Assembly: GCA_016235815.1 (NCBI GenBank)
Contig: JACRIM010000055.1
Span: forward strand, 1 to 64,000
Reading direction: 5' to 3'
Length of the DNA stretch: 64,000 bases
Origin: Planctomycetota bacterium
GTDB lineage: Bacteria > Planctomycetota > Phycisphaerae > UBA1845 > UTPLA1
Shown here: piece after piece, positions 1-64,000 of the stretch
How positions within the stretch are numbered: position 1 is the first letter of the stretch
How the letters are laid out: each line of letters begins with the position of its first letter
Program-made: the position numbers and the translations under genes
The notes under the pieces: generated by a model
Databases searched by the model: none
The model's input: the letters and a program-made list of their open reading frames with translations, nothing else
What the model was told of the DNA's origin: nothing

Positions 1-68
1 GCGTTTGCGGTTGGATGATCCGTGAAACAGCACGACGGATTCGGTGGCGTATTGGCGGTGGTTGACAT
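1..68 (-). CDS. 5' end of a gene that runs off the left edge
   Basis: Only about 22 codons are present. The ATG at 68-66 (reverse strand) is preceded by a strong Shine-Dalgarno, AAAGGAGGA at 84-76, with about 7 bases of spacing, and the frame stays open to the window edge. The peptide begins MSTTANTPPNPSCCF, which I do not recognise. The ribosome binding site is the main support; the function cannot be stated. Confidence 0.45.
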   Translation of the reverse strand, partial: MSTTANTPPNPSCCFTDHPTAN

Positions 69-121
69 TGGTGATTCCTCCTTTAGCTCAACCATAGGAT
101 CGGGGCCGGGGGAGGCAAGTT

Positions 122-270
122 GAAACGTCGAAAAATCGAAACGTCGAAAAGTCGGAAGCGGGCCAAGCCATGGCCGGGCCGGGGGTTGGGCGGGGAAGAA
201 AAATTTTAAAAAAATCGAAAAATCGAAAAGTCGAAACGTCGAAAAGTCGAAACGTCGAAACTTCGAAACT
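122..270. repeat. Tandem CGAAA-GTCGAAA short repeat tract
   Basis: Two blocks (about 122-154 and 212-270) consist of the units GAAACGTC, GAAAAGTC and GAAAAATC in irregular alternation, separated by GC-rich sequence. The same units reappear at 13721-13758 inside a membrane glycosyltransferase gene, so this is a dispersed family rather than a local accident. The units are too short and irregular for a CRISPR array. Confidence 0.75.
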
Positions 271-349
271 CCAAACCTGAATCGTGCGCCGTAGTTTGCA
301 AGACGGTGGTATGGGATGAAGGTTGGAAATTGGTGCCGCGGAGATTCAA

Positions 350-450
350 AGTCCGGCTGAAGCCCGGCTTCGGGTCAAGGTGCAGGGGCAACGGTCCACC
401 AACTGAAGTTGGTGGCAAAGGTCGGCCGGCTGAAGCCCGGATTGGGAGTG
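350..450. repeat. Hairpin repeats in the left intergenic region
   Basis: CCACCAAC (396-403) and GTTGGTGG (408-415) form a perfect 8 bp stem with loop TGAA. It is flanked on both sides by the direct repeat GGCTGAAGCCCGG (356-368 and about 430-442), whose GGCT/AGCC ends are also self-complementary. The arrangement resembles the other palindromic repeats of this window. The whole region 79-597 shows no convincing complete gene. Confidence 0.55.
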
Positions 451-474
451 GTGGCGACACGGTGGACAGGAAAC

Positions 475-590
475 TGAACGGAGGCTCGTACACCTATAAG
501 GTGACGCTGACGCTGGAGGGGAAGGTGCGGCTGGCGGAGCGTTTTCAATGGAAGTCGCGGGAGGGGGTTAATGCTTTTGAGGAGGTATAG
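475..590 (+). pseudogene. Possible remnant of a coding sequence
   Basis: After the hairpin repeats a forward frame reads GGSYTYKVTLTLEGKVRLAE and onward to a TAG stop at 588-590. Its composition looks protein-like (alternating beta-type residues), but no start codon or ribosome binding site belongs to it and its upstream part is repeat sequence. It may be the tail of a gene destroyed by repeat insertion, or a chance frame. Confidence 0.2.
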
Positions 591-597
591 GGCGTTG

Positions 598-1851
598 TCA
601 ATTAAACCAGAGTGAGAATGAAAGGAAGCCGCCCTGAAATGCGCGATCTAGTTGCTGCCATACTCCGCTGTTGAGCACGCGACCCTTTTCGATGTACGGC
701 GTTGCTGCCGTTCCTTGAATCCAGAGCACCAAGTCGAAGGGGCGCGGCTCAAGGAATACGCGCCGCAGATTTACGCCCGAGTCATCCGGATAGCGCCAGT
801 GCGGAAGCAGGGCTTTGCCGTCGAGCAGGTCGTCCAGATGGTCCAGAAACGAACGCCATGCTTTGAGCTGCTCATGGGACATCGTTAATCCGGCGATGAC
901 GCTATGTTGACCGTTGGTCGGGCTGGGAATCCACTCGTGATCGTCGTCTGTTTCTTTGACAATTCGATCCCATGTCTCGCGGCTTAATTTGACCACTGTC
1001 TTGAGGTGGCCGTGGGCCGATTTGAGGCGCTCCGGCTCAGCCACTGGGAAGTTCATCAGGTGGATGAAGGCGATCAAGTCGGTGATATCGGTGCGGCCGA
1101 ACCCCCAAAGACGGTTGGGGCTTTCCACGCAGGTATGCGGAGTCTTTATTTTGCCGAATAGAAGGTGACCTGTTCGTTCGAATAGTTCGTGAAAGTCATG
1201 CGCGAGAGCGACTTCTGATAATCCGACCAGCAGGTGACAATAGCCCCGGAGCCAGGCAACATCAGAGAAGTCAAAGCAAATTAGGAATTCATCAGCATCT
1301 TTGGCGGTGATGCCAAATCCGGAGTATTTCTCGAATATTGACCACATCGTTTCGTTCCAGTCGGAGGTACCGTCGCCGTCGAGGTCGAGTCTGATCAGAC
1401 CGGGATGGAGCGGCAATAGTGTTTTTGCAGAACGGATGGGGGCCAGGGTGGCATCGGCCTTCATCAAGTCATCGATCCAAACCCTTATCATCTGTCGGAC
1501 ATCTTCATAGCTGACTGTTCGTGGCGACGGGTTCACGCTCATCGGCGTTCGGAGAAACGGGAGCATGTCGCGGTAGTCGGCGACACCATTGGCATACAAC
1601 GACTGCATGAGTCGCTCGACGGCGCGTAGTACTTGCACAGTGCCAAGTTGGAATCGCAAGTCGTCATTGTCCTTGTCAGTGGCGAGCGCCTTTGTCACAA
1701 GGGACTCGGCTTTGGCGAGTTCGCCCCTGATGAGCGATTTTTCGATGAGCGGTGCGTCGTGATTTGGCTGTGACGGTCGGGATGTTGCAACCTGACCACT
1801 ACTGAACTGACTGCAACAAAGAACAACGAGGACGGGAATCCAATTGCGCAT
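598..1851 (-). CDS. Secreted protein of unknown function
   Basis: The 417-residue product starts with a typical signal peptide (MRNWIPVLVVLCCSQF, then a short polar region), so it should leave the cytoplasm. Residues about 35-75 look like one or two TPR-type helical pairs. Near residues 150-165 a segment DLDGDGTSDWNE resembles a calcium-binding loop. The rest is mixed helical with many aromatic residues. I do not recognise the family and assign no function. It is a single gene, convergent with the repeat region on its left, and its base composition is less GC-rich than the metabolic genes nearby. Confidence 0.75.
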   Translation of the reverse strand: MRNWIPVLVVLCCSQFSSGQVATSRPSQPNHDAPLIEKSLIRGELAKAESLVTKALATDKDNDDLRFQLGTVQVLRAVERLMQSLYANGVADYRDMLPFLRTPMSVNPSPRTVSYEDVRQMIRVWIDDLMKADATLAPIRSAKTLLPLHPGLIRLDLDGDGTSDWNETMWSIFEKYSGFGITAKDADEFLICFDFSDVAWLRGYCHLLVGLSEVALAHDFHELFERTGHLLFGKIKTPHTCVESPNRLWGFGRTDITDLIAFIHLMNFPVAEPERLKSAHGHLKTVVKLSRETWDRIVKETDDDHEWIPSPTNGQHSVIAGLTMSHEQLKAWRSFLDHLDDLLDGKALLPHWRYPDDSGVNLRRVFLEPRPFDLVLWIQGTAATPYIEKGRVLNSGVWQQLDRAFQGGFLSFSLWFN

Positions 1852-2023
1852 AAAACCACTCGCTTCGATATAGCGTTCGCGACGAACGAATCAGTCAAGG
1901 CCAGTTAGTTAGAACGCCGCGTGGACTTTTAGTTCACGGTCGACGACGAGTTCTGAGAGGTTTGGCCTATTTGTCCGGTGCAACAAGCCTTACGGCTGTT
2001 TGCCTCGGAGCGTCGATGGAAAA

Positions 2024-3058
2024 TCAACCGGTTTCATGCAGTTGGGCTCTTGAGATCATTTGCCTGATCTGCGGACTCGCATGGAGCGTGATGATTTTGA
2101 TGTGCGGGTGCGCCCGGGCAAAGACTCTGAAAATCTCGTCAGCGAATGCCTGACCAATTTCCTCGACGTTGTTGAAGTCGAGAATGACTTCGTCAAACCT
2201 GTCTATTCTGGCAAGCACGCGTTTCGCTTGTGATCTGGACACGAGCTGGTCGCTTCCAAACGCGGCCAAGGATAACGGAACGTGCGTCTTGGAAAAACGA
2301 TAGTCTTCTTTATCAGAATACCTATCAAACACAGTTTTCGGCGTAAGCTCGGACCACATCGTTGTGACGAGGATGACTGTCGTCCCTTTCTGGTCGGGCG
2401 ACCGCCCCTCAATTAACCAGTCGTCGTCGGGCTGGGTATGATTGAACATCAGATTTCCGGAAAAGATCACAAATCGGTCAAACATTCGCGACGTAAAAAA
2501 AATACCCTGGCCGGTGTGGTTCTGAGGATCGGTGGTGAGCTTTCCTTTGGCTAATTCGAGAATCGACTGTCGCGGATCGGGCAGATTGAGGGCTTGCTGA
2601 ATCTTCTTGAAAATGCCGACGCCGTCATCGGTGATCCATAGTTCGACGCTGGCGGCACTGCGTCTAAACTCGATCACACTGTTGTTGCCGCCGGAGTGGT
2701 CCTTCGCGTTGTTGAGCATTTCAGTAAAGCCATACTGAAGTGTTCTGAACACGTTGTCGGGCACACCGTCGAGGTGTGGTTTGATGTCCTTTTGCCAGAC
2801 CTGGTCTTCTTCCAGATGACTATCGATGTTCAGATTGAGGGTGAACTGATCGATGACTGCGACTCGATATTCACGACTGCGGGTCGCGCCTGTCGCAATC
2901 AAGACACCCTCCGACACCAGGTCGCTTAGATGCCGGTGCGCTGCTTGCCTTGTTATTCCAAAGTGAGCGGCCGCGGCGGCGGCAAGCCCGCCGGGCATTA
3001 AAGGAGCGGTCGCCAGCAGGAAGCGCCTAATCTCCTTTGCCTTTCCTTGCCGTCCCAT
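2024..3058 (-). CDS. HTH / GHKL ATPase / STAS-like (DUF4325) regulator
   Basis: This 344-residue protein joins three modules. Residues 1-66 are a winged-helix DNA-binding domain with a Q-A-A-H-R-H recognition helix. Residues about 95-225 are a GHKL ATPase with N-box FTEMLNNAKDHS (111-122), G1 box DDGVGIF (144-150) and G2 box TGQGIFFTSRMF (about 182-193). Residues about 255-340 match the STAS-like DUF4325 family (VILDFNNVEEIGQAFADEIF). The arrangement recalls anti-sigma kinase and anti-anti-sigma partners fused on one chain with a DNA-binding head. An AGGAGGA at 3074-3068, 9 bases from the ATG, supports the start. No partner sigma factor is adjacent. Target genes are unknown. Confidence 0.85.
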   Translation of the reverse strand: MGRQGKAKEIRRFLLATAPLMPGGLAAAAAAHFGITRQAAHRHLSDLVSEGVLIATGATRSREYRVAVIDQFTLNLNIDSHLEEDQVWQKDIKPHLDGVPDNVFRTLQYGFTEMLNNAKDHSGGNNSVIEFRRSAASVELWITDDGVGIFKKIQQALNLPDPRQSILELAKGKLTTDPQNHTGQGIFFTSRMFDRFVIFSGNLMFNHTQPDDDWLIEGRSPDQKGTTVILVTTMWSELTPKTVFDRYSDKEDYRFSKTHVPLSLAAFGSDQLVSRSQAKRVLARIDRFDEVILDFNNVEEIGQAFADEIFRVFARAHPHIKIITLHASPQIRQMISRAQLHETG

Positions 3059-3067
3059 TTCTCAAGT

Positions 3068-3074
3068 CCTCCTC
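3068..3074 (-). promoter_or_regulatory. Shine-Dalgarno of the HTH-ATPase regulator
   Basis: AGGAGGA on the reverse strand, 9 bases upstream of the ATG at 3058; it fixes the start of the regulator gene. Confidence 0.6.
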
Positions 3075-3210
3075 GGCATATTGTAAACTAATCATAGTCA
3101 GTTTGTAAACATAAAGCTGCCTGCAGAGGGGATGAATCGACGCCGGTTAATTGACAATCAGTTATGGGACGAGTGGAGTGTCTTAGAGAGCAAATTGCGC
3201 AAAGGCACCG

Positions 3211-4398
3211 TCAAAACGCCGCGTGGCCGGTTAGTTCGCGGCCGACGATTAGTTCGTGGATCGTCTCCGTGCCTTCGTAGGTGATGACGCTTTCGAGGTT
3301 GAGGGCGTGGCGGATGGGGGAGCATTCGATGCTGATGCCGCCGGCGCCGAGGATGTCGCGGGCGTCGCGGGCGATGTCGATGGCCATGCGGACGTTGTTC
3401 CACTTGGCCATGCTGACCTGGCTGTGGTGCATCATGCCTTGATCCTTCAGGCGGCCGAGTTGCAGGCTGAGCAACTGGGCGAGCGTGATTCGGCGGGCCA
3501 TGTCGGCGAGGCGGCGCTGGATGGTTTGGGTGTGGGCGATGGGGCGGCCGAAGACGACGCGGAGCTTGGAGAACTCCAGCGCCTCCTTGAAGCAGGCGAT
3601 GGCGGCGCCGATCGCGCCCCAGGTGATGCCGTAGCGGGCCTGGGTGAGGCAGCCGAGCGGGCCTTTCAGACCGACGACGTTGGGGAGCATTTGCGAGGCG
3701 GGGATGCGGACGTTGTCGAAGAAGAGTTCGCTGGTGACGCTGGCGCGGAGGGAGAACTTTCGCAGGATGTCGCGGGCGGTGTAGCCGGGGGTGCCCTTTT
3801 CGACGATGAAGCCGCGGACGCCTTCGTCGGTGCCGGCCCAGACGATGGCGATGTCGGCGACGGTGCCGTTGGTGATCCACATCTTGGCGCCGTTGATGAC
3901 CCAGTCGCCGCCCTTTTTCACGGCGTGCGTCTTCATGGTGCCGGGGTCGGAGCCGCCGTCGGGTTCGGTGAGGCCGAAGCAGCCGATGCATTCGCCGCGG
4001 GCCATGCGGGGGAGATACTTTTGGCGATGCTCCTCGGTGCCGTAGGTGAGGATGGGGTACATGCAGAGGCTGCCCTGCACGGAGACGAAGCTGCGGATGC
4101 CGCTGTCGCCGCGCTCGAGTTCCTGGCAGACGAGTCCGTAGCAGACGTTGTTCAGCCCCGCGCAGTCGTAGCCTTCGATGTTGCAGCCGAGGAGGCCGAG
4201 GGCGGCGATTTCGGGGACGAGTTCTTTCGGAAAGCGGTGGTCTTCGAAGGCCTGGGGGATGATGGGGAGGACTTTTTCGTCGACGAATCGGGCGACGGTG
4301 TCCTGGATCTGTTGTTCGTCTTCGGAGAGGAGGGATCGGGTGTTGAAGTAGTCGAGGGCTTCGGGGGTTTCGGTCATGAGGGGGGCGTGGGCGGTCAT
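3211..4398 (-). CDS. gcdH: Glutaryl-CoA dehydrogenase
   Basis: A 395-residue acyl-CoA dehydrogenase. It is assigned to the glutaryl-CoA branch because it has the family signature around IRSFVSVQGSLCMYPI, with Arg102 at the position that binds the substrate gamma-carboxylate. It also carries the FAD/acyl-CoA loop CFGLTEPDGGSDPGTM (about residues 139-154) and Glu375 in TYEGTETIHELIVG as the catalytic base. It would oxidise and decarboxylate glutaryl-CoA to crotonyl-CoA in lysine/tryptophan breakdown, with electrons passing to ETF. The start has AAGGAG about 9 bases upstream. It stands alone; a hairpin repeat lies in its upstream region. The length is normal for the family. Confidence 0.92.
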   Translation of the reverse strand: MTAHAPLMTETPEALDYFNTRSLLSEDEQQIQDTVARFVDEKVLPIIPQAFEDHRFPKELVPEIAALGLLGCNIEGYDCAGLNNVCYGLVCQELERGDSGIRSFVSVQGSLCMYPILTYGTEEHRQKYLPRMARGECIGCFGLTEPDGGSDPGTMKTHAVKKGGDWVINGAKMWITNGTVADIAIVWAGTDEGVRGFIVEKGTPGYTARDILRKFSLRASVTSELFFDNVRIPASQMLPNVVGLKGPLGCLTQARYGITWGAIGAAIACFKEALEFSKLRVVFGRPIAHTQTIQRRLADMARRITLAQLLSLQLGRLKDQGMMHHSQVSMAKWNNVRMAIDIARDARDILGAGGISIECSPIRHALNLESVITYEGTETIHELIVGRELTGHAAF

Positions 4399-4419
4399 TA
4401 TTTCCTACTCCTTCGAGGT

Positions 4420-4481
4420 CACAGGTTGGAAACCTGTGGTACAGATCACCGGTTGGAAACCGGTGCCACATACGGTGCCAC
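4420..4481. repeat. Twin-hairpin repeat, copy 1
   Basis: Hairpin A, CACAGGTTGGAAACCTGTG (4420-4438), has an 8 bp stem and loop GGA. Hairpin B, CACCGGTTGGAAACCGGTG (4447-4465), has the same geometry. They are joined by GTACAGAT and followed by CCACATACGGTGCCACATA. The copy sits between gcdH and the kinase gene, just upstream of the gcdH start. Confidence 0.9.
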
Positions 4482-4544
4482 ATACTAAGGGGGTCAGTTT
4501 TCTCAGTTGGATTATAAGGGAGGGGTGTGTGAGCGGAAACGCGG

Positions 4545-7136
4545 TCAGGGCGTGGATTGGGCCACGGTTGCGGTGAGTTTGGTTCGCCACGCCTGGGCCT
4601 TGTCATGGTAGCCGTCGTTCGGCTGAGCGGCGTGCCATGCTTCGTAGCAGGCGATAATCGGAGGGATCAGTTCCTGGGTTCGGCTGTTGGCCGATCCTAA
4701 TTTGGCCTCCAGCGTTGAATGGCCCCTGAGCAGGAGCGCTTCGGCTTCAGTGAATCTTCCAAGTTTCGCGAGGCATTCGCCAAGATTGCTGGCACGAACG
4801 CCGACTTGCGGATGAGACTCTGGATATGCTTTTGACGCGACGGCCAATGATTCTCGAAACAGCGGCTCGGCGGTTTGATAGTCCTCCTGGTCGGCGGCAA
4901 TTTTGGCAAGATTGCCGAGGCTGAGCGCGATGATGTAATGGTCGGGGTCGAGGTGCTGCCTGGCGAGGGCGAGGGCGCGCTGCGCGAATGAGCCGGCGGC
5001 GTCCCAGTCCTTTTGATTGCGTTTGACGTTGGCAAGGTTGTTGAGCAGCAGCATCGCTTGTGGATGTTCGTCCCCGAGAACATTTTCCGTGATGGCGAGG
5101 GCTTCGCGATACATGCTTTCCGCCTCAACCAGCCGGCCGGGACCTTCAATGAGCGCTGCGAGGTTATTAAGGCTCATGGCGACGCTGGCATGCTCATTCC
5201 CATAGAGGCGTCGGCGCATGGCGAGGGATTCCTTGTAACACGCTTCGACATTCTGGAAGTCGCCTCGTCCCCAGCGGGCAAACCCGAGGGCATGAAGTCC
5301 GCGGGCGATCTCGGCATGATCCCCCTTGAAGATGCGGCGTCCGCGCTCGATGGCTCGTTGGGCTGTTTGCTCGGCCTCGAGGTAATGACCGGTGGAATGA
5401 AGTGACTCGGCCAGACTGATTTCGGTGGTGACGATGAGTTCGTGGTCGTCTCCGAGCAGATTTCGTCGGATGCCAAGGGCCTGAGTCATAAGGGGCAGGG
5501 CTTCGGCGTAGCGCGTCTGTTTCATTCGAAGGGCGCCCAGGCCGGCAATGCTCGCGGCGGTGTCCAGGTGATTGACACCAAAGAGTCTCGTGCGCAGCGT
5601 GAGGGCTTTCTGCAGATGCGGTTCGGCGGCGTCGTAAAGCCCCAGGGCCAAGTAAACGCGTCCCAGTGTGTCTCGAAGGGAAGCCTCCACATCGGGCTGG
5701 TGTGTGAGGTCTCGTTGCAGTTTTCCTGACGCATCGTCGAGCATGGCACGCAGTGTCGGAAGATCCCTGGTTCGGTAGATGCCGGTCGATGGATTAATCG
5801 AGGCCAGCATGTTATTGAGGAAATGATTGATATCCTGTGCTTTTTTAGCTTCGGCTTTGGCGCGGTCGCGTTCGTCGGCGATGCGAGTGGACTGAATCGC
5901 GGCGACGACTGCAAACCCGGCGACCAGTAAGAAGACGAGCGCGGTGAATGCGACCGTGACGGTGTTTCGACGGACGAACTTGGCGAGGCGGTAGGCGCGG
6001 GTATCGGGCCGGGCGGTCACGGTTTGGCCGTTGAGATGACGGCGGATGTCGTCCGCAAGATTGTCCACGGTGGCGTAGCGCCGGTGCGGCTCTTTGCGCA
6101 GCGCCTTGAGAACGATGGTGTCGATGTCGCCGGCGAGCGCTCGCTGCAACTGGCGGTGACTGAGTCCGCAGGGCGGTGTTTCGGCGGCCGGAACCGCCTG
6201 ACTTGGCGGGAGTGACTGGACGTTGCAAATGACCCGTTCGTATTCGGTCAGTGAATGACTGTTGAATCGGTGTGGACGCATGCCGGTAAGCAATTCATAG
6301 AGCACGACGCCGAGCGAATAGACATCACTCGAGGTGGTGACGGGTTCGCCGCGTATCTGTTCGGGTGAGGCGTATTCGGGCGTCATGGGGCGCTGGTCGA
6401 AGCGGGTCATGCTGACGGTCCGGCCACCGGCGTCGTCTTCGAGAACTTTGGCGATGCCGAAGTCGAGCAATTTCACCGCGCCGTCGGCGGTGATGAGAAT
6501 GTTGGCGGGTTTGAGGTCGCGATGGACGACGAGGTTTCGGTGGGCGTATTGAACCGCGGCGCAGACATCCTGAAACAGGCGGAGCCGTTGACGAATGGTC
6601 AGGGATCGTTGATTGCAGAAGTCGGTGAGCGGCGTACCGTCGATGTGCTCCATGACGAGGAACGGGAGGCCGTCGTCGGTGGCGCCGCCGTCGTGGAGAC
6701 GGGCGATGTTGGGGTGTTCGAGGCGGGCGAGGACTTGTCGTTCGGCGTGGAATCGTCGGAGGACGTCGTCCGTGTCCATTCCGCGTTTGATGAGTTTGAT
6801 GGCAACTTGCTTTTTGAATTGGTCGTCGGCCCGGTCTGCGAGCCAGACGGAGCCCATCCCGCCGACGGCAATCTGGCGGATCAGTCGATAGGCGCCGATG
6901 CGTCGGCCCGCGTTGTCGGGGATTGCGTCCCTCGTGTGCGGCGATCCATGAGGGGTTGTGGGGCAGCTTAGAAATCCGGATGCATTGTTGTCATAGGCGA
7001 GAAGCGATCGAACTTCGTCGCGTAGTTCCATGTCGCTGCCGCAGGCCTGTTCGAGGAAGGCCTCGCGTTTGTCGGCGGGCAATTCGGCGGCGCGGTTGAA
7101 GAGGTCGTTTACCTGTTTCCATCGTTGCGGGGCCAT
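4545..7136 (-). CDS. Membrane Ser/Thr protein kinase with C-terminal TPRs
   Basis: The 863-residue product has an N-terminal segment, a complete Hanks-type kinase domain (about 82-365), one membrane segment (about 391-414) and a long C-terminal run of tetratricopeptide repeats of the kinesin-light-chain type (about 480-840). The kinase shows the glycine loop AVGGMGSVW, Lys114 in VAIKLIK, HRDLKPAN with Asp207, DFG with Asp225, and TPEYASPEQIRG in the activation segment, so it should be active. A TTG at 7166, overlapping the sigma factor stop, is an alternative start; I prefer the ATG at 7136 (MAPQRWKQVNDLF), which matches the usual beginning of this family. It is coupled to the ECF sigma gene upstream and probably shares a signalling path with it. 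Confidence 0.9.
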   Translation of the reverse strand: MAPQRWKQVNDLFNRAAELPADKREAFLEQACGSDMELRDEVRSLLAYDNNASGFLSCPTTPHGSPHTRDAIPDNAGRRIGAYRLIRQIAVGGMGSVWLADRADDQFKKQVAIKLIKRGMDTDDVLRRFHAERQVLARLEHPNIARLHDGGATDDGLPFLVMEHIDGTPLTDFCNQRSLTIRQRLRLFQDVCAAVQYAHRNLVVHRDLKPANILITADGAVKLLDFGIAKVLEDDAGGRTVSMTRFDQRPMTPEYASPEQIRGEPVTTSSDVYSLGVVLYELLTGMRPHRFNSHSLTEYERVICNVQSLPPSQAVPAAETPPCGLSHRQLQRALAGDIDTIVLKALRKEPHRRYATVDNLADDIRRHLNGQTVTARPDTRAYRLAKFVRRNTVTVAFTALVFLLVAGFAVVAAIQSTRIADERDRAKAEAKKAQDINHFLNNMLASINPSTGIYRTRDLPTLRAMLDDASGKLQRDLTHQPDVEASLRDTLGRVYLALGLYDAAEPHLQKALTLRTRLFGVNHLDTAASIAGLGALRMKQTRYAEALPLMTQALGIRRNLLGDDHELIVTTEISLAESLHSTGHYLEAEQTAQRAIERGRRIFKGDHAEIARGLHALGFARWGRGDFQNVEACYKESLAMRRRLYGNEHASVAMSLNNLAALIEGPGRLVEAESMYREALAITENVLGDEHPQAMLLLNNLANVKRNQKDWDAAGSFAQRALALARQHLDPDHYIIALSLGNLAKIAADQEDYQTAEPLFRESLAVASKAYPESHPQVGVRASNLGECLAKLGRFTEAEALLLRGHSTLEAKLGSANSRTQELIPPIIACYEAWHAAQPNDGYHDKAQAWRTKLTATVAQSTP

Positions 7137-7162
7137 GGGTGAGCGGTACCTCGATGGATCCG

Positions 7163-7732
7163 TCAATCGGTGTCGCTGAGGGCGCGAAGCAGCCAGGCTC
7201 GTGCGACCCTCCAGCCGCGTTCGACGGTTGACGGAGAAGTTTTCAGGACGCCGGCGGTTTCTTCCACGGACAGGCCGCCGAAGAAGCGGAGTTCCACGAT
7301 TCGGGCTTGCTCGGTGTCGAGGTCGGCGAGGCGCGAGAGGGCTTCATCCAGGGCGAGCACGTCGGTGGAGCGATCTTCAAAGGACAAGAGCGCGTCGTCG
7401 AGGTCGGCGCGTCGGGCCTGGCCTCCGCGTTTTTCGGCGAGGCGGGCGCGGGCATGGTCGACAAGGATTCGTCGCATGATCTGTGCGGCGGCGCCGAAGA
7501 AGTGGGATCGATTGTTGAAGTTCGCGTGATCGTGTTCGAAAAGGCGCAGAAAGGCCTCGCTCACCAGGGCGGTGGGCTGGAGGGTGTGGCCGGGGCGTTC
7601 ATTTCGCATCTGGGCGTCTGCGAGTTGGCGTAATTCGTCGTAAACGAGCGGGACGAGCTGGTTCCACGCCTCCTGACGTCCCTGGGAGGCGTCGGAAAGA
7701 AGCCGAGTTACGACGTGGGCGGGGGGTTTCAT
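7163..7732 (-). CDS. ECF-type RNA polymerase sigma factor
   Basis: A 189-residue extracytoplasmic-function sigma factor of the group that accompanies planctomycete Ser/Thr kinases (TIGR02999-like). Region 2 includes LVYDELRQLADAQM and FFGAAAQIMRRILVDHARAR; region 4 includes FFGGLSVEETAGVLKTSPST with its helix-turn-helix. The ATG starting MKPPAHVVTRLL is chosen; a further 28 codons upstream from a GTG at 7816 lie in repeat-like sequence and look non-native. The stop overlaps the alternative TTG start of the kinase gene, indicating co-transcription. No anti-sigma gene is adjacent, which suggests control by the kinase rather than by a membrane anti-sigma factor (inference). Confidence 0.9.
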   Translation of the reverse strand: MKPPAHVVTRLLSDASQGRQEAWNQLVPLVYDELRQLADAQMRNERPGHTLQPTALVSEAFLRLFEHDHANFNNRSHFFGAAAQIMRRILVDHARARLAEKRGGQARRADLDDALLSFEDRSTDVLALDEALSRLADLDTEQARIVELRFFGGLSVEETAGVLKTSPSTVERGWRVARAWLLRALSDTD

Positions 7733-7879
7733 AAAAAAACCCGGAAATGCTGACGGTCGCGTGCGGTCGGTTTCGCCAGGACTACTGGAGGGCAGGCAGC
7801 GTGCCCGCCCGAACACAAGGGTTCATTGTAACCGGAATGCCCCTGGCCCATGCGATTGGGGCTGAGAAAAGGGGATTCC

Positions 7880-9076
7880 ATGAGGAGACTGGTCATGACG
7901 CGAGACATGCACAGTTTGGTGGGCCGGGCGAGTTTGGTGGTGGTTATGGTATTGGGGGGGATTGCAAACGGGACGATCATTTCGGCGTCGCGGCCGCCGG
8001 CGGTGTTGCCGGGGCCGGCGCAGGCTCCGATGGTACCGATTGGAGGACACGGGTATACGGCGGCGTGGCTCGGCGTGGGCATGGTGGGAGACAACGCGGC
8101 GGGTACGAATTTGGTTAATACCGATTTTAATGTACCCAATATGGACCGGTTTTATTGCTCCGGGACATTAATTGCGGAGGATTGGGTGCTGACGGCGGCG
8201 CACTGCGTGACCACAGGCATCGGCAATCCCAATGATCATGGCGGTGACGGCTACGATCCGTCGAATCCGAATGAATATCCGTCGCCGTATCCTCCGGGGG
8301 GTGGTCCGCCGAATCCGACTCCGGGTGGTTTGATTGTGATGCCAAACGACGCGGCGCGATTCAATGTTCAGGCGAGTAGCACCAACAATCGTACTTACAC
8401 GTCGCAACAGGTTATTCCGCATCCGAATTGGAATGGCGACCCTGGTCGCGGGTTCGACATCGCGCTGATTCAACTGTCCCAAACCGTTTGGAACGGCACG
8501 ATCTGGGACTTCAACGCGGGACAGATCATGAACGAGGCTGGCAATCAGGGCATGAAGGTCGGCTTTGGAGTGGGCGGAGATGCCGTAAATGGGGAGGACC
8601 GAGTCACGTTTCCATTTGGTTCGAAGCGTCAGGCTCGCAATTCGATTGACGCCTTGTCGCCCGCCAACGCCCCAAATCGTGGCGTGATCAATGGCAATGC
8701 AGGCGCGGGAATCGTCGTTCCGGGCGATACCCTGATCTATGACTTTGATGATCATCAACTCGCCCTCGCCGGAATGTCCGGGCCGTTTGGCGGTGTCGCC
8801 GTGGGCGACGATGAGGGTGTGGCGACGCGAGGGGATTCGGGCGGCCCGATGTTTCAGTGGGATCCGATCACGATGCAGTATTACGTCGTCGGCGTGACGT
8901 CTTATGGCGCTCGAGGGTTTCCGTTTTCGAAATTGGGTTCTGTGGAAGTGGATACGCTGGTTCGACCGTATGCGGCGTGGATTTCAGCGACGATGCCGGA
9001 ACCGGGGACACTGTTGTTGATTGTAGGAGGTCTCTGCCCGCTGCTGGGAAGGCGGTTGAAGCGGATCGCGATGTGA
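7880..9076 (+). CDS. Secreted trypsin-like serine protease with PEP-CTERM anchor
   Basis: The 398-residue protein has a signal peptide, a chymotrypsin-fold (S1) protease domain and a C-terminal sorting tail. The catalytic triad is visible: His in WVLTAAHC, Asp in GFDIALIQL and Ser in TRGDSGGPMF. The last 26 residues (PEPGTLLLIVGGLCPLLGRR) are a PEP-CTERM signal with membrane segment and arginine cluster, for sorting by an exosortase system encoded elsewhere. AAAAGGGG at 7867-7874 sits 5 bases before the ATG at 7880, so this start is preferred over the upstream ATG at 7850. A terminator hairpin follows. The substrate is unknown. Confidence 0.88.
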   Translation: MRRLVMTRDMHSLVGRASLVVVMVLGGIANGTIISASRPPAVLPGPAQAPMVPIGGHGYTAAWLGVGMVGDNAAGTNLVNTDFNVPNMDRFYCSGTLIAEDWVLTAAHCVTTGIGNPNDHGGDGYDPSNPNEYPSPYPPGGGPPNPTPGGLIVMPNDAARFNVQASSTNNRTYTSQQVIPHPNWNGDPGRGFDIALIQLSQTVWNGTIWDFNAGQIMNEAGNQGMKVGFGVGGDAVNGEDRVTFPFGSKRQARNSIDALSPANAPNRGVINGNAGAGIVVPGDTLIYDFDDHQLALAGMSGPFGGVAVGDDEGVATRGDSGGPMFQWDPITMQYYVVGVTSYGARGFPFSKLGSVEVDTLVRPYAAWISATMPEPGTLLLIVGGLCPLLGRRLKRIAM

Positions 9077-9100
9077 GGGAGTTGGATGCACTTCTCCGTT

Positions 9101-9133
9101 ACGCCCGTCGGCCCCTCGCAGGTCGACGGGCGT
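9101..9133 (+). terminator. Terminator after the protease gene
   Basis: ACGCCCGTCG (9101-9110) pairs perfectly with CGACGGGCGT (9124-9133) around a 13-base loop. A T-rich run (AATTTTTTTG) follows about 14 bases later, so it is a stable hairpin with a slightly distant U tract. Confidence 0.6.
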
Positions 9134-9289
9134 GTTCTAGACGGATAATTTTTTTGTATTGCGGTGCCATTTTTGATGGTTCACGCCGGTGTTTTTCGCT
9201 AAAGTGGATGGGGTAGCCAAACGGCGCCGGGCCACGGCCTATGCACTGCCACCGACTCTACAACTTCGTTTTGTGTGAGGAGAAGCATC

Positions 9290-11644
9290 ATGTATGGCAG
9301 CCTGAGAATGCACCTGAACGGACGATTACATCGATTGAAGACGAGTGGGCGAGCGATTCTCCGTCTCGCCGTGGCCTTGGAGCTTTGTGTTTTCGCTTTG
9401 GTCAGCGATGCTCAAGGCCAGACGATTCGATATGTGGACAAGCCGCGCGACGATGATTTTGTAATAGAGAAGCGCTTCACGGAGTCCGGGTATGTCGATC
9501 GCGTGGTGAATCAGAACGTGAGCAACCTAGCCGGCAATGAAGCCGAGATGGCGATCGCGATTAATCCGACGGATCCCCAGAACATCGTCATTGCTTGTCA
9601 CTCGCCGGCCTTTACGACCATGGACACTTACTACACCACGAATGGCGGTGGGACATGGTCGCGGGTGACGATCGGTCAGCCACAGGACGGTTTGGCCACG
9701 AACTTCCGATTTGACCCTTCGGTGCAGTTCGATCGAAGCGGGAATGTTTTCGTCGCTTATGGGGCGGGCGGCACCGGCGCGGGAATAACGCGGCGACTGA
9801 TGGTCTGCCGGAGTACGGACAAGGGGGCGACGTACGGCCAATTCACTTCCATCGTGACGCCTGACAATTCGCTCGACAAGTGGATCATCAATACCGGGCC
9901 GGACCCCACGACGACGAGCCGAGATAACATTTATGTCGCGTATCGTATTTCCGTCGGCGCGGATGTGCAGCTGCGCCTTGCTGCGTCATTGGACGGTGGG
10001 GCCACTTGGCCGACGAACACTACCGTGAACGATGATGCGACGAGCGGGTCGAGTTTCTCCACGTTTGGAATGCCGGCCGTCGGACCCAATGGCCGGCTCT
10101 ATGTCGTTTGGGATGATGAGTCGGCTCAGCCCGCGTCCAGCACAGTCAAGATCGATGTATCCACGGACGCGGGAGTGACTTTTGGAACGGATCAAACGGT
10201 CGGGACGACGACTGTCGCGCGCGGTAACGCCAATGGGTTCACGCCGTCGGGTTCCACCCGTTATCACATCAAGCCTCAGCCGGATCGCGGCATCCTCACC
10301 GTTCCGTCGATCGCCGTGGATCGAAGCGGGGGCATCTTCAACGGTCGGATTTACGTGACCTACACGATCCGCGGTGTCAACGGCGGGACCGACAATACCG
10401 ATGTCGTGTGCGCCTATTCGTCGAACATAAACGGCGCGACCAACAGTTGGAATCGTGTCACCATCAACAATGACGCCACAACCAGGAGTCAGTTCCTTCC
10501 GTGGGTGACCGTGGACCAGACCTCCGGAATTGTCTCCGCGGCATGGCTTGATGCGCGACAGGACGCGAACAACGAGAAGGTCGAGTGTTATGTAGGCGAC
10601 AGCCGCGATGGCGGAGTCACGTGGCGAAACATCAAGGCGGCGCGAGGTCAATCCAATCAATCGACGTCCAACCCCAGTCGGTCAACCAATAACTACCTGG
10701 AATACATGGGCGCTGCATCCATGTTGCAGGTTACGCGACCGGCCTGGCCGGACAGCAGTGTGGTGGCGGGTAATCTGGAGGTGTATTCAGACGGTGTGTC
10801 CAACGAGACAGTGGTTTTGCCCGGTCCCGTTCGCTATTTCGAGACGTACGCCGGAATGAATGACGCGCCGCTGGTGACATTTGATGTCGCGGACTTTGTG
10901 GATTGGGCTCATTACGGTAGGACGGACACCAACCGTTTCAATCATTACGGAATACTCCTCGACTTCATCTCCGATCGATCTCACATCGGCGGCGGATTTG
11001 AGCGTCAGAGCAATTCAGGACGGCATCTATTCTCCTGGACGAATGGCGCGCCGACGGTCAATGGTGTGAACGAGCGGGGCCATCTGTGGGTGCCGGGTAG
11101 CAACAATGAAGGGTATGAGTTCACAGCCGTCTCGGCTACCAGCCGGCGGGAGCTTCGAATCTGGGTCGGTGCCTTTGGGAGCGGAATGGATCTAAAGAAC
11201 CTGACCGCGCGACTGGAGGCGCAGCTGCAGCGAAACGTGAACAGTGTGTGGACGGATCTCTTTGCAACCTCGGTAAGCGAGGAGTTAAGCGTGTCCGCGA
11301 CCAATCAAAACCGTGGCGGCTACTACAGTGTTCGCATTGGTCCCACGGCAAACGATCAGCGCGTTCGCATACGAGTCATTGCCAAGTCCGAGGGCGCGCC
11401 GAATTCCAATTTGCGATTCGCCGCGGCGGGTCTCCTGGAGAATCCGGCCAATGCCACGGGTGACGCGAACTGCGATGGACTGGTGAACCTGCTTGATGTT
11501 GAGGCCTTCAACGTGGCCCTGCTGAACAGCACCTACTACGATGTCAACTACGGACCGTGCTCGATCTTCAATTGTGACATGAACGGAGACGGAAAAGTGG
11601 ACGGGCTTGACATTCGAATGTTTATCAAAAAGCTCGTTCCCTGA
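9290..11644 (+). CDS. Secreted BNR-repeat (sialidase-like) protein with dockerin
   Basis: A 784-residue exported protein. The signal peptide is long (residues 1 to about 40, hydrophobic core RLAVALELCVFALV). Residues about 60-470 form a six-bladed propeller of the sialidase/BNR type, with Asp-box-like turns such as TNGGGTWSRV, STDKGATYG, SLDGGATWP and SRDGGVTW. Residues about 480-720 are a beta-rich region. The C-terminus carries a dockerin-type pair of calcium loops (GDANCDGLVNLLDVEAF and CDMNGDGKVDGLDIRMF). Whether it is a glycosidase or only a binding propeller cannot be told: the catalytic Arg triad of sialidases is not clear. GAGGAG lies upstream of the ATG at 9290, which therefore wins over the GTG at 9275. 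Confidence 0.82.
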   Translation: MYGSLRMHLNGRLHRLKTSGRAILRLAVALELCVFALVSDAQGQTIRYVDKPRDDDFVIEKRFTESGYVDRVVNQNVSNLAGNEAEMAIAINPTDPQNIVIACHSPAFTTMDTYYTTNGGGTWSRVTIGQPQDGLATNFRFDPSVQFDRSGNVFVAYGAGGTGAGITRRLMVCRSTDKGATYGQFTSIVTPDNSLDKWIINTGPDPTTTSRDNIYVAYRISVGADVQLRLAASLDGGATWPTNTTVNDDATSGSSFSTFGMPAVGPNGRLYVVWDDESAQPASSTVKIDVSTDAGVTFGTDQTVGTTTVARGNANGFTPSGSTRYHIKPQPDRGILTVPSIAVDRSGGIFNGRIYVTYTIRGVNGGTDNTDVVCAYSSNINGATNSWNRVTINNDATTRSQFLPWVTVDQTSGIVSAAWLDARQDANNEKVECYVGDSRDGGVTWRNIKAARGQSNQSTSNPSRSTNNYLEYMGAASMLQVTRPAWPDSSVVAGNLEVYSDGVSNETVVLPGPVRYFETYAGMNDAPLVTFDVADFVDWAHYGRTDTNRFNHYGILLDFISDRSHIGGGFERQSNSGRHLFSWTNGAPTVNGVNERGHLWVPGSNNEGYEFTAVSATSRRELRIWVGAFGSGMDLKNLTARLEAQLQRNVNSVWTDLFATSVSEELSVSATNQNRGGYYSVRIGPTANDQRVRIRVIAKSEGAPNSNLRFAAAGLLENPANATGDANCDGLVNLLDVEAFNVALLNSTYYDVNYGPCSIFNCDMNGDGKVDGLDIRMFIKKLVP

Positions 11645-11720
11645 TGCTGCTTTTTTTCAATTTCCTCGCCACCTCGCGCCAATGGTCCGGGGGTGTGCGG
11701 TCGTCCTTAGGTGATTTCTG

Positions 11721-11755
11721 AACGCCCATCGGCTTCGTGTAGGCCGATGGGCGTT
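11721..11755. terminator. Terminator-like hairpin
   Basis: AACGCCCATCGGC (11721-11733) and GCCGATGGGCGTT (11743-11755) form a perfect 13 bp stem with a 9-base loop, between the dockerin gene and the glycosyltransferase gene. The A and T ends would let it serve both strands. The T run is short. Confidence 0.6.
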
Positions 11756-11814
11756 TGCACATTGGGCACAGCGGGACAGCAATGGCAGGCGGGGATGGAT
11801 AGAATGCGGCGCGA

Positions 11815-13023
11815 ATGAAGGTTGCACTGGTTCATCATTGGCTCACCGGGATGCGCGGCGGGGAGAAGGTGTTGGAGGCGTTGTGCGAACTCTTTCCGGC
11901 GGCGGACATCTTTACGCTGGTGTGTGATGAGGGGCGGATCAGCGAGAAGCTGCGGCGGCATCGGATTGTCACGTCATTTATTCAGCGGTTGCCATTTGGG
12001 CGGACGAAGTTCCGGGGGTATCTGCCGCTGTTTCCGATGGCGGCGGGGCAGTGGGATTTCTCGGGGTATGACCTTGTTCTGAGTTGTGATGCGAGTTTGG
12101 TGAAGGCGGTGCGCGTGCCGGACGGGACGCCGCATGTGTGTTACTGCCATTCGCCACCGCGATATCTGTGGGATTTGTACGAGCTGTATCGCAGCCGCGA
12201 GGCGAGCGCGGTGCAGCGTTTGCTGATGCCGGTGGTGGCGAAGTATTTGCGCGGCGTGGACTATCGGGCTGCGCAGCGGGTGACGCATTTCATTGGGAAT
12301 AGTCGGGCGGTGGCGGAACGGATTGCGCGGCATTATGGACGCGAGGCGACGGTGGTTTATCCGCCGGTGGAGACAAAGTTTTATGAGGAGAGTCACAGGT
12401 TGGAAACCTGTGTTACAAACCACCGGTTGGAAACCGGTGCCACAGAGAAAAGGGGCCAAGGGGCCGAGGGACCAAGGGTTTCCGCCACGGCGGATCGTCG
12501 ACAAGAGGAGGAAGGGTATTACCTTTTTGTGGGGCAGTTGGTGGCGTACAAGCGGGCGGACTTGGCGGTGGAGGCGATGGCGGAGTTGGGGCGGCGGTTG
12601 GTTGTGGTGGGAGATGGCCCACAGCGCGGGCGGTTGGAGCGGTTGGCGCGCGGCGGTGTGACATTTGCGGGGGCGGTGTCGGATGAACGGCTGCGCGAGT
12701 TGTATGCGGGGTGTCGGGCGCTGGTGTTTCCGAATGAGGAGGATTTTGGGATCGTGCCGGTGGAGGCGCAGGCGGCGGGTGCGCCGGTGATTGCGCTGGG
12801 GCGCGGCGGCGGGTTGGAGACGGTGGTAGATGGGGTGACGGGTGTGCATTTCGCGGATGAGAGCGTTGCCGGATTGGTGGAGGCGGTGCGGCGGTTCGAG
12901 GCGATGGAGGATGAGTTTACGGTGGAGGCGTGTCGGGCGAATGCGCGGCGCTTTGAGAAGGGCGTGTTCATGGAGGCGATGGGCGAGTATGTGGCGAAGG
13001 TGATGCGAGCGCGATATGAGTGA
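11815..13023 (+). CDS. GT4 family glycosyltransferase carrying an in-frame repeat insertion
   Basis: The 402-residue protein has the two Rossmann domains of GT-B enzymes. The N-domain starts MKVALVHHWLTGMRGGEKVL; the C-domain has FVGQLVAYKRADLAVEAM, VVGDGPQRGRLERLA and the nucleotide-sugar motif FPNEEDFGIVPVEAQAAGAP, where the first Glu pair is expected to contact the donor. It probably builds a surface or exopolysaccharide, adding a sugar such as mannose from a nucleotide donor. Between the domains, after VVYPPVETKFYEE, about 40 residues (HRLETCVTNHRLETGAT and on to RRQEEE) are encoded by a twin-hairpin repeat and a second GC-rich repeat. The frame stays open. Without this stretch the length matches the family. 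Confidence 0.88.
   Translation: MKVALVHHWLTGMRGGEKVLEALCELFPAADIFTLVCDEGRISEKLRRHRIVTSFIQRLPFGRTKFRGYLPLFPMAAGQWDFSGYDLVLSCDASLVKAVRVPDGTPHVCYCHSPPRYLWDLYELYRSREASAVQRLLMPVVAKYLRGVDYRAAQRVTHFIGNSRAVAERIARHYGREATVVYPPVETKFYEESHRLETCVTNHRLETGATEKRGQGAEGPRVSATADRRQEEEGYYLFVGQLVAYKRADLAVEAMAELGRRLVVVGDGPQRGRLERLARGGVTFAGAVSDERLRELYAGCRALVFPNEEDFGIVPVEAQAAGAPVIALGRGGGLETVVDGVTGVHFADESVAGLVEAVRRFEAMEDEFTVEACRANARRFEKGVFMEAMGEYVAKVMRARYE
12394..12514. repeat. Twin-hairpin repeat, copy 2, inside a glycosyltransferase gene
   Basis: Hairpin A is at 12394-12412 and hairpin B at 12421-12439, identical in sequence to copy 1, with linker TTACAAAC. They are followed by a GGCCAAGGGGCCGAGGGACC repeat to about 12475 and then CGCCACGGCGG. 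The insertion keeps the reading frame and lies in the linker between the two enzyme domains. Confidence 0.9.
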
Positions 13024-13040
13024 TCCGTTTTGTGACGGAC

Positions 13041-13134
13041 CACAGGTTGAAAACCTGTGGTACAGGACACCGGTTGAAAACCGGTGCCACAAGAATCGGG
13101 CGCGGCATGGCCACAAGAATCGGGCGCGGCATGG
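13041..13134. repeat. Twin-hairpin repeat, copy 3, with 24 bp tandem duplication
   Basis: Hairpin A (13041-13059) and hairpin B (13068-13086) have loop GAA instead of GGA with stems unchanged. Directly after, a 24 bp segment beginning CCACAAGAATCGGGCG is perfectly duplicated (13087-13110 and 13111-13134). The second copy contains the likely start codon of the following gene. Confidence 0.9.
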
Positions 13135-15023
13135 TTGAGCGCGAAACGACGAGTCGGTGGTGGTTGGTCGCGTGCGTGGCGGTCGGGGCGGCGGTGCGCG
13201 TGTATCTGGCGATGACGGCGACGCTGATTTCGCGCGATGCGGTGGTGTATGTGACGATGGCGCGGCGGATGGTGACGGACTGGCGGGCGGAGCTGGCGCA
13301 GGATTATCCGCTGGGGTTTCCGTTTTTGATTCGGTGCGTTCACGCGATTGTCGGGCCGATGTTGGGCGGTGATGTGGTGATGGGGTGGCAGCGGAGCGGG
13401 CAGATTGCGAGCCTGCTGTTTGGGGTGTTGTCGATTGTGTTGGTGTATTGGATTGCGCGGCGGGTGGTCGGCGAGCGGGCGGCGGTGTTTGCCGCGTGGA
13501 TTTGGGCTTTGCTTCCGCAGGCGGCAGCGCTGAGCGCGGATGCGTTGACGGATGTGCCGACGGTGACGCTGATGATCGCGGGGGTGTTGGCGGTGATGCG
13601 CGGGATGGACAGCGGGCGCGCGGGATGGTGGTTGTTTGCAGGACTCTTGAGTGGCGCGGCGTCAACGATGCGGCCGGAAGGGGCGGAGGTGGTGTTGGTG
13701 GGGCTTGCGGTGTTGATGTTCAAACGTCGAAACGTCGAAACGTCGAAAAGTCGAAATGACGCGAGGGAACAGGGAATAGGGAACAGGGAACCGGGGGAGA
13801 AAGGCACGGAGGCACTGAGGCAAAGCGGCACAAAGGGGGGAGAGACGCCGCATGGCGGTTGGCGAAGGACGTTTGGCGCTGCGGCGGCGTTGGTGGTGGG
13901 ATTTGGGGTTATTGGGGGGAGTTATATTCTGCTTGAGGGCGGGCGCGTTCTGCACAAACAGACGTGGATGGGGGAGGCGCGGGCGGGGAATGGTTCGTTG
14001 GTTGGTGGGCGCGATGCGATCGTGATGCGCGCGAATGATCATGGATCTGTCGCCCCTTCGGGGCTGGGGGTTTCCAACGTGAGCGACCACGGGGTCTCCC
14101 AGGCGACTCTTCGACTTGCGCCCTCGGCTATTGGCTGTCGCCCTTGCAGGGCTGAAGGCGCGGGTATCTATGCGGGCGCAGGGGTGTTTTCGGCGGTGGG
14201 GTTGGTGGTTGAGAAGACGTTTGGGTCGCTGAATGGAGTGTGGATGATTTGGGGGACGGCGTGGCTGGTGGTGAGATTGTGGGCGCGAGGACGGGGAAGG
14301 TACGAGAAGGGATTCTCGTACCCGCGAGGGAAGGGATTCTCGTACCAGCGTGGAAGGTACGAGAAGGGATTCTCGTACCAGCGGGCGCTTGCGGGAAGCA
14401 ATGGAGTTGTGGCGGGGATGTGGTGGAGTTTGCACGCGGCGGTGCTGGTGTGGTTCGCGATGCGCGCGGGGTATGTCTCGAGCCGGCATTGTCTCGTTCT
14501 GGATGTTTGCTTCGTGGTTTTATCGGCGGGGATGTTGGCGTGGATCGGTGCATCGGTGGGCACGGTGGCCCGCCCCACTGAGGCTGGGGAGATGCGTGGT
14601 CAAAGTCGTACGAGTTCGCCTGCTCGGTGGATTGGCGTTGCTGTGTTGGTGGTGAGTTGTGCGGGGCTTACGCCACGATTGTTGCGCGATATTCACGAAG
14701 GGCGCGGGTATGTGCGCGAGGCGGCGGCGTGGATCGCGAAGGAGAATGGCGGCGAGGTGAATCGCGGGATTGTCGCCGTAGATGGGTGGGTGCCGTTTTA
14801 CTCGGGGGCGATTCATTGGGCGGGGTGCGAAACGGCGGCGGGGCTTTCGGCGTGCGCGGAGTTGGGGGATTCGGCGTGGTTGGTTTTGCCGAGCAATGAA
14901 AAGGCTGCGGAGCGCGTGCGAATTGAGGCGACGGGGCGGACCGTGACGCTGAGCGAGGCGGCGCGATTTGGGGAGGCGAGTGGGCGACGGGGATTGGTGG
15001 TGTATCGCGTGGGGCGGGAATAA
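13131..15023 (+). CDS. Multi-pass membrane glycosyltransferase (GT-C, GT39/83-like) full of repeats
   Basis: About 630 residues with roughly ten membrane helices. The N-terminal part has the hallmark layout of lipid-linked sugar transferases: a first helix, then TLISRDAVVYVTMARRM with an acidic pair facing outside, and LSADALTDVPTVTLMIAG. It probably transfers a sugar from a polyprenyl-phosphate donor on the outer face of the membrane. Start at 13131 (MVERETTSRW); 13107 is an alternative ATG made by the 24 bp duplication. No clear Shine-Dalgarno is present because repeats replace the upstream sequence. At least four different repeat families are embedded in frame (13721-13836, 14040-14162, 14299-14383, about 14562-14585), adding low-complexity linkers between helices. 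It follows the GT4 gene on the same strand. Confidence 0.8.
   Translation: MVERETTSRWWLVACVAVGAAVRVYLAMTATLISRDAVVYVTMARRMVTDWRAELAQDYPLGFPFLIRCVHAIVGPMLGGDVVMGWQRSGQIASLLFGVLSIVLVYWIARRVVGERAAVFAAWIWALLPQAAALSADALTDVPTVTLMIAGVLAVMRGMDSGRAGWWLFAGLLSGAASTMRPEGAEVVLVGLAVLMFKRRNVETSKSRNDAREQGIGNREPGEKGTEALRQSGTKGGETPHGGWRRTFGAAAALVVGFGVIGGSYILLEGGRVLHKQTWMGEARAGNGSLVGGRDAIVMRANDHGSVAPSGLGVSNVSDHGVSQATLRLAPSAIGCRPCRAEGAGIYAGAGVFSAVGLVVEKTFGSLNGVWMIWGTAWLVVRLWARGRGRYEKGFSYPRGKGFSYQRGRYEKGFSYQRALAGSNGVVAGMWWSLHAAVLVWFAMRAGYVSSRHCLVLDVCFVVLSAGMLAWIGASVGTVARPTEAGEMRGQSRTSSPARWIGVAVLVVSCAGLTPRLLRDIHEGRGYVREAAAWIAKENGGEVNRGIVAVDGWVPFYSGAIHWAGCETAAGLSACAELGDSAWLVLPSNEKAAERVRIEATGRTVTLSEAARFGEASGRRGLVVYRVGRE
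13721..13836. repeat. Three short-repeat types in tandem inside a membrane protein gene
   Basis: 13721-13758 repeats CGAAACGTCGAAAAGTCG as at the left end of the window. 13765-13798 repeats the unit AGGGAACAGGGAA. 13800-13836 is GGCACGGAGGCACTGAGGCA with its continuation, again repetitive. All are read in frame as a charged, low-complexity linker. Confidence 0.8.
14040..14162. repeat. Hairpin-bearing repeat in a membrane protein gene
   Basis: The segment contains GCCCCTTCGGGGC (about 14053-14065) and GCCCTTGCAGGGC (about 14141-14153), two perfect short hairpins separated by about 75 bases. It is translated in frame as a Ser/Arg/Cys-rich loop that does not resemble the surrounding membrane protein. 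Confidence 0.7.
14299..14383. repeat. Array of GGTACGAGAA palindromes in a membrane protein gene
   Basis: A 24-base hairpin, GGTACGAGAA + GGGA + TTCTCGTACC, occurs at 14299-14322 and 14356-14379. A half copy (AAGGGATTCTCGTACC) lies between them at about 14331-14346. The array is read in frame, giving the repeated peptide RYEKGFSY. Confidence 0.9.
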
Positions 15024-15062
15024 TGACAAATGTCTAATTACGAATTGCAAAATGATCAATGC
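15024..15062. repeat. AT-rich TTAC/GAATT repeat, copy 1
   Basis: A short run with the words TGACAAATGTC, TAATTACGAATTGC and AAAATGATCAATG fills the space between two convergent genes. Related tracts lie at 20014-20050 and 25631-25680. Confidence 0.6.
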
Positions 15063-15063
15063 G

Positions 15064-16557
15064 TTAATCGGCCCGCGAGCTAGGGCTGCGCGGTTCGAGC
15101 TGATCCATGGGTACCCCGAGGCGTTGGAGGGCGGGGGCGAGGTCTTTCATTCGGGTGATGCCGGGGACTTGGCCGGTCGTAGACATGACGAAGCCGGAGG
15201 AGCCGGGGCGGCCGAGGTTTCCGTGGGCGGCCTGGATGTCGACCAGCGCGGTTTGCAGTTTGCTGCCACAGTGCCAACCATCTGACACCGCGAGCATCAC
15301 GTCGGGCGGATTCACCATGAGGCCGTGGAAGGCGCGCCAGAGTCGCTGCACAGCGTCGGGGTAGTCGTGCGTTTTTGTTGCCTCGAAGAGCGCGGCGTCG
15401 TCGATCCAGCCGTCGGGGTCGGCGAGTTTGGTGATGATAGGGGAAAGGCGCAGCGGGTCGCCGGATTCGCAGGTGTACCGGTATTTGTTGTTGGCATGGG
15501 CGATGGTGGCGCGGGCTCCGTTTCGGGCGAGCACGACGACGCGGCCCTGGGCATCGAGGTACATCGTTTGTTCGATACCGTCGATGCCGATGCAGTCATG
15601 GGCGACGGTCTGCGCCTCGCGCGTGTAGACGCCGGCGTAAGTGACGACGCCGAACTCGGGGACGATGACGTCGCCGGGTTTTTTCAGTTTTGAGACGAGG
15701 CGATAGCCGGCGCGCGAAAGTGTTTCGCTGAGCGGGACGCGCTTGCTTGGGACGAGTGCGTGGCCGTGGTCGGAGAGGAGGGTGATCTGGAGTTTGCCGC
15801 GTGATTCCCACATGAGTTGTTCGCACATTCGGTCGACGCGGATGAGGCTGGCGAGGTGGCCGTTGCGGCCGAAGTTGGCGCCGAGGGCGGAAGTGCCGAC
15901 AGCGTAACCGATGAATGGGTTTTGCTTGCAGGCCAGGAAATACTTCTGAATGAAGTGCAATTCGTGGTCGAACCAGGGATCGGGGCGGAGGTAGGCGATC
16001 GCATGGGCGAAGTTAATCATGTGATAGTCGGTGCGGGCGAGCCAGACGCAGTTGCGCTCGTTGGCGTAGTTGTCGTAGCCTTCGCGCAGGCCGGTCGCAT
16101 CGGCGTATTCGGATTCGGCGCCTGGGCAGGGTGAGACGCCGAAGAACTCGGCGAGGGAGAGGTCGGTCATCACAGGGAAGGGGCTGATGGTGCAGCTTGG
16201 CGGGTGGAAGAGTCGGAAGCGGCCGGCCTGCCAGAGATTCTCCATCACTTCGTAGGGGACGCTGTCGAGGATGATGAGCAGGTGGCGGTCGTCGGGGTCG
16301 GCGGTGAGGCGGTTGATTTCCTGGTCGAATGTGCCGTCGGCGTTGGTGTCGAAGTGGAGGACGGTTACTCGGCCATCCGTGTTGAGGCGCTGGGCGTAGT
16401 CGGGTTTGCCGTCGCGGTTGGTGTCGTAGAGGCGTTCGGCGCCATCGGGGGTGGAGCGCGATTCAGTGGGTGTGACGGGGAACATGCGCGGGCCGGGGCC
16501 GGCGCAGGCCAGCGGGGCGAGGAGGACGAGTAATAAGAAGCGGATGCGCGGTGACAC
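15064..16557 (-). CDS. Lipoprotein of the alkaline phosphatase / phosphodiesterase superfamily
   Basis: A 497-residue exported protein. The N-terminus has a lipoprotein signal with lipobox LACAG (Cys18), so it should be anchored in a membrane. Two calcium-binding-like loops follow (DTNRDGKPDYAQ and DTNADGTFDQE). From about residue 90 the alkaline phosphatase-type fold appears: LLIILDSVPYEVM holds the first metal-binding Asp and the position of the nucleophile, LLSDHGHALV holds the Asp-His pair, and GRPGSSGFVMSTTGQVPGI near the C-terminus resembles the last metal-binding block. The usual nucleophile Thr/Ser is replaced by Ser in DSVPYE, which is acceptable. It may hydrolyse phosphodiesters or phosphonates outside the cytoplasm; the substrate is not clear. 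Confidence 0.72.
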   Translation of the reverse strand: MSPRIRFLLLVLLAPLACAGPGPRMFPVTPTESRSTPDGAERLYDTNRDGKPDYAQRLNTDGRVTVLHFDTNADGTFDQEINRLTADPDDRHLLIILDSVPYEVMENLWQAGRFRLFHPPSCTISPFPVMTDLSLAEFFGVSPCPGAESEYADATGLREGYDNYANERNCVWLARTDYHMINFAHAIAYLRPDPWFDHELHFIQKYFLACKQNPFIGYAVGTSALGANFGRNGHLASLIRVDRMCEQLMWESRGKLQITLLSDHGHALVPSKRVPLSETLSRAGYRLVSKLKKPGDVIVPEFGVVTYAGVYTREAQTVAHDCIGIDGIEQTMYLDAQGRVVVLARNGARATIAHANNKYRYTCESGDPLRLSPIITKLADPDGWIDDAALFEATKTHDYPDAVQRLWRAFHGLMVNPPDVMLAVSDGWHCGSKLQTALVDIQAAHGNLGRPGSSGFVMSTTGQVPGITRMKDLAPALQRLGVPMDQLEPRSPSSRAD

Positions 16558-16606
16558 GGCGGAGATGATAGAAGTGTCCGTGATGGATGGCGAGGTACGT
16601 CTTGTT

Positions 16607-16684
16607 CACCGGTTGGAAACCTGTGATACGGATCACCGGTTGAAGCCCTGTGACACAGACCACCGGTTGAAAACCGGTGCCACA
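16607..16684. repeat. Twin-hairpin repeat, copy 4, with three units
   Basis: Three related units lie in a row: 16607-16625 (CACCGGTT...AACCTGTG, mismatched ends), 16634-16652 (degenerate, CACCGGTTGAAGCCCTGTG) and 16661-16679 (perfect, loop GAA), then CCACA. The first unit looks like the left half of hairpin B joined to the right half of hairpin A. Confidence 0.85.
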
Positions 16685-16697
16685 GGGAGAGGGTGAG

Positions 16698-18002
16698 TCA
16701 TACGACGTCGAGGGCGTCTTCGAGGTCGGCGACGATGTCTTCCCAGTCTTCGAGGCCGCAACTCAGGCGGATGCCGCCGGGGAGGATGCCGCGTCGGCGC
16801 ATTTCGTCGGGCGGGATGGCGGAGTGGGTCATGATGAAGGGGCATTCGACGAGGGTTTTGATCTGGCCGAGGCTGACGGCGAGGCTGATGGCGTAGGAGT
16901 TCTGGGCAATCCAATCGACGAAGCGTTCGCCGACCTTTCCGTCGCCGGCGCGATCCTTGAGCACGAAGTACAACATGCTGCCGGGGGTGAAGTGGCCCTT
17001 GGTGTCGCGCATCTGCTTCTTCGCGAGTGCGAATTGAGGAAAAGTTTCGAGGCCGGGGTAGAGAACGCGCTCGATTTTGGGATGGCGCACGAGGTGGTCG
17101 GCGACGCGGTGGGCGGTCTTCTGGTAGTTCGCCATGCGGGCGGCGAGCGAGGGCAGGCCGTAGACGAGTGTGGCCCATGCGGATTTGGGGGAGAGGATGC
17201 CGCCGAAGTCTTTGCGATACATGAGGAGTCGGTTGCGCAGATCGTGCGAGGTGATGACCGCGCCGCCGATGTCGGTGCCGAAGCCGCCGATGCCCTTGGT
17301 GAGGGAGTGGCAGACGACGTCGGCGCCGAATTCGATGGGTCGCTGGCAGTGCGGCGTGGCGAAGGTGTTATCGACGATGATGCGGATGCGGTGCATAGGC
17401 TCGCGCGGTTTGTTGGCATCGGCAACGACGGCGGCCACGGCGGCGATGTCGATGAGGGTCATGTCGGGGTTGACGGGGGTTTCGAAGTAGACGACGCGGG
17501 TGCGCGGGGTGATGGCGTTGCGTAGGGCGTCGATGTTGGTCAGGTCTTCGAAGGCGACTTTGATCTGATTGCGCGGGAGCCAGTTGGTCATCAGCGAGTA
17601 GGTGCAGCCGTAGAGGACGCGATGGGAGACGATGTGGTCGCCGGTTTCGCAAAGAGTCATGAGTGCCGCGGAGATGGCACCCATTCCGGAGGCGAAGCAG
17701 AGGGCGGATTCGCCTTTTTCGGCGGCGGCGAGGTTGTCCTCAAGCATGGAGCGGGTCGGCTCTTCGAGCCGGTCGTAGATGTAAATCGGATCGTGTGTGT
17801 CGGCGGAGTCGTGGGCAAAGTCGCAGAAGCCCTGCGCGCCGCGGGCGGCGGATTCGAGCCGGAAGGTCGCGGAACTGGTTATGGGCGGGACGACGTGGTG
17901 GGAGTAGTCCCAGCGGCGGCTACGGGACTGGCCGTGGATCATGCGGGTTCGGGGGTGGGCGCGGGTTTCAGAGTTTCGGGCGGGTTTGTCGTCGGCTGGC
18001 AT
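16698..18002 (-). CDS. Cys/Met-metabolism PLP enzyme (trans-sulfuration family)
   Basis: A 434-residue member of the cystathionine gamma-synthase / methionine gamma-lyase family. Visible motifs are YIYDRLEEPTRSMLEDNLAA (substrate/PLP phosphate region), ALCFASGMGAISAALMTL, YFETPVNPDM, IIVDNTFATP with the PLP-stacking Asp, and HSLTKGIGGFG with the Schiff-base Lys. The C-terminus SCGLEDWEDIVADLEDAL is typical. Family members make cystathionine or homocysteine, or degrade methionine; the sequence alone does not decide between them. AAAGGAG lies about 8 bases upstream of the ATG. It stands alone and is divergent from the ABC permease. Confidence 0.88.
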   Translation of the reverse strand: MPADDKPARNSETRAHPRTRMIHGQSRSRRWDYSHHVVPPITSSATFRLESAARGAQGFCDFAHDSADTHDPIYIYDRLEEPTRSMLEDNLAAAEKGESALCFASGMGAISAALMTLCETGDHIVSHRVLYGCTYSLMTNWLPRNQIKVAFEDLTNIDALRNAITPRTRVVYFETPVNPDMTLIDIAAVAAVVADANKPREPMHRIRIIVDNTFATPHCQRPIEFGADVVCHSLTKGIGGFGTDIGGAVITSHDLRNRLLMYRKDFGGILSPKSAWATLVYGLPSLAARMANYQKTAHRVADHLVRHPKIERVLYPGLETFPQFALAKKQMRDTKGHFTPGSMLYFVLKDRAGDGKVGERFVDWIAQNSYAISLAVSLGQIKTLVECPFIMTHSAIPPDEMRRRGILPGGIRLSCGLEDWEDIVADLEDALDVV

Positions 18003-18201
18003 GGGAGGCTCCTTTGGTTGCGGTGAGGGCGCGGGGGATCCTCTGGGATTTCATGATGCAAGAGATGTGCCAGTGGCTTGCGCGCGGTTGTGGTCCGCAC
18101 AGCGGGCCCTATATAGGCTCGGATTGGGGGCGGAGGGTGTGGAATTATCCGTGGGGGTGTGGGGAATCCGCAGGGGGTGGGGTCTCTCTTACACTGCGGG
18201 G

Positions 18202-19329
18202 ATGGAGACTCGGCCGCTGACATTTTTTGGGATGACGCTTCGGAATCTGTACCGGCAGCGGCTTCGGACCAGCCTGACGATCCTGGGGGTGTCAGTCGGC
18301 GTGGTGGCGATGGTGGCGTTTACGGCGGTTGTGCGTGGGATGTGGGCGGCGACGCAGGGGTCGATCACGGCGGGCGGGACGGACTTGCTTGTGTTCCAAA
18401 AGGGCGTGGCCGGGGACATCTTCAGCTCGCTCGATGAGAAGAAGACAGAGGCGTCGCTGCGTGCGGTGCCGGGTGTGGCGGATGTTGGCGCAGCGCTGAC
18501 GCATGTGATGCCCGTCGGAGGCAAGCCATTCTTTATTACGTTCGGCGTGCGGCCGGATGATTATTCGTCAAAAAGCACGACGCTTATCGCGGGGAGGACG
18601 ATCAAGGCGGATGACGAAGTCGCGCTGGGGAAACTTGCAGCGAGCGCGCTCGATAAGAAGGTCGGGGACACGCTCAGCATCTGGGGGCGCGAATACAAGG
18701 TCGTGGGCATCTTTGAGACGGAGGTGGTGTTTTACAACGGGGCGCTGGTGATGAACCTGACCGCGCTGCAGAAGCTGACGAAGCGGCCGGGGCTGGTGAC
18801 GACGTTTCAGGTGAAGGTCGCGCCGGGGGAGAAGCCGGTGGAGGTATCGTGGCGGATTGAGAAGGCCAATCCCGATGTCGTCGCGATCGCGAGCGCATCG
18901 CAATACAACAAGGTCGATAACGGGCTGGACATGATCGCGAAGCTGCAGGTGGCGGTGTCGGTGCTTTCCACGATTGTCGGCGGGTTGATCGTGCTGAACA
19001 CGATGTGGATGTCGGTGCATGAGCGGACGAAGGAGATCGGCGTCTTGCGGGCGGTTGGTTGGTCTCGGCGGCGCGTGATTGGGATGATTCTGCTGGAGTC
19101 GCTGGGCGTGGGAGTGATGGCGTGTGTGATCGGTACGCCGCTGGGGTTCGGGCTGGCGAATGCGACGACGCTGTGGTCGACGACGAATCGGTTTATTCAG
19201 CCGGTGTTTGATGCAGCGCCGGTGCTGGTGAGCATGGTGGTGGGCGTGGCACTGAGCATACTCGGCGGGTTTGCGCCGGCGTGGCGGGCGTCGAGGATTT
19301 CGCCGGTGGAGGCGCTGCGCTATGAGTGA
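18202..19329 (+). CDS. ABC transporter permease of the MacB/LolC (FtsX) type
   Basis: A 375-residue membrane protein: one N-terminal helix (LTILGVSVGVVAMVAF), a large periplasmic domain (about residues 45-260, with VPGVADVGAALTHVMPV typical of the MacB core) and three C-terminal helices with MSVHERTKEIGVLRAVGWSR, the loop that contacts the ATPase. It works with the ATPase gene, which begins inside its last codons. Such pairs act as mechanotransmission exporters or lipoprotein-release systems; the cargo is unknown. The ATG at 18202 is chosen because the frame upstream encodes a non-membrane, intergenic-like sequence. Confidence 0.88.
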   Translation: METRPLTFFGMTLRNLYRQRLRTSLTILGVSVGVVAMVAFTAVVRGMWAATQGSITAGGTDLLVFQKGVAGDIFSSLDEKKTEASLRAVPGVADVGAALTHVMPVGGKPFFITFGVRPDDYSSKSTTLIAGRTIKADDEVALGKLAASALDKKVGDTLSIWGREYKVVGIFETEVVFYNGALVMNLTALQKLTKRPGLVTTFQVKVAPGEKPVEVSWRIEKANPDVVAIASASQYNKVDNGLDMIAKLQVAVSVLSTIVGGLIVLNTMWMSVHERTKEIGVLRAVGWSRRRVIGMILLESLGVGVMACVIGTPLGFGLANATTLWSTTNRFIQPVFDAAPVLVSMVVGVALSILGGFAPAWRASRISPVEALRYE

Positions 19330-20011
19330 TGCGAAGAATGCGAACGGCGCGCAGGCGATTCGGGCGGCGGGATTGGTGAAGCGGTATCAGAACGGGCAGA
19401 TCACGGCGCTCGATGGACTGGATTTGGAAGTGCGCGCGGGGGAGTTCGTGGCGGTGTGCGGGCCATCAGGGTGCGGCAAGTCCACGCTGTTGAACCTGAT
19501 CGCGGGGATCGATCGGCCCGACGCGGGGGAGTTGGCGGTGTTTGGGAAGCGGGCGGCGACGTTGACGGAAGTGGAGACGGATGCGCTGCGGAGTGGGGTG
19601 ATCGGGCTGGTGTTTCAGTTGCACAATCTGCTGCCGCAACTGACAGCGGCAGAGAATGTGCAGGTGGCGATGATGCCGGGCGAACGGACGGCGGCGCAGC
19701 GGGCAGCGCGGGCCGAGGAGCTGCTGACGCGCGTGGGGCTTGCACATCGGATGAACGCACTGCCGCCGACGCTCTCTGGCGGTGAGCGGCAGCGTGTGGC
19801 GGTGGCGCGCGCGCTGGCGAATTCACCCAAGCTCTTGCTGGCGGATGAGCCGACGGGGGCGCTGGATTCGAAGACGGGCGGGCAGTTGTTTGAGTTGCTC
19901 GGGGAGATTCAACGTGAATTGGGGATGACGCTGCTGGTGGTGACGCACGATGAGCACATCGCAGCGCGGGCGGGGCGGGTGGTGAGGATATTGGATGGGA
20001 AGGTGTGTTGA
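19322..20011 (+). CDS. ABC transporter ATP-binding protein (MacB/LolD type)
   Basis: A 229-residue ATPase with Walker [11 protein letters not shown]-loop [13 protein letters not shown], signature [15 protein letters not shown], Walker [14 protein letters not shown] and H-loop VVTHDEH. The set is complete, so it should be functional. The ATG overlaps the last 8 bases of the permease gene, showing translational coupling. It energises the adjacent FtsX-type permease. No third component (membrane fusion protein) is next to the pair. Confidence 0.92.
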
Positions 20012-20013
20012 GA

Positions 20014-20200
20014 AAATTGCAAATGGCGAATTACCAATTGCAAATTTCTTGTGCGGCGTGGTCTGGGCGCGGCAACTATTTCTGATGGTCTGCCAAACGG
20101 CAAGCCTGAGTCGAAGCTCAACTCGTGATCGAAGACCCCACCCTTTCGGAGCATCCTACTCGGGCGCTCCTCAATCCCCTTATCAAGGGGAGGGAATAGA
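20014..20200. repeat. Mixed repeats in the gap after the ABC operon
   Basis: 20014-20050 is an AT-rich tract (AATTGCAAATGGCGAATTAC and so on) related to 15024-15062 and 25631-25680. At 20134-20190 the words GAAGACCCCACCCT and the hairpin CCCCTT-ATC-AAGGGG (20176-20190) match the pattern at 25757-25794. No gene is seen in this gap. Confidence 0.65.
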
Positions 20201-20256
20201 GGCGCACACTCTCAATTGAGAAGATCAGGCATGCGGAATCGATTCTGTGATTCGTA

Positions 20257-21951
20257 CTAACCTGCCAGGAGGGCGGCGGTGGAGTCGCCGAGGACGGTGC
20301 GGAGTTTGGCGAAGGCGCGGATTTCGATTTGGCGGACGCGCTCCTTCGACAGGTTCAGTTCGCGGCCGATCTCGTCGAGGGTGGTTGGCGTTTTGGATTC
20401 GCCGATGCCGAAGTGGCGTTCGACGACGGAACGCTCGCGTTCGTCGAGCGAGCCGAGGCCGCGCGACAGGGCGGCGCGGATGGGGGCCTGCTCGTCTTCG
20501 ACCGGCAACTCAAGGGCGCGATTGTCGCGGGCGACGGAGAGGAAGTCGTCGCAGCCGGTCTGGTAGCGATCGCCGTGGCTTCGCTCTTCGGGGATGCTTC
20601 GGGCGAAGCCACGCATGATTGCGTAGGACGCATAGGTGCTGAAGGCGAAACCGCGCGAGTAATCGAACTTCTCGACGGCCTTCATGAGTGAGAGGTTTCC
20701 GTCGCTGACGAGTTCGAAGAGGTTCGCGGCGGGGTTCGCAAACAAATGCTTTTTGGCGATGCTGACGACGAGGCGGAGGTTTGCCTGTGTGATGCGATTC
20801 TTGAGCTGCGTCGCGGCGTCCATCGCTTCATCGAAGCGGGCGATGTCGGCGGGGGCGGCCTTCGCGGAGTCGGCGGCGATCTTCGCGCGGATGATCGAGG
20901 CCTGATGCAGTCGGAAGTTCATGCGGCGAAAGAGGTCAGCCTCCTGCGCCCGCGTGAGCAGCGGCGTGCGATAGAGATCCGCCAGATACGGCGGGAGATT
21001 CGTGGGGACGCGGGTGAGCGTCGGGTCGAGTTCGGCGTCGTCGCGCGAGCCGGGGACGTTGTCGGTGAGGATTTCGCGCTCGGCATCGGGGGCATCAAAG
21101 GCGGCGTTGTAGATGTAATCGACCGGCTGAGCGGCGATGCGCCCCGCGCGGATGCGGGTGACGATTCGGGTGATCTGGCCGGGCTTGCGGTTGAAGCGGG
21201 CGGCGAGATCGGCCACGGTGTCGCCCGCGACGTAGGCCTCGTAGATGACGGTGTCTTCGTCGATGGGCTGCGGCTGTTCGGCGCGGTCGAAAAGGGCCAA
21301 CGCCGGGTTCTCGGCGTCGAACTTTCGGAGCGTGTATCGGATCGTCTCGACGGCGCGGCCGGTCTCATCGGCAAGGCGGAGCGTGACGACATGAAGCGAG
21401 GCCTTTTCGGCGGCGACAAGCTCGCGGGCGCGCTCGATGATGCCGGCCTTCTCGGCGGAGGACATCTGATGGAAGTTCGCACCGCGGGCGATGAGATCGC
21501 CGTTGCGATGGATGAAGCGCTGGACGACGCGGCTGGTGAAGGCGAGCTTGGGCTTGCCGGTGTCGGTGGCGACCCAGGCGCCGGCGAGGCCACGGGCGCG
21601 CCAGCGGGAGATCGTTTTCGTGCTGACCTTGAAACGCTTGGCGAGGGCGTCGGCGTCGTAGAGCGGCTCGTCAAAGGCGAGCGCCGGGATCGGCGCGGCG
21701 GCGGTGAGCGAGTCGAGCAGTTCGACGAGGTCGGCGATCAACTCTTTGCCGGCGAGCATCGAATCAGCGGTTCGCTTGGGGCGATAGCCGGTGATGTGGA
21801 AGCAGATGAGGGCGTAGGGGTATTCCTTCGCAGGGTCGATGAGGTCGATGGCCCGACCGATGCCGGCGATTTGGCGCAGGCGATGGCGCAGCGGCGCGAG
21901 CGTCAGCTCATGCGCAAGCTGGGCGATCTGGTCATGGCAGAATGACTTCAT
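20257..21951 (-). CDS. Sigma-70 family RNA polymerase factor with long N-terminal region
   Basis: A 564-residue sigma factor. The C-terminal half has regions 1.2-2 ([52 protein letters not shown]) and region 4 (SLDERERSVVERHFGIG, TLDEIGRELNLSKERVRQIE). The N-terminal 300 residues are not a standard sigma region 1.1: they contain a MerR/HTH-like stretch (ALAKRFKVSTKTISRWRARG) and mixed helical sequence, and resemble an extra regulatory module. Start at 21951 (MKSFCHDQIAQLAHE); a further 52 codons upstream are Arg/Pro-rich and look non-native. It is probably an alternative sigma factor; rpoD itself is at 33852. No anti-sigma factor is adjacent. Confidence 0.85.
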   Translation of the reverse strand: MKSFCHDQIAQLAHELTLAPLRHRLRQIAGIGRAIDLIDPAKEYPYALICFHITGYRPKRTADSMLAGKELIADLVELLDSLTAAAPIPALAFDEPLYDADALAKRFKVSTKTISRWRARGLAGAWVATDTGKPKLAFTSRVVQRFIHRNGDLIARGANFHQMSSAEKAGIIERARELVAAEKASLHVVTLRLADETGRAVETIRYTLRKFDAENPALALFDRAEQPQPIDEDTVIYEAYVAGDTVADLAARFNRKPGQITRIVTRIRAGRIAAQPVDYIYNAAFDAPDAEREILTDNVPGSRDDAELDPTLTRVPTNLPPYLADLYRTPLLTRAQEADLFRRMNFRLHQASIIRAKIAADSAKAAPADIARFDEAMDAATQLKNRITQANLRLVVSIAKKHLFANPAANLFELVSDGNLSLMKAVEKFDYSRGFAFSTYASYAIMRGFARSIPEERSHGDRYQTGCDDFLSVARDNRALELPVEDEQAPIRAALSRGLGSLDERERSVVERHFGIGESKTPTTLDEIGRELNLSKERVRQIEIRAFAKLRTVLGDSTAALLAG

Positions 21952-22287
21952 CCAAACAACTCCACGAGCGGGTGGGCGAGGACACTCGCGGCAACCGGCG
22001 GTAGGGCGGGCTTTTCCGCGCGGCCGGCATCTAGGGCGGGGGCGACCGGGGTCGCACTCCTTGCTCTCACTCCTAGATATTATCGCAATCATAGTGGGGG
22101 AAGTCAAAGTGAAGTTGGACTCTTTTTCGTGTGGATCGGCAACAGGAGTGCATCGCGAATCGCCTGTAAGTCGTTTGTACGCAGTTTGTTATGAATCGTT
22201 AGGTGCCCAGGACCATCGGCGGTGAAAGTACTCAAAAGTTCAGGCCTCCCGGGGGGTGCTCGATAGTGTTGCTGGAGGTGGCTTGTG

Positions 22288-22812
22288 ATGGGTACTGCGA
22301 ACTCGGATTCGATAGCGGGCGGGCCGGCGTGGTCCAAGACCGTGGTAATCCCGGGGGTTTGGGGGCTGGTGCTGGGGATATTGGTTTTTGTCGTTCTCGA
22401 CGGCCCGCGCGAGCTTTGGGAGACGGCGGCCAGCTACTCGTGGCCAACCGTGATGGGGCGAATCGAGAGCGTGGAAGTTTCGCGATCGACCCGGCCTTCA
22501 TGGAGCGAGGCACGCAGTGAGCCGGTGCAGTATTACACGCATGTGAAGTACTGTTACCAGGTGGGCGAAGAGGTCTATCACGGGACGCGGATTCATGCAA
22601 TTCTCGGGTCGCACTTTCATTCGGGGGCGAACAAGTTGAAACGTCAGTTTTCGGAAGGGGCGACGGTTCCGGTGTATTACAACCCTGCCGACCCCTCTCG
22701 GGCTGTATTGATGCCGGGATTGAACATGAACACGCTGGGGCTTGTCGCGATCATTCTTGCATTCGTCGGGGCTGGCACCTTCAAGTTCATGAAGCGAACC
22801 GGTTCGGTGTGA
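22288..22812 (+). CDS. DUF3592 membrane protein
   Basis: A 174-residue protein with a hydrophobic helix at each end (VIPGVWGLVLGILVFVVL and TLGLVAIILAFVGAGTF) and a soluble middle. The middle contains SYSWPTVMGRIESVEVSRS and VPVYYNPADPSRAVLMPG, hallmarks of the DUF3592 family, whose role is not known. GGAGGT at 22274-22279 lies 8 bases before the ATG at 22288. It is not clearly part of an operon. Confidence 0.85.
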   Translation: MGTANSDSIAGGPAWSKTVVIPGVWGLVLGILVFVVLDGPRELWETAASYSWPTVMGRIESVEVSRSTRPSWSEARSEPVQYYTHVKYCYQVGEEVYHGTRIHAILGSHFHSGANKLKRQFSEGATVPVYYNPADPSRAVLMPGLNMNTLGLVAIILAFVGAGTFKFMKRTGSV

Positions 22813-22827
22813 TGGCGACATTGCAAA

Positions 22828-23544
22828 TCAATGGGCGGCATTTGCCGGACGAAGGACGAGCGTCACCTTCGACTTGATTGGTGGAATCGCATCGGTGTTG
22901 GCCTTGAGCCACAAATCGGCATCGGCATCGGTGTGAGGCGTCGGCAGGCAGAGGAGTGAACTCGGGAAGTCGACGACGGGGACGACGGTGCCTTCGATGT
23001 TGGCGGCGAACGAGCCGTCGTCGGTGCGCTCGGAGCCGGTGAAGAGCCAGTGGGTGCGCTGCATCGGGCCTTTGCGTTTTACGTCGAACATCCAATCGCA
23101 TATGGACGCTTCGATTGGCTTGCCTTCTTTTTCATAGCGAATGAAGACGTCGACGGCGTCGCCGGTGGCGGGGCGCTGGGTTTTTGTTTCGTGGAAGTAG
23201 CGCGGCGGCTTACCGGGGGTGAGGCCGATGAGACCGAGGGCCTGGTAGATGTGCTCGGGAGATGAGCGGAGGAGGACGATGGATTCGTGCTCCTTGGGCG
23301 TGGGGGATTTGGCGTAGGCGAAGAGTTCGAGTGCGCCTTCGCGGAGGATGATTTCGCCGTCGATTTCGACCTGGGGGACGCGATAGTCGATGCGGATGCC
23401 GGGTTGGAAGTCGACGATGCGCGGGGTGGAGGGTTGGGTGGTCGGGGCGGGTTTGTTGCAGGCGAGGAGCAATGGGAGCGCGACGAGTGCAATGGTGGGT
23501 CGAGTACGACCCACCCTACAGCGATCATCGTGACTTATGGTCAT
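22828..23544 (-). CDS. YdjY-like lipoprotein with palindromic repeat in its leader
   Basis: About 238 residues with a lipoprotein signal (IALVALPLLLAC) followed by a YdjY-type domain: VEIDGEIILREGALELFAYA, KEHESIVLLRSSPEHIYQAL and GLTPGKPPRY. The role of this family is unknown; members are often found in planctomycete envelopes. The N-terminal region RCRVGRTRPT of the leader is encoded by a palindromic repeat (23494-23515) that sits in frame just before the hydrophobic core. The ATG at 23544 is a judgement call because repeats fill the upstream DNA. Confidence 0.68.
   Translation of the reverse strand: MTISHDDRCRVGRTRPTIALVALPLLLACNKPAPTTQPSTPRIVDFQPGIRIDYRVPQVEIDGEIILREGALELFAYAKSPTPKEHESIVLLRSSPEHIYQALGLIGLTPGKPPRYFHETKTQRPATGDAVDVFIRYEKEGKPIEASICDWMFDVKRKGPMQRTHWLFTGSERTDDGSFAANIEGTVVPVVDFPSSLLCLPTPHTDADADLWLKANTDAIPPIKSKVTLVLRPANAAH
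23494..23515. repeat. GGTGGGTCG palindrome in a lipoprotein leader
   Basis: GGTGGGTCG and CGACCCACC (9 bp stem, loop AGTA) lie inside the signal-peptide coding region of the YdjY-like gene, read in frame as an Arg/Thr-rich segment. A second, different palindrome, GGGTCAACGAGTTGACCC (23576-23593), lies just upstream of the gene. Confidence 0.8.
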
Positions 23545-23575
23545 TTGTAATCCACGCGTTGTTCCAAGTCTCCAC

Positions 23576-23593
23576 GGGTCAACGAGTTGACCC
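23576..23593. repeat. GGGTCAA-CGAG-TTGACCC hairpin
   Basis: A perfect 7 bp stem with loop CGAG between the YdjY-like gene and the TPR membrane protein gene. It could contribute to termination, but no T run follows on either strand. It more likely belongs to the dispersed palindromes. Confidence 0.6.
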
Positions 23594-23608
23594 ATGCCAC
23601 CCGGTGTC

Positions 23609-25606
23609 TCACTGTAGCATGGCGGCCATGTCGTTGGCGAGGGCGCGCGATGGAGCGTGCGAGGGCATCAGCGTGACTGCTGTGTCGGCGGCATTCTTGG
23701 CTTCGCGGATGTGGGCGCGGGCGTCGGAGAGATTTCCCGCTTTGGCGGCGGCCTGACCGAGGTTGGCTTCGCAGATGGCGAGGAAGTACCACGCGTCGTG
23801 ATAGTCGGGGGCGAGGCGAACCGCTTCGCGCATGAGTTCGGCGGCGGCGGCGTGGTAGCCGAGGGCGAGGGGGACGTTGACGGCGGTGCCGAGGGAGAGG
23901 GCTTTGGTGTAGGCCGGTTCGTCGTAGGCGGCGATCCACTTCTTGGGATCGAGGTCGGCGGCGGCGGGATGGTTTGCCTTGATGACATCGACGTGTGCGG
24001 GGATGCGGCGGGCGAAGATGACGGCCTGCGGGTCGAAGTAGACAAGTGCCCAGTTGGTGTAGTCGGCGACGAGACGCATGACGAGGGGCTGGGTGTCGGG
24101 GCCGACGTGGAGGAGTGCCACATTGATGGCATCGCGGTCGAAGATGTCGGCGTGCGGACGTTTGGCAAGGCCGAGGTCGAAGGCGGCGGCGAGGGTTTCC
24201 TCTTTGTAGGCGAAGGTGTTGGTGTCGACGAAGAGTTTGAAGCGGTCGGGCAGCCAGGGGAGTGTGTTGCTCGATGAGAAGTAATCGACGAAGAGATTGG
24301 GTTGGAGCGAGGGTTGTGCGGCGAGCCAGTTGACGGCGTCGGTGGTGAAGGTGCGCGAGGAATAGCCCGTGCCGAATTGGCGGGTGATGCGGCGTTCGGA
24401 ATAGTAGAAGCGGCCGTTGACGAGGCCGACGGTCCACCAGAGGGAGAGGGCGGTGAGGATGATGGATTGGGCGAGAGACCGCAGGTTGGAAACCTGCGGT
24501 ACAGGACACCGGTTGGAAACCGGTGCCACAGCAGAAGTGCGAACCGGTGCTACTAATCGGCGCGCGGCGATGGCGCCAAGGGCCAGTGGTGCGCCTGCGA
24601 GGGCGAATTGGGCGATGTTGCGACGCATCTGGAAGGACATCGCGGCGAAGAGGATGAGCAGGAGCATGGGGGCAAATCGGCGGCGAATGAGACAGGCAAT
24701 GAGGCCGATGACGACGACGGCGAGGAGGACATAGTAGGCGTGCATGGTGCGGGCGTTGATGAACTCGCCGACGTAGCGAAAGGGCGAGTGGAATTCGGAG
24801 ATGAGAGACCAGGCGCTGATTGCCGTATCGTTGGGTCCGCCGGCCATGGCATTGGTACGGCGGAGGTAGGAGAGCGTTTCAATCGGAAAGGATGCGCCGC
24901 GCCAGCCCCAGGGGTTGAAGAAGCAGGCGATGAGTTGGGCACCGAAGGTCCAAAGGCGCGTTCGCAATGTTGTAGCGCAAACAGGATCGCGAGCGCCGGT
25001 GAGCGATGCGATCAGATCGGGCAGCAGGAATGCACCGGCGATGAAGAGGCCGACGAGGAAATAACTGTGCAAGTTCACCCAGGCGATTTGCAGGATGACG
25101 ATGGCGACGGCGCGGCGGCGGGTGAGCGTCGGGCGAGCGAGCAACGCGAGCATGGGCAGCATGATGGCGTAGCTGAAGAGTTCGGGTCGGAGGCCGAATC
25201 GTTCGTAGGCGGCCGCTCCTGCCAGGAGCCATGTTGCCGCGAGCCAGAGGAGCGAGCGCGTGAATTGGCGAAGCACGAGTGCGATGGCAGCGAAGGTGAT
25301 GATCGTGAGCGCGGTGCGCAGGGCAATCAGCCCCGCAGAACCGGCGGCGCGATGAGCGATGGCCATGATGATCTGGCTGCCCCAGTTTGCATTCACGAAG
25401 GTGACGGCGTTTTGCGGGAGAAGGAAGGGATCGCGGTCGACGATCTTGCCGTGAGTGAGGAAGTGTTGGCCGTAGGCGAGGTGGTAGCCGGTATCAAGGC
25501 TTTCGATCTTGTGCCAGGAGAGGGCGAGGACGAAGACGGCGACGGCGATGCAGGCGAATGCGCCAAGGAAATCACGGCGTGCGGGATTGTCACTCGCGGG
25601 GGGCAT
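23609..25606 (-). CDS. Multi-pass membrane protein with C-terminal TPRs and repeat insertion
   Basis: A 665-residue protein with about ten membrane helices in the first 430 residues (for example GAFACIAVAVFVLALSW near the start) and a soluble C-terminal part ending in TPR-type helices (about 560-665). The layout resembles planctomycete proteins related to GT-C glycosyltransferases or O-antigen ligase-type enzymes, but no catalytic motif is certain. Between helices, after GAIAARRLV, about 25 residues (APVRTSAVAPVSNRCPVPQV and on) are encoded by a twin-hairpin repeat (24480-24530), in frame. A role in envelope polysaccharide or protein glycosylation is plausible only. Confidence 0.75.
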   Translation of the reverse strand: MPPASDNPARRDFLGAFACIAVAVFVLALSWHKIESLDTGYHLAYGQHFLTHGKIVDRDPFLLPQNAVTFVNANWGSQIIMAIAHRAAGSAGLIALRTALTIITFAAIALVLRQFTRSLLWLAATWLLAGAAAYERFGLRPELFSYAIMLPMLALLARPTLTRRRAVAIVILQIAWVNLHSYFLVGLFIAGAFLLPDLIASLTGARDPVCATTLRTRLWTFGAQLIACFFNPWGWRGASFPIETLSYLRRTNAMAGGPNDTAISAWSLISEFHSPFRYVGEFINARTMHAYYVLLAVVVIGLIACLIRRRFAPMLLLILFAAMSFQMRRNIAQFALAGAPLALGAIAARRLVAPVRTSAVAPVSNRCPVPQVSNLRSLAQSIILTALSLWWTVGLVNGRFYYSERRITRQFGTGYSSRTFTTDAVNWLAAQPSLQPNLFVDYFSSSNTLPWLPDRFKLFVDTNTFAYKEETLAAAFDLGLAKRPHADIFDRDAINVALLHVGPDTQPLVMRLVADYTNWALVYFDPQAVIFARRIPAHVDVIKANHPAAADLDPKKWIAAYDEPAYTKALSLGTAVNVPLALGYHAAAAELMREAVRLAPDYHDAWYFLAICEANLGQAAAKAGNLSDARAHIREAKNAADTAVTLMPSHAPSRALANDMAAMLQ
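24480..24530. repeat. Twin-hairpin repeat, copy 5, with compensatory change
   Basis: Hairpin A here reads CGCAGGTTGGAAACCTGCG (24480-24498): the usual A and its partner T have changed to G and C together, so the stem is kept. Hairpin B (24507-24525) is the standard form, ending in CCACA. It is embedded in frame in a membrane protein gene. Confidence 0.92.
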
Positions 25607-25630
25607 AGGGGTTTATCGGCGGGATCGGAA

Positions 25631-25794
25631 TGACGAATGTCGAATTACCAATGACGAATGTCGAATTACCAATGACAAAAGGGGCCGAGATGTGGACGGA
25701 TTGCGCGGGGCGAACTGTTGAGCGACATTCCGTGGTCGGGAATTGGTTTGTATCAAAGATCCCACCCTAGCCCTCCCCTTTTGAAAGGGAGGGG
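25631..25794. repeat. Tandem 21 bp repeats and CCCTCCCC hairpin
   Basis: A 21 bp unit (TGACGAATGTCGAATTACCA plus A) is perfectly duplicated at 25631-25651 and 25652-25672, with a partial third copy. At 25770-25794 CCCTCCCCTTTTGAAAGG continues into GAGGGG, an imperfect hairpin preceded by AAGATCCCACCCT as at 20134. No gene lies in 25607-25859. Confidence 0.8.
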
Positions 25795-25859
25795 ACAGAA
25801 TGGCTGTCGCCAAAGAGAACGGTCGCGGTCCAGCAGAGTTGCTGCGATCCGAATGATAT

Positions 25860-28823
25860 TTACCGTCCGGCGGAGGAGAGCGTCGGGAATGCCTCGGCTT
25901 CGGCCTCTTCCTGGATGATGATGGTCGGCTTGATGAGAATCAGCAGAACCTGATCATCCTTCACGTTCGACGTATTCGAAAACGCCCGCTTCAGCACCGG
26001 GATGCGCGAGAGGATCGGCACGCCGGCATCGACGTCACGCTCCGCGGACAGTTTCAAACCGCCGATGAGAAGCGTTCCGCCATCGGGGACGGAGACCGTC
26101 GTTCGCACGTCCTGCGTCGTGAGCGTCGCAAGTTCGATGAAGCCGGAGCCGACGGTGTTGGAACCACCGAAGAAGACCGTGCGGAAGTCGCCGGTAATCG
26201 TCGTAAACGTTCGCACCGTCATCGTCACGTATTTGTGGTCGGCCGAGATGGTGGCCTGCACGTCGAGCGAGCGGCCGGTCGGGGCGGTGGCGACACCGGG
26301 CAGGAAGGCGCCGGCGTTGTCACCGATGATCGGCGTCAGGGCGGCGATGTAGTCGCGCTGGACGAAGGCCTCGAAGGTGGCGCGTTGTCCGTTGAAGAGG
26401 ACGAGGCGCGGGGCGTCGAGGTCGCTGGCCCGGCGGTCGACCTGTGTCGCTCGAAGAAGGAAGTCCACCTGAATGTTGTCGAGGAAGCTTCCGAAGACCT
26501 GAAACGCGGGCGACGAGTTCACCAGTGAGCCGAGCGAGCCGTTGATGTTGGTGTCGGAGGGCGTCGCCAATGCGAGCGTGTTGTTCACGATCGGGATCGG
26601 CGTGAAGCTGCCGCTGGCCGGGCCGACGTTGCCGGACGCGGGCACGAGGCCGGGCTGTCCGTAGGGCTGGGCGAAGGGCTGCGTCGGAAGGTTGATACCG
26701 ACGTTGCCGGGGGCGCCCGGTGTGTAGCCGTTGCGAACGAACTGTCTTGGGACGAGGATCGGGTTTCCGGTGGCCGGGTCGCGGATGGTGGTTCGGTCGA
26801 ATCCGGCGTTGCCGTTGTTGAGGACGACGTCGAGATCGACGCCGATCTGCTCGAGCCAGTTTCGCGTGATGGTGATGTAGCGGGCCTCGACGGCGACCTG
26901 CATGGCGCGAGCCTGTCGAAGCTGTCGGAGCAGATCGCGCAACTGGCCGTGGGCCGTAGTGGTTTGGGTGACGATGACCTGATTTTGAAGCGCGGAGATC
27001 GCACCGACGTTTCCGCCGGCATCGCGCCAACTTTCAGGGTCGATGGTCTGCTGAATGAGCTGCATGAGGGGCTCAAGCGGATCGCCGAGGTTCTGCTGGT
27101 TTTCTTGCTGCTGGCCGCCTTGCTGACCGCCGCCTTGCTGCTGACCACCGCCACCTTGACCGCCTTGTCCTCCGCCGAAGAGAAATCGACCGCCACCCAG
27201 TCCACCCTGCTGATTCTGTGATTGCGGGACGTTGTACGGAGTGAATCGGCTTCGGAAGGTTGGGACGGTGATGATGAGGTCTTGCACGTTGTAGACGCGC
27301 GTCACCTTGTTTCGGCTAAGGTCTTCCTTGGTGGATACGGTGACGACACCGTCATCGATTTCGTAGGCGAGTTCGGTTTCACCGCCGCCGACGGCGTTGA
27401 GAATCAGTTGAAGGGCTTTTTCATACTTGACGCCCTGGAGCTTGAGGTTGACTTCGGCTTCCTTTTCGATGGCTGCGGCGCTGAGCGCGGCCCAGTTGGG
27501 GACGATGTTAAGGCCGGTGAGGGCGCGGAGGTTTTCGATGACGTCTTCGAATCGTTTGGCCTCGAAGACGAGTTCGGAGGCGACGGCCTGCAACTTCTTG
27601 CGGGCGACGCGCGTGCTGTCGGATTCGGCGGATTCCTCGGAACCGGTTCGGCGCGAGGCGATCTCGGGCCAGTTCTTCGGATACATGACATCCTTGTGCC
27701 AGGGAATGAGGGTTTCATGGTTTTCGATGAGCAGATCCTGAGTCTGGGCGCTCTTGGTGTCGAGGGTTCCGCGATCACGGTTGGCGACGGAGAAATCCTC
27801 GATGGTGTCCTTCATCCAGGCGGCCTGGCTGTTTTCAGGATCGATGGCGAGAACCTGCTTGAGGACCTGGATGGCGTCGTCGTAGCGGCGTTCTTTGCGC
27901 AACTCGGCGGCCTGCTGCATGAGCTGCTCGACCTGGCGCAGCTTGGTGGCGCGAATGCGATTGGTGCGCTCGGCTTCCTGCTGCTCGATTTCCTGATGCT
28001 TTTTCTGAATCTCGCGCTCGTCGAAGTCGCGCTGCTCGTCGTCGAGGAACTTCTCCAGCTCGGAGGCCTGAATTCGCAGGTCTTCGTAGCGGGACGGCGG
28101 CGAGGCATAGCGGCGATTCATCTCGAGGGTCTGCTTGGCGAAATCGAGAATGCGACGGGCTTCATCGAAATCCTCGGCAAGGACGGCCTTGCGGATCTTT
28201 GACTCGGTGTCGCGGTAGATCCTGGCGGCCTGCTGCCAGAGGAGCTCGTGTTCCTCGGCGAGTTGCTCGACGATGGAAGATCCACCATTGGAGGATCGCA
28301 CCGCCGGCTGTGTTCTGATGTCGTCGCTGATTCTTACTGACGTGTTGTCGGTGGATTTAACCGTTTCCACGGGTTCGGATTTCGCCGCCCGTCGAGACGG
28401 ATCTTCGGCTTTGGTCTGATTTTCGATTTCGTCCAACTGAAGCTTCGCGTTGTCCTTTTGATCGGGCGTCGCGAACTTGTTCACGATGACTTTGTCGTAA
28501 GCGGCCTTGGCGGCATCCCACTTCTTGTCCTTCATGGCGGCATCACCGGCGCTCAGCGCAGCCTTGGCATCGGCGATGGCGTCGACGGCCTTTTTGGCCA
28601 TGTCGGTGTAGCGTTGAAACTGAAGCTGCTGATCTTCCTCTTCAAGATCGTCGGCCGAGATGTTACTCAGGATGTTGAGGGCATCCTGATACTTCGCCTT
28701 GTCGTAGAGTTTGACGGCTTCGGCGAGGCGGTCGGCGGGCGTTTCATCATCGGCGCGAACCGGAACGGCCAGCGCGCAGAGCATGACGATAAGCATGCCA
28801 CATGGAATGCGGAGTCGCAGCAT
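25860..28823 (-). CDS. Secretin-type outer membrane channel protein
   Basis: A 987-residue exported protein (signal peptide GMLIVMLCALAVPVRA). The N-terminal third has TPR-like and coiled-coil helices. Residues about 385-520 hold STN/N-domain-type folds (VIENLRALTGLNIVPNWAAL). A Gln/Gly-rich linker is at about 540-580. The C-terminal third is the secretin core, with VEARYITITRNWLEQIGVDL, SVPDGGTLLIGGLKL and VPILSRIPVLKRAFSNT. Secretins form gated rings for type II secretion or type IV pili. No other secretion genes are adjacent, so the system is undecided. AAGGAG precedes the ATG. Its promoter region is shared with the divergent GGDEF gene. Confidence 0.88.
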   Translation of the reverse strand: MLRLRIPCGMLIVMLCALAVPVRADDETPADRLAEAVKLYDKAKYQDALNILSNISADDLEEEDQQLQFQRYTDMAKKAVDAIADAKAALSAGDAAMKDKKWDAAKAAYDKVIVNKFATPDQKDNAKLQLDEIENQTKAEDPSRRAAKSEPVETVKSTDNTSVRISDDIRTQPAVRSSNGGSSIVEQLAEEHELLWQQAARIYRDTESKIRKAVLAEDFDEARRILDFAKQTLEMNRRYASPPSRYEDLRIQASELEKFLDDEQRDFDEREIQKKHQEIEQQEAERTNRIRATKLRQVEQLMQQAAELRKERRYDDAIQVLKQVLAIDPENSQAAWMKDTIEDFSVANRDRGTLDTKSAQTQDLLIENHETLIPWHKDVMYPKNWPEIASRRTGSEESAESDSTRVARKKLQAVASELVFEAKRFEDVIENLRALTGLNIVPNWAALSAAAIEKEAEVNLKLQGVKYEKALQLILNAVGGGETELAYEIDDGVVTVSTKEDLSRNKVTRVYNVQDLIITVPTFRSRFTPYNVPQSQNQQGGLGGGRFLFGGGQGGQGGGGQQQGGGQQGGQQQENQQNLGDPLEPLMQLIQQTIDPESWRDAGGNVGAISALQNQVIVTQTTTAHGQLRDLLRQLRQARAMQVAVEARYITITRNWLEQIGVDLDVVLNNGNAGFDRTTIRDPATGNPILVPRQFVRNGYTPGAPGNVGINLPTQPFAQPYGQPGLVPASGNVGPASGSFTPIPIVNNTLALATPSDTNINGSLGSLVNSSPAFQVFGSFLDNIQVDFLLRATQVDRRASDLDAPRLVLFNGQRATFEAFVQRDYIAALTPIIGDNAGAFLPGVATAPTGRSLDVQATISADHKYVTMTVRTFTTITGDFRTVFFGGSNTVGSGFIELATLTTQDVRTTVSVPDGGTLLIGGLKLSAERDVDAGVPILSRIPVLKRAFSNTSNVKDDQVLLILIKPTIIIQEEAEAEAFPTLSSAGR

Positions 28824-28854
28824 GAGGATCTCCTTACGATCACTTAATCAATCG

Positions 28855-28874
28855 GATCCGTACTGGTACGGATC
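28855..28874. promoter_or_regulatory. Palindrome upstream of the secretin gene
   Basis: GATCCGTAC and GTACGGATC are perfect 9-base inverted repeats with a 2-base spacer, 32 bases before the secretin ATG and beside its ribosome binding site. It could be an operator or a leader hairpin. Confidence 0.4.
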
Positions 28875-28951
28875 GGCATGGCAAATTCGGCAACACCCCT
28901 GGTCGTTCCCTTGCCGTTGGGAAGCATCGTTGGCTCGTCGTTACTTTCTTC

Positions 28952-29006
28952 GGACCGGGAGGTTAGGTCTGGGTGGGATCTACCTGGTAGGTCATCACCC
29001 CGGTCC
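28952..29006. ncRNA. Candidate structured RNA hairpin
   Basis: A 55-base element: GGACCGG pairs with CGGTCC, inside it GGGTG with CACCC, then GATCTAC with GTAGGTC around CTG, with an unpaired GAGGTTAGGTCT on the 5' side. The pairing is seen by hand only. Strand and transcription are unknown. Confidence 0.35.
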
Positions 29007-29419
29007 AAATCGACCATCGAGCCAATAGAATTTACGCCGCTTCGTTTGGCAATGCAAGCCCCGAAGAGGTTTTTGGCGTGGTGGGGTCATGCCCGGGGAG
29101 GGTTTGCGGACCCGCTGGTAGTTCTCGGAGCAACCTGGTTCCGGGGGAACCCAGAACGATACGTAGGAGCAGGTGATTCGGGATTTGGGACCATGCCCGG
29201 CATCGTCCGATCACAAACAGGTCCGAAACACGGGCCTTGGCGAGCCGCAACCATTTAAGAGTAAAACAGTTAGGGAGATTCCTAATTCAGCGGTCCACGG
29301 AATATTACGAAATAGACACTGCGTAACCCAGTGTCCGAGGTCGAATAGGTCCGAAGAGGCTTCCATTCGGCGCGTTTAAGTTTTTTTGCCGCCGTCGCAA
29401 AAGCGGTCAGCAGGTAAAA

Positions 29420-29429
29420 CGCTTAAGCG
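29420..29429. promoter_or_regulatory. CGCTTAAGCG palindrome before the GGDEF gene
   Basis: A perfect 10-base palindrome directly upstream of the GAGGGA ribosome binding site (29437-29442) of the HDOD-GGDEF-PilZ gene. It may be an operator; support is weak. Confidence 0.3.
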
Positions 29430-29452
29430 ATTTGGTGAGGGATATAACCCGA

Positions 29453-31513
29453 ATGGGAAGTTCGAATTCAGTGTTGGCCGGGCCGAAAGATCCGATTCGC
29501 TCAGGTTCGGCGTCATCGCTCCGTGAGAAGCTTGTCTCCTTGTTCGGCAAGGTCAAGCTTCCGAGCAGCCCTGTTCTTGCCACGAAGATTCTGGAACTTA
29601 CGCAGAATGAGGATGCCTCGGCCGAGGATTTCGCGCAGCTGATTCAGATGGATGGGGCGCTGGCGGCCCGTTTGCTGAAGATGTCCAACGCCGCGTCACT
29701 TGGGCAGCGCACCCCAGTCACAACTCTTCATAAGGCGGTCACCGTCCTCGGAATCGCCCGCGTTCGAACGGCCGCCCTGGGATTCCAGTTGGTCGGCCAT
29801 TTGAACAAGCTGGGAAATTACCCGTTCGATATGGCCCGCTATTGGCAACATGCACTGCTTCGCGGGTGCGTGGCGCGGGAGTTGGCGCGGATCGTCGTCC
29901 CGAAGTTGGCGGAGGAGGCGTTCCTCGTCGGCTTGTTGCAGGACACGGGCATCCTGCTGCTGATCCAAATCCTCGGCAAAGAGTATGCCGATTTGTTCGC
30001 GAAGTTCGGACAGGACCATGTGATCTTCTATCAGGCCGAGCGGCGCTCAGCGGCCCACACACACGTCGAGGCCTCGGCGGCGATCGCACAGGAGTGGAAG
30101 CTGCCGGACGTGATCGCGCAACCGATCGCCACGCATCACACGCCCGTCCCGATCAACGTGGAACGCGACAAACTGGCCGGTGTTGCCTATTTGGTCGGTT
30201 CCATGCGGTTTGCCCAACACGAAATCAGCGGGAATTCAGCGGACCCCGCGCGGGAATACGCGATCCAGACCCTGCGTCTGGATGACGCCGCATTTCAGAG
30301 GGCTTTCGCCGATGCGGCGAAATGCTATGAGCAGATGGCGGAGCTGCTGGGTGATGACCTGCCTGAAGGCGTCGACGTAACCGAATTGCTCAGTCAGGCC
30401 AACGCACAATTAACGACGGTCGCGGGGCAGGCGGAAGAGAAGGTGACGACGGCGGTCGCTGAACGAAATGAACTTGAGGCGCGACAGGCGGAGTTGACAA
30501 GCGTCCTTGGTGAGGTGAAGAAGCGAGCCTCGTGCGATCCGCTTACGGGCACGTTGAATCGAGGGGCTTTGAGCGAGGCGGCGGCCGAGTGCCTTCGCCG
30601 ATCGCGTGAGGCGCGATCGACCCTCAGCGTGGCATTTCTCGACGTGGATAATTTCAAGAAACTCAACGACACCTTCGGACACAAGACGGGCGACGAAGTT
30701 CTGAAGAACGTAGCCGTTGCGATTGCCGGGCTTGGCCGGGATCCGGGATGCAGCGGCCGGTATGGCGGCGAAGAATTCATCGTGATGGTGCCGGGTCTGG
30801 ACGAGGCCGGGGCGCGCCTTTTTGGTGAATCGGTGTGCGAGGCGATTCGTGGGATCGGCTTTCGCGGGCTGGGGTTAAGCGGACCGGTGACGGCCAGCGT
30901 CGGCGTCGCGCACGGCGTGCCGACATCGATGATGACGGTCGATGAAGCGTTCGGCGCTGCCGACCGCCTGATGTATCAGGCGAAGAAATCCGGCAAGAAT
31001 CGTTCCGTCGTTGGCGGGCTTGTCGTGCAACCCGAGTCGGGATCCCCCACGCCATTCTCGACAGGTTCAGCGGCGGTCGAACCCGCGCTGATCGCGGCGG
31101 TTGCTTTGCAGATGAACGAGACCGAAGCGCCGGTTGCGGACAATATGCGGGCCGAGCGTCGTGAAAAGGTGGCGATGGTTTGCAAGGTGGCGACGTTCAC
31201 CGAGAACTTCCAAACGCGAAGTGAGACGGGGTGCGTGCGGAATTTGTCGGCCGGAGGCATGAGCCTCCTCATGTCGCGGGCAGTAGCTGAGGGCCAGCCG
31301 GTAGAGGCAGCGATTCATTTGCCCGACAAATCAGTGGTCTATATGGCGGGCGTCGTGTCGCATAATCGAATGGTGCGCGCGAATGTCCACGAGGTTGGGA
31401 TCAAGGTGTCCACGACGAGTCGGCAGCCGATCTTTTCGGCGAATCCGGCGTCGGCACTGGTAAACCTACCCTGGCTCGCCGAGGCTTTGCGATCGGGGAA
31501 ATGTGGGCGGTAA
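29453..31513 (+). CDS. HDOD-GGDEF-PilZ signalling protein
   Basis: A 686-residue cytoplasmic protein with no membrane segment. Residues about 25-230 form an HDOD domain (LPSSPVLATKILELTQNEDA, FLVGLLQDTGILLLIQ). A coiled coil follows (about 310-350), then a GGDEF domain (about 355-520) with CDPLTGTLNRGAL and the active-site loop RYGGEEFIV, so it should make cyclic di-GMP. The usual RxxD inhibitory site before it is not intact (RDPG). The C-terminal part (about 565-665) is a PilZ domain, with RAERR (RxxxR) and NLSAGG (NxSxxG), able to bind the same nucleotide. GAGGGA sits 10 bases before the ATG at 29453. It is divergent from the secretin gene, so pilus or secretion control is plausible (inference). 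Confidence 0.88.
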   Translation: MGSSNSVLAGPKDPIRSGSASSLREKLVSLFGKVKLPSSPVLATKILELTQNEDASAEDFAQLIQMDGALAARLLKMSNAASLGQRTPVTTLHKAVTVLGIARVRTAALGFQLVGHLNKLGNYPFDMARYWQHALLRGCVARELARIVVPKLAEEAFLVGLLQDTGILLLIQILGKEYADLFAKFGQDHVIFYQAERRSAAHTHVEASAAIAQEWKLPDVIAQPIATHHTPVPINVERDKLAGVAYLVGSMRFAQHEISGNSADPAREYAIQTLRLDDAAFQRAFADAAKCYEQMAELLGDDLPEGVDVTELLSQANAQLTTVAGQAEEKVTTAVAERNELEARQAELTSVLGEVKKRASCDPLTGTLNRGALSEAAAECLRRSREARSTLSVAFLDVDNFKKLNDTFGHKTGDEVLKNVAVAIAGLGRDPGCSGRYGGEEFIVMVPGLDEAGARLFGESVCEAIRGIGFRGLGLSGPVTASVGVAHGVPTSMMTVDEAFGAADRLMYQAKKSGKNRSVVGGLVVQPESGSPTPFSTGSAAVEPALIAAVALQMNETEAPVADNMRAERREKVAMVCKVATFTENFQTRSETGCVRNLSAGGMSLLMSRAVAEGQPVEAAIHLPDKSVVYMAGVVSHNRMVRANVHEVGIKVSTTSRQPIFSANPASALVNLPWLAEALRSGKCGR

Positions 31514-31658
31514 GCAAATCGCAAGGCCTGGGTCGCATCATATCTGTTATAGGTCCAGCTAACATGGTTGCGCGACGAGAATTTGCGTAACAAGCTTCCC
31601 TTCATAAGGTTAAGGCTGTTTCCAAGCTAGCCCGATTTCTTGCACCGTCTCTTTTCAT

Positions 31659-31687
31659 TTGCCCGATCCTGATTTTGGTGTTATAAT
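31659..31687 (+). promoter_or_regulatory. Sigma-70 type promoter for dnaG-rpoD
   Basis: TTGCCC (31659-31664) and TATAAT (31682-31687) with a spacing of exactly 17 bases, about 110 bases before the dnaG start. The -10 box is a perfect consensus; the -35 box matches four of six positions. Confidence 0.65.
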
Positions 31688-31797
31688 ACTCGGTCGTTTT
31701 CAACCCCGTTCTTGGGGGGGCGGCAGGCAAGGCGGCGGAACCGTTCTGGCTGTGGATGCAGCTTAAGTCTTTGGGCCGAATATACTTAGGAGAGAGA

Positions 31798-33672
31798 GTG
31801 GCCGGGCGGCATACCGTCGAAATCACCGAGCAAATTCGTCGGTCGAGCGATATCGTGGATATCGTGTCGTCCTACGTGTCCCTGAAGCGTGCCGGGCGGC
31901 AGTTTCGGGGTCTGTGCCCGTTCCATACCGAAAAGTCGCCCTCGTTTCACGTCACGCCCGACCGGCAGATTTTCAAGTGCTTTGGCTGCGGGGTCGGGGG
32001 GGATGTTTTCAAGTTCGTCCAACTCCGCGAAAGCGTGGATTTTCTTGAGGCCCGGCAGATTCTGGCGGCGAAGGCCGGGATCGACCTCCAACATGAACGG
32101 CCTGCGGAATCGACCGGCGATTCGATCGGCAAACCGGACTTGGAGCGGGTGAACCGGTGGGCAGCGGCTTGGTTTCAGCAGCAGTTCACGGGTTCCGATG
32201 GCGAGTCGGCTCGTGGTTATGTCCGATCGCGCGGCATTTCAGAGGAGTCGATCAAGGCCTTCGGACTGGGTTATGCCCCGGACGGATGGTCGGGCCTCAT
32301 CAACGCGGCGGCACAAAAGAACATTCCGACGACGCTCCTCCTTGCAGCAGGCTTAATAAAGCAGCGCGAGGAGGGCAATGGGTATTACGACGCCTTTCGC
32401 AATCGGTTGATGTTTCCGATTCAGGATGCGATGGGTCGAGTTATCGGCTTCGGCGGCCGGGCGCTGGGCGATGACAACGCGAAGTACATCAACTCGCCGC
32501 AGACGGTCTTGTTTGACAAGAGCCGGTGCCTGTATGGGCTGTACGCGGCGAAAGACGCCTTCCGCGATGGGAAGCGGGCGGTTGTGGTTGAAGGCTACAT
32601 CGACTGCCTGATGGCGCATCAGTTCGGCTTCCCCGAGACGGTGGCGACGCTGGGTACGGCATTGACAATGGATCATGTGCAGATGCTGCGGCGATACGTG
32701 GATGAGGTCGTGTTGCTGTTTGATGCCGATTCGGCTGGGCAGCGTGCAGCGAACCAGAGTGTTCCGTTGTTCTTTACTTCGGACGTTTCGCTCCGGTTGG
32801 CGCAGGTCCCAGAAGGTAAGGACCCTGCGGATTTGCTGCTCCAAAAGGGGGCAGAGGCTTTGCGGACGGCTTTGACCTCGGCGGTCGGAGCGCTAGAATC
32901 GAAGTGGAAGCAGGTACTGTCTCGTTGCCGGAGTGGCGATGGTGGGCCTGATGTCCGCCGGGCTGTTGAGGAGTTCCTGGGGCTGGTGGCTCAGTCGCAG
33001 GATTTCGGCGCCGGCGATCCTATCCAACGGGGGTTGCTGATAAACCAGGTTGGGAAGCTGCTGGGACTCTCCAACGAGGAGATCAACCGGCAATTGCGTA
33101 TTCTCGGGCGCAAGGCGCCCGTCGTGTCGGCGTCGAAGCCGACGACCGTGGAACGCGTCGCGCCGCCTTCCAATGCGGCGGATTCCGCGATGCGGGATCT
33201 GCTCGAGGTGTTGCTGAACGAACCGACGTATTACGAATCGGTTCGATCGGAGTTCGATGCCTCGCTGATCGCGGACGCGGACCTTGCGGAGATCGCCCGC
33301 GGGCTTGCCGAGATGGCGGACGCCGGCGGCGAGTGGACGGTGAGTTCGCTGATCAGCCGATTTGAATCGGTGCGGATCGGCGGGTTGATCGTCGATTTGC
33401 AGATGGCGGGCGAACGAGGCGGAAATTTCGCGGCGCGTGTGGAAGGCGCCGTTGCGACGTTGCAAAAGGTACGGGACCGTGAGCGCATCGTTGCGCTGAC
33501 GGCCGAAGGACGAGGGGAAACGAATCAGGCATCATCCAAGCTTCGCGCCGCGGGAGAGGCGGCCCGGAGGATGAGTCATTTCGCGGCTCGCAGACACATG
33601 ACGGCGACCCCTTTGATTACGGGTGCCGCGTCGAGCGAGACGCACACCGCCGACAATGTTTCGGCGCAGTGA
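31798..33672 (+). CDS. dnaG: DNA primase
   Basis: A 624-residue primase making RNA primers at the replication fork. It has an N-terminal CHC2 zinc finger (CPFHTEKSPSFHVTPDRQIF then KCFGCG, i.e. Cys-x2-His ... Cys-x2-Cys), the primase core (about 120-240), a TOPRIM domain with VVEGYIDCLMAHQ and LLFDADSAGQRAA, and a C-terminal helicase-binding region. A GTG at 31798 with AGGAGAGA just upstream is the start; the ATG at 31756 would add 14 residues with no ribosome binding site. It precedes rpoD, as in the macromolecular-synthesis operon of many bacteria, but rpsU is missing. Confidence 0.95.
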   Translation: MAGRHTVEITEQIRRSSDIVDIVSSYVSLKRAGRQFRGLCPFHTEKSPSFHVTPDRQIFKCFGCGVGGDVFKFVQLRESVDFLEARQILAAKAGIDLQHERPAESTGDSIGKPDLERVNRWAAAWFQQQFTGSDGESARGYVRSRGISEESIKAFGLGYAPDGWSGLINAAAQKNIPTTLLLAAGLIKQREEGNGYYDAFRNRLMFPIQDAMGRVIGFGGRALGDDNAKYINSPQTVLFDKSRCLYGLYAAKDAFRDGKRAVVVEGYIDCLMAHQFGFPETVATLGTALTMDHVQMLRRYVDEVVLLFDADSAGQRAANQSVPLFFTSDVSLRLAQVPEGKDPADLLLQKGAEALRTALTSAVGALESKWKQVLSRCRSGDGGPDVRRAVEEFLGLVAQSQDFGAGDPIQRGLLINQVGKLLGLSNEEINRQLRILGRKAPVVSASKPTTVERVAPPSNAADSAMRDLLEVLLNEPTYYESVRSEFDASLIADADLAEIARGLAEMADAGGEWTVSSLISRFESVRIGGLIVDLQMAGERGGNFAARVEGAVATLQKVRDRERIVALTAEGRGETNQASSKLRAAGEAARRMSHFAARRHMTATPLITGAASSETHTADNVSAQ

Positions 33673-33851
33673 GAGCGCGGCCGGGCAAACACTGTCTGGC
33701 TCGGCCGAGCGGTGTGAGAATCTTGAGGTGAGAAGGACGCCGCACGGCGCATGGTTGCGTCGCGCGTGCAAAACCGAATTGGATGGTGCGCCCCCGTCGC
33801 GACAAAGAGCGGATGGCGCGCCATCGGCGCAGTATTTGGAGTCGGTACGCA

Positions 33852-35624
33852 ATGACGAAAGTGTTGAACAAAGAAACGCCTGCGGCATCACCGAAACCCC
33901 GCCCCGTGGAAAACATGGATCCGGTGGAGGTGAGCATCAGCGAATTGATCGAGAAGGGTAAGCAGCGCGGCTTCCTGACGTGGGAAGAGATGAACGACTC
34001 GCTACCCGATGAGGCGGTGCATCCGGATCGCCTTGAAGTCATTCTCCAGAAGCTCGAAGAGCTTGGCATCGACATGGTCGATGAAGCCGACGCCCAGAAG
34101 GTGGCGTTTGGCGAGGATTCGGCGGACCCGAACAAGAAGCCTGATTTCGACGCGGCGGAGGCGCTGCCGGCCGAGGATGATTTCCCGGTGGAGGCGCCGA
34201 GCCGTCGGATCGATGACCCCGTGCGCATGTACCTGACGCAGATGGGCGAGATCCCGCTGCTGACGCGTACCGAAGAAATCACGCTGGCGAAGAAGATCGA
34301 ACTGACGCGCACGGCGTTTCGGCGCAAGGTGCTGGAGTCGGACTGTAGCTTGCAGGCGGCCGTCGAGATGCTGCAGCAGGTGAACGACGGCACCCTGCCA
34401 TTCGATCGCACGATGAAAATTTCCACCGGCGAGAACCAGGCGAAGGCCGCGGTGATGGCGCGGCTTCCTGGGAACCTGGTGACAGTTCGCAAGCTGATGC
34501 AGCAGAATCAGGAGGCATGGGCCAAGCTGCACGAAGGGCGACCGAGCGCGGCCGCCCGTGCGGAACTTTGGCGCGGCATCATGCAGCGGCGAAGCAAGTC
34601 GGTCTCGCTGCTGGAAGAACTGGCTCTTCGCACCAGCAAGATCACGCCGCTGATGCGCAAGCTCTACGCGTTGTGTGACAAGATGACCAACCTTGAGTCG
34701 AGCCTGACGGACGCGCGGACGCGAGCCGGCATGACGCAGGACGACATCGAGGCGATGGGCGATGAACTGGCGGGCCTGCAGGATCTGGTGCTCGAGGCGC
34801 CGATGATGCTGCGCCGGCGTGTCGCCGCGCTGCGGAAGATCTTCGTCGAATACGAAGATGCAAAGCGGAAGCTGTCGGGCGGCAACCTGCGGCTCGTGGT
34901 ATCCATCGCGAAGAAGTATCGCAATCGCGGCCTGCCGTTCCTCGACATCATTCAGGAAGGCAACACTGGCCTGATGCGCGCCGTGGACAAGTATGAGTAT
35001 CGCCGCGGTTACAAGTTCAGCACCTATGCGACGTGGTGGATTCGCCAGGCGATTACGCGGGCCATTGCCGATCATGCCCGAACGATTCGCATTCCGGTTC
35101 ACATGATCGAGACGATGAGCCGGTTGCGGAATATCTCGCGCGACTTGTTGCAGGAGCTTGGCCGGGAGCCGACGACCGAGGAAATCGCAAAGCGCGCCAA
35201 GATGCCGATCAGCGAAGTACGCCGCGTGATGAAAATCAGCCGGCATCCGATTTCGCTGGATCGACCGGTGGGCGAAGGCGAGGATTCGTACTTCGGTGAT
35301 TTTATCGAGGACGAGACGGCCGAAAGCCCGGTGAGCACGGCAAGCAATGAGATGCTCAAGGATCGCATCGAGCAGGTGCTCAAGAGCCTGACCTATCGCG
35401 AGCGCGAGATCATCAAGCTCCGCTACGGCATCGGCGACGGCTATACGTACACGCTGGAGGAGGTCGGCAAGATCTTCAAGGTGACGCGTGAGCGTGTGCG
35501 CCAAGTCGAGGCCAAGGCCATCCGCAAGCTGCAGCACCCTGTTCGCTGTCGCAAGCTGGAGGGCTTCATGGACAAAGACGGCAACCTGACGATGCCGGAA
35601 GAGTCCGGTTTCGATCTGGACTAA
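33852..35624 (+). CDS. rpoD: Primary sigma factor of RNA polymerase
   Basis: A 590-residue housekeeping sigma-70. Region 1.1 (about residues 20-80, [19 protein letters not shown]), region 1.2 ([18 protein letters not shown]), a non-conserved insert (about 140-330), region 2 ([35 protein letters not shown]), region 3 and region 4 ([36 protein letters not shown]) are all present. It directs the polymerase to -10/-35 promoters such as the one before dnaG. The ATG beginning [11 protein letters not shown] is chosen, with GGAG about 11 bases upstream; in-frame ATGs further upstream lie in sequence without coding character. A strong terminator follows. Confidence 0.95.
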
Positions 35625-35658
35625 ACGACCGCGGAAACGTTGATGTGTTAATTCTACA

Positions 35659-35694
35659 AACGGCCCGTCGGCAGATACCGGCGGGCCGTTTTTT
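35659..35694 (+). terminator. Rho-independent terminator of rpoD
   Basis: AACGGCCCGTCGG pairs with CCGGCGGGCCGTT (13 bp including one G-T pair, loop of 6) and is followed by a run of T. It lies 34 bases after the rpoD stop. Confidence 0.9.
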
Positions 35695-35834
35695 GTTATC
35701 GAAACTTCATGTGGGCGTGACGGGACAGGGGTCGACTTGCCCCGGCTGCATGGGTACACTAGTAGCGACTTGGCGGGAAAGCCGGGACGGGCCGAGCGGC
35801 CTTTTCGCCTAAACCAAGAACCACTGCGAATCTC

Positions 35835-37466
35835 ATGACCGACTCCACTCCATCGAGTGATGCGTCACCGACCGCTGACGCATCGGATGTTCCATCACTG
35901 TCCGTGCCTGGCGGCGCGCCGCCGGCTGCGCCGGGGCAACTCCTGGATCAGCTCAAGACGGGCGGTGATTCGGCACTCGAGCAGGCGGTGAACGACGCGA
36001 TGACGGGCGTGAGCGCGGCAGACATGACCGGTGGCGCCGGCCTAGCGGCGGCAAGCAATCCGGACGGCCCGGGTGCGATTCGTCAGGGGCGCATTGCGAA
36101 CATCGGCTCACAAGATGTGCTGATCGACTTCGGCGGGAAAAGCCTCGGGTCGATGCCGCTGGCGGAGTTCGGCAGGGATGAGAAGTATTCGGTCGGCGAC
36201 GACATCGAGGTGATGATTGGCGATGCCGAGCCGGTGAACGGTCTGCTGGGTGTATCCCGAAAGAAGGCGCGGCAGCGGCGCCTGCTCGACAGCCTGACGC
36301 CCGGCATGGTGCTCGAAGGCCATGTGACCGGAATGAACAAGGGTGGTCTGGAAGTGGAAGTTCAGGGGCTACGCGGGTTCATCCCGGCGAGCCAGGTGGA
36401 TGTCCGCTTTGTGAAAGATATTTCAAATCTGATCGGACAGGACATTCGCGCCGAGGTGATGAAGTTCGAGAAGGCGGATGACACGATCATCCTGTCACGG
36501 CGCAATGTGCAGATGAAGGAGTCGGTCGATCGCAAGGAGAAACTGATCACCGAGATCGAGGTTGGGCAGGTGCGGCGCGGTCGCGTGCGGAGCCTGTGCG
36601 AATTCGGCGCGTTCGTCGATATCGGCGGCATGGATGCGCTGTTGCACGTCACGGACATGAGCTGGGGCCGGGTGACGAAGCCCGAAGATGTCGTCAAGGT
36701 CGGCGACGAGATCGAAGCCAAGATCATCAAGATCAACAAAGAGAAGAAAAAGATATCGCTGAGCCTCAAGGAGACGATTCCCGACCCGTGGTCGGTGATC
36801 ACGACGAAGTATTCGGTGGGGGCGAAACTGTCGGGGCGCGTTGTTCGCCTGCAGGAGTTCGGCGCGTTCGTCGAGATCGAGCCGGGCGTGGATGGGCTGA
36901 TCCCCCTGAGCGAGTTGAGCTGGACAAAGCGCGTGCGGACGCCGAATGAAGTGGTCAAGGAAGGCGACGTCGTGGATGTCGCCATCATCGGCATCGACGC
37001 CGAGAAGAAACGGATCTCGCTAAGCCTGAAGCAGACGTCGACCGATCCGTGGCAGGTTATTGCCGAGCGGTATCCGATCGGCTCGACGATCAAGGGCAAG
37101 GTGGCGCGGACGGCGGAGTTCGGTGCGTTCGTGAATCTCGAAGACGGGATCGACGGGCTGATTCATATTTCGGAGCTTTCGGAGCATCGGATCAAGGCCG
37201 TCACCGACAAGGTGAAACCGGGTGACGACGTGGAGGTTCGCGTGATCGGGCTGGACCCGGCGAACAAAAAAATCAGCCTGTCGATGAAGCCGCCGCCGAA
37301 GGAAATGACGGCGGAAGAAAAAGCGGAGATCGCACGGCGTCGCGCGGCCGAGGAGAAGGAACGCGAGAAGAAGAAGGCGAAATCGGCGTCGCGCCGCGGC
37401 GGATTGACGGTGGAATATGGCGGCATCGGTCTGGGGTCGCTGGACCCGAGCAAGTTCTCAAGTTAG
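35835..37466 (+). CDS. rpsA: Ribosomal protein S1
   Basis: A 543-residue RNA-binding protein with five S1 domains at about residues 80-146, 156-226, 243-312, 328-400 and 416-486. The last three have the most typical form (RSLCEFGAFVDIGGMDALLH; RLQEFGAFVEIEPGVDGLIP; RTAEFGAFVNLEDGIDGLIH). It would bring mRNA to the small ribosomal subunit. The first 75 residues are low-complexity (Ser/Ala/Pro-rich) and the C-terminal tail is a Lys/Glu-rich helix ending in a glycine-rich segment. E. coli S1 has six domains; five or fewer is common in other phyla. No clear Shine-Dalgarno precedes the ATG. Confidence 0.9.
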   Translation: MTDSTPSSDASPTADASDVPSLSVPGGAPPAAPGQLLDQLKTGGDSALEQAVNDAMTGVSAADMTGGAGLAAASNPDGPGAIRQGRIANIGSQDVLIDFGGKSLGSMPLAEFGRDEKYSVGDDIEVMIGDAEPVNGLLGVSRKKARQRRLLDSLTPGMVLEGHVTGMNKGGLEVEVQGLRGFIPASQVDVRFVKDISNLIGQDIRAEVMKFEKADDTIILSRRNVQMKESVDRKEKLITEIEVGQVRRGRVRSLCEFGAFVDIGGMDALLHVTDMSWGRVTKPEDVVKVGDEIEAKIIKINKEKKKISLSLKETIPDPWSVITTKYSVGAKLSGRVVRLQEFGAFVEIEPGVDGLIPLSELSWTKRVRTPNEVVKEGDVVDVAIIGIDAEKKRISLSLKQTSTDPWQVIAERYPIGSTIKGKVARTAEFGAFVNLEDGIDGLIHISELSEHRIKAVTDKVKPGDDVEVRVIGLDPANKKISLSMKPPPKEMTAEEKAEIARRRAAEEKEREKKKAKSASRRGGLTVEYGGIGLGSLDPSKFSS

Positions 37467-37571
37467 CGAGACTCGCTGCATTCAACGACAATTCCAAAAG
37501 GTTTCGGGCCATTGACCCGGCGTTGGTGTCACTCGATAATTCCTGTTTCGCGCAGCGTCGCGCGGTTTGTC

Positions 37572-37644
<73 letters not shown>

Positions 37645-37743
37645 GTATTTCGAGAACGTTCATTCGATGTTGATGATTGACGGGGGCGCTGGTATCATTG
37701 GCGCACGACCTCGCTGAGCGGCGCGGTGTGGCGCATCCGAGCC

Positions 37744-38013
37744 ATGATCCGCAAGACGGTACACTATTCCGGCCGCGTGCAGGGTGTCGGCTTCCGTTAC
37801 AGCACCTGTCAGATCGCCGTGGGGCACGACGTCACGGGCTATGTCAAGAATCTGCCGGATGGGCGTGTTGAGTTGGTGGTCGAGGGATTGTCCAAGGATG
37901 TGACCAGGTTCCTCACCACTGTGGCCGCGGAGCTGTCCCTGCATATTCGCGGGGCGGAAGCGGCTGAATCGCCGGGCACGGGCGAGTTTTCCGGATTTGA
38001 CGTTCGATTTTAG
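37744..38013 (+). CDS. acyP: Acylphosphatase
   Basis: An 89-residue enzyme that hydrolyses acyl phosphates. The signature YSGRVQGVGFRYSTCQIA carries the catalytic Arg, and GYVKNLPDGRVELVVEG carries the catalytic Asn. The length is normal for the family. The ATG at 37744 (MIRKTVHYSG) is chosen over an upstream in-frame ATG at 37726, because the family normally starts just before this strand. Confidence 0.92.
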   Translation: MIRKTVHYSGRVQGVGFRYSTCQIAVGHDVTGYVKNLPDGRVELVVEGLSKDVTRFLTTVAAELSLHIRGAEAAESPGTGEFSGFDVRF

Positions 38014-38148
38014 TTCTTTCGCGGCGTCGCCGGGGGCAAAACAACGCGACGCTGCGTTTGGGATGGGCGTGTTCCATCCGTGGTATTCGGGCGATTCGGG
38101 CCTCGCCGACACTTAGAGCATCCTGACAGTAACGACTCGCACCCAGTG

Positions 38149-38165
38149 CAAACCGGTGCCACAGG
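38149..38165. repeat. Half copy of the twin-hairpin repeat
   Basis: AAACCGGTGCCACAGG matches the right half of hairpin B and its CCACA tail. The left half is missing. It lies 32 bases upstream of the rho start. Confidence 0.55.
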
Positions 38166-38196
38166 CGGATCAGGGCGCTCGCTTTTCAGGTTATGT

Positions 38197-39342
38197 ATGA
38201 ATCAACCCAATGGAAGTGTGACGGGCACCTTCGAGCTTGGTCAGAACAATTCGGGCTTTTTGCGCGATCCGGGCCGCAACTATGCGATCCAGGCGAGCGA
38301 TCCGCAGGTCGGGCGCGATCTGGTGCAGAAGTTCCGGCTTCGCGGCGGCGAGACGGTGACGGCCCAGATTAATCGCGGCAAACAAGGCCGCGGGCAGCCG
38401 ATGGTGGGCTTCATCGAGAAGATCGGGGGCAAGCATCCGTCCGAGTATGCGAAGGTGGTGCCGTTTGACGAATTGCAGGTGGTGCATCCGGATCAGAAGC
38501 TGAACTTCGAGACGCCGGGCGGGCCGATGTCGACGCGGATCATCGATCTGCTCGCACCAATCGGGAAGGGCCAGCGCGGGCTCATCGTCGCACCGCCACG
38601 GACCGGCAAGACGGTGCTGCTGCAGCAGATGTCCAACGGCATCAAGATCAACCATCCAGAGATCTTTCTCATGATGCTGCTCATCGACGAGCGGCCCGAG
38701 GAAGTGACGGAGATGAAGCGGGCCTTGTGCAAGGAAGGATCGGGCTGGCAGCACGATGCGCCCGAGGTCGTCTATTCCAACAATGACAGCGACGTGAAGA
38801 GCCACGCGCGGATCAGCAAGCTGATGATCGAGAAAGCCAAGCGGCATGTGGAACTCGGCGAGGATGTGCTCATCCTGCTTGACTCGCTCACGCGGCTCGG
38901 CCGGGCGTTTAACAACATCGTCGGGTCGAGCGGGCGCACGATGACGGGCGGGCTTGATATTCGGGCGATGGAAGCGCCGAAGCAGATGTTCGGCTCAGCG
39001 CGGAAAATCGAAGGCGGCGGCAGTCTGACCATCGTGGCGAGCGTGCTGGTGGAAACGGGCAGCCGCATGGACGAATACATTTTTCAGGAGTTCAAGGGCA
39101 CCGGCAATATGGAACTGGTGCTCAGCCGCGAGCTTGCGAACATGCGCATCTGGCCGGCGATGAACCTGTCAGAGAGCGGCACGCGCAAGGAAGAGTTGCT
39201 GCTGGGTCAGCAGATGTACGACAAGATGTCGCGTATTCGCCGCCGACTTCTCAACATGCAGCCGCAGAAGCAGATGGAGAGCATGTTGGAGGAGTTGACC
39301 AAGTGGAAGACGAATCAGGAATTCGTGGGGCAGTTGGCGTAG
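38197..39342 (+). CDS. rho: Transcription termination factor Rho
   Basis: A 381-residue hexameric RNA helicase that ends transcription. The RNA-binding OB fold is present (GFLRDPGRNYAIQASDPQV, RLRGGETVTAQI), followed by the ATPase core: Walker A VAPPRTGKTVLLQ, LLIDERPEEVTEM, ILLDSLTRLGRAFN, and the Q/R-loop regions ASVLVETGSRMDEYIFQEFK and GTGNMELVLSRELA. Compared with the about 420-residue E. coli protein it lacks the extreme N-terminal helical domain. The ATG at 38197 (MNQPNGSVTGTFEL) is chosen; in-frame codons upstream run through repeat sequence. Confidence 0.93.
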   Translation: MNQPNGSVTGTFELGQNNSGFLRDPGRNYAIQASDPQVGRDLVQKFRLRGGETVTAQINRGKQGRGQPMVGFIEKIGGKHPSEYAKVVPFDELQVVHPDQKLNFETPGGPMSTRIIDLLAPIGKGQRGLIVAPPRTGKTVLLQQMSNGIKINHPEIFLMMLLIDERPEEVTEMKRALCKEGSGWQHDAPEVVYSNNDSDVKSHARISKLMIEKAKRHVELGEDVLILLDSLTRLGRAFNNIVGSSGRTMTGGLDIRAMEAPKQMFGSARKIEGGGSLTIVASVLVETGSRMDEYIFQEFKGTGNMELVLSRELANMRIWPAMNLSESGTRKEELLLGQQMYDKMSRIRRRLLNMQPQKQMESMLEELTKWKTNQEFVGQLA

Positions 39343-39422
39343 AGGGCGGTTGCGGCCGATAATTGATTGTGGACTGTTTGCGCATCCGATTGCTAAGATA
39401 AGGTGCTATCGAGGGTCAATTT

Positions 39423-39656
39423 GTGAGCACGATCCAGGTTCATTCCCGAGTCGGTGACGACGGCGTACTGGAGGTTCGCATTCCGCTTGGCGCGGCAGAT
39501 GCGAATACGGATGTCGTCGTTACAGTCGCACCGGTGAAATCGGCCGAGTGCCAATCGACGAAAGAGCCGTGGGCCGATTTCATTTCGAATACCTATGGAT
39601 CGTGCGCGGGGTTGGGGTTTGAAGAGCCGGCGGATCTGCCGCTTCCCAACGATTGA
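39423..39656 (+). CDS. Antitoxin-like protein
   Basis: A 77-residue acidic protein starting at a GTG with GAGGG about 7 bases upstream. Residues 1-36 form a short beta region (MSTIQVHSRVGDDGVLEVRI) like the N-terminus of VapB-type antitoxins, and the C-terminal part (about 45-77) is the flexible toxin-binding tail. It is partner to the PIN toxin, whose frame opens with a TTG overlapping its stop by four bases. Function is inferred mainly from context. Confidence 0.75.
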   Translation: MSTIQVHSRVGDDGVLEVRIPLGAADANTDVVVTVAPVKSAECQSTKEPWADFISNTYGSCAGLGFEEPADLPLPND

Positions 39657-39664
39657 CTGACCCG

Positions 39665-40069
39665 ATGGCGTATCTACTCGACACTAACCTTTGTGCTGCA
39701 TATCTGAATGGGCGATCGCCTGCGATTCGTCGTCGGCTCGACTCGATGGCAACAGAATCTCTCTTTGTTTGTTCTGTTGTCCGCGCTGAGTTGCTATTCG
39801 GGGCCGCCAAGAGTCAGAATCCTGCCGTCACTGAAGCAAAACAAAGGGCCTTTCTTGATCGATTTGTTTCATTGCCGTTTGATGATCACGCGGCCGCCGT
39901 GTATGCGACGGTTCGCGCGGACCTCGAACGCCGTGGGGAGATGATCGGAGCCAATGACCTGATGATCGCGTCAATTGCAATCGCCAACAACCTCACGGTG
40001 GTCACTCATAATGTAAGTGAGTTTGGCCGTGTTTCTGGAGTACGACTCGAGGATTGGCAAACTGATTAG
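39665..40069 (+). CDS. VapC-type PIN-domain ribonuclease toxin
   Basis: A 134-residue PIN nuclease. The acidic residues that hold magnesium are visible: Asp in YLLDTNLCAAY, Glu in VVRAELLFGA, Asp in GANDLMIASIA, and VVTHNVSEF near the end. Such toxins cut tRNA or other RNA and are held inactive by the upstream partner. A TTG at 39653 would overlap the antitoxin stop, but the ATG at 39665 (MAYLLDTN) is more natural. It is part of a two-gene module. Confidence 0.88.
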   Translation: MAYLLDTNLCAAYLNGRSPAIRRRLDSMATESLFVCSVVRAELLFGAAKSQNPAVTEAKQRAFLDRFVSLPFDDHAAAVYATVRADLERRGEMIGANDLMIASIAIANNLTVVTHNVSEFGRVSGVRLEDWQTD

Positions 40070-40120
40070 TTGTCAGTACGGTCCTTTACAGTTGCGACGC
40101 GGGTTGGTTGAATCCACCAC

Positions 40121-41131
40121 ATGAAGGCCGCTCGATATCATCAAACGGGTCAACCCGACGTCATCAAGCTTGAAGATGTTCCCGATCCTGTGCCGCAGGC
40201 GGGCGAAGTTTTGCTGCGCGTAAAGGCTGCCGCCGTGAATCGGCTGGACGTTTTTCTGCGCAGCGGCGCGGCGACGATGCCGGGCTGGGCAATGCCGCAC
40301 ATCGGCGGGTTCGACATGGCCGGCGTGGTGGAGGCGGTGGGGCCGGGCGTGGATGCAAAGCACATTGGGCGCGAGTGCGTGGTGAACGCGCGCGTCACCG
40401 GGCCGGCGGCGAAGGGCAAGCTGGACATCATCGGGATCGCGCGGCCGGGCGGATTTGCGGAGAGGGTGGCCGTGCCGGTGCAGTGTCTCGCGCCGAAGCC
40501 GGCGCATTACACGTGGGAAGAGGCGGCGGCGTTCGGCTGTGTGTATCTCACGGCGTATTACGGGCTGATTCTGCACGCGCGGGTGAAGCCCGGCGAGGTG
40601 GTGCTGGTTCATGCGGCGGGCAGTGGCGCGGGGACGGCGGCGATTCAGGTGGCGAAGGCGGCCGGCGCGACGGTGATCACGACGGCGGGCAGCGATGAGA
40701 AATGCGCGAAGGCCCGCGATGTGCTCGGTGCCGATCACACAGTGAATTACAAGACGACGGATTTCACGAAGGTCGTGCAAGAAGTGACCGGCGGGCGCGG
40801 CGTGGATGTGTGTTTCGACCCGGTGTGGGGTGAGAGTGCGACAAAGACGCAGGAGGCGCTGGGCTTTCGCAGCCGGTGGATCGTGCTGGGCATGGTCGGC
40901 GGGCAGAATGCATCGCTCGCGGCGGCGACGCTGCTGTTCAAAGAGATCACGCTGCGCGGGATTGTGGAGTTCTACTCCGACGAGGCCGAGATCGCGGGTG
41001 CGTGGTCGCTGGCGCACAAGAAGCTGGTGAAGCCGATCATCTCGAAGGCGTGGCCGCTGGCGCAGACAGCGGAGGCGCATCGGCAGATGGAGCAGGGGGA
41101 TTTCTTCGGGAAGATCGCGGTGGTGCCATGA
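40121..41131 (+). CDS. Zinc-free MDR oxidoreductase (quinone oxidoreductase-like)
   Basis: A 336-residue medium-chain dehydrogenase/reductase. The substrate domain begins MKAARYHQTGQPDVIKLEDV, with AAAVNRLDVFLRSG and GGFDMAGVVEAVGPGV; the nucleotide-binding fold has VVLVHAAGSGAGTAAIQVAK (AxGxxG-type). The zinc ligands of alcohol dehydrogenases are absent, so NADPH-dependent reduction of quinones or enones is likely. The real substrate is unknown. It is convergent with the MnmE-like gene, with only 9 bases between them. Confidence 0.88.
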   Translation: MKAARYHQTGQPDVIKLEDVPDPVPQAGEVLLRVKAAAVNRLDVFLRSGAATMPGWAMPHIGGFDMAGVVEAVGPGVDAKHIGRECVVNARVTGPAAKGKLDIIGIARPGGFAERVAVPVQCLAPKPAHYTWEEAAAFGCVYLTAYYGLILHARVKPGEVVLVHAAGSGAGTAAIQVAKAAGATVITTAGSDEKCAKARDVLGADHTVNYKTTDFTKVVQEVTGGRGVDVCFDPVWGESATKTQEALGFRSRWIVLGMVGGQNASLAAATLLFKEITLRGIVEFYSDEAEIAGAWSLAHKKLVKPIISKAWPLAQTAEAHRQMEQGDFFGKIAVVP

Positions 41132-41140
41132 TGGAAGATA

Positions 41141-42220
41141 TTACGTCGTAGCGATCACGATTCCTGTCGGCAGGTTTTCATCCAACAAATTCAACTCCAG
41201 CGTTGCTTCGATCTGCGACTCCAAGTCGTCAATACCTACGCCTTGTAAGGCGGAGATGGCGGACGTGTTCGCGCCGCTCATTGCAATCGGCAATGCGGTT
41301 GAACTGTCGCATTTGTTGAACACCACAATTCGTGGGGTACTTGCGGGCAGCGTTGCGACGCCGCGATCGAGGGCTGCGCGCTGAACGTCCGCCGGGGCGG
41401 TCGCATCAAGGACGATTAATACGAGGTCCGCCGTGTGCGCCTGTTGAGTGCCGCGGCGGATGGCCTCGGCTTCGATGGCGCAGTCGGCGTCGCGCAAGCC
41501 GGCCGTGTCGGTGAGCGTGACGGGCCAGCCATGGATGAGGGCCGTTTCGGTGATCCAGTCGCGCGTGGTGCCGGGTTGGTCGGAGGTGATGACGCGGTCG
41601 TGGCCGATGAGTCGGTTGGCGAGGGTGCTCTTGCCAGCGTTGGGCGGACCGATGAGGGCGATGGTGATTCCGCGAAGGAGGCGCGCGGCGATGTGCGAGC
41701 GATGGTCGAAAGCGGCGCGATCGGCGGCCGAGAGTTGATCGAGGCGCGCAAGGAATGGCGGGAGGAGTTCGCGTTGTGCAAGCAGCCAGTTTGTCAGGCG
41801 GCGGCTCTGCGAGCGGATTAGGGCGGCGTCGATGGCTCGCTCGACGGGGCTTGCGGTGGACGTGCGTCCGATGAAATCATCAGAGGAGACGATCGTTGCA
41901 CCGTGCGCGGCAAGTAGCATGAGGACTCGCTGGGCAATTCGGACGCCGCCGTGGGTGTGGAGTTCGGCGTGGTGTGCATCTGAGATCAGGACGATGGCGT
42001 CGTCGAGGGTTTGGTCGTTGTCGATGATTCGGCAAAGCGTGGGCGTGTCCGGTCTAAATTCGGGAGATTGATCGGACTTCGGTTTGCGAAGGATGGTGGT
42101 AAGGATGGCGGTCGTGCGAGGGCCGTTGAGTGCGATAACGGCAATCGCGCCGGGGGCGAGTGCGGTTACGAGTGCCGCAACTGTTTCGTCGGACGACGTG
42201 TTGGGTGAAGGTGACGCCAT
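41141..42220 (-). CDS. MnmE-like GTPase lacking the C-terminal cysteine motif
   Basis: A 359-residue relative of the tRNA-modification GTPase MnmE. The N-terminal domain is recognisable (ALAPGAIAVIALNGPRTT, ELHTHGGVRIAQRVL). The G domain is complete: GPPNAGKST, DQPGTTRD (G2), DTAGLRD (G3) and NKCD (G4). True MnmE is about 450 residues and ends in a C-x-G-K motif whose cysteine is needed for tRNA wobble-uridine modification. This protein is about 90 residues shorter, with a reduced helical domain, and ends in TGIVIATT. It may be a divergent GTPase with another job. It is the last gene of a reverse-strand cluster; coaX is 9 bases upstream. Confidence 0.8.
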   Translation of the reverse strand: MASPSPNTSSDETVAALVTALAPGAIAVIALNGPRTTAILTTILRKPKSDQSPEFRPDTPTLCRIIDNDQTLDDAIVLISDAHHAELHTHGGVRIAQRVLMLLAAHGATIVSSDDFIGRTSTASPVERAIDAALIRSQSRRLTNWLLAQRELLPPFLARLDQLSAADRAAFDHRSHIAARLLRGITIALIGPPNAGKSTLANRLIGHDRVITSDQPGTTRDWITETALIHGWPVTLTDTAGLRDADCAIEAEAIRRGTQQAHTADLVLIVLDATAPADVQRAALDRGVATLPASTPRIVVFNKCDSSTALPIAMSGANTSAISALQGVGIDDLESQIEATLELNLLDENLPTGIVIATT

Positions 42221-42229
42221 GTTACGACG

Positions 42230-43027
42230 CTAATCGTCGAAGGCCGCAAAGTGTTTTCGATAGGCGAGGGCGATGCCGCGGAGGCAGAGATCAGGAACGA
42301 CGCTGTCGATGAAATCGCACTCGGCCTTGATCAATTCAGCCTGGCCGCCGGTGACGACCAGCTGCGGCCAGGAGTGCATTTCGGTGGCGTAGCGTTCGAC
42401 GATCTCGCGAAGGGCGCCCGCGGCGCCACACAGGATACCGTTACGAATAGCCTGTTCGGTGGTCGCGCCGAAGGCGACGCCGGTCGTCTCGATCTTTACG
42501 AGTGGCAGCGCGGCAGTGCCTTCGTGGAGGCACTTGGCCTGGAGGTTGAGGCCCGGCAGGATGGCGCCGCCCATGAAGACGCCTTCATCGTTGACGCAGT
42601 CGATGGTGATGGCAGTGCCGAAGCTGGCCACGACACAGGAACGTTGCAGCGTTTCGTAGGCGGCGGCGGCGGAGCAAATGCGATCGATGCCGACGCGCTC
42701 GGGCTGCTCCACGGCGAGCGACATGGGGCGATGGAGTTCGAAGCCGACTTGAAGCAGCGGCGATTGCAAAGCCCTGGCGAGCGGGTCGCGGAGTTTGGCG
42801 ATGGCGTCGGGCACGACGGATGCCCCGGCGACGGCTTTGACGCGGTCGTCGGGCATGGCCGCCCATGCCTTGGTGGCGTAGGTCACAACAAGATCGGATT
42901 GGTCGAGGCCGAAGCGTTCATTGGTGCGGATCTGATTGGCAATGGAGGTGGCAACGCTGATGTGCGAGTTGCCGATCTCGACGATGAGGAGGCTGGCGTT
43001 GGTTTGCAGGTCGTTTGGGATGTCCAC
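42230..43027 (-). CDS. coaX: Type III pantothenate kinase
   Basis: A 265-residue kinase for the first step of coenzyme A synthesis. The ASKHA-fold phosphate loop is LIVEIGNSHISVA, where the usual Asp of DxGN is Glu. QPERVGIDRICSAAAAYETL holds the GxDR motif, FGTAITIDCV holds the catalytic/metal region, and MGGAILPGLNLQAKCL and VVTGGQAELIK complete the family pattern. The type III enzyme is typical of many phyla outside the gamma-proteobacteria. It is between the Alg13-like gene (30 bases upstream) and the MnmE-like gene. The Glu-for-Asp exchange is worth noting. Confidence 0.88.
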   Translation of the reverse strand: MDIPNDLQTNASLLIVEIGNSHISVATSIANQIRTNERFGLDQSDLVVTYATKAWAAMPDDRVKAVAGASVVPDAIAKLRDPLARALQSPLLQVGFELHRPMSLAVEQPERVGIDRICSAAAAYETLQRSCVVASFGTAITIDCVNDEGVFMGGAILPGLNLQAKCLHEGTAALPLVKIETTGVAFGATTEQAIRNGILCGAAGALREIVERYATEMHSWPQLVVTGGQAELIKAECDFIDSVVPDLCLRGIALAYRKHFAAFDD

Positions 43028-43057
43028 GTGTTCACCGGGCGAATAGGGTTTGCCGGA

Positions 43058-43525
43058 TTATACGTGTTGGGCAGGAACTGCGGCGAGGTAGTCGGCAATG
43101 TCGGTCGCGAGGCGGGTGACGCCGGGGGAGCCGAGGGGTTTGGCGGGGCGGGCGTGGTGAAGGGCGTCGCGGAGTTTGCGGGGCGAGTCGATCCAGCAGA
43201 AATCGTAGAGCGTGGAGAGATGCTGGAGGAACTCAAGTTGGTGGTTGCCGGCCTTGGTGTCGTTAACAACCGCGATGAAGGGACGGCCGAGCGCGATGAG
43301 TTCGCAGAGCGAGCCGGTGCCGGCGTGGGTGATGATGAGACTGGCGTTCGCGGCATGGTCGAGCAGATTGGCATCGAAGGCGAAGTGTTGCAGGTGGTGC
43401 GGCTTTGTCTTCGAGAGGCCGATCTGGGCGAAGACGGGTTCAGGAAAGACGCCTTCGGCGGCGAGTTTGTCTGCTTCGTCGATGAGTTCGTCGAAATACT
43501 GGGTGCCGACGGTGAGCAGGATCAT
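43058..43525 (-). CDS. Alg13-like (PssE-like) glycosyltransferase catalytic subunit
   Basis: A 155-residue protein equal to the C-terminal half of GT28 enzymes. It starts MILLTVGTQYFDELIDEADK and has the nucleotide-sugar site SLIITHAGTGSLCELIALGR followed by PFIAVVNDTKAGNHQLEFLQ. It pairs with the Alg14-like protein, whose stop overlaps its ATG by four bases (ATGA). In yeast Alg13/Alg14 and in bacterial PssD/PssE the two halves together transfer a sugar from a UDP donor to a lipid-linked acceptor at the membrane. The bacterial pair makes capsule or exopolysaccharide repeat units. Confidence 0.85.
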   Translation of the reverse strand: MILLTVGTQYFDELIDEADKLAAEGVFPEPVFAQIGLSKTKPHHLQHFAFDANLLDHAANASLIITHAGTGSLCELIALGRPFIAVVNDTKAGNHQLEFLQHLSTLYDFCWIDSPRKLRDALHHARPAKPLGSPGVTRLATDIADYLAAVPAQHV

Positions 43526-44052
43526 AAGACGGCTCCAGCGTATTGTGTGGCGTCGAGTTCGCGGGCGAGGCGCTCCCACTGGACATACAGCCGGTCGGCG
43601 AGGCGGAGGCGGTGGACGATGCGGCCGGTGAGCGAGAGTTTTTCCACTCGGGTGAGCGATTCGATGAAGACGCATTTTGCGCCGAAGTACTTCGCGGCGA
43701 GGAAAAGCGGGATGGCGGTGGACGCGCCGACGACGAAGACGGCATGGGGGCGGAGTTGGCCGACGATGTCGAAGGCTTCGACGATGCTGGAGAGAAAGCG
43801 GATGGGATTCAGGATGAATCGGCTGAGCGACTTTCGCGTGGGGCCGAGGTAGTGGATCGGGTAACACGGCCCGTCGAAGGGCACCGGCAGGCGGGCCGCT
43901 CCGTGGACGCCGCCCTGGTGCCCATAGGCGTAGGCGAAGCGGAACTCATCACGCGGGAAGCGTTCGAGGATACGAACGGTCTCGCGATGCCAGCCGCCGC
44001 CGCAAAGGGCGACCAAGATGAGCGGCAGTTCTCGTGAATTGTTTTCGGACAT
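43522..44052 (-). CDS. Alg14-like (PssD-like) glycosyltransferase membrane subunit
   Basis: A 176-residue partner of the Alg13-like subunit. Its start, LPLILVALCGGGWHRETVRI, has the glycine-rich loop of Alg14/PssD. YPIHYLGPTRKSLSRFILN and PHAVFVVGASTAIPLFLAAK, then CVFIESLTRVEKLSLTGRI, match the family throughout. Alg14 proteins recruit the catalytic half and bind the lipid acceptor. It is the first gene of the four-gene reverse-strand cluster, opposite the methyltransferase gene. Confidence 0.85.
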   Translation of the reverse strand: MSENNSRELPLILVALCGGGWHRETVRILERFPRDEFRFAYAYGHQGGVHGAARLPVPFDGPCYPIHYLGPTRKSLSRFILNPIRFLSSIVEAFDIVGQLRPHAVFVVGASTAIPLFLAAKYFGAKCVFIESLTRVEKLSLTGRIVHRLRLADRLYVQWERLARELDATQYAGAVL

Positions 44053-44211
44053 CCCCGGTGTTCCCCCGTGTTCTGTTGCTGCTGTCCCGTCGGCCGTTCA
44101 TCGTCGCGCGATGGAGCGCCCTGAAATAGCAAGGGAAGCGGGGTGATCCGGCCGATCCCTTATGAGACGGTCCGATTTGATGAATGCGGACAGACGTACT
44201 GGGAGAGCACC

Positions 44212-44898
44212 ATGAGCAGCATGAGCGCGCCATTGATTGGCGCGGAGGGGCGAGCGATATCGGAACCGGCGGCGAAGAAGCCGGCCGCGCTGCAGGTCCA
44301 TGCGGATCACTACCTCGGCGACTATCTGAATCTGCCGCGGATGATGACGTATTGGTATCAGGCCAAGGCGGTGCGCGATTGCGGCGGGCGGAGCGTGCTG
44401 GAGATCGGGATTGGAATGGGGCTGACGTCGTGGATCATGACGCGCTGGGGGCTGGAGGTGAGCACACTCGATCTGGATGCGGAGTTGTCACCGACATGCA
44501 TCGGTGATTTGAGGGCCATGCCTTTTGCGGATGGGAGCTTTGACACGATCCTGATCGCGGAAGTGCTGGAGCATTTGCCGTTCAACCAATTCGCGGCGAG
44601 CCTTGCGGAATTGCGACGGGTTTGTCGGAGGAATGTGATCGTGACACTGCCGTGTCCGCTGGTGGGGTTCCATGTGGGGATCAATGTGCCGCTGCTGGAA
44701 CCGATTTTTCTGTCGATGGGTTTTCGGCAATACAGCAAGCCGCGATTTGACGGGCAGCATTACTGGGAGCTGGACCGGCTGGGGTATCCGAAGCGGCGGA
44801 TTCGAAAGGAAATGCGCGCGGCAGGGTTTGAGATTGAGCGGGAGTTTCGGCCGGGGCTGAGTTTGTACAATTACTTTTTTGTCTTGCGGCGTGGGTGA
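44212..44898 (+). CDS. SAM-dependent methyltransferase (class I)
   Basis: A 228-residue Rossmann-fold methyltransferase. SAM-binding motif I is SVLEIGIGMGLTSWIM, followed by VSTLDLDAE (motif II acidic), LRAMPFADGSFDTILIAEVL (motifs III-IV) and HLPFNQFAASLAELRRVCRR. The C-terminal part, with LGYPKRRIRKEMRAAGFEIE, may be substrate-specific. GGGAG precedes the ATG at 44212. It is divergent from the Alg14/Alg13 pair and could modify a glycan or glycolipid, which is an inference from position only. Confidence 0.85.
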   Translation: MSSMSAPLIGAEGRAISEPAAKKPAALQVHADHYLGDYLNLPRMMTYWYQAKAVRDCGGRSVLEIGIGMGLTSWIMTRWGLEVSTLDLDAELSPTCIGDLRAMPFADGSFDTILIAEVLEHLPFNQFAASLAELRRVCRRNVIVTLPCPLVGFHVGINVPLLEPIFLSMGFRQYSKPRFDGQHYWELDRLGYPKRRIRKEMRAAGFEIEREFRPGLSLYNYFFVLRRG

Positions 44899-44915
44899 CG
44901 CACTGTGTGGGATAC

Positions 44916-45284
44916 TTAAGAGCCCAACGGCAATCGACGGATACGATGGCGCGTGTCTTCCACTACAACGATCGCGCCGGACCTTAGAGCGTCCTGTGTG
45001 GATGTTAATACGGCCTTTAGTCGATCGATGACAAACTGCGACGTGGTGTTGTTCAGCCGAAAGAGAATGATGCTGACGTTGCTCTCGCCCGAGAGTGCCA
45101 CGATCTCACCGAAGTCCAAATCAAATGTGAGAATGGCGGCTCCGCGCGTCTTTGCCAGTGTGACGATTTGTCCGTTGGGTAATCGTTGAAGCCCTTCGTC
45201 GCGCAAGTGAAGAACTTCATAGCCCTGAAGCCTGAGCCAGCCTGCTACACGCTGGGATACGCCCATGTCGGCGATAAACTTCAT
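44916..45284 (-). CDS. DUF5615 PIN-like toxin
   Basis: A 122-residue protein starting MKFIADMGVSQRVAGWLRLQ, with GAAILTFDLDFGEIVAL and an acidic pocket typical of DUF5615 (PIN-like, Mut7-C-related) proteins. These usually pair with a DUF433 protein, which is present 3 bases upstream. It is probably a ribonuclease toxin (by family). Confidence 0.85.
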   Translation of the reverse strand: MKFIADMGVSQRVAGWLRLQGYEVLHLRDEGLQRLPNGQIVTLAKTRGAAILTFDLDFGEIVALSGESNVSIILFRLNNTTSQFVIDRLKAVLTSTQDALRSGAIVVVEDTRHRIRRLPLGS

Positions 45285-45287
45285 AGG

Positions 45288-45509
45288 TCAGGCCGTGAGA
45301 ACCTCTTCTCCTGATAACCATGCGGCGTATTCAAGCGCCTGTTGAATATCTTCCGCTTGTAGGTCAGGGTAGTCGGCCAGAATCTCTTCCCAATTGGCAC
45401 CGTGCGCGATTTGTTTCACAATAACTGAAACGGGGATGCGCATGCCGCGAATGCAGGCTCTGCCGCCCATGATCGCGGGATCAAATGTAATCCGATCAAA
45501 TGCTCTCAT
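45288..45509 (-). CDS. DUF433 antitoxin
   Basis: A 73-residue DUF433 protein: RITFDPAIMGGRACIRGMRI and ILADYPDLQAEDIQQALEYA are the family signatures, a winged-helix DNA-binding fold. As the first gene of the pair it probably neutralises the DUF5615 toxin and represses the promoter. Confidence 0.9.
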   Translation of the reverse strand: MRAFDRITFDPAIMGGRACIRGMRIPVSVIVKQIAHGANWEEILADYPDLQAEDIQQALEYAAWLSGEEVLTA

Positions 45510-45669
45510 GACATCTATTCTACCAGCCCCACATGTACATGGCTAATTTATTGTGAATTGCGTTAGCTGTCGTCCCATGTTTTCAACGATATACGACATC
45601 TTCGGTACGCCTATCGGTCCTTCCGGTAGAATCCCGCCCTCTTGGCAAAGGGCGAGCGAGAAGGGATTC

Positions 45670-46956
45670 ATGCTGCGGCCGTATCTACAACTCCCCCGGG
45701 CGGTTCATATTCTCTGTCTCGGCACGTTCGTGAATCGGGCCGGGACGTTTCTGATTCCGTTCCTGACGATCTATCTAAGCACCAAGCTCGGGCTTTCGGC
45801 GCGGACGGCGACGCTGACGATGGGCCTCTACGGGCTTGGGGCGATTGTTGCGTCGATGTTGGGCGGGCATCTCGCTGATTGGATCGGGCGGCGGCGCGTG
45901 ATGCTCATCAGCCTCTTTGGCGGCGGGGCTTCGTTGTTCGTTTTCAGTTTTCTTTCTTCGGCGACGGCCATCATGGCGACGGTGACGGCGTTTGGGATTA
46001 TCGCCGAGATGTATCGACCGGCGGCGAGCGCGATGATCGGTGATCTGGTGGAACCAGCGCGGCGGCCGCACGCGTTCGGGTTGATGTATGTGGCGATCAA
46101 TCTGGGGTTCGCGGTCGGCCCGGTGATCGGTGGGTTGATTGCGGCGTATTCGTTTCGATGGTTGTTCTGGGGTGATGCGTTCACGTCGTGCATGTATGGA
46201 CTGATTATTTTCTACTTTATCAAAGAGTCGATGCCATCGAGGGCGAAGCCGACTGCGCCGGCGCCGACCGTGGAATCGACGATGGGCATGGCCAGCGCCG
46301 AGGGGATGGAAAGCCCGGCGGTGGAATATGCGACGGTGCACGAGGAACCGCACGTGCCGCTGGGCGAAGCGGTCATGCACATGCTTCGGGATCGGCCGTT
46401 TCAGGTTTTTTGCTTCGCGGGGTTCATTCTCGCGGTGATCTTCATGCAGTCGATGTCAACGTTTCCGCTGTACCTGGCGGAGCGGGGGATCGATGCGACG
46501 ACCTATGGTCGGCTGATTGCGATCAACGGCGTGATGATCGTGGTGCTTCAGTTGCCGGTGACGGCGCTCTTGGCGCGCTTTGACCGGAGCCTGGTGGTGG
46601 TGGTCGGAGCGATGGTGACGGGCGTGGGCTTTGCCATGACGGGGCTTGCGTCGAGCGTGTGGATGTTCGCTGTGACGATCGGGGTGTGGACGCTCGGAGA
46701 GATCATGCAGTCGTCGTATCTGTTCGCGATTGCCACGGACCTGGCGCCGGCGCGAATGCGCGGGCGGTACATGGGGATGTTCGGCATGTCCTATTCACTG
46801 GCGATGACGCTCGGCGTGCCGCTGGGCGGCGAGGTACTGTCGCGGCTGGGCGGGAATTATCTTTGGTCAGGGTGCATGGCGCTGGGGATTTTCTCGTCGC
46901 TGTTTTATTTGAGTATACGGACGCACACTCGGGCGCGGACCGCGCCGACACACTGA
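45670..46956 (+). CDS. MFS transporter
   Basis: A 428-residue protein with twelve predicted membrane helices. The loop between helices 2 and 3 has the MFS motif GGHLADWIGRRRVMLISL, and the central cytoplasmic loop (about residues 190-240) is Pro/Glu-rich. It resembles multidrug or sugar efflux carriers (for example AFVGPVIGG-type helix 5: LGFAVGPVIGGLIAAYSFRW). The substrate is unknown. AAGGGA lies just before the ATG at 45670, which is preferred over an in-frame ATG farther upstream. Confidence 0.88.
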   Translation: MLRPYLQLPRAVHILCLGTFVNRAGTFLIPFLTIYLSTKLGLSARTATLTMGLYGLGAIVASMLGGHLADWIGRRRVMLISLFGGGASLFVFSFLSSATAIMATVTAFGIIAEMYRPAASAMIGDLVEPARRPHAFGLMYVAINLGFAVGPVIGGLIAAYSFRWLFWGDAFTSCMYGLIIFYFIKESMPSRAKPTAPAPTVESTMGMASAEGMESPAVEYATVHEEPHVPLGEAVMHMLRDRPFQVFCFAGFILAVIFMQSMSTFPLYLAERGIDATTYGRLIAINGVMIVVLQLPVTALLARFDRSLVVVVGAMVTGVGFAMTGLASSVWMFAVTIGVWTLGEIMQSSYLFAIATDLAPARMRGRYMGMFGMSYSLAMTLGVPLGGEVLSRLGGNYLWSGCMALGIFSSLFYLSIRTHTRARTAPTH

Positions 46957-47034
46957 GCGCGGCAGGCAACACGCCACTTACGAAGAAGTCGAGGAAGAGC
47001 CCGGTTTCGTTGGCGCGGCGGAGGTCTGGCGCGT

Positions 47035-47355
47035 CTAAATCACATCGATTTCGTAGGATGTGAGCCAAATATCCAATTGGCTGAATTGTTGTTTGAGCTG
47101 TTCCTTATATTCGACAAAGAATTGGCGAACATCAGGTGAGTCCGTTGCGTCGACAAACAGTCGAACGAGGTCATCGCGATACACTGTTTCGCGGCTGGAC
47201 CAGATGCCGTGAATCGTCTGTGTCTCGCACGAGACAGCACCGAAGCGCTTGCGGAGATCTATTAACGTGGAAGCGATCAAGTCATCGGGAACAGGACGCC
47301 CGTCATTGAACCGCAGGGGCAAGAGAATCTCGTATCGCCGGAATGCTCTGCTCAT
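47035..47355 (-). CDS. Small protein of unknown function, second of an overlapping pair
   Basis: A 106-residue soluble protein: RRYEILLPLRFNDGRPVPDD, then CETQTIHGIWSSRETVYRDD and LVRLFVDATDSPDVRQFFVE. It has the look of a compact alpha-beta domain. Its start lies 53 bases inside the upstream small gene, so the two are tightly coupled. I do not recognise a named family. No membrane segment or signal peptide. Confidence 0.65.
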   Translation of the reverse strand: MSRAFRRYEILLPLRFNDGRPVPDDLIASTLIDLRKRFGAVSCETQTIHGIWSSRETVYRDDLVRLFVDATDSPDVRQFFVEYKEQLKQQFSQLDIWLTSYEIDVI

Positions 47356-47527
47356 AGCTCGCGGGGCCGTGGACAGTGAAGCAGATGCCCTCCTGAGCGA
47401 GGAAGAGCAACGCCGCCTCGGGGACGATCATATCTCCATTGTCCTGTGACTTGAAGGAATATCTGCCGGCAAGCCCCCCCAGGGCCTTGCGTTCGGCATC
47501 AGAGTCGTTGAATCGAATCAGGATCAT
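47303..47527 (-). CDS. Small protein of unknown function, first of an overlapping pair
   Basis: A 74-residue protein starting at the ATG at 47527 with GAAGGA about 5 bases upstream (MILIRFNDSDAERKALGGLA). The C-terminal half, EAALLFLAQEGICFTVHGPA, is hydrophobic but not a membrane segment. The gene overlaps the next one by 53 bases. The pair could be an uncharacterised toxin-antitoxin or regulator unit, but nothing in the sequence proves this. Confidence 0.6.
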   Translation of the reverse strand: MILIRFNDSDAERKALGGLAGRYSFKSQDNGDMIVPEAALLFLAQEGICFTVHGPASYEQSIPAIRDSLAPAVQ

Positions 47528-47642
47528 TGGATGTCCTTCACTGCAGCCTGAGTAAGGCACCGCTCACTCATTGTATCGTTGGCCATTCGTCAGGACCAAT
47601 CCTAACCCATCTTCCTCATGCCGCGTCCGAAAAGGATTGGTT

Positions 47643-50600
47643 CTACGGCACGATGGCATCCACGAACGGTGCCAGATCGCGGCCGTTCACGTTTCCATCG
47701 GCGTTCATGTCGGCGATCGGGAGTTTGGCGCAGTCAGTATCGAGGCCGAGCAGGATGGCGACCATCACCGGAACGTCGGCGAGATCAACGGCGCTGTTGG
47801 CGTTGAAGTCGCCGCGCGGGCCGTAATAAACGCGGACGGTGTTGACGCTGCCTGCGCCGCTGCCGAGCGGGTTGGCGGTGGTGAGTTCCACGCGGCCGAT
47901 GCCGGCGTCGTAGCTGTACGCGATCGGGGCGCAGTCGAGTGTGACGGCGAACACGACGGAGCCTGACGGCACGCGGAGGCTGGCGCGGAAGTTCAGCGTG
48001 CCGCCGGTGACGTTGGTGAAGGTGATGCTGCTGAGTCCGGGCTGCTCGGCACAGACGGCGTTGAAGCGTTTGCCGCCGATGTAGAGGTTGTTGAAGGTCA
48101 TGGAAGGCCAGCCGGTCGGCAGCTTCGGATCGATGCGAAAGAAGTTGCTCGGGGCGTCGGGCGCGTAATCGAGGAAGGCCATGACTGCGTCTACGAATGT
48201 GGACATGGACTCCCACGCATTCGGCCAGGCGGTCTGCAGGACGAAATCGTTTTGATTCTGGTATTGCAGGCTTCCGCAATTCGGGCAGCCGCAGACCGGG
48301 CCGCAATACGGCGCAATCTGTTCGGCGCCAAAGCCGACCGGACCGACGCGGTCGAGGCAGAGGTCGACGCGATACTTGTGGTTATCAATGTCGCCCTTGT
48401 TGGCGGTGAGATCGGCGCGCTCGGCGTAGTAGAGGCCGTACCAGAGGGTGCTGAGGAACCACGGGCCCGCGCCCCATGGCGTGTTGGTCGGGTCATCGCT
48501 TCGGCCCCAATAGTTGTCGCCCCAGTAGCGGTTGATGAGGTCGAGCCAACCGTAGGCGTTCGTGAAGTTGACGAGCGGGTGGCTGTTGCCGGTGGTGTCG
48601 TTCTGCACACCGTTCATGCGGTCGATGTAGCGGACGGCGCGCGTGTCGGTGGGCGAGTAGACCTTGAACGGATAAACAATGCCAAGCTGCGAGATGTCGG
48701 TGATCTCGCTGTTGTCATTCAGCCAGTCATCGAGGCCGCTCTTGATGGTGTTGCCCCAGAAGTTGAAGTCGGATGCGTCGGAAGGGAAACCCAGCGCGGT
48801 GGCGAGCGCAGCGGCGTCATACAGGCCGCGCACGACGTTGGCGTTGGAATATGCGAAGAAGTTGTATTGATCCTCCCAGACGTTGTTGCTCCACATGAGT
48901 CGGCGCACGGGGTTGTAATTGAGCTTGGGTAGCAGTGCGGAGTCTCCGGGGTCGCTGTGGATGGTGGTGGCGGCTTCTTTCATCGTGGCATAGTGGCCGT
49001 TAGCGAAGGCAGTGTCGCCGGTGATCTGGTAGTGGTAGTAGAGGCCCCACGGGAAGACGGCGGTTTCGTCGATCTGCGGGCTGGACCAGACGGTGTAGCC
49101 GTCGGTGGTGTATTTCTGTTTCCAGTAGCCCTTGCCCCACGATTCGTTGTCGCGATAGCACGTGTCGCGCATCCAGTCGTAGACGCCGGCGGATTCGGGG
49201 ATGTGGCCGGTGCGGGCGAGGCAGACGGCTGCATAGACGGCGTCGCGTGGCCAGCAGAATGGATATGCGCCATTGTGGAAGCCCGCGATGATGCCCTTGC
49301 TTTGGCCGTCGATGTGCAGGGCGGTCGCGAGGAGGCCGCGACGGAAGACCTCGTCGTAGCGATCATCGGGGAAGTCGATGGTGACGCCGTTGGTGAGCCA
49401 ATTGGTCCAGTAGTTGTTCGTCGCGGTCTCAATCGTTGACATGGAGTTCGCAAAGAACCAGTCGAAGACGGGGCGCACATGGTCGTTGCCGACGTTCGGA
49501 TTATTTGCGCCGACGACATAGCCGCCACCGACGGCGAGGTCGATCTCGACTGGTACGCCCGGTGTGAGGGTGAGTTGCATTCCGATCCAGCCTTGGCCGT
49601 TGTCGGTGCTGGTGTCGCGCCAGGAATCGGTGGCGGGTGTGCCGCCTGCGCTGCCGACGCTGGTGCAATGCTTCAGGGCGGTGCCGAAGAAGATGGAATT
49701 GTTCTTGGGGTAATCGGGATCGAACGTCGGGTTGTATTCGCCGCGCGAGTTGGCCGAGCCGCCGGCGTTGTCATAGGCGAACATCGCACCATGCGATGCG
49801 CCGCCGTCCTGATACATCGCATCGGAGCCATCGCCACCGTTGATGGCGTAGTCGCCATAGGCGTAGAAGTTGATCGTCCTGGGGATGCCGCCGTTGTTGG
49901 TGAGGACGAAGCGCTTGATGTAAATGCCGCGATTGGGGCCGCCGCCGTTGATGGTGGGAAAAGTGATGCCGGCCGGCGAAAAGTCGGTCTGCTGGATCGA
50001 GATGTTGTTGCCGTTGGCGTGAAATCGAGCCGTGGTGCTGACAGTGTTCGAGGTCGGGTTGTAGGCTTGGGCAACGTTGTCGTAGCCGAGGCCGTTTTGA
50101 TTGGACATCCAATAGGTCGTGCCGCCCTCGCGGATGCCGGCCATGAGCTGGTTGACGTGCATCTGCCCGCGGCCGCTGGTGAGCGCGGGGAAGGTGTCGT
50201 TGCCGTTCGCGTAACCTTCGTTCTTAGTGCCGACGCCGTAGACCGCGCCAGCGCCGGGGAAGTGGATGTCATAGACCGTGCCGTTCTGATCGATCATGAC
50301 GTTGATGTAATTGTTCCCGACGACGGCCTCCTCCTTCCAGAAGTAGAAGGGCGGGTAACCTTCATTCGGATTCGGCGAACCCGCGCCAGCGCCGGGCCAG
50401 GCGAGCTTGTTGGTGAATTGGTAGGCGCTGCCGCCATTGGCGAAAATCTCGCCGCCGCCGCCGGTGTCCCATGCGGAGATCTTGTATTTGATGGTGAGTC
50501 CATAAGCGCGAGTCGGCGCGGGGAGCGTTGCCTTCCACCAGTCGTAGGTTCCACCGCTGACTTCGTTGAATTGAAATTGGATGTCGCCGCCGAGGCTGGA

Positions 50601-50885
50601 GAGGACGGAGGTCGCGCCACTTCCGGGTGAACCGAACGCGCCGAAGGGGTCGGAGCCGTCGGTGGTGTAATAGATGGCGACGTGGTCGTAAGAGAATTGA
50701 AAGGCGACGCGTGCCCAGAGTGCGACGGCGTCGTCTTCGCGAGGGATCTCGGGCTCGCGCTGGGTGATCGAGGCCGGTTGGCTGAAGACGCTTGCGCCGG
50801 GGGCGTGATCGACGGAGGTCGGCGCGGCGAATGATGAAGAAGCGAAAAGGATAACAATCAAAGCGACAAGGGCGGCGCGGGTCAT
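47643..50885 (-). CDS. Secreted GH15-like glycoside hydrolase with dockerin
   Basis: A 1080-residue exported enzyme (signal peptide ALVALIVILFASSSFA). Residues about 30-170 form an N-terminal beta domain, about 180-450 a galactose-mutarotase-like beta sandwich, about 480-900 an (alpha/alpha)6 barrel and about 900-1000 a beta domain. The last 60 residues are a dockerin-type pair (GDFNANSAVDLADVPVMVAI, DMNADGNVNGRDLAPFVDAI). The barrel has FCWPRDAVYAAVCLARTGHI, the hallmark of glucoamylase-type (GH15) enzymes, and SPQIDETAVFPWGLYYHYQI with an acidic residue that may be the catalytic acid. It is likely to degrade an alpha-glucan outside the cell; the substrate is inferred. Confidence 0.85.
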   Translation of the reverse strand: MTRAALVALIVILFASSSFAAPTSVDHAPGASVFSQPASITQREPEIPREDDAVALWARVAFQFSYDHVAIYYTTDGSDPFGAFGSPGSGATSVLSSLGGDIQFQFNEVSGGTYDWWKATLPAPTRAYGLTIKYKISAWDTGGGGEIFANGGSAYQFTNKLAWPGAGAGSPNPNEGYPPFYFWKEEAVVGNNYINVMIDQNGTVYDIHFPGAGAVYGVGTKNEGYANGNDTFPALTSGRGQMHVNQLMAGIREGGTTYWMSNQNGLGYDNVAQAYNPTSNTVSTTARFHANGNNISIQQTDFSPAGITFPTINGGGPNRGIYIKRFVLTNNGGIPRTINFYAYGDYAINGGDGSDAMYQDGGASHGAMFAYDNAGGSANSRGEYNPTFDPDYPKNNSIFFGTALKHCTSVGSAGGTPATDSWRDTSTDNGQGWIGMQLTLTPGVPVEIDLAVGGGYVVGANNPNVGNDHVRPVFDWFFANSMSTIETATNNYWTNWLTNGVTIDFPDDRYDEVFRRGLLATALHIDGQSKGIIAGFHNGAYPFCWPRDAVYAAVCLARTGHIPESAGVYDWMRDTCYRDNESWGKGYWKQKYTTDGYTVWSSPQIDETAVFPWGLYYHYQITGDTAFANGHYATMKEAATTIHSDPGDSALLPKLNYNPVRRLMWSNNVWEDQYNFFAYSNANVVRGLYDAAALATALGFPSDASDFNFWGNTIKSGLDDWLNDNSEITDISQLGIVYPFKVYSPTDTRAVRYIDRMNGVQNDTTGNSHPLVNFTNAYGWLDLINRYWGDNYWGRSDDPTNTPWGAGPWFLSTLWYGLYYAERADLTANKGDIDNHKYRVDLCLDRVGPVGFGAEQIAPYCGPVCGCPNCGSLQYQNQNDFVLQTAWPNAWESMSTFVDAVMAFLDYAPDAPSNFFRIDPKLPTGWPSMTFNNLYIGGKRFNAVCAEQPGLSSITFTNVTGGTLNFRASLRVPSGSVVFAVTLDCAPIAYSYDAGIGRVELTTANPLGSGAGSVNTVRVYYGPRGDFNANSAVDLADVPVMVAILLGLDTDCAKLPIADMNADGNVNGRDLAPFVDAIVP

Positions 50886-51104
50886 TTGGTTTTCTTCTTT
50901 GATAAAACGATTTACCAGTGAGTCGGCGACTATCCCGTGCGGCGCATCCGCTTGGTTAACTGCCGGTTTATCAATCGGGGGTCTACGTTGCTAGTTTATT
51001 GAAATCGAGCCGGCGATTCAACGGATTTCGGCGGAACAGACCGTGTTGGTTGCCTAACTCGTTGGATAGAGGACGGTTACAGGCGTAGGTGTCTCGGGAC
51101 GTGG

Positions 51105-51743
51105 CTAGGATTTGCTCGTGGCTGAAACGAACTGCTCGATCAGGTTGGGGGACTTAATACCAGGGGCCGATTCGACACCCGAAGAGACATCGACCGCCCA
51201 GGGACGGACCGACCGAATGGCGGCGCGGACGTTTTGCGGAGTGAGGCCGCCAGCGAGAATCATTGGAGGGGCATTGTCGAGTGCGCCGGCCTGTCGAGCT
51301 TGGTTCACCAAATCCCAGTCGAAGCGTTTGCCGCTGCCGCCTCGGGCGGTGGGTGAATAGGCATCGAGCAAGACGCCGCTGACGCAGAGATCGCGCAGGC
51401 GGGCGATGTCGTCCACGAAGGAGCGATCGCGGACGCGCAGGGCCTTGATGATTCTCAGCGCACCGAGTTGAGCAATGAAAGCGGTCGATTCGTCGCCGTG
51501 GAGTTGCACAGCGGTAAGGCCGACGACGTCGACGATCCGACGGATGGTCGCGGGGCGGGCATTTACAAAGACTCCTACGGCGGCAACGAAAGGCGGCAGG
51601 ACAGCGACGATCTCGCGGGCGCGCGACGGTGTTACCTGCCGCGGGCTTTTCGCGAAGACGAGGCCGATGGCATCGGCACCGGCATCGGCGGCGATGACGG
51701 CGTCCTGTGGGCGGGTGATGCCGCAGATTTTGACCCGGGTCAT
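51105..51743 (-). CDS. trpF: Phosphoribosylanthranilate isomerase
   Basis: A 212-residue (beta/alpha)8 enzyme of tryptophan synthesis. It starts MTRVKICGITRPQDAVIAAD, with the catalytic Cys in KICGIT, then IGLVFAKSPRQVT, VGVFVNARPATIRRI, AVQLHGDESTAFI, GVLLDAYSPTARGGSGKRFD, AGGLTPQNVRAAI and AVDVSSGVESAPGIK with the catalytic Asp. The length is normal. The ATG at 51743 is chosen because the family begins here. It is divergent from recJ; no other trp gene is nearby. Confidence 0.93.
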   Translation of the reverse strand: MTRVKICGITRPQDAVIAADAGADAIGLVFAKSPRQVTPSRAREIVAVLPPFVAAVGVFVNARPATIRRIVDVVGLTAVQLHGDESTAFIAQLGALRIIKALRVRDRSFVDDIARLRDLCVSGVLLDAYSPTARGGSGKRFDWDLVNQARQAGALDNAPPMILAGGLTPQNVRAAIRSVRPWAVDVSSGVESAPGIKSPNLIEQFVSATSKS

Positions 51744-51860
51744 GGGGACACTTTTGCAGGAAAACCACGAGTTATCAAGGGAAAATCGGCCGGCTGCGAA
51801 GCGAGTGCGAGTGGGATACCATGGATGCAAATGGCGTTTCAGGGACGGGAGAAGAATCGA

Positions 51861-53603
51861 GTGCCGAAGGACTGGCTGATACCACCGCCGCACCCTTTGC
51901 GCGATGAACTGGCGACGGCGCTGCGCATCTCGCCGGTGGTGGCACAGGTTCTGCTCAACCGGGGGATCGAGGATGCCGAGACCGCGCGGCAATTCCTACG
52001 GCCGGCGGCGAGCGATTTGATTCCGCCGGAGCGGCTGCCGGGGGCGACCGAAGCGGCGGAGCGAATTGCGGCGGCCGTTCGCGATGGTCGGCGGATCGTG
52101 CTGTTTGGCGATTATGACGTGGACGGCATCACGGGCGTGTCAATCCTGTGGCACTGTTTGCGGCTCGCCGGCGGCGATCCGGCGTTTTACATCCCGCATC
52201 GGCTGGAGGAGGGCTATGGCATCAGCCCCGAGGCGATTACGTCGCTTGCTGACGAAGGGGCGCAGGTCATTGTGTCAGTGGATTGCGGCGTCACCGCGAT
52301 TGAGCCGGCGCGGATCGCGCGGGAGCGCGGGGTCGAGTTGATTATTACAGACCATCACGCGCCGCATCGTGGCGCAAACGGCGCGCTGGAGTTGCCGGAT
52401 GCGCTCCTTGTGCATCCGGGTCTGAGCGAGGGGTCGTACCCGAATCCGAATCTGTCGGGGGCGGGCGTGGCGCTGAAGGTGGCGTGGGCCATCGCGCAGA
52501 ATCTCTCGGGCGCGAAAAAGGTGAGCGAGGAGTATCGGGCGTTCCTGATCGACGCGATGGGACTCGCCGCCCTGGGGACGATCGCCGACATCGTGCCGCT
52601 GCTCGGAGAAAATCGAATCATCGCACATCACGGGCTTCTGGGGTTGCCGCAGAGCCGGCTCGCGGGGGTGCGGGCGTTGATTGCCTCGGCGGGCTTGGCG
52701 GGCAAGGCACTGGATGGTTATGACATCGGATTCAAGATTGCGCCGCGATTGAACGCAATCGGCCGCATGGGGCACGCACAACTGGCGGTGGAATTGTTGA
52801 CGCGGGCTGACGAGGCCGAGGCAATGAAAATCGCGGCGAACCTCGAACAGCAGAACAAGGCGCGGCAGACGCTGGAGCGAAAGATCGCCGGCGAGGCGGA
52901 GGAGATGGTGCAGGCGCAGGGGCAGGACGCCGACTCGGTGCGGGCCATTGTGCTGGCTTCGCACGGGTGGCACGCGGGCGTGATCGGAATCGTGGCCAGC
53001 CGAATGACGGAAATGTTCGGCAAACCGACGGTGATGATCGCGCTGGAGAATGAGACGGGGCAGGGATCAGCGCGAAGCGTGCGGAACTTCGCGCTGAATG
53101 AGGCGCTGGCGGATTGCGGGCAGTTTCTCATTACCTATGGCGGGCACGCGATGGCGGCGGGCCTGCGGATCAAGGCAGAGCGCGTGGATGAGTTTCGCAC
53201 GGCGTTTCAGAACCGGGCAGGGCAACTTCTGACGTCGAATGATCTCGTGCCCAAGCTGCGTGTCGATGACGTGGTATCACTGGATCGCCTGAATGAATCG
53301 CTCGTGAAGGAACTCAAGCAGCTTGCACCCTTCGGCGCGGGCAATCCGGCGGCGCGGCTGGCGACGGACTGGCTCGATGTCTTCGGCGATCCGCGGACGG
53401 TCGGCTCAGCGGGGACGCACCTTCAAATGCAACTCACCGACGGGCGCACGCGGTGCAAGGGAATCGCCTTTGGTCAGGCAAAGGCAAGCGGGCAATTGGC
53501 CGATCATCGGCGGTGCCGCGTGGTGTTTGAGCCGGTGATCAACGAGTGGAACGGCCGACGAAGCGTGGAGATGCAGGTTCTCGACATCAAGTTTCCGGAG
53601 TGA
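51861..53603 (+). CDS. recJ: Single-stranded-DNA-specific exonuclease RecJ
   Basis: A 580-residue 5'-3' exonuclease for recombination and repair. The DHH motifs are complete: LFGDYDVDGITG (I), VSVDCGVTA (II), ITDHHAPHRG (III) and TIADIVPLLGENRI (IV). GGHAMAAGLRIK is the DHHA1 motif, and the C-terminal OB fold (about 460-580, with LKQLAPFGAGNPAARLATDW) is present. A GTG at 51861 with GGGAGAAG upstream is the most likely start; in-frame ATGs at 51825 and 51831 are alternatives. Confidence 0.92.
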   Translation: MPKDWLIPPPHPLRDELATALRISPVVAQVLLNRGIEDAETARQFLRPAASDLIPPERLPGATEAAERIAAAVRDGRRIVLFGDYDVDGITGVSILWHCLRLAGGDPAFYIPHRLEEGYGISPEAITSLADEGAQVIVSVDCGVTAIEPARIARERGVELIITDHHAPHRGANGALELPDALLVHPGLSEGSYPNPNLSGAGVALKVAWAIAQNLSGAKKVSEEYRAFLIDAMGLAALGTIADIVPLLGENRIIAHHGLLGLPQSRLAGVRALIASAGLAGKALDGYDIGFKIAPRLNAIGRMGHAQLAVELLTRADEAEAMKIAANLEQQNKARQTLERKIAGEAEEMVQAQGQDADSVRAIVLASHGWHAGVIGIVASRMTEMFGKPTVMIALENETGQGSARSVRNFALNEALADCGQFLITYGGHAMAAGLRIKAERVDEFRTAFQNRAGQLLTSNDLVPKLRVDDVVSLDRLNESLVKELKQLAPFGAGNPAARLATDWLDVFGDPRTVGSAGTHLQMQLTDGRTRCKGIAFGQAKASGQLADHRRCRVVFEPVINEWNGRRSVEMQVLDIKFPE

Positions 53604-53675
53604 GCGAGTCTGAGCACATCGGGCGAACAGAGAAGCGGGGCGGCATCTCAATCGCATGGAGCGAATCCTCGCTCG

Positions 53676-53720
53676 CACCGGTTGGAAATCCACCATGGCG
53701 GATATTGGACCGGTGCCACA
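53676..53720. repeat. Twin-hairpin repeat, interrupted copy
   Basis: Hairpin B is split: CACCGGTTGGAAA (53676-53688) and CCGGTGCCACA (53710-53720) are separated by about 21 bases that are themselves nearly palindromic (TCCACCATGGCGGA). It ends 3 bases before the likely start codon of the next gene. Confidence 0.75.
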
Positions 53721-53723
53721 AGT

Positions 53724-55325
53724 GTGGACGTTGCGGCGCTGGCGTTGATTGCGCTGTTCGTGGGGTCGATGAGTCTGCCGGGGATCACCCATGGCGGCTT
53801 GGGGTGGTCGGATGCGCCGAATCATGCGCTCGATGGCGTATTCGTTTACGAGTTTGTGAAGCAGTGGCCGATCGCGCACGCGCGGGAGTGGGCCGAGCAG
53901 TTCTACCTGCGCTATCCGGCACTGGGGATCATCGTGTATTACCCGCCGGGGTTTGCGGTTGTGGAGGCGGGGGCGTTCGCACTTCTGGGCGTGAACATTG
54001 TTTCGGCGCGGTTGACGGTGGTGCTGTTCGCGGTCGGCGCGGGCTGGTTGATGTATTTGCTGGGGCGTCGGTGGTTTGATCGACCGACGGGGCTGTTCGC
54101 GGGGTTGCTGTTGATCACCTGTCCGCATGGGTTCCTCTGGATGAACGACGTCATGCTGGAGTGGCCGGCGACGTTTTGGATTCTGGCGAGCGTGTATTGT
54201 TTTGAGCGCGATCGGGCGGCGGCGCATGCGCGGTGGGCGATTGCGCTCGCGGCGTGCGCCGTCATGGCGTATCTCACGAAGCAGACGGCCGGGTTCATTC
54301 TGCCGGTGTTGGGAATGTATGCGTTTGTTGCACGGCTGCCGCGAGCTTATTTCGTGAATGTGGCGCGCGCTTTGTCGATGGTGGTCGCGGTCGGAGTCAT
54401 TGCGGCGTACCACGTCGCGACGAAGAAGTATGCGGCGTTGCCGTCGCATCTGCTGGCGACGTCGGTGGATATTCACTTCTATCCGCGGCATCTGCCGGAG
54501 ATTCTCGGTTGGCCGCTGTTGGGCGTGGCGCTGCTGGGGATGGTCACCATGGCAGCGCGGCTATCGCGGGGACCGGGTTCGCTGCTCATGTTGTGGTTTG
54601 TCGCATGGGCGGGTTTCAGCACCGTGATCGCCGCGAAGGAGCCGCGGTATTTCTTTTTTGCGATCCCGCCGATGGCGTTTGCGGCGGTGCGATTTTTCCT
54701 ACCGGCCGCGGGAGCGGTGATCTCCTGGCGCGCCGACAAGGCGAGGATTGTGTTGCTGGCGGCGCTGGTGTTGGTGCAGGCCGGCATCGCGCGGGCGCGC
54801 GATGTGGGGCGGTTACCGCGATTTGAGGGCGCGGTGGAGGAATTGGTAGGTCGCACAGATGCGGATGTCGTGCTGGTCGATGCGGTGCGCGACGGACAGG
54901 TGGCGTTTGATATCTACCAGAATGAAGCGGCGCGAAAGCGGATTCTCATGCTGCGGGCCAGCAAGATGCTCTATGCCCGAGCGGCGCGGGAGAAGTACGA
55001 CTATCAGCAGTTCGTCGAAAGCGAGTCGAACATCGTTCGACTGCTCGACCAATACGGAATTCGCTACATCCTCATCGAGTCCGCCTATCCCGCAACACCG
55101 TATGTCGATGCCGATCCGCCGCCGCGAAAGATGCTGCGCAATCTGCTGACGAGCGACCCGCGTTTCCGGCTGGTGAGGGCGTGGCCGATGCGCTGCGGCG
55201 ACCCGATCTGGAACGACGTGGAGCTGCGGCTTTATCAATATCCATCGTGCCCGGCGCGGGGGTCGAAGATGATCAAGCTCTCGATCCCGGCGATGGGGCG
55301 GGAGGTGACGTTCGAGTTGCCGTAG
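53724..55325 (+). CDS. Multi-pass membrane glycosyltransferase (GT39/ArnT-like)
   Basis: About 533 residues with roughly ten membrane helices, then a soluble C-terminal domain (about 375-533). The first outer loop has GWSDAPNHALDGVFVYEFVK with an acidic pair and YYPPGFAVVEA, as in GT39/GT83 enzymes. MNDVMLEWPATFWILASVYC matches the second conserved loop. It would transfer a sugar from a polyprenyl donor outside the membrane. The soluble domain may bind the acceptor. A GTG at 53724 is the best start in this frame; the frame upstream runs through a repeat, so the true start may be lost or different. Confidence 0.78.
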   Translation: MDVAALALIALFVGSMSLPGITHGGLGWSDAPNHALDGVFVYEFVKQWPIAHAREWAEQFYLRYPALGIIVYYPPGFAVVEAGAFALLGVNIVSARLTVVLFAVGAGWLMYLLGRRWFDRPTGLFAGLLLITCPHGFLWMNDVMLEWPATFWILASVYCFERDRAAAHARWAIALAACAVMAYLTKQTAGFILPVLGMYAFVARLPRAYFVNVARALSMVVAVGVIAAYHVATKKYAALPSHLLATSVDIHFYPRHLPEILGWPLLGVALLGMVTMAARLSRGPGSLLMLWFVAWAGFSTVIAAKEPRYFFFAIPPMAFAAVRFFLPAAGAVISWRADKARIVLLAALVLVQAGIARARDVGRLPRFEGAVEELVGRTDADVVLVDAVRDGQVAFDIYQNEAARKRILMLRASKMLYARAAREKYDYQQFVESESNIVRLLDQYGIRYILIESAYPATPYVDADPPPRKMLRNLLTSDPRFRLVRAWPMRCGDPIWNDVELRLYQYPSCPARGSKMIKLSIPAMGREVTFELP

Positions 55326-55384
55326 GAGTTCGGCGGGACTATCCGGCATTCCCCTCAGTCCCATAAGGGACGACCCGACAATTG

Positions 55385-55442
55385 CCCAGCAGCTTCACTG
55401 CTGGGACAGCTTTCCCCATTATCGACAAAGTGCCGGAGGCAC
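55385..55442. repeat. CCCAGCAG hairpin and GTGCC hairpin
   Basis: CCCAGCAG-CTTCA-CTGCTGGG (55385-55405) and GTGCC-GGA-GGCAC (55430-55442) are two hairpins in tandem in the gap after the glycosyltransferase gene. They resemble the other dispersed palindromes. No T run follows them, so I do not call a terminator. Confidence 0.6.
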
Positions 55443-55594
55443 GACTGAACTTCCCCTTCCTAGCATCCTTCGCTCCCACCTCGCCATCATTTAACACGTC
55501 CATTTCATTTCCAATCCCTTCTAATTACAATCGACTTTCATTGGGGCCGGATAGCCCTGCCATGCTCACCTCTTCCTCGAAAGGAAATCGTCGA

Positions 55595-56056
55595 ATGCGC
55601 ACGCTCGCAATCACCTGCCTCGGCCTACTGTCGTTGGGCTGTACCCGCGTGGACTACCTGAGCTACTGCGGTATTCAGGAATGGCCCACCGGCTCTGCCT
55701 TCGTGCAGTCCGTGGACAACACCGACGTCTACGAAGGCCTCCCCGACAAGCCCTACACCGTCGTCGGCCTGATCGACGTCTACGACGACCAACCGTTCTT
55801 CCTCAACAACGACGTGAAGAAAAAAGTCCTCAAAATGGCATCGGACCACAAAGCCGACGCCCTCGTCTGGCTCAGCGACCGCGCCGTCTCCAGCGGCTCA
55901 TTAAGGATGCGCGAAAACGAGCGCGCTGCTGCAACCCTCGACACCGGCCGATCAAGCCAACCCGAAATGGTCGTGACGCACGCTAACCAATATGTGTCTA
56001 CGTCATACCGCAAAAGCCTGCGCAGCAGCTTGCTTGTGATCAAGTGGAAATCATAA
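55595..56056 (+). CDS. Small lipoprotein of unknown function
   Basis: A 153-residue exported protein. The signal ends in LLSLGC, a lipobox, so it is likely to be lipid-anchored. AAAGGA at 55580-55585 lies 9 bases before the ATG at 55595. The mature part has AFVQSVDNTDVYEGLPDKPY and VVGLIDVYDDQPFFLNNDVK; I do not recognise the family. Codons end mostly in C, unlike the G-ending codons around it, which may hint at transfer (weak). Confidence 0.7.
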   Translation: MRTLAITCLGLLSLGCTRVDYLSYCGIQEWPTGSAFVQSVDNTDVYEGLPDKPYTVVGLIDVYDDQPFFLNNDVKKKVLKMASDHKADALVWLSDRAVSSGSLRMRENERAAATLDTGRSSQPEMVVTHANQYVSTSYRKSLRSSLLVIKWKS

Positions 56057-56118
56057 CCAAGTACGCAACCTTCGTTACGGACGGAACAGGTATCAAAATC
56101 AGTATTGGAACCCGTGCT

Positions 56119-56616
56119 ATGCGAAAAACTGCAATTGGAATAGTCGTAGTGCTCCAATTGATTGCGTTGTCCGGTGCAAACTGTCAGCCCTTTCTCGCCC
56201 CAGACCTTTCCCTACCCACGCCACTCTTGGCTGGTGTCTATTCTGGCGATGCCTCCTGTGTAAGAACTACCACCACAGAACAACAAGACACACAGGAAAC
56301 TCCGCCCCCAACAGGAGTCATCTTCGAATTCAGTAGTGCGGGCCTGCCAATTATTCGTGGTGAAGAACTGCGTTCTGGCAGACGCGAGCCGCTTGGAAGC
56401 GGGGTAGTCCTCGTCTATACAAGAATTGCCTCCATTACTAATGGAATCGTCATTCATTCGAACTTTGAGAACACAGGTGGCAGCGTTATTGGATCATCGA
56501 TCGCTACACTTCAAGCTGAGGGAGCAACCACGATTCGCTATAAACTCAACTCGAGTATTACTGACGGCGGTCTTTTGGTTGTGAATAACTGTAACGCGGT
56601 CCTGACGAAGCAATAA
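56119..56616 (+). CDS. Small secreted protein of unknown function
   Basis: A 165-residue protein with a signal peptide (RKTAIGIVVVLQLIALSGA), followed by a Thr/Glu-rich stretch and a beta-rich domain (PTGVIFEFSSAGLPIIRGEE). No family recognised. The base composition is clearly more AT-rich than that of the housekeeping genes, and codon choice differs, so the gene may be recently acquired. It follows the lipoprotein gene on the same strand. Confidence 0.6.
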   Translation: MRKTAIGIVVVLQLIALSGANCQPFLAPDLSLPTPLLAGVYSGDASCVRTTTTEQQDTQETPPPTGVIFEFSSAGLPIIRGEELRSGRREPLGSGVVLVYTRIASITNGIVIHSNFENTGGSVIGSSIATLQAEGATTIRYKLNSSITDGGLLVVNNCNAVLTKQ

Positions 56617-56656
56617 CGTATGCGAATAGTTTCAACTACGAAATTGGTGAGTCCAT

Positions 56657-56794
56657 ATGGATGAGGAAGCGAAACTCGAAGACCGCTATCGGTTCTTTAC
56701 CGAAAAAGGAATCGACCTCGCCATTGAGCACGACAAGATTCTGATCACATTGTTTGTAGCGATTATCGCGGAGGCGAAAAAGGTGTCAGGTTGA
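56657..56794 (+). CDS. Putative 45-residue small protein
   Basis: A short frame from an ATG at 56657 to TGA at 56792-56794 encodes an amphipathic helical peptide with clear protein-like composition: acidic head MDEEAKLEDRYRFF, then hydrophobic HDKILITLFVAIIAEAKK. There is only a weak GGTGAG upstream. It may be a small membrane-associated protein or the remains of a longer gene. Confidence 0.4.
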   Translation: MDEEAKLEDRYRFFTEKGIDLAIEHDKILITLFVAIIAEAKKVSG

Positions 56795-57035
56795 AACACG
56801 AAAGGCATGGCACGCGAATAACGGGAATGAGAGCCAAACAACACGCTTGATTCGCCATCGGACGCCATCGTGTCGCGCGCAGTCAGCGGCCCCATCGCCA
56901 ATCCCAACATCGCCCGTCAAACGTGTCCGCGACCCCAGCCCTGCTTCCCTATTCGGCGAATCTGCACAATCTGCGGTTCCAACTCCCGCCCCACTCAACA
57001 CTTAACACTCCGCGAAAAAATCTCAAAAATCCCCC

Positions 57036-57063
57036 TTGCCTCCGCCGCTCCCTGCGCTATATT
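57036..57063 (+). promoter_or_regulatory. Promoter of the 67-residue gene
   Basis: TTGCCT (57036-57041) and TATATT (57058-57063) with 16 bases between them, 50 bases before the ATG at 57113. The stretch from 56795 to here shows no gene. Confidence 0.5.
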
Positions 57064-57112
57064 AGTTCGGTATAAGTTAGGTATGCCCGGCCCATCGAAA
57101 GGAGGCCCGTCT

Positions 57113-57316
57113 ATGTCCCCGATCTTTACGGCGAAGCCAGCGTCCACGACAATCGCACCGCGTCGCGCAGTGACCCGGTTAATCACTCGGACTCTTGGCT
57201 CTCAGTTCCTTACTACCGCACATATCCGCACAAACAGTTTGCGCGTTTTTTGCAAGGTAAAACGGTTTTTCGCACTTTTTTGTGGGGGTATACTTTTTTT
57301 CCAAACCCCGCGTTAA
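57113..57316 (+). CDS. Putative 67-residue protein with strong ribosome binding site
   Basis: The ATG at 57113 has a near-perfect AAAGGAGG at 57098-57105 (7 bases before it), and a plausible promoter lies further up. The product (MSPIFTAKPASTTIAPRRAV then RVFCKVKRFFALFCGGILFF) is basic and ends in a hydrophobic Cys/Phe segment; no family recognised. It could be a real small membrane protein or a leader whose translation matters. Signals are stronger than for most short frames here. Confidence 0.45.
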   Translation: MSPIFTAKPASTTIAPRRAVTRLITRTLGSQFLTTAHIRTNSLRVFCKVKRFFALFCGGILFFQTPR

Positions 57317-57340
57317 ACAACGCGGTGAGCATTCCAGGCT

Positions 57341-59011
57341 TCAAGCCGGCGCCGGGCCGTGGGTGCCGGCGCTGTCGATGCCTTGCTTGGGCCTCGTCGG
57401 CAGCGTGACGCGGATAACGGTGCCTTGATTGGCGACCGAATTGACGGTGATCGTGCCCGAGTGTTCGTCGACGATCTTTTTCGCGACGGCGAGGCCGAGG
57501 CCGGTGCCGCCGTGGCCTTTGGTTGAATAAAACGCGTCGAAGATGCGGTCCTGCTTCTCCTTTGGGATGCCGGGGCCGTTGTCGCCGACGGTGATGGCGG
57601 CGGAATCGGCTGCGGGGTCAAAGGCGGTTTTCACGGTGACGATGCCGGTGCTCTTGGCGACGGCGTCGACGGCGTTGTTGATGATGTTGAGCACGACCTG
57701 GTGAATGCCGTGTTCATCGAGCGGGATCGCGGGCATCGGCTCGCCGAACTCGTGTTTGAGAATGACACCCTTGTCCTCCGCCCGGCGCGTGGCGAGGCGG
57801 ATGCAATCTTCCACGAGAAAGTTCAGTTGAACGGGTTCGAGGCGCGGCTCGCGCTGTTTGGCGAATGCGAGCATGTTCATGGTCAGGGCGTGGACCTTGT
57901 CCATGTTGCGGCGGACGACCTGCCATCCCTGTTCGACGGTGGCGATGTTCTGGCCGCGCAGGCCCATCTCCAGCACTTCGCTGCCGCCCATCAGGCCCTG
58001 AAGAATGTTCTTGATGTAGTGTGACAGGGCGGCGACAGTTTCGCCGGCCGCGGCGAGTCGCTCGGTGCGGACGCGCTCATTCACAAGGCGGGCGTCTTCG
58101 ATCGCGAGGCCGGCCATCTGGCCGATGGCGGCGACGAGGCGAAGCTGCTCTTCGGTGTAGATGTGCCGCGACATAGCGCAGTCGACATAAATGACGCCAA
58201 GCACTTCCTCGCGGGTGACGAGCGGGACGCAGATGACGGATTGCAGGCCGATCTTGCTCACCTCGGCGGCGGCCTGACCTTTGAAGCGGGCGTCGCTCAT
58301 GGCGTTGCTGCAGAGGATGCCTTCGCGGTTGCTGATGACGTGATCGACGATGGCCTTGCTGGCGCGAATCTTGTCGCGCGTTTCGTCGGACCAGCGGACG
58401 ACTTCGGCGTCGAACTTGCCCGAGCGCGAGTCCTTCATGAGGATGAAGCCGCGGTCGGCGGGCACTTCCTGAAAGACGAGATCCATGGTGCGCTCCACCA
58501 ACTGGTGCGGCGTGAGCACCGCGCCGACGGCATCGAGCAGGGCCGACATGACGCGCCAGGAGCGCACGGCCTCGGCGGCGGCGGGTGTGGCGAGGATCAT
58601 GCTGTCGTCGGCCGCGCCGACGGAACCGATGATCGATGCGTCGAGTCGGCCGGGGCCGGCGTCGAGGTCGACGAGATCACCGACGATGGCGGCGGCTTCG
58701 CGCGGTTCGAGGCCGAGTTCATCGCTGCTGTCCCAGATCATGAGCGTGCCGCCCATGCGGATTTGGTCGCCGTGTTTGAGGCGCGTGGGGCGTTCGAGGC
58801 GCTTGCCGTTGAGGTAGGTGCCGTTGGCGCTTTTGAGATCTTCAATGATCCAGCCGCGGCCGGAGGGTTTCAGTTCGGCGTGACGGCGGGAGACCGTGAA
58901 ATCGGTGAGAGAGAGATCGGGGCTGCTTCGGCCGAGAAGGGCGCTGCCGCCTTCGGTGGGCGTGAAGCGCAGCCCTTTGTCGGGGCCTTGAAGCACCAGA
59001 ACACTTGGCAC
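57341..59011 (-). CDS. FHA-GAF sensor histidine kinase
   Basis: A 556-residue cytoplasmic kinase. Residues 1-95 are an FHA domain (LGRSSPDLSLTDFTVSRRHA, then SANGTYLNG), which binds phospho-threonine. Residues about 150-315 are a GAF domain (VMSALLDAVGAVLTPHQLVE, SVICVPLVTREEVLGVIYVD). Residues about 330-400 are the dimerisation helices, with the phospho-acceptor His in AALSHYIKNI. Residues about 430-545 are the ATPase (LNIINNAVDAV, VGDNGPGIP, GHGGTGLGLAVAKKI). It may receive signals from Ser/Thr kinases through FHA, linking them with two-component signalling. No response regulator is adjacent. It has no membrane segment. Confidence 0.9.
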   Translation of the reverse strand: MPSVLVLQGPDKGLRFTPTEGGSALLGRSSPDLSLTDFTVSRRHAELKPSGRGWIIEDLKSANGTYLNGKRLERPTRLKHGDQIRMGGTLMIWDSSDELGLEPREAAAIVGDLVDLDAGPGRLDASIIGSVGAADDSMILATPAAAEAVRSWRVMSALLDAVGAVLTPHQLVERTMDLVFQEVPADRGFILMKDSRSGKFDAEVVRWSDETRDKIRASKAIVDHVISNREGILCSNAMSDARFKGQAAAEVSKIGLQSVICVPLVTREEVLGVIYVDCAMSRHIYTEEQLRLVAAIGQMAGLAIEDARLVNERVRTERLAAAGETVAALSHYIKNILQGLMGGSEVLEMGLRGQNIATVEQGWQVVRRNMDKVHALTMNMLAFAKQREPRLEPVQLNFLVEDCIRLATRRAEDKGVILKHEFGEPMPAIPLDEHGIHQVVLNIINNAVDAVAKSTGIVTVKTAFDPAADSAAITVGDNGPGIPKEKQDRIFDAFYSTKGHGGTGLGLAVAKKIVDEHSGTITVNSVANQGTVIRVTLPTRPKQGIDSAGTHGPAPA

Positions 59012-59374
59012 GGTCGAACCTCAAAGACGTTGGTGGTCGGCGAATGGCCCCCGCAGACTCGACCGCGGGTCGATGAAAGGCCGATCGGCGAGAACCGCCG
59101 GGGCCTCGGAGCCGTACCCAAGGGACGGCGACGCTGATCCACCCACGTGAACGTGAGTTTATCCCTCGCAAATACGAGGGTCAAACTAGGTCGGTGATCG
59201 GCGGGCGCGACTGAAGCAGCGGGGCGCGGAGAATTGCGGGCGTCACCGTTGAGTCGCGTTGAACTAAAGTTTGTTGAGAATGAGCCGAGAAAACGGTATA
59301 ATTCGGCGATTCTGAAGGGGCTTATCGGCCCCGCGGCAGTCTTGGCCATCACAAGAAAAGGAAGCGACGAGCGA

Positions 59375-59809
59375 ATGTCCCGAGTTCAGTCTGCACAGCG
59401 CGAGCGGCTTCACGAAGCGATTCACACGCACGATTTTCTGCATCGGGTGATGCGGCAGATCGAGCATCTTCATCGCGTGGTGTTTCACGAGCAGTGCAAG
59501 AAGCTGGACGTGCAGTTCATTCGCGATTCGGCGGAGGAGATTCTGATCGCGGACCTCATTTCGCGGCATCAGGGGAATATCGACGGCGTGTACTTCTATC
59601 TGCGCAAGCTGGAGGATTCCGGCAAGTCCTGGGCCCAGGCCATCGCGGAGTACGCCGCCTATGTGCACAACTATTACACGACCCCGCTCGGCGTCATCAT
59701 GCGCCGCGATCTGTTCGGCGACGATTGTCACTTCGTGACGCCGGCAGCGGGGAAGTATGCGGGCGCAAAGGCCGAGAAAGAGAAGCGAATGGAAGTCGCG
59801 GCCGTGTGA
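59375..59809 (+). CDS. Small soluble protein of unknown function
   Basis: A 144-residue mainly helical protein (MSRVQSAQRERLHEAIHTHD, RQIEHLHRVVFHEQCKKLDV, GVYFYLRKLEDSGKSWAQAI). It is charged and has no signal or membrane segment. I do not recognise the family. AAGGAAG lies about 12 bases before the ATG at 59375. It stands alone on the forward strand. Confidence 0.6.
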   Translation: MSRVQSAQRERLHEAIHTHDFLHRVMRQIEHLHRVVFHEQCKKLDVQFIRDSAEEILIADLISRHQGNIDGVYFYLRKLEDSGKSWAQAIAEYAAYVHNYYTTPLGVIMRRDLFGDDCHFVTPAAGKYAGAKAEKEKRMEVAAV

Positions 59810-59824
59810 GTGCGACGTCGCAAG

Positions 59825-60277
59825 TCAGGCGTGGGTCAGGCCGGCGTGCTTCAGCAGCATCGTAAGACCCTCCTCGTCCGACTCATCGAACGACGCAACA
59901 TCCCAACTATCCACATCGAATACGCCCCAGCAGCGGCCGTCCTTTTCCAGGAGAGGCAGCACGATCTCGGATTTGTCGCGCGGATCGCAGGCGATGTAGT
60001 TCGGTCCGAGATCGGCGACGTCGCGGACGATCAGCGTCGTGCGACTCGTAAACGCCTGGCCGCATGCGCCGTGCAGGCCGATGGGCGAGCAGGCGGGCTT
60101 ATCGCGGCGCGGACCGAGGATGAGTTCGTCGCCGCTCTGATAAACGTAGAAGCCGAGCCAGGAGACGCCGGTGGGGTGCAGGGCCGGCCAGAGGGCGTCA
60201 ACGAAGGCTTGCATCGCCGCGGCGCGATCGGGGTTGGAGGTAATGAGCGGCGTAAGTGAATCGTAGGGGCGTTGCAT
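59825..60277 (-). CDS. GAF-type free methionine-(R)-sulfoxide reductase
   Basis: A 150-residue GAF-domain enzyme resembling fRMsr (YebR). It would reduce free methionine-R-sulfoxide with three cysteines: Cys in KPACSPIGLHGACGQA (two) and in PNYIACDPRDKSEIVLPLL. The last block EIVLPL and GVFDVDSWDVASFDESDEEG are typical. The length fits the family. The ATG at 60277 is preferred to longer starts. It may protect against oxidative damage. Confidence 0.8.
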   Translation of the reverse strand: MQRPYDSLTPLITSNPDRAAAMQAFVDALWPALHPTGVSWLGFYVYQSGDELILGPRRDKPACSPIGLHGACGQAFTSRTTLIVRDVADLGPNYIACDPRDKSEIVLPLLEKDGRCWGVFDVDSWDVASFDESDEEGLTMLLKHAGLTHA

Positions 60278-60364
60278 GGTCGGGGATTGTCGGGGAATGT
60301 CAGTGGATCGCCAACCGGCATCGTGGGCAAGCCGCGATGTAATGAATCTTGCCCGGCGATTCTC

Positions 60365-60955
60365 ATGCGCGTAGAACAGTCGGCAATGGGCACTGCGATC
60401 ATCCTGGCAACCATCGGACTTGCATTCGTCGCCTTGGCGGCCGTGGGGTCGGCGATGCGCACGCGCTCGGCGCGACGGCGGGCCTATGTCGAGGCGGTCG
60501 ACCGGTTTATCCGTGGTGAGACATGGGAACAGGGAAGCGTGACCTCGTCGGGCGACGTTGACCCGGCGACGTGGTATCTCGCCGGGGTTCAGGCACTTCG
60601 CGCGGGCCGGGTGCGCGACGCGGCGCGTGCCTTCGGCATTGCTCATCATGCGGATTTCGAACTGGTGTCGGCGGCGTTGCTGACGTTTGCCGGATTAAAG
60701 GCGTCGAGCGGTGCAGTAGCTGATGTTGTTCAGTCAATCGTGGCAACGTGGCGGGAGATGAAGCGCCCGACGCTGGGCGAAACGCAGGCCGACGGCCTGA
60801 TGCTGGGTGCGATTGCGAGGACCGCGCCGGCTGGGCCGCCAAACGGCTCAAAGTTGGCGACGCTGATCTGGGGCGTCACCGATGATGCGCATCGCGCGCG
60901 ACTACGGGACTTGATCGAGTCGGGGCCGGAATGGGCGCGCGATCTGCGGGCGTAA
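60365..60955 (+). CDS. Membrane-anchored protein of unknown function
   Basis: A 196-residue protein with one N-terminal membrane helix (GTAIILATIGLAFVALAAVG) and a soluble, helix-rich rest (residues 40-196, with ATWYLAGVQALRAGRVRDAA, a TPR-like pair). No family recognised. Start: ATG at 60365 or 60386. It is divergent from the fRMsr gene. Confidence 0.6.
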   Translation: MRVEQSAMGTAIILATIGLAFVALAAVGSAMRTRSARRRAYVEAVDRFIRGETWEQGSVTSSGDVDPATWYLAGVQALRAGRVRDAARAFGIAHHADFELVSAALLTFAGLKASSGAVADVVQSIVATWREMKRPTLGETQADGLMLGAIARTAPAGPPNGSKLATLIWGVTDDAHRARLRDLIESGPEWARDLRA

Positions 60956-61092
60956 GCGAGCCTGAGAGAAGATTGGTGGAGCGGGCCGGAGTCTCCCCGC
61001 CGTGGCAGGTGCCCGTTTTTCGGTGGCACAAGGCGGACAGGGACGCCCGCCCACTTAAAAAAAACACTCAGGCTCCGTGCGGACCAAACCAA

Positions 61093-61920
61093 TTACGCCC
61101 CGGTCATGGCATTTGCAAACGATTGAATGTCGGCGGCGTCGGCTTTGCCGTCGGCGTTCAGGTCGGCCCATTTGCAGCCCGGTCCGGCGGCGTCATAGTC
61201 GGGCCCGAGGAGGCAATCGACGAAGTAGTAGAGGTCGGTGTCGTCGATGGTGCCGTTGTTGTTGAAGTCGCCGCTGTGTTCAGTCGGGATGACGCCGTAG
61301 CGGACGTAGTCCCAGGTGTTGATGCTGGGGGCGTTCCACATTTGGGCTCCCCAAATGATTTTTGCTGATGTGTTAGGGAAGAGCCCTTCTTGTGTACCTG
61401 AATCGACCAAAACTCCGTCTATGAACACATAATACATCGCATTCGTGAGACACTCAACGCGATAGGTATGTGCCTTGTTCGCCTCGATTGGAAATTGAAG
61501 GATGGGGAGAAAACTGTCTCGAAAGAATTGAACGAGATCGACGGTAATCGTAAAATGATATGCGGATGCCCCGCCCCAGCTATTAATAAAGCTACCGCCT
61601 CCGGCAATTTCACTATTTGGCGCAGTACTTCGACACCGCCACTGTACAAAGAATGGACTTCCTTGAAACTCAGGGATGCTCCGTCGGTAGAAATCTTGCT
61701 CCCCACCCGGTGTTGGCGCCCAGATGCCGAGGTCAACATCGATCATTATGCAATCATCGATAAGTGCCCGAGTGGCATCAAAGGTCCCCACACGCGTCCA
61801 CGGGAAAACATCGCTTTCAGGAAAAGCCGCTACCGCCTCGTAGGTCACAACCTGCGAATTTGCGATGCTGCCTCGTATCAGAAAATTGGCCAACAGAAAT
61901 AATAACAATCTTTTTTTCAT
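61093..61920 (-). CDS. Secreted concanavalin-like protein with dockerin
   Basis: A 275-residue exported protein. The signal peptide is MKKRLLLFLLANFLIRGSIA. Residues about 25-195 form a beta-sandwich of the concanavalin/LamG type (FFVQWRCRSTAPNSEIAGGG, AYHFTITVDLVQFF, HTYRVECLTNAMYYVFIDGV), and residues about 205-270 are a dockerin-type pair (DFNNNGTIDDTDLYYFVDCL, DLNADGKADAADIQSF). The ligand is unknown, probably a glycan. A 13-base C run (reverse strand) lies 14 bases upstream of the ATG. A longer start at 61959 would be read through that run as prolines. Confidence 0.78.
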   Translation of the reverse strand: MKKRLLLFLLANFLIRGSIANSQVVTYEAVAAFPESDVFPWTRVGTFDATRALIDDCIMIDVDLGIWAPTPGGEQDFYRRSIPEFQGSPFFVQWRCRSTAPNSEIAGGGSFINSWGGASAYHFTITVDLVQFFRDSFLPILQFPIEANKAHTYRVECLTNAMYYVFIDGVLVDSGTQEGLFPNTSAKIIWGAQMWNAPSINTWDYVRYGVIPTEHSGDFNNNGTIDDTDLYYFVDCLLGPDYDAAGPGCKWADLNADGKADAADIQSFANAMTGA

Positions 61921-61933
61921 TTTTCGGTTGACA

Positions 61934-61946
61934 GGGGGGGGGGGGG
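61934..61946. repeat. 13-base G/C homopolymer between divergent secreted-protein genes
   Basis: A run of 13 G on the forward strand lies 14-26 bases upstream of the reverse-strand dockerin gene and about 105 bases upstream of the forward gene at 62051. Tracts of this length often vary in length by slippage. Confidence 0.85.
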
Positions 61947-62050
61947 ATGCGGTACACATGCCTCACCAACAGGATTCTATCGCACGGGCCTTCCAATTGC
62001 AATGTGCGTTACATCCGCATTTCGAGGGCCAAATTGAAAGGAGTGACGGT

Positions 62051-63985
62051 ATGTTCTCGAAAGTTGGCATTTGGATTCTTGTCATAACAACAAGTAATGC
62101 TGTCTCATGGGCCGCGGACCCCCAGTTATACCTGGATTGGGACGAATCCCCGCCACCTGTCGAAGGCGTTGCCTATGTGATTGACGATACTGTTCCCGCG
62201 TATCCCAGCGTTGAATTGGTGATCGGTAGCCAGACGTGGCGCATTTGGTCCATGGACCCGGACAATCCGGGCGGCGTCGGTGACATCGGTGTGATCAGTT
62301 GCCCGCATCCTGAGAACTTTGGCATCAAGATTCTCGATCCAAACGGCGGACCAGGCGCCCGAAACGTGCTGGGCATTGCCCTTCAACCCTCTGCCGGATC
62401 GAACTATTCACGGATCATCAACGGCAACTTCTCCGCAATCCTCGGAAACCTAAGCCTTCAGAAATCCAGCGGCGGGACCGGAGGCAATGTCGATTCCCTG
62501 ATTCTGGGGGCGGTCGGCACGGAGACCACGCTAAGCATCCCGGGCGGCGTAACTGGCGATGTGGAGATTGCCGAGGTGGAAGAGTTGGCCATTATCTCGA
62601 TTGGCTCGCTCGCGTCTTCAACCATCTCGCCCGCCCTCGGCGAAGAGGCAACGCTCAGCATCACCGAGGTCGGCGAATTGGCGGATATCTCGATCAGCCA
62701 GGCTGCCGGGGCGATCAGCATTCACACGATGCATCCTTCTTCCAACATGACCGTCTCCAAGTTCGAGCCGAGCGGAACACTTGACGTCACGAAAATGGAA
62801 GACGGTTCCACTTTGTTCTTGAGCAACATGAATTGCGATACCGAATCCGGCAATGCAACGGCCCACGTCGCCGACATGTATGGCGCCGCGGAGGTCAACG
62901 TCTTTTGCCCAGGGTTTCTTGAAGTGCTCGTACCGGAGTGCGAGTGCGGCACCAGCACCCCGAACCTCGCCGTGACGATCGATCAAATGAATGACAACTC
63001 GAGCGTCAACTATGGTGAGGGCCTTGGGACGCAAGAGCAACTGGTCATCGGCGCCATGGCGGGAACGTCCGATGTCGTCTGCACGACGCTCAAGGGTACG
63101 ATCACGCTTTTGCAGGGCATCGCTGCCAATTGCACGGTGACGGTCAGCAACTCCGACTATGGATCAACGATTGACCTGAACGATGAGCCCGTGGCCGGGA
63201 CGCTCGAGGTCGTCAATACCTCTTACGGGTTGATTGTGAACGGAGGCGATGTGAGTGGTTCGATGCTCTTATGCGCGTCAGTCTCTGGGAGCAACTTTTC
63301 GGGGAGTGCGACTGTTAGTTCTGTTAGCGGCTCCATTTTGACTCGAAATCTAGGCGTTCCCGCGGACTCCGGCCAGGTGATCGTTACCGGTGACCTCAGC
63401 GGCCTCATCGAAGTCAATGGAAATGTTTCCGGTTCGGTCTATGTCCATGGCGATGTTGCCGCGACCGGCGTGCTTGAAGTCCTGGGCGCGCTGGAAGGCG
63501 CAAGCATTGCTCTTTTTCAAGACATTGAAGCCGGGGGGCGCGTGAGTGTGCTCGGTAACATGACTGGAACGAGCAACGTCGGCGTCGTTGGAATAACGCG
63601 CGGTCTTATTCATATCGCCGGGACCATGAGTGCTCAATCCTTGATTCAGTCGAGCGGCGGCCTCGATTCCGGATCCCTGATCGACGTCAACACCAATGGC
63701 GGATCATCATCCACAACCGCCGGGACAATCTGGATCGGCGGCTCGGCGACGCAGAACCCGCTTCCGCCGGTGACGATGCAGGGAACCGTGCGGGTCAATT
63801 GCCCAGCGTTGTCGAAGACGTTTGCCGGTCAAGTCAAGGTAGTGGGCTGCGCCACGGGGCCGCAGCAAACGGCGGACATTTGCGTGTATGGAACCATCCC
63901 ACCCGGCAATCGTCCTATTCTCTATGTAGACAAGAACTGCACCTACAAATACGGAACGAGTTGCACGACGGGCTGCGGGTCGTAA
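62051..63985 (+). CDS. Secreted repetitive beta-solenoid-like protein
   Basis: A 644-residue exported protein (signal peptide KVGIWILVITTSNAVSWA). After about 90 residues of non-repetitive sequence it becomes a long series of short, imperfect beta-type repeats rich in Gly, Ser, Asn and Val (LSIPGGVTGDVEIAEVEELA, DLSGLIEVNGNVSGSVYVHG, GALEGASIALFQDIEAGG), as in beta-helix or bactofilin-like folds. The C-terminus has several Cys (NCTYKYGTSCTTGCGS). It is probably a surface or adhesion protein; function unknown. AAAGGAG lies before the ATG at 62051. It is divergent from the dockerin gene. Confidence 0.7.
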   Translation: MFSKVGIWILVITTSNAVSWAADPQLYLDWDESPPPVEGVAYVIDDTVPAYPSVELVIGSQTWRIWSMDPDNPGGVGDIGVISCPHPENFGIKILDPNGGPGARNVLGIALQPSAGSNYSRIINGNFSAILGNLSLQKSSGGTGGNVDSLILGAVGTETTLSIPGGVTGDVEIAEVEELAIISIGSLASSTISPALGEEATLSITEVGELADISISQAAGAISIHTMHPSSNMTVSKFEPSGTLDVTKMEDGSTLFLSNMNCDTESGNATAHVADMYGAAEVNVFCPGFLEVLVPECECGTSTPNLAVTIDQMNDNSSVNYGEGLGTQEQLVIGAMAGTSDVVCTTLKGTITLLQGIAANCTVTVSNSDYGSTIDLNDEPVAGTLEVVNTSYGLIVNGGDVSGSMLLCASVSGSNFSGSATVSSVSGSILTRNLGVPADSGQVIVTGDLSGLIEVNGNVSGSVYVHGDVAATGVLEVLGALEGASIALFQDIEAGGRVSVLGNMTGTSNVGVVGITRGLIHIAGTMSAQSLIQSSGGLDSGSLIDVNTNGGSSSTTAGTIWIGGSATQNPLPPVTMQGTVRVNCPALSKTFAGQVKVVGCATGPQQTADICVYGTIPPGNRPILYVDKNCTYKYGTSCTTGCGS

Positions 63986-64000
63986 CTGGTCGGGATAAAG

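Follow-up and report, generated by a model that had tools for sequence, protein, structure and literature searches.

The REP elements of Stenotrophomonas maltophilia (REP_Sm) combine an 8-bp palindrome with a 3-nt loop and a GTAG tag (PMC8266576). REPs have also been described within genes, and palindromes inserted in frame are tolerated in loops or linkers (PMC3733652). A survey of TnpA_REP proteins described a subclass 2.4, in which REPs lie in frame inside the tnpA gene, and reported class 3 Y1 proteins in planctomycetes; the same survey set aside 'unexpectedly long' proteins, which it regarded as fusions or errors of annotation (PMC6006769). The repeat family investigated here was found in a 64,000-nt stretch of planctomycete DNA (the window, which covers bases 1-64000 of C38, a contig in a 4.58-Mb draft genome; this genome was also the target of the whole-genome scans). 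It shares with the GTAG REPs and REPtrons of the REP_Sm kind a GTGG/GTAG tag abutting the 5' side of a perfect 8-bp palindrome, a 3-nt loop, a high copy number, and a RAYT between inverted copies. In contrast to REPtrons, the copies form direct dimers and arrays that do not alternate, and the RAYT is not free-standing but lies in frame inside purH. An in-frame palindrome, as at window position 12394, is also a feature of intragenic REPs and Rickettsia palindromic elements, but those consist of the palindrome only, whereas here a complete transposase gene occupies the host frame. REPs in frame with a RAYT are common to subclass 2.4 and the present case, although the nesting is reversed here, with the RAYT inside a host gene.

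The repeat unit has the form CACNGGTT-GGA-AACCNGTG, with a stem of 8 bp, a loop of 3 nt and a pitch of 27 nt in tandem; on the opposite strand it reads TGTGG-CACCGGTTTCCAACCGGTG, with the tag 5' of the hairpin. An earlier sequence-only reading of the window had listed seven sites with two adjacent hairpins of this geometry, and we recovered all seven at the same coordinates, with the same stem and loop lengths. The core GGTTGGAAACC (at most 1 mismatch) is over-represented in the window, with 12 matches versus 0.96 expected, an approximately 12-fold excess that was reached by none of the shuffles.

That reading also proposed that the reading frame of the repeat differs from gene to gene, which the window bears out only in part. 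The direct dimer at 12394..12444 (+) lies in frame within a group-1 glycosyltransferase frame (11815-13023, +), where it encodes the peptide HRLETCVTNHRLETGAT and separates the Pfam domains Glyco_transf_4 (amino acids 14-188) and Glycos_transf_1 (amino acids 229-379). Two sites are intergenic. The direct dimer at 4420..4470 (+), consisting of hairpins at 4420-4438 and 4447-4465 and a CCACA tail (on the minus strand, a TGTGG tag followed by a hairpin), is located between a frame ending at 4545 and a frame starting at 4398, both on the minus strand. The triple at 16607..16684 (+), with units at 16607, 16634 (degenerate) and 16661, is located between two minus-strand frames, 15064-16557 and 16698-18002. 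Three further copies mark the upstream margins of open frames: a direct dimer with GAA loops at 13041..13091 (+) at this margin of a PMT_2-type frame (13020-15023, +), a half unit (AAACCGGTGCCACA) at 38149..38163 (+) towards the upstream end of a Rho-like frame (38080-39342, +), and an interrupted unit (CACCGGTTGGAAATC...GACCGGTGCCACA) at 53676..53720 (+) at the upstream margin of a PMT-type frame (53682-55325, +). The half and interrupted character of the last two copies had been recognized correctly. The direct dimer at 24480..24530 (+), in which the outer stem is CGC..GCG, overlaps a minus-strand frame of 665 aa that has no Pfam match. The window also contains a different hairpin-like sequence at 14050-14120 (CTGTCGCCCCTTCGGGGCTGGG ... 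CTGTCGCCCTTGCAGGGCTG), possibly another palindromic family.

To characterize the unit, 85 distinct copies were sampled from the genome. The 5' tag is GTGG in 62 of these and GTAG in 3, any GT is present in 81, and the tag is preceded by T in 74. The variable stem pair covaries (A-T in 36 units, C-G in 33, T-A in 8, G-C in 3, mispaired in 5), and the stem is maintained via compensatory change. No T-run was found 3' of the window hairpins, and the only match in an Rfam scan of the window was a tRNA. The dimers in the window and the arrays inspected elsewhere are direct repeats with all tags on one side, and the alternating or inverted orientation that characterizes BIMEs was not seen in them. 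Hence, of the suggested likeness to REP/BIME elements, the REP part is borne out by tag, copy number and RAYT, and the BIME part is not, the dimers being direct and not alternating. From their sequence, we class the hairpins as REP elements of the GTAG type, organized as direct dimers or arrays.

The genome holds 300 single units (at most 3 mismatches) versus 4 for a reversed-pattern control, and 27 exact twins versus 0. BLAST returned 91 matches to the twin, and the largest array noted comprises approximately 11 units (C58:143971-144337). The family is a short palindrome of 20-40 bp in high copy number, as is expected of REPs, and the 300 units dispose of the earlier proviso that only a few copies might exist. 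Counts in 113 relatives range from 0 to 281, so the hairpins are not a constant, conserved trait. Nearly all named public contigs with the same twin, as detected by a hairpin pattern scan, belong to Phycisphaerales/Planctomycetota assemblies, and we take the bacterium studied here to be a planctomycete of the Phycisphaerales type.

The genome contains 10 places with a Y1_Tnp match, and the surroundings of all were inspected. Window-type hairpins adjoin one of them (C21:82466-82630, part of a longer RAYT at C21:82346-82792) and were not found near the other matches. Inverted twin hairpins at C21:82234-82282 and C21:82808-82857 flank this RAYT, which is the hairpin-flanked Y1 transposase that the sequence-only reading had proposed to look for. 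The RAYT lies between inverted copies of the REP (C21:82234-82857), the arrangement expected of a REPtron, and the same arrangement is present at the same purH site in genomes G019 and G077. The host frame is purH itself, an essential gene of purine synthesis (L068:3324-5705 on C21), 793 aa in length and open and in frame throughout, in the order PurH-RAYT-PurH. Pfam recognizes in it MGS and, in two pieces with the Y1 domain between them, AICARFT/IMPCHase; the NCBIfam equivalog PRK00881 scores 589 bits against a cut-off of 402. PF01808 has a single place in the genome, this RAYT-bearing purH, which is therefore single-copy. The RAYT has no stop codon of its own. Mapped onto PurH of M. tuberculosis (3zzm), the insertion point lies between residues 269 and 276 and immediately precedes the KHxNPCG strand, so that the insert adjoins a catalytic motif of the AICARFT domain.

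The RAYT carries the motifs HVH and YMEANP, with HuH and Tyr intact. A profile built from the nested RAYTs matches TnpA_REP of E. coli (4er8) with an E-value of 1e-7, and the purH copy scores 75.2 bits with NF047646 (REP-associated tyrosine transposase), just below the cut-off of 80 bits. AlphaFold, given a public-contig PurH-RAYT but no alignment, yielded an uninformative model (mean pLDDT 35), and querying named genome contigs with the RAYT protein gave no confirmed match.

We surveyed the purH site in 114 genomes of the order, in 102 of which purH is present. A RAYT occupies the same PurH loop in 26 of the 102, with 16 of type A, 3 of type B and 7 of type C. The purH frame is open across the RAYT in all carriers except G050, where it is broken inside the RAYT (G050:C141, L209), which could reflect decay or a draft error. 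Some draft contigs stop within the insert, and two carriers, G002 and G013, are single-contig assemblies. Assembly chimaeras can be ruled out as the source of the nested frames, which appear in many independent drafts and in the two single-contig genomes. Public contig JADZBE010000002.1 (L133), the sequence of which is identical to G077, independently showed the same arrangement. Only REP-like peptides remain at the site in G015 (HRLSAGAT/HRLMAGAT) and G068. On a PurH tree built without the insert, the labels require 20 changes, the minimum possible being 4, and types A, B and C are intermixed with empty sites; this rules out once-only vertical inheritance, and gain, loss or replacement of the purH RAYT must therefore have been frequent. 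Each of the 22 purH RAYTs that were assessed has inverted hairpins on its two sides, weak ones in three of type B, and the lengths of the linkers around the RAYT differ widely among genomes.

Residues H56, H58, Y121 and N125 are invariant in 15 rows of types A and B that share 44-67% identity with the first row; a HuH histidine is missing from one (G061) of the seven rows of type C. For the pair G013/G002, omega of the RAYT is 0.144 (95% CI 0.083-0.229), compared to 0.111 for the C-terminal part of PurH and 1.35 for the linker. Because dS of the RAYT equals that of PurH in this pair (0.68 and 0.65), the RAYT was inherited vertically in it. Other pairs gave RAYT omega values of 0.1-0.2 with high or saturated dS, and in the closest pairs omega is higher in the repeat linkers than in the RAYT. 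The low omega together with the invariant catalytic residues indicates that the amino acids are conserved and not just the frame, and the nested RAYTs are predicted from these sequence features to be active as transposases.

Strong matches to the nested-RAYT profile in the order are almost all within long frames. Host genes identified by HMM are ileS (L256 and L264, in the CP1 region, and L257, before KMSKS), leuS (L271, L289), valS (L287, L288, L293), alaS (L074, in the window's own genome, L295, L296, L298), gcvP (L268, L270), rarA (L269), and a DNA methylase (L273); additional host loci were assigned by eye from motifs. NF047646 scores exceed the 80-bit cut-off within ileS, leuS and gcvP, and reach 76.9, just under it, within rarA. 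Inverted hairpins surround the RAYT in 21 of 21 tested non-purH hosts (scores 18-33 versus at most 12 in shuffles). The alaS of the window's genome (L074, G000:C34, 811-4524, −) is a 1238-aa frame that contains a class-3-like Y1 RAYT in frame, flanked by perfect 26-bp inverted repeats; this RAYT has a second REP family (GAGCCGCGACCGTCAGGGAGCGG) with 60 genome copies (at most 3 mismatches) versus 0 in the control. The W[TA] and YVxxxQ-like motifs of class 3 Y1 proteins resemble those of the type C nested RAYTs. A 1686-aa alaS frame (L295, G029:C11, 2280-7337, −) holds two nested Y1 RAYTs, G019 has RAYTs nested in ileS, valS, gcvP and purH together (L264, L293, L270 and L088), and in-frame RAYTs occur within large DNA methylase-like proteins (L265, L266, L273, L274). 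Elsewhere in the phylum, RAYTs sampled across its breadth are almost exclusively free-standing. Nesting was not seen as a phylum-wide trait: just a handful of approximately 150 listed NF047646 places are in frames longer than 450 aa.

Possession of the repeats and of the transposase was compared across genomes. A type A purH RAYT is found in 10 of 17 genomes with at least 20 hairpins versus 3 of 97 others (Fisher p = 7e-8; the threshold of at least 20 was set post hoc and the test ignores the relatedness of genomes). The flanking hairpin sequence changes between genomes along with the RAYT. Four hairpin-rich genomes, G014, G006, G102 and G104, have no purH RAYT, and the purH RAYT is therefore not required for the repeats to persist; they can remain after its loss or depend on a different enzyme.

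Very probably, then, the hairpins are REPs, their cognate recombinase is the RAYT in frame in purH, and the same solution was reached repeatedly in essential genes of the order. The REPs would be single-strand recognition sites composed of a 5'-GTGG tag and an 8-bp hairpin, usually in direct dimers. The recombinase acting on them is most likely the HuH/Y1 RAYT inside purH, and the arrangement suggests that it acts on the window copies as well. In the simplest reading, the RAYT would be made as an extra domain in the PurH loop immediately ahead of the K-H-x-N motif in the AICAR transformylase domain, because it has no stop of its own; PurH and RAYT would, as the continuous frame suggests, be translated as one chain, in which PurH would still be functional. 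Residence in an indispensable gene would secure expression and would prevent loss by frameshift or stop, since PurH would be broken along with the RAYT. RAYTs of several types, accompanied in each case by a REP family of their own, appear to have repeatedly occupied the purH loop and loops in alaS, ileS, valS, leuS, gcvP and rarA.

A rival possibility is that the REPs are real and the purH RAYT is a passive passenger, a single insertion that is no longer active and stays open only because purH requires an uninterrupted frame. Selection on purH to remain open would by itself clear stops and frameshifts, and remnants without a RAYT exist, for example in G015. Such selection cannot preserve amino acids, however, and the RAYT omega of approximately 0.14-0.2, exceeded by the repeat linkers in the closest pairs, and the invariance of the catalytic H, H, Y and N in 15 diverse type A and B rows make a passive passenger unlikely. 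We consider it slightly less likely still that the insert is removed before PurH works, by RNA or protein splicing or by ribosome bypass between the hairpins, leaving the RAYT as a separate product. The inverted hairpins that bracket the RAYT and the position of the insert next to the catalytic motif of the AICARFT domain would fit such removal, but the frame runs unbroken through the hairpins, the RAYT and both flanks, which a bypass or an intron would not need; intein families are absent from the Pfam scan of the genome's own frame and the NCBIfam scans of nested frames, and the linker length varies widely between genomes.

Several copies in the window are intergenic, as would be expected if the hairpins were ordinary terminators, attenuators or protein-binding palindromes without relation to a transposase. 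Terminators as such are ruled out by the absence of a T-run after the hairpins, and this reading as a whole is highly improbable: some copies are within coding frames, tandem arrays extend to approximately 11 units, the 5' tag is present in 81 of 85 sampled units, and in three genera one and the same purH site holds a RAYT between inverted copies.

Returning to the interpretation of the hairpins as REPs served by a RAYT housed in purH, inteins with homing endonucleases offer a comparison: in both, a mobile-element enzyme sits in frame within essential genes at a site that recurs, with a patchy distribution and several gains or losses. Here, in contrast, the enzyme is of the HuH/Y1 kind, it has REP hairpin flanks, no splicing domain was found, and the insert apparently stays in the protein. 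We lean towards regarding these genes as a non-splicing analogue of inteins, in which REP transposases of this order are permanently housed within essential enzymes (PurH and several tRNA synthetases), form in-frame domains of them and repeatedly re-occupy the same loops, the host supplying gene, promoter and a guarantee against loss. REPs within genes are already known; what appears to be new here is the residence of the RAYT in a host enzyme. Our search, which most subscription papers fell outside, returned no published account of a RAYT nested in purH or another host enzyme, and RAYTs residing in frame within essential enzymes appear to be undescribed so far. The exclusion of long proteins from the survey mentioned above (PMC6006769) may have concealed nested RAYTs, and, more generally, automatic annotation or length filters may conceal a transposase class inside housekeeping proteins. 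The loops concerned in PurH and in the alanyl-, isoleucyl-, valyl- and leucyl-tRNA synthetases accept approximately 200 or more extra residues. For the long-term persistence of RAYTs at low copy number without IS-like movement, frame-locking in an essential enzyme would provide a concrete, testable answer.
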